DNA of 5,459 nt. It comes from Robiginitomaculum sp. Lineage in GTDB: Bacteria > Pseudomonadota > Alphaproteobacteria > Caulobacterales > Maricaulaceae. Of the stretch, positions 1 to 5,459 are shown one piece after another. The DNA is taken from positions 40,288 to 45,746 of the forward strand of contig NVRS01000012.1 in assembly GCA_002732685.1 (NCBI GenBank), written 5' to 3'. Numbering within the stretch: the first letter of the stretch is position 1; each line of letters opens with the position of its first letter. The notes under the pieces were generated by a model, which saw only the letters and a program-made list of their open reading frames with translations, had not been told where the DNA came from and ran no database searches. A program made the translations under genes and the position numbers.

Positions 1-1761
1 CCGCAAGGAACTTTGTTTGGCCGCAATACTACGGCGGGTATTATTAAGTTGTCTTCAGTAAAACCTTCGCAAGAAACAGATATGCGGTTTTCCACGAGCT
101 ACGGTACTTATGGCTCTATGAATACGCAGGTTGCTGTTGGTGGCGCACTTTCAGATACTTTATCTGGTCGTGTTTCCGGCGCACTTATTCGTCGTTCGGA
201 TTATGTAGATAATACATTCACTAATGAAAAAGATGCTCTGGGCGGTTTTGAAGATTTGGCTGGTCGTGTGCAATTGCTCTGGACGCCTACAGAAGCTTTA
301 GACGTATTACTTGATGTTCATGCTCGTGATGAAGAAGGCACTGCAACATTGTTCCGTGCTAATATCCTGACCACTGGCTCAAATGATGTGAATAGCAATT
401 TCGTTAAAGACGAAGTCGCATTTGACGGCGGCGCTGGTAACCCGCAAGAAATTAACTCTAAAGGTATCACACTTAATGTGTCTTATGACTTAGGTGCAGC
501 AACGCTTACATCTATCACCGCATTTGAGGAGGCTACGGGCCTTTCACGCGGCGATATCGATGGTGGTTTTGGTGCTGCATTCTTGCCATTTATGGGTCCT
601 GGTTTCATCCCGTTCCCGTCTGATACAGGCAATGAATATTTCACTAACCAGTATACCCAAGAACTTCGCTTAGCCAGTAATGGCGACGAAGCACTTAAAT
701 GGCAAATTGGTGGTTTTCTATTCCGCTCAAAAATGAAGGCTTTAACCGATCCGGGCTTTGTCCCGCCGTCAATAATAGTTGATCATAAAAAAGCTTGGGC
801 GATTTTTGGCCAAGGGTCTTATGATTTTAACGATACAACAACGCTTACGGGTGGGGTTCGCTATACTAAAGACAAAGCAGATTTGTCTGTGTTTAATCAA
901 CCTGGCGCGCCTGTTCCTGAGACTTTGATAGATGCGGGCGAAATTAGCTGGGATGTAAGCCTGAACCATGAGTTGAATGAAAATGTCAATGTATATGGTC
1001 GTGTTGCTCGCGGTTTCCGTGGCCCGTCTATCCAAGGTCGTGATGTTGCGTTCTTTGGCGGTGTAACAACTGCAGATTCTGAAACAATTCAGTCCTATGA
1101 GCTTGGATTTAAATCCATGCTGGCTGACAACAGACTGCGTTTTAATGCAGCGGCATTTTACTATACTGTAAAAAATCAGCAGTTTACCGCTGTTGGTGGT
1201 ACAGGGAACAATGTTGGTCTGATCAATTCTGATAAAGGCGTTGGTTATGGGTTTGAAGCTGATGCAACTTGGGCCGTTAATGATTTCCTTAATCTAACCG
1301 CTGGCTTTGCGCTTAACGAAACGGAAATTAAGGACAATACTCTCAGCGTTGCTGTTTGTGGTTCTGGGCTATGTACTGTGACTGACCCGCTGAATGTAAA
1401 TGGACGTGCTCTGGTTGATGGAAACCCATTCCCGAATGCGCCGAAAATTACGGCTAACTTTATTGTCGACTACAAAGCGCCTATCAGTGACAGCATGAAT
1501 TTAGTGGCTTCCCTTGATGGTTCAATTCAGGGGCATACCAACCTGTTCTTGTATGAATCGCTTGAGTATTTCACATCTGGTAACTTTGAACTTGGCGGCA
1601 AGCTTGGTTTGACTTTTGAAGATGACAAATACGAACTTTCCGTATTTGCCCGTAACTTAACCGACGAAGTTAACATTGCAGGCGGTATCGACTTTAACAA
1701 CAACACTGCGTTTGTTACAGAACCGCGTATTGTTGGTGTTATGTTTAGTGCCAGAAACTAA
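1..1761 (+). CDS. TonB-dependent outer-membrane receptor, 5'-truncated (plug end plus beta-barrel)
   Basis: This is an outer-membrane gated channel that imports a scarce ligand using TonB/ExbBD energy. The frame is open from base 1. The first visible residues, PQGTLFGRNTTAGII, are the conserved end of the plug domain, so signal peptide, TonB box and most of the plug lie left of the window. The 586 visible residues then alternate short amphipathic strands with Gly/Asn/Asp-rich turns and loops, as in a 22-strand barrel. Recognisable barrel motifs include 'YTQELRLAS' (about 216-224), 'GGVRYTKDKADLSV', 'NVYGRVARGFRGPS', 'SYELGFKS' and, near the end, 'LSVFARNLTDEVN'. Two cysteines five residues apart (visible residues 453 and 458, bases 1357-1374) sit in a probable surface loop and may form a disulfide. 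The protein ends ...MFSARN, without the usual terminal Phe/Trp. A terminator follows at once, so it is probably last in its transcript. The substrate is unknown; the family covers siderophores, cobalamin, sugars and other solutes. A purine-related ligand is only a guess from the neighbours. The TTG at base 13 is not the start. Confidence 0.95.
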   Translation, partial: PQGTLFGRNTTAGIIKLSSVKPSQETDMRFSTSYGTYGSMNTQVAVGGALSDTLSGRVSGALIRRSDYVDNTFTNEKDALGGFEDLAGRVQLLWTPTEALDVLLDVHARDEEGTATLFRANILTTGSNDVNSNFVKDEVAFDGGAGNPQEINSKGITLNVSYDLGAATLTSITAFEEATGLSRGDIDGGFGAAFLPFMGPGFIPFPSDTGNEYFTNQYTQELRLASNGDEALKWQIGGFLFRSKMKALTDPGFVPPSIIVDHKKAWAIFGQGSYDFNDTTTLTGGVRYTKDKADLSVFNQPGAPVPETLIDAGEISWDVSLNHELNENVNVYGRVARGFRGPSIQGRDVAFFGGVTTADSETIQSYELGFKSMLADNRLRFNAAAFYYTVKNQQFTAVGGTGNNVGLINSDKGVGYGFEADATWAVNDFLNLTAGFALNETEIKDNTLSVAVCGSGLCTVTDPLNVNGRALVDGNPFPNAPKITANFIVDYKAPISDSMNLVASLDGSIQGHTNLFLYESLEYFTSGNFELGGKLGLTFEDDKYELSVFARNLTDEVNIAGGIDFNNNTAFVTEPRIVGVMFSARN

Positions 1762-1784
1762 GTTTTAGGCATACCATTTATTAT

Positions 1785-1813
1785 AAGCCCCGCAGTTTTC
1801 TGCGGGGCTTTTT
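1785..1813 (+). terminator. Rho-independent terminator after the TonB receptor
   Basis: A perfect 11-bp GC-rich stem (1785-1795 paired with 1800-1810, arms AAGCCCCGCAG and CTGCGGGGCTT) encloses a TTTT loop. The 3' arm runs into a T tract (TTTTT at 1809-1813, then C and TTT). It begins 23 bases after the receptor stop codon and separates the receptor from the downstream unit. Lacking an equally good T tract on the other strand, it most likely acts on plus-strand transcripts. Confidence 0.93.
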
Positions 1814-1815
1814 CT

Positions 1816-1843
1816 TTGACCCAAGAACAAACAGGCGTAGTAT
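1816..1843 (+). promoter_or_regulatory. Candidate sigma70-type promoter for the dioxygenase-guaD unit, probably giving a leaderless mRNA
   Basis: TTGACC at 1816-1821 matches the -35 consensus at five of six positions. TAGTAT at 1838-1843 matches the -10 consensus at four of six, with a 16-base spacer. Transcription would then begin around 1849-1851, on or beside the ATG at 1850, leaving essentially no 5' leader. No Shine-Dalgarno sequence is visible before this ATG, which agrees with a leaderless message, a form known to be translated in many alphaproteobacteria. An alternative -10 is TATCTA at 1841-1846 with a 19-base spacer, which is less good. A short dyad, GTAG-TAT-CTAC (1837-1847), overlaps the -10 and could be an operator or chance. 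This is read by eye only. Confidence 0.4.
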
Positions 1844-1849
1844 CTACTT

Positions 1850-2701
1850 ATGTTAACTACTGAACAGAAATGTGAATTCAAAGATAATGGCTTTATCGTT
1901 TTGCCAGATTTTAAATCTTGTGCAGAGATAACTGCACTTAAATCTCGTGCCAACGAAATAGCAGCATCACATGATTTTGATGCCAACAAAGAAGTGTTTT
2001 CCACAGACCGCCAGCGCGGGCCACAAGCTGACAGGGTGCAGGATTATTTTTTGGGGTCAGCCAACGAAATTCGTTGCTTTTTTGAAGAAAAGGCGTTTGG
2101 GGCAGATGGAAACTTGGTACAGCCGCTCGAGCAATCTATCAACAAGATCGGCCATGCTATGCATGATCTTGCCCCTGCGTTTCACAAGTTTTCCCACGGC
2201 GACAAACTGGCGGAATTGGCTGCGGACGTTGGCTTGAGCCAGACACAAATTTGGCAGTCCATGTATATTTTCAAACAGCCCCGTATTGGCGGTGAAGTTG
2301 GCTGGCATCAAGACACCGGATTTTTCTACACGACACCGCAATCCGTCACCACGTTCTGGTTCGCGGTGGATGATGCGACCCTTGAAAACGGCTGTATTTG
2401 GGTAGAACCGGGGGGGCATAAATCCCCATTGCGTCAACAGTTTACGCGTGATGGCCGTCAAACTAAATTGATAGATTTAGACACCACGCCGTGGCCGAAT
2501 ACCAAAAGCGCCGTACCCGTAGAGGTTAAAGCTGGGACCTTGGTTTGTTTTAACGGCATGTTGCCCCATTATAGTGCTCCCAATACTTCCGATCATGCCC
2601 GCCATGCTTATACTCTACATGTGACGGATGGTGCTTGTCGTTATGCGCCAGAAAACTGGATACAAAGAAGTAATACCCTTCCTGTACGCGGGTTTGTATA
2701 A
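1850..2701 (+). CDS. PhyH-family Fe(II)/2-oxoglutarate dioxygenase, PHYHD1-like
   Basis: This 283-residue protein has the double-stranded beta-helix fold of the phytanoyl-CoA dioxygenase family, which couples 2-oxoglutarate decarboxylation to substrate oxidation. The iron triad is intact: H153 and D155 in 'GWHQDTGFFYT' and the distal H240 in 'GMLPHYSAPN'. R251 ('DHARHAYTLHV') is the expected 2-oxoglutarate carboxylate ligand. Several blocks closely resemble, from memory, animal PHYHD1: 'DYFLGSANEIRCFFEE' (65-80), 'SINKIGHAMHDL' (96-107), 'QSMYIFKQPRIGGEV' (136-150), 'DDATLENGCIWVEPGGH' (174-190) and 'PENWIQRSNTLP' (267-278). Length is also close to PHYHD1 (about 290). The ATG at 1850 is chosen because an in-frame TAG lies at 1838-1840 and the N-terminus 'FKDNGFIVLPDF' begins where the family does. 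No signal peptide is seen, so it should be cytosolic. The TAA overlaps the guaD ATG by one base. The substrate is unknown; coupling to guanine deaminase and proximity to urate oxidase suggest a purine. Phytanoyl-CoA itself is unlikely. Confidence 0.93.
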   Translation: MLTTEQKCEFKDNGFIVLPDFKSCAEITALKSRANEIAASHDFDANKEVFSTDRQRGPQADRVQDYFLGSANEIRCFFEEKAFGADGNLVQPLEQSINKIGHAMHDLAPAFHKFSHGDKLAELAADVGLSQTQIWQSMYIFKQPRIGGEVGWHQDTGFFYTTPQSVTTFWFAVDDATLENGCIWVEPGGHKSPLRQQFTRDGRQTKLIDLDTTPWPNTKSAVPVEVKAGTLVCFNGMLPHYSAPNTSDHARHAYTLHVTDGACRYAPENWIQRSNTLPVRGFV

Positions 2702-3999
2702 TGACGCAAAAAGCTTACAGGTCACAAATTTTCCATCTACTGGGTGACCCGTATGTGGACGTAGAAGCCTATGAATATTTCAAAGATGGTTTGTTAATAA
2801 TCGAAGATGGTCATGTCAAAGCCGTTGGGCCGTACCGGACATTAGCCAAGACCTTACGCTCGTCTACGAAAATCCAGCACTATAAAAACCACCTTATCAT
2901 GCCGGGGTTTATCGACACCCATATCCATTTCCCGCAAGTTGATATTATCGGCTCCTATGGTCGGCAATTGCTGGACTGGCTCCAAGATTATACTTTCCCG
3001 GCGGAGATGGCTTTCAAAGACCCGAAAGTCTGCGCCGAGACTGCAAAGTTTTTTGTGCGTGAACTCCTGCGCAACGGCACGACGAGTGCGTTGGTGTTTG
3101 GCACGGTTCATGAGGGTTCCGCAGATGCGTTATTCCTAGAAGCGCAAAAGAAAAACATGCGTCTGATAGCGGGCAAAGTTTTGATGGATAGGGGAGCACC
3201 CAAGGGCTTGCTCGACGGCAAAGACTTAGGCCGGGCTGCGACTAAGCGGCTCATTAAAAAATGGCACGGTACGGATAGGCTTGGTTATGCCATCACCCCG
3301 CGTTTTGCACCGACCTCGACCTCGAAGCAATTGGCTATGGCTGGCGTGCTTAAGGCCGAAAACCCCACAGTCCATGTCCACACCCATATGTGTGAGAACA
3401 AGGACGAGATAAAATATGTGGGCGAGCTGTTCCCGGATTCTACGGATTATCTGGACGTTTACGCAAAGCACGGCTTGGTCGGAGATAAGACCGTATTGGC
3501 CCACGGCGTTCATCTCAGCACGTCTATGTGCAAACGTATTTCTACGTCCGGTGCAGCCATTTCCCTGTGCCCGACGTCCAATATGTTTATCGGCTCCGGC
3601 TTGTTCAACTTATCGCAACTACGCCGTCACAAGATCCGCCATGCGCTGGGCACAGACATTGGCGGTGGCACCAGTTTTTCTTTGCTGGCCACCATGAATG
3701 CTGCTTACTCCGTGTGTCAGCTGCGTGATTTATCGCTGTCGAGCATGGACGCATTTTACATGGCGACATTGGGCGGGGCCAAGGTGCTCGGTATGGACAA
3801 ATATGTCGGTAATTTCGAGCCGGGTAAAGAAGCCGATTTCGTGGTCATGGACCTCAAATCAACACCGCTCATCGCGCGCAGACTAAAAACCGCCAAACGC
3901 ATGAAAGCCATGTTGTTTGCCATCATGATTATGGGCGATGACCGCATGATCGCCGAGACGTTTGTCATGGGGCGATCGGTGTATAAGAAGAAAACCTAA
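2701..3999 (+). CDS. guaD: Guanine deaminase (guanine aminohydrolase)
   Basis: It hydrolyses guanine to xanthine and ammonia in the cytosol, the entry of guanine into purine catabolism. The 432 residues form a complete amidohydrolase-superfamily protein, similar in length to E. coli GuaD and human GDA. The metal and catalytic set is intact: H74 and H76 in 'MPGFIDTHIHFPQ', H229 with catalytic E232 in 'VHTHMCENKDE', H268 in 'LAHGVHLS', and D319 in 'LGTDIGGGTSFSLL'. R201 in 'ITPRFAPTST' and the 'GRQLLDWLQDYTFPAE' block (87-102) are specific to guanine deaminases within the superfamily. The C-terminal 'GNFEPGKEADFVVMD' closes the composite beta domain. It starts at an ATG sharing its A with the preceding TAA (TAATG); there is no strong Shine-Dalgarno, so translation is probably by coupling or reinitiation from the dioxygenase gene. 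The DUF1643 gene begins four bases after its stop. The family assignment is secure; kinetic preference for guanine over other pterin or purine substrates is inferred from the motifs. Confidence 0.97.
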   Translation: MTQKAYRSQIFHLLGDPYVDVEAYEYFKDGLLIIEDGHVKAVGPYRTLAKTLRSSTKIQHYKNHLIMPGFIDTHIHFPQVDIIGSYGRQLLDWLQDYTFPAEMAFKDPKVCAETAKFFVRELLRNGTTSALVFGTVHEGSADALFLEAQKKNMRLIAGKVLMDRGAPKGLLDGKDLGRAATKRLIKKWHGTDRLGYAITPRFAPTSTSKQLAMAGVLKAENPTVHVHTHMCENKDEIKYVGELFPDSTDYLDVYAKHGLVGDKTVLAHGVHLSTSMCKRISTSGAAISLCPTSNMFIGSGLFNLSQLRRHKIRHALGTDIGGGTSFSLLATMNAAYSVCQLRDLSLSSMDAFYMATLGGAKVLGMDKYVGNFEPGKEADFVVMDLKSTPLIARRLKTAKRMKAMLFAIMIMGDDRMIAETFVMGRSVYKKKT

Positions 4000-4003
4000 T
4001 ATT

Positions 4004-4513
4004 ATGAGCGACCTCTTCAAGCAAAACGAAACCCGTACCGCTGTGTTTTCTGATTGCCGGACATGGCGCTATCGGTTGGCGCAAATTTGGGACGAGAGTA
4101 AAGACCCGCTCTATTGGCTCATGCTCAACCCGAGCACGGCCGACGAAGTGCAAAACGACCCGACGGTCGAGCGCTGCGAACGGCGAGCACGCATGTGGGG
4201 TTACGGCGGCTCCGTTGTGCTCAATATCTTTGCATACCGTGCCACAGACCCCAAAGACATGCGCGCCACCCCTGATCCTAACGGCCCTGAAAATGATAAA
4301 TGGATAAGAGAACTAGCGGCCATGAGCCAGCAAGTCACCGTCATTGGCGGTTGGGGCGAGCACGGTAAACACATGGATAGAGGCCAAGCTATTCGCGATA
4401 TTTTCAAATCAGAAAATGGTCGCCTACAAGCCCTAAAAATAAATGCCTCAGGCCACCCCGCCCATCCGCTCTATATAGCTTACGAAAAAACCCCGTTCGC
4501 TATTGAACTTTAG
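4004..4513 (+). CDS. DUF1643 family protein of unknown function
   Basis: This 169-residue soluble protein belongs to the DUF1643 family, whose biochemical role I do not know. Family hallmarks are visible in order: 'AVFSDCRTWRYRL' (13-25), 'LNPSTADEVQNDPTVERC' (41-58), 'LNIFAYRATDP' (73-83), 'GGWGEHG' (115-121) and the C-terminal 'GHPAHPLYIAY' (150-160). It appears full length. The start is placed at ATG 4004, four bases after the guaD stop, because the N-terminus then matches the family. A TTG at 3962 in the same frame would overlap the end of guaD by 38 bases without benefit. The AAGAAG at 3985-3990 is a weak ribosome site and rather distant, so coupling to guaD translation is likely. It is the last gene of the dioxygenase-guaD unit and converges on puuD. 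Whether it serves purine metabolism or merely travels with the operon cannot be told. The conserved polar Asn, Asp and His residues suggest an enzyme or a nucleotide- or nucleic-acid-binding role, which is a guess. Confidence 0.88.
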   Translation: MSDLFKQNETRTAVFSDCRTWRYRLAQIWDESKDPLYWLMLNPSTADEVQNDPTVERCERRARMWGYGGSVVLNIFAYRATDPKDMRATPDPNGPENDKWIRELAAMSQQVTVIGGWGEHGKHMDRGQAIRDIFKSENGRLQALKINASGHPAHPLYIAYEKTPFAIEL

Positions 4514-4532
4514 GTAAAACCAATTCTCTCTT

Positions 4533-4613
4533 CACTGCTCATCCCATTGCAAAACGGGATCCATGGTGAAAGTGGATAGGTGGACCCCGTTTTACAACGG
4601 GGTGAGCGGGGTG
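4533..4613. repeat. Large imperfect inverted repeat between convergent genes
   Basis: The left arm (4533-4563) and right arm (4581-4613) are reverse complements over a 27-position core (4537-4563 with 4581-4607) around a 17-base loop. In RNA read from the minus strand the core gives 23 Watson-Crick pairs, 3 G-U wobbles and 1 mismatch. In plus-strand RNA the three wobbles become A-C mismatches, so the minus-strand structure is better kept. Each arm also contains a smaller hairpin of the same sequence: ACCCCGTT-TTAC-AACGGGGT at 4584-4603 and TCCCATT-GCAA-AACGGGA at 4542-4559. Neither strand has a T tract after the structure, so it is not a classic intrinsic terminator. It may be a convergent transcript end, an RNA-stabilising hairpin or a dispersed repeat. 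Confidence 0.8.
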
Positions 4614-4615
4614 AT

Positions 4616-4629
4616 GGGAGTTTACTCCC
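4616..4629. other. Short perfect hairpin spanning the puuD stop codon
   Basis: GGGAGT-TT-ACTCCC is a 6-bp perfect dyad whose loop and right arm contain the puuD TAA (4622-4624 on the minus strand). The two-base loop is too tight for all six pairs in RNA, so the effective stem would be five pairs or fewer. It lies just beside the large inverted repeat and may be part of the same 3'-end structure. It could equally be chance. Confidence 0.35.
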
Positions 4630-5459
4630 CCTCAATCCATACCCGTAGCATTTCGCGTTCCTTATCCGTCATGCCTGTCTCGTTGCCGAGCGGCATGTCT
4701 TTGCCTGTGACTGCGCGTTCCATGATGAGGGTTTTGTTTTGTTCTATCAGCGCATCCGTGTCCAAACGGAATCCTGACGGTGGTTCGTCAAAGCTTTCGT
4801 GGGTTGGATTTGGGGCATGGCAAGCGGTACAGTGGGTATCCATGATTTGGCGTACGTTCTCAAAATTGACTTCGCCCACCGTTGGTGCAGCTGGTTTTTT
4901 AAGGGCGAGCGGGAAGGTCATGGCGGCGACCATGAAGATGACTGCGGCGATTGCGAACGGCATTTTGGGTTTAGTGGTGTGGCGCAGATTGAAATAATGG
5001 CGCACAGCTATGCCGGCCAAGGAGATAAGCGCGAGGCTGAGCCAGCCCATACCCGAGCCGTAGGTCATAGGATAATGTGCACTGGTCATAATGAACAGCA
5101 CGGGCAAGGTCATGTAGTTATTGTGCATAGAACGCAGCTTGGCGGCTTTGCCAAATTCCGGATTAACCGGACGCCCTGCAATAAGATCAGCCACCACGAT
5201 TTTCTGGTTCGGGATGATATTGAAAAACACATTGCCCGCCATCATCGTACCGATCATGGCGCCGACCTGAATATAAGCTGCGCGGTCAGAGAACATCATG
5301 CCTGCTGCAACCGCCGACAATGCCAGCAAAATAAACAACAATATGGCAAACAGGCCGGGACGTTTTCGCAATGGTGATTTGCACATCAAATCGTACAAAA
5401 TCCAACCACCCGCGAGCATACCCATACTGGCACCAATAGCCTGCCAATTCGTCAAAGCC
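4622..5459 (-). CDS. puuD: PuuD: membrane urate oxidase with C-terminal cytochrome c domain, 5'-truncated
   Basis: PuuD oxidises urate to 5-hydroxyisourate at the membrane and passes electrons to its own cytochrome c domain and the respiratory chain, so unlike soluble uricase it need not make hydrogen peroxide. The frame is open through the right edge (first full codon GCT, 5458-5456), leaving 278 residues of a protein usually near 400. The missing part is the N-terminal membrane region. Visible hydrophobic helices are near residues 6-22, 36-55, 64-82, 115-128, 138-152 and 167-185, with the signature 'RSMHNNYMTLPVLF' and 'SAHYPMTYGSG' (about 109-136) of the urate oxidase N-terminal domain. 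After a Pro-rich linker comes a class I cytochrome c fold: CTACH haem motif at 210-214 and the probable axial Met255 in 'DMPLGNETGMTDKER'. The C-terminus 'MLRVWIEGE' is typical. It converges on the DUF1643 gene. Its promoter lies outside the window. The TTG at 5455 is internal, not a start. Confidence 0.94.
   Translation of the reverse strand, partial: ALTNWQAIGASMGMLAGGWILYDLMCKSPLRKRPGLFAILLFILLALSAVAAGMMFSDRAAYIQVGAMIGTMMAGNVFFNIIPNQKIVVADLIAGRPVNPEFGKAAKLRSMHNNYMTLPVLFIMTSAHYPMTYGSGMGWLSLALISLAGIAVRHYFNLRHTTKPKMPFAIAAVIFMVAAMTFPLALKKPAAPTVGEVNFENVRQIMDTHCTACHAPNPTHESFDEPPSGFRLDTDALIEQNKTLIMERAVTGKDMPLGNETGMTDKEREMLRVWIEGE

Follow-up and report, generated by a model that had tools for sequence, protein, structure and literature searches.

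A PHYHD1-like oxygenase paired with guanine deaminase: a candidate 2'-O-methylnucleoside demethylase in a bacterial purine breakdown locus

Kinship with human PHYHD1 and layout of the locus

Few RNA marks are as common as the 2'-O-methylation of ribose, and an enzyme acting on the free methylated nucleosides has been described recently: PMC12709175 (December 2025) reports that PHYHD1, like relatives of it from bacteria, removes the methyl group of free 2'-O-methylnucleosides, and is by its own account the first study to name such a demethylase. The chemistry is presented there as demonstrated for the human enzyme and for relatives from other animals, fungi, plants and viruses, as well as several from bacteria, and the bacterial enzyme of the study came from activity screening, in which an E. 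coli pyrF mutant was supplied with 2'-O-methyluridine or -cytidine. When tested on many substrates, the metagenomic bacterial enzyme FJS and human PHYHD1 attack the 2'-O-methyl irrespective of the base, while methyls on the base itself are spared; the substrate table indeed lists N6- and N4-methyl groups as retained, and docking to the human enzyme places the ribose contacts at K102, H105, Q139 and W277 (PMC12709175). A preliminary description of the DNA analyzed here knew of no substrate assigned to PHYHD1-like proteins from bacteria, a statement now overtaken by this work.

We have analyzed a stretch of 5,459 nucleotides (the window) which carries a gene for a PHYHD1-like Fe(II)/2-oxoglutarate oxygenase (positions 1850–2701, plus strand, 283 amino acids). 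The gene is intact, as originally described, and encodes a full-length PhyH domain (PF05721, 160 bits) with the H153-x-D155 motif, H240 and R251, the first three residues being the predicted Fe ligands and R251 that of 2-oxoglutarate; all four are kept in 116 of 116 relatives. The closest solved relative by sequence is human PHYHD1 (E 1.8e-62), which is also the best match in a fold search with the model of the window protein (E 3.5e-32, TM 0.90, 40% identity), whereas human PHYH (2a1x) compares by fold at 19% identity and TM 0.64; the protein is closer to PHYHD1 than to PHYH in both sequence and fold. The four docked ribose contacts of the human enzyme align with K99, H102, Q136 and W270, and the complete set of eight residues, catalytic and ribose-contacting, is found in 114 of the 116 relatives. 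On the other hand, the human purine contact S154 corresponds to G151, in a column that varies among relatives, so that a preference for purines has to be argued from the neighbouring genes alone. Model residues 51–70, which were looked at for the extra helix at the cavity mouth (human Q56–L71), have mean pLDDT values of 52 and 57.

Downstream, the oxygenase gene overlaps by one base, in the sequence TAATG at position 2701, the gene for guanine deaminase GuaD (2701–3999, plus strand; TIGR02967 569 bits against a curated cut-off of 375; PF01979), an arrangement that the preliminary description had also noted. It had further placed puuD just beyond guaD, where the membrane urate oxidase is indeed encoded on the minus strand (4622–5458, Urate_ox_N PF06181, 219 bits), with its 5' end outside the window and a cytochrome c motif CxxCH (CTACH) in its translation; a DUF1643 gene intervenes (4004–4513, plus strand; PF07799, 150 bits). 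Genes for DUF1643 proteins (cluster 38) occur in six loci, and L007 and L008 have one near the oxygenase though guaD is not adjacent there. A glycosylase-like fold was considered for this protein, but its model (pLDDT 90) found no convincing match in the PDB (best E 3e-4, TM 0.31).

Upstream lies the 3' part of a TonB-dependent receptor gene, cut by the window start (1–1761, plus strand; PF00593, 123 bits). A relative of this receptor (cluster 33) directly precedes the oxygenase in seven of the 11 related loci (group A; L001–L005, L007 and L008), L010 and L073 having too little upstream DNA to judge. Between the two genes is a hairpin resembling an intrinsic terminator (1785–1810, plus strand; 11-pair stem and T run); since the scan of the window returned four such sites against 3.6 in shuffled sequences the hairpin is no evidence by itself, and one was recognized by eye in seven of the eight upstream regions of relatives inspected (all except L006). 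It is followed by a promoter-like site, TTGACC-16-TAGTAT (1816–1843, plus strand; 9 of 12 positions), which ends 6 bases ahead of the oxygenase ATG and belongs to a class counted four times in the window and 4.2 times in shuffles. The TTGACC hexamer is kept in seven of the eight relatives inspected and the -10-like hexamer is similar in six (L001–L006). The receptor gene is probably a transcription unit apart from the oxygenase, whose mRNA, judging from these motifs, perhaps starts near-leaderless.

Genes adjoining the oxygenase in relatives

The pairing with guaD is not due to chance. In seven of 11 related loci guaD lies directly 3' of the oxygenase (L001–L006 and L010; L002 ends at a contig end inside guaD), and five of the seven show an overlap between the pair, through TAATG in L001–L004 and through ATGA in L005. 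The next gene in the four other loci of the clade encodes a nucleoside hydrolase (L007, L008), a purine-nucleoside phosphorylase (L009) or a thymidine kinase (L073), and these same four relatives have no GuaD over the cut-off. The 3' neighbour is therefore a purine or nucleoside gene in all 11 loci of the window's clade. Within the seven genomes that carry the pair, a purine-nucleoside phosphorylase is over the cut-off in three (G002, G003 and G006) and partial, below the cut-off, in G010, while no nucleoside hydrolase was found in any of the seven, the completeness of these genomes being unstated. A pattern scan of viral contigs found no relative of the oxygenase.

A broader association is apparent from a survey of the class to which the genome of L001 belongs, in which 38 of 385 sampled genomes have a homologue; 36 of the 38 matches were read at length, with G001 (the same as L001) and G362 (a fragment at a contig end) omitted. 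A nucleoside-salvage gene lies within three genes of the oxygenase in 22 of these 36 alphaproteobacterial loci, against four of 232 control positions taken from 20 of the same genomes (Fisher p 5e-19; counted by genes, 59/211 against 1/352), a count that is not blind since the nucleoside reference set was picked after the neighbourhoods were seen, and a p-value that is only a guide, as the four control positions cluster at a single gene and overlap each other. Among the 22 positives, the neighbour at L145 matches at only 25% identity and lies on the other strand, and that at L138 is a divergent bmp gene; the remaining 14 loci have no such neighbour. More stringently, a nucleoside uptake or salvage gene is adjacent on the same strand in 20 of the 36 loci (L117 counted in a corrected frame), and in 15 of the 36 the oxygenase adjoins deoA, deoB or add, at L137 sharing 4 bases with each of deoA and add. 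Genes were called with a codon-usage caller, which replaced a longest-ORF caller that failed to recover the anchor at 33 of the 80 loci; the former missed the anchors at L012 and L040, and L088, the same place as L117, was put on the wrong side in the neighbour tallies. The class of the genome carrying L016 has a match in two of 369 genomes, that genome itself and the one with L169, where deoA adjoins the oxygenase and a nucleoside hydrolase gene and cdd lie within about 7 kb.

A distinct picture resulted from the Burkholderiales. In trees that took in 18 of the 69 loci of this third group (17 plus L027), proteins from Burkholderiales join the window's clade with a support of 100, and it stands with them on a long branch of its own. 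A nucleoside-gene neighbour is found in none of these 69 mainly Burkholderiales loci, many of which have as partner gene a sugar-isomerase-like TIM barrel; 11 of 12 such Burkholderiales genomes tested have a thymidine phosphorylase elsewhere. From the deo-linked homologues the window's clade differs in the residue beside the ribose-binding Gln, which is W135 in 10 of its 11 members and Leu in 24 of the 36 homologues.

Proposed role and alternative explanations

The window protein matches PHYHD1 in fold and residues, and in relatives its gene remains coupled to guaD or to further genes of nucleoside metabolism. Taken together with the published activities, this makes it likely, in our judgement with good confidence, that the oxygenase acts as a 2'-O-methylnucleoside demethylase of the PHYHD1 type within a nucleoside and purine breakdown locus; the window protein itself would then have demethylase activity, and purine nucleosides would presumably be its main substrates. 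What speaks against this reading is the grouping with Burkholderiales proteins, whose loci lack nucleoside neighbours, and the 14 surveyed loci that lack them as well. RNA that is taken up or turned over would yield free nucleosides, part of them methylated at the ribose 2'-O (Gm, Am, Im and others) and as such probably poor substrates for salvage enzymes. The oxygenase, with Fe(II), O2 and 2-oxoglutarate, would hydroxylate the methyl group, so that formaldehyde is released and an ordinary nucleoside is left, from which a phosphorylase or hydrolase could free the base. GuaD would then convert guanine to xanthine, xanthine dehydrogenase (XDH) would produce urate, and PuuD would oxidise it. The earlier suggestion of an enzyme acting just before GuaD, for example by demethylation, comes close to this scheme in placing a demethylation upstream, but the target is likely the ribose 2'-O-methyl of a nucleoside rather than a methyl group carried by guanine, as N6- and N4-methyls stay in the substrate table mentioned above.

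The main reading offered in the preliminary description was that the oxygenase carries out the step from xanthine to urate, in place of XDH. Fungal XanA, an Fe(II)/2-oxoglutarate oxygenase of the TauD type, hydroxylates xanthine, and in the window the gene does stand between a maker of xanthine (guaD) and a user of urate (puuD). A xanthine or hypoxanthine hydroxylase acting between GuaD and PuuD, as an independent counterpart of XanA, is nevertheless very improbable and was discarded as the main reading, because molybdenum XDH genes adjoin puuD in close relatives: in the nearest one (L001) xdhC and xdhB, both named, come directly after puuD, with an xdhA-cluster gene next; L003 has xdhC, xdhB and an xdhA-cluster gene beyond puuD, assigned by gene cluster; and L010 has an xdhB-cluster gene and a named xdhA there. 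XdhB is over the cut-off in five of the seven paired genomes, all of them from relatives, and the two without a match, G004 and G006, are those that would suit a substitute for XDH. Furthermore, Pfam assigns PhyH alone to the window oxygenase, with no TauD match, and the four relatives lacking GuaD over the cut-off have instead a nucleoside hydrolase, phosphorylase or thymidine kinase gene next. XanA and the window enzyme share the Fe(II)/2-oxoglutarate chemistry and, as proposed here for the latter, a link to purines, and differ in domain type and in the presence of XDH in most relatives carrying the pair.

A PHYH-like hydroxylase of acyl-CoA or another small molecule, with no nucleoside link, would suit the Pfam family and the TIM barrel partner in many Burkholderiales loci, yet we give it hardly any credence considering the 19% identity to human PHYH against 40% to PHYHD1, the purine or nucleoside gene that comes next in every locus of the clade, and the activity of FJS on phytanoyl-CoA, which is described as trace hydroxylation only (PMC12709175). 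The nucleoside neighbourhood would fit equally an oxygenase directed at a different ribose position, a different O-alkyl group or the nucleobase, and both W135 and the long branch shared with Burkholderiales are in line with some divergence in function; still, this is improbable, since the window protein retains every one of the four docked ribose contacts and the two published enzymes tried on many substrates keep to the 2'-O position. Finally, the reaction could be the same and the role one of housekeeping, namely the clearing of harmful 2'-O-methylnucleosides, the adjacency of guaD then having little metabolic meaning. PMC12709175 suggests that such nucleosides, when accumulated, may disturb polymerases and salvage, and the gene lies outside nucleoside clusters in the 69 mainly Burkholderiales loci and in 14 of the 36 surveyed ones. 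While compatible with demethylase activity, this role appears rather unlikely, as the guaD overlap is retained in five of seven loci and the nucleoside-related neighbours, where there are any, comprise genes for uptake as well as for degradation (bmp and an ABC transporter, cdd, deoA, deoB, add), which speaks for nutrition.

Following the demethylase reading further, ribose demethylation may be a regular and overlooked step of bacterial nucleoside catabolism, with demethylases forming part of deo-like salvage operons in many Alphaproteobacteria, while Robiginitomaculum-like bacteria would have paired one with guaD, as a dedicated route by which 2'-O-methylguanosine from degraded RNA is turned into urate and further products and supplies nitrogen; to this wider proposal we assign an even chance.

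Comparison with known systems

The window enzyme would thus join a newly described kind of enzyme, in a genomic setting that we have not found in print: no report of a bacterial gene association of this type was found in the open-licence literature, among the matches listed. Gene neighbourhoods provide separate evidence that points to the same class of substrates, and gene pairs and organisms can now be named for a simple test of 2'-O-methylnucleosides as nutrients.

The closest system is human PHYHD1 (PDB 2opw, 3obz), which the window protein resembles in whole-length fold (TM 0.90, 40–41% identity), in the Fe and 2-oxoglutarate ligands, in the K/H/Q/W ribose contacts and in a Phe at the base-stacking position; unlike it, the window enzyme is bacterial, has Gly151 in place of Ser154, lies beside guaD and is known from sequence. 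FJS (GenBank PV755200), likened here by its description alone, is bacterial too, belongs to the same Pfam family and carries out the reaction proposed for the window enzyme, whereas its cavity-side helices, unlike those of PHYHD1, come from the C-terminus; the passages of the paper considered here describe no genomic setting for it (PMC12709175). With the deo-type salvage operons of Alphaproteobacteria (cdd, purine-nucleoside phosphorylase, deoA, deoB, add) the locus shares homologues of its oxygenase, which adjoin deoA, deoB or add in the 15 surveyed loci, but the window oxygenase is paired with guaD, and its clade stands apart from the deo-linked homologues in the tree.

Gene organization and control region of the window

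The window holds the end of a gene for a TonB-dependent receptor (1-1761, + strand), followed on the same strand by those of the PhyH-domain oxygenase (1850-2701), guanine deaminase (guaD, 2701-3999) and a DUF1643 protein (4004-4513); the membrane urate oxidase PuuD (4622-5458) is encoded on the opposite strand. The preliminary description of an intact oxygenase gene overlapping guaD is borne out, the oxygenase stop codon and the start of guaD having one base in common; puuD is likewise found just beyond guaD, with the DUF1643 gene in between. A DUF1643 gene recurs in loci of this clade (also L007:14871-15371 and L008:13851-14354), behind either guaD or a ribokinase-like gene, and the fold of its product has no convincing match in the PDB.

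The gap between the receptor and oxygenase genes contains a hairpin resembling a terminator (1785-1810) and a promoter-like TTGACC-16-TAGTAT, whose end is separated from the oxygenase ATG by six bases. Terminator and promoter scans alone find such sites no commoner in the window than in shuffled sequence; by-eye comparison of eight printed relatives evidences the hairpin and TTGACC in seven and a -10-like hexamer in six. This recurrence makes it probable that oxygenase and guaD have a transcript of their own, which is perhaps nearly leaderless: the 1785-1850 stretch directly 5' of the ATG is alike in most of the printed relatives and is a possible near-leaderless promoter.

Gene neighbourhoods and the xanthine step

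Within the window's clade (11 loci), the next same-strand gene encodes guanine deaminase (L001-L006, L010), nucleoside hydrolase (L007, L008), purine-nucleoside phosphorylase (PNP; L009) or thymidine kinase (L073), so that a purine or nucleoside gene is next in 10/11 loci by gene count, and in 11/11 if L002, whose sequence is cut inside guaD, is included. A second 2-oxoglutarate oxygenase gene lies between the nucleoside hydrolase and ribokinase-like PfkB genes in L007:12855-13793 and L008:11822-12781; the L007 protein is of the DIOX_N type, with thymine dioxygenase among its weaker matches, the L008 copy is assigned by cluster, and both possibly perform another nucleoside or base oxidation step. 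Upstream of the oxygenase gene, L006:7327-8788 and several relatives carry MtnA-like isomerase and cupin genes, perhaps for sugar-phosphate salvage.

We have surveyed an even draw of 385 genomes from the class to which the genome of L001 belongs, finding homologues (E ≤ 1e-40) in 38, and 36 of these 38 loci were read at length. Before a reference set was drawn up, Pfam counts for the adjacent genes gave adenosine deaminase seven times, PnrA-like nucleoside-binding protein twice and nucleoside hydrolase once among 29 downstream genes, and the phosphopentomutase superfamily (9), PnrA-like proteins, pyrimidine-nucleoside phosphorylase and AMP-nucleosidase (2 each) among 27 upstream genes. In the most frequent arrangement, the oxygenase gene is preceded, in this order, by ABC transporter genes, cdd, PNP, (deoC), deoA and deoB, and is followed in part of these loci by add and a HAD phosphatase gene. 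Counted with eleven reference proteins, a nucleoside gene is present within three genes in 22/36 loci versus 4/232 control positions (Fisher p 5e-19), taken on stretches from 20 of the same genomes and with all four positives surrounding one single gene; by gene count the values are 59/211 and 1/352 (Fisher p 9e-27). Neither count is blind, as the reference set was picked after the neighbours were seen. Among the 22 positives, the match in L145 is weak and on the opposite strand and that in L138 is divergent, which leaves 20 same-strand and adjacent.

These neighbourhoods also bear on the proposal that the oxygenase replaces xanthine dehydrogenase in converting xanthine to urate. Beyond puuD, L001 has xdhC and xdhB (TIGR02964, TIGR02965) and then an xdhA-cluster gene; L003 has the same clusters in identical order, and in L010 an xdhB-cluster gene and xdhA (TIGR02963) accompany puuD. 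GuaD is over cut-off in 7 of the 11 clade genomes, exactly those with the oxygenase-guaD pair, and XdhB in 5/11, all five among these seven; no XdhB match was found in pair genomes G004 and G006. Thus a replacement is unnecessary in most pair genomes, and the proposed role as a xanthine hydroxylase is not supported. We infer that the window's own genome carries xdh genes as well. The guanosine-to-guanine step is not secured everywhere: PNP is over cut-off in 3/7 pair genomes, and a search of all seven for nucleoside hydrolase gave none.

Loci without nucleoside neighbours

A distinct scenario is observed in a third group of 69, mainly Burkholderiales, loci (L027 is titled Rhodospirillales), where the same reference-protein count gives 0/69; thymidine phosphorylase is encoded elsewhere in 11 of 12 genomes tested. 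Here the oxygenase gene most often has a LysR-cluster gene diverging from it (41 loci) and a TIM-barrel-cluster gene downstream (42 loci), in a recurrent arrangement. In L016 the TIM-barrel gene (L016:10840-11661, AP_endonuc_2; same cluster in 41 further loci) overlaps the oxygenase gene by one base, and its product has no match among solved structures. The tree unites these loci with the window's clade, apart from deo-linked homologues, and nucleoside-neighbour presence requires at least 8 changes on it. Either the gene has relocated or its product now acts on a different substrate. Of 369 genomes from the class that includes the L016 genome, just 2 have a match, one being L016's own; in the other, L169, deoA flanks the oxygenase gene, with nucleoside hydrolase and cdd genes within about 7 kb. 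Nucleoside neighbours are also lacking in 14/36 survey loci, including L112 (8076-10024) and L113, of a different lineage, where a chorismate synthase gene precedes the oxygenase gene, with a 4-base overlap in L112.

Relationship to PHYHD1

The closest record to the window is a Robiginitomaculum MAG (L001), with 96% protein identity and 92.6% DNA identity across the first 4 kb. The oxygenase itself is intact and belongs to a large family (at least 7,998 proteins at E ≤ 0.001). By sequence, human PHYHD1 is its closest relative of solved structure (E 1.8e-62); in agreement, two PHYHD1 structures top the comparison with the predicted fold (pLDDT 87; TM 0.90, 40-41% identity), human PHYH coming next at 19% identity. 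According to PMC12709175 (December 2025), the metagenomic bacterial enzyme FJS, discovered through a pyrimidine auxotroph growing on 2'-O-methylcytidine, demethylates 2'-O-methylnucleosides, as do PHYHD1 of human, mouse, fish, fly and fungus and related enzymes of plants, of three other bacteria and of a giant virus. There, A, G, I, C and U derivatives are tabulated as substrates for FJS and human PHYHD1, the latter turning over purine nucleosides faster; formaldehyde is demonstrated as by-product for FJS, the nucleotides and methylated RNA tested are non-substrates, and human PHYH has no demethylase activity.

The window oxygenase is most likely a 2'-O-methylnucleoside demethylase, a new member of this enzyme kind described in 2025, and the ordinary nucleosides formed would be handed on to purine breakdown. 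The earlier suggestion of an enzyme preparing a methylated guanine derivative for GuaD came close, the methyl being predicted on the sugar rather than on the base. We found no published account of the recurrent place of this gene in bacterial nucleoside-salvage operons, or of its coupling to guaD.

The docked ribose contacts reported for human PHYHD1 in PMC12709175 (K102, H105, Q139, W277) have as their aligned counterparts in the window protein K99, H102, Q136 and W270. With H153, D155, H240 and R251 added, the resulting set of eight residues is complete in 114/116 relatives. The two exceptions, each missing one ribose-contact residue, are L111 (H102A), without a nucleoside neighbour, and L145 (W270G), with only a weak, opposite-strand guaD-like one, and a substrate change is possible in both. 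In respect to base recognition, the stacking Phe161 of human PHYHD1 corresponds to F158 in the window protein, whereas the purine-contact Ser154 is replaced by G151, at a position variable among relatives.
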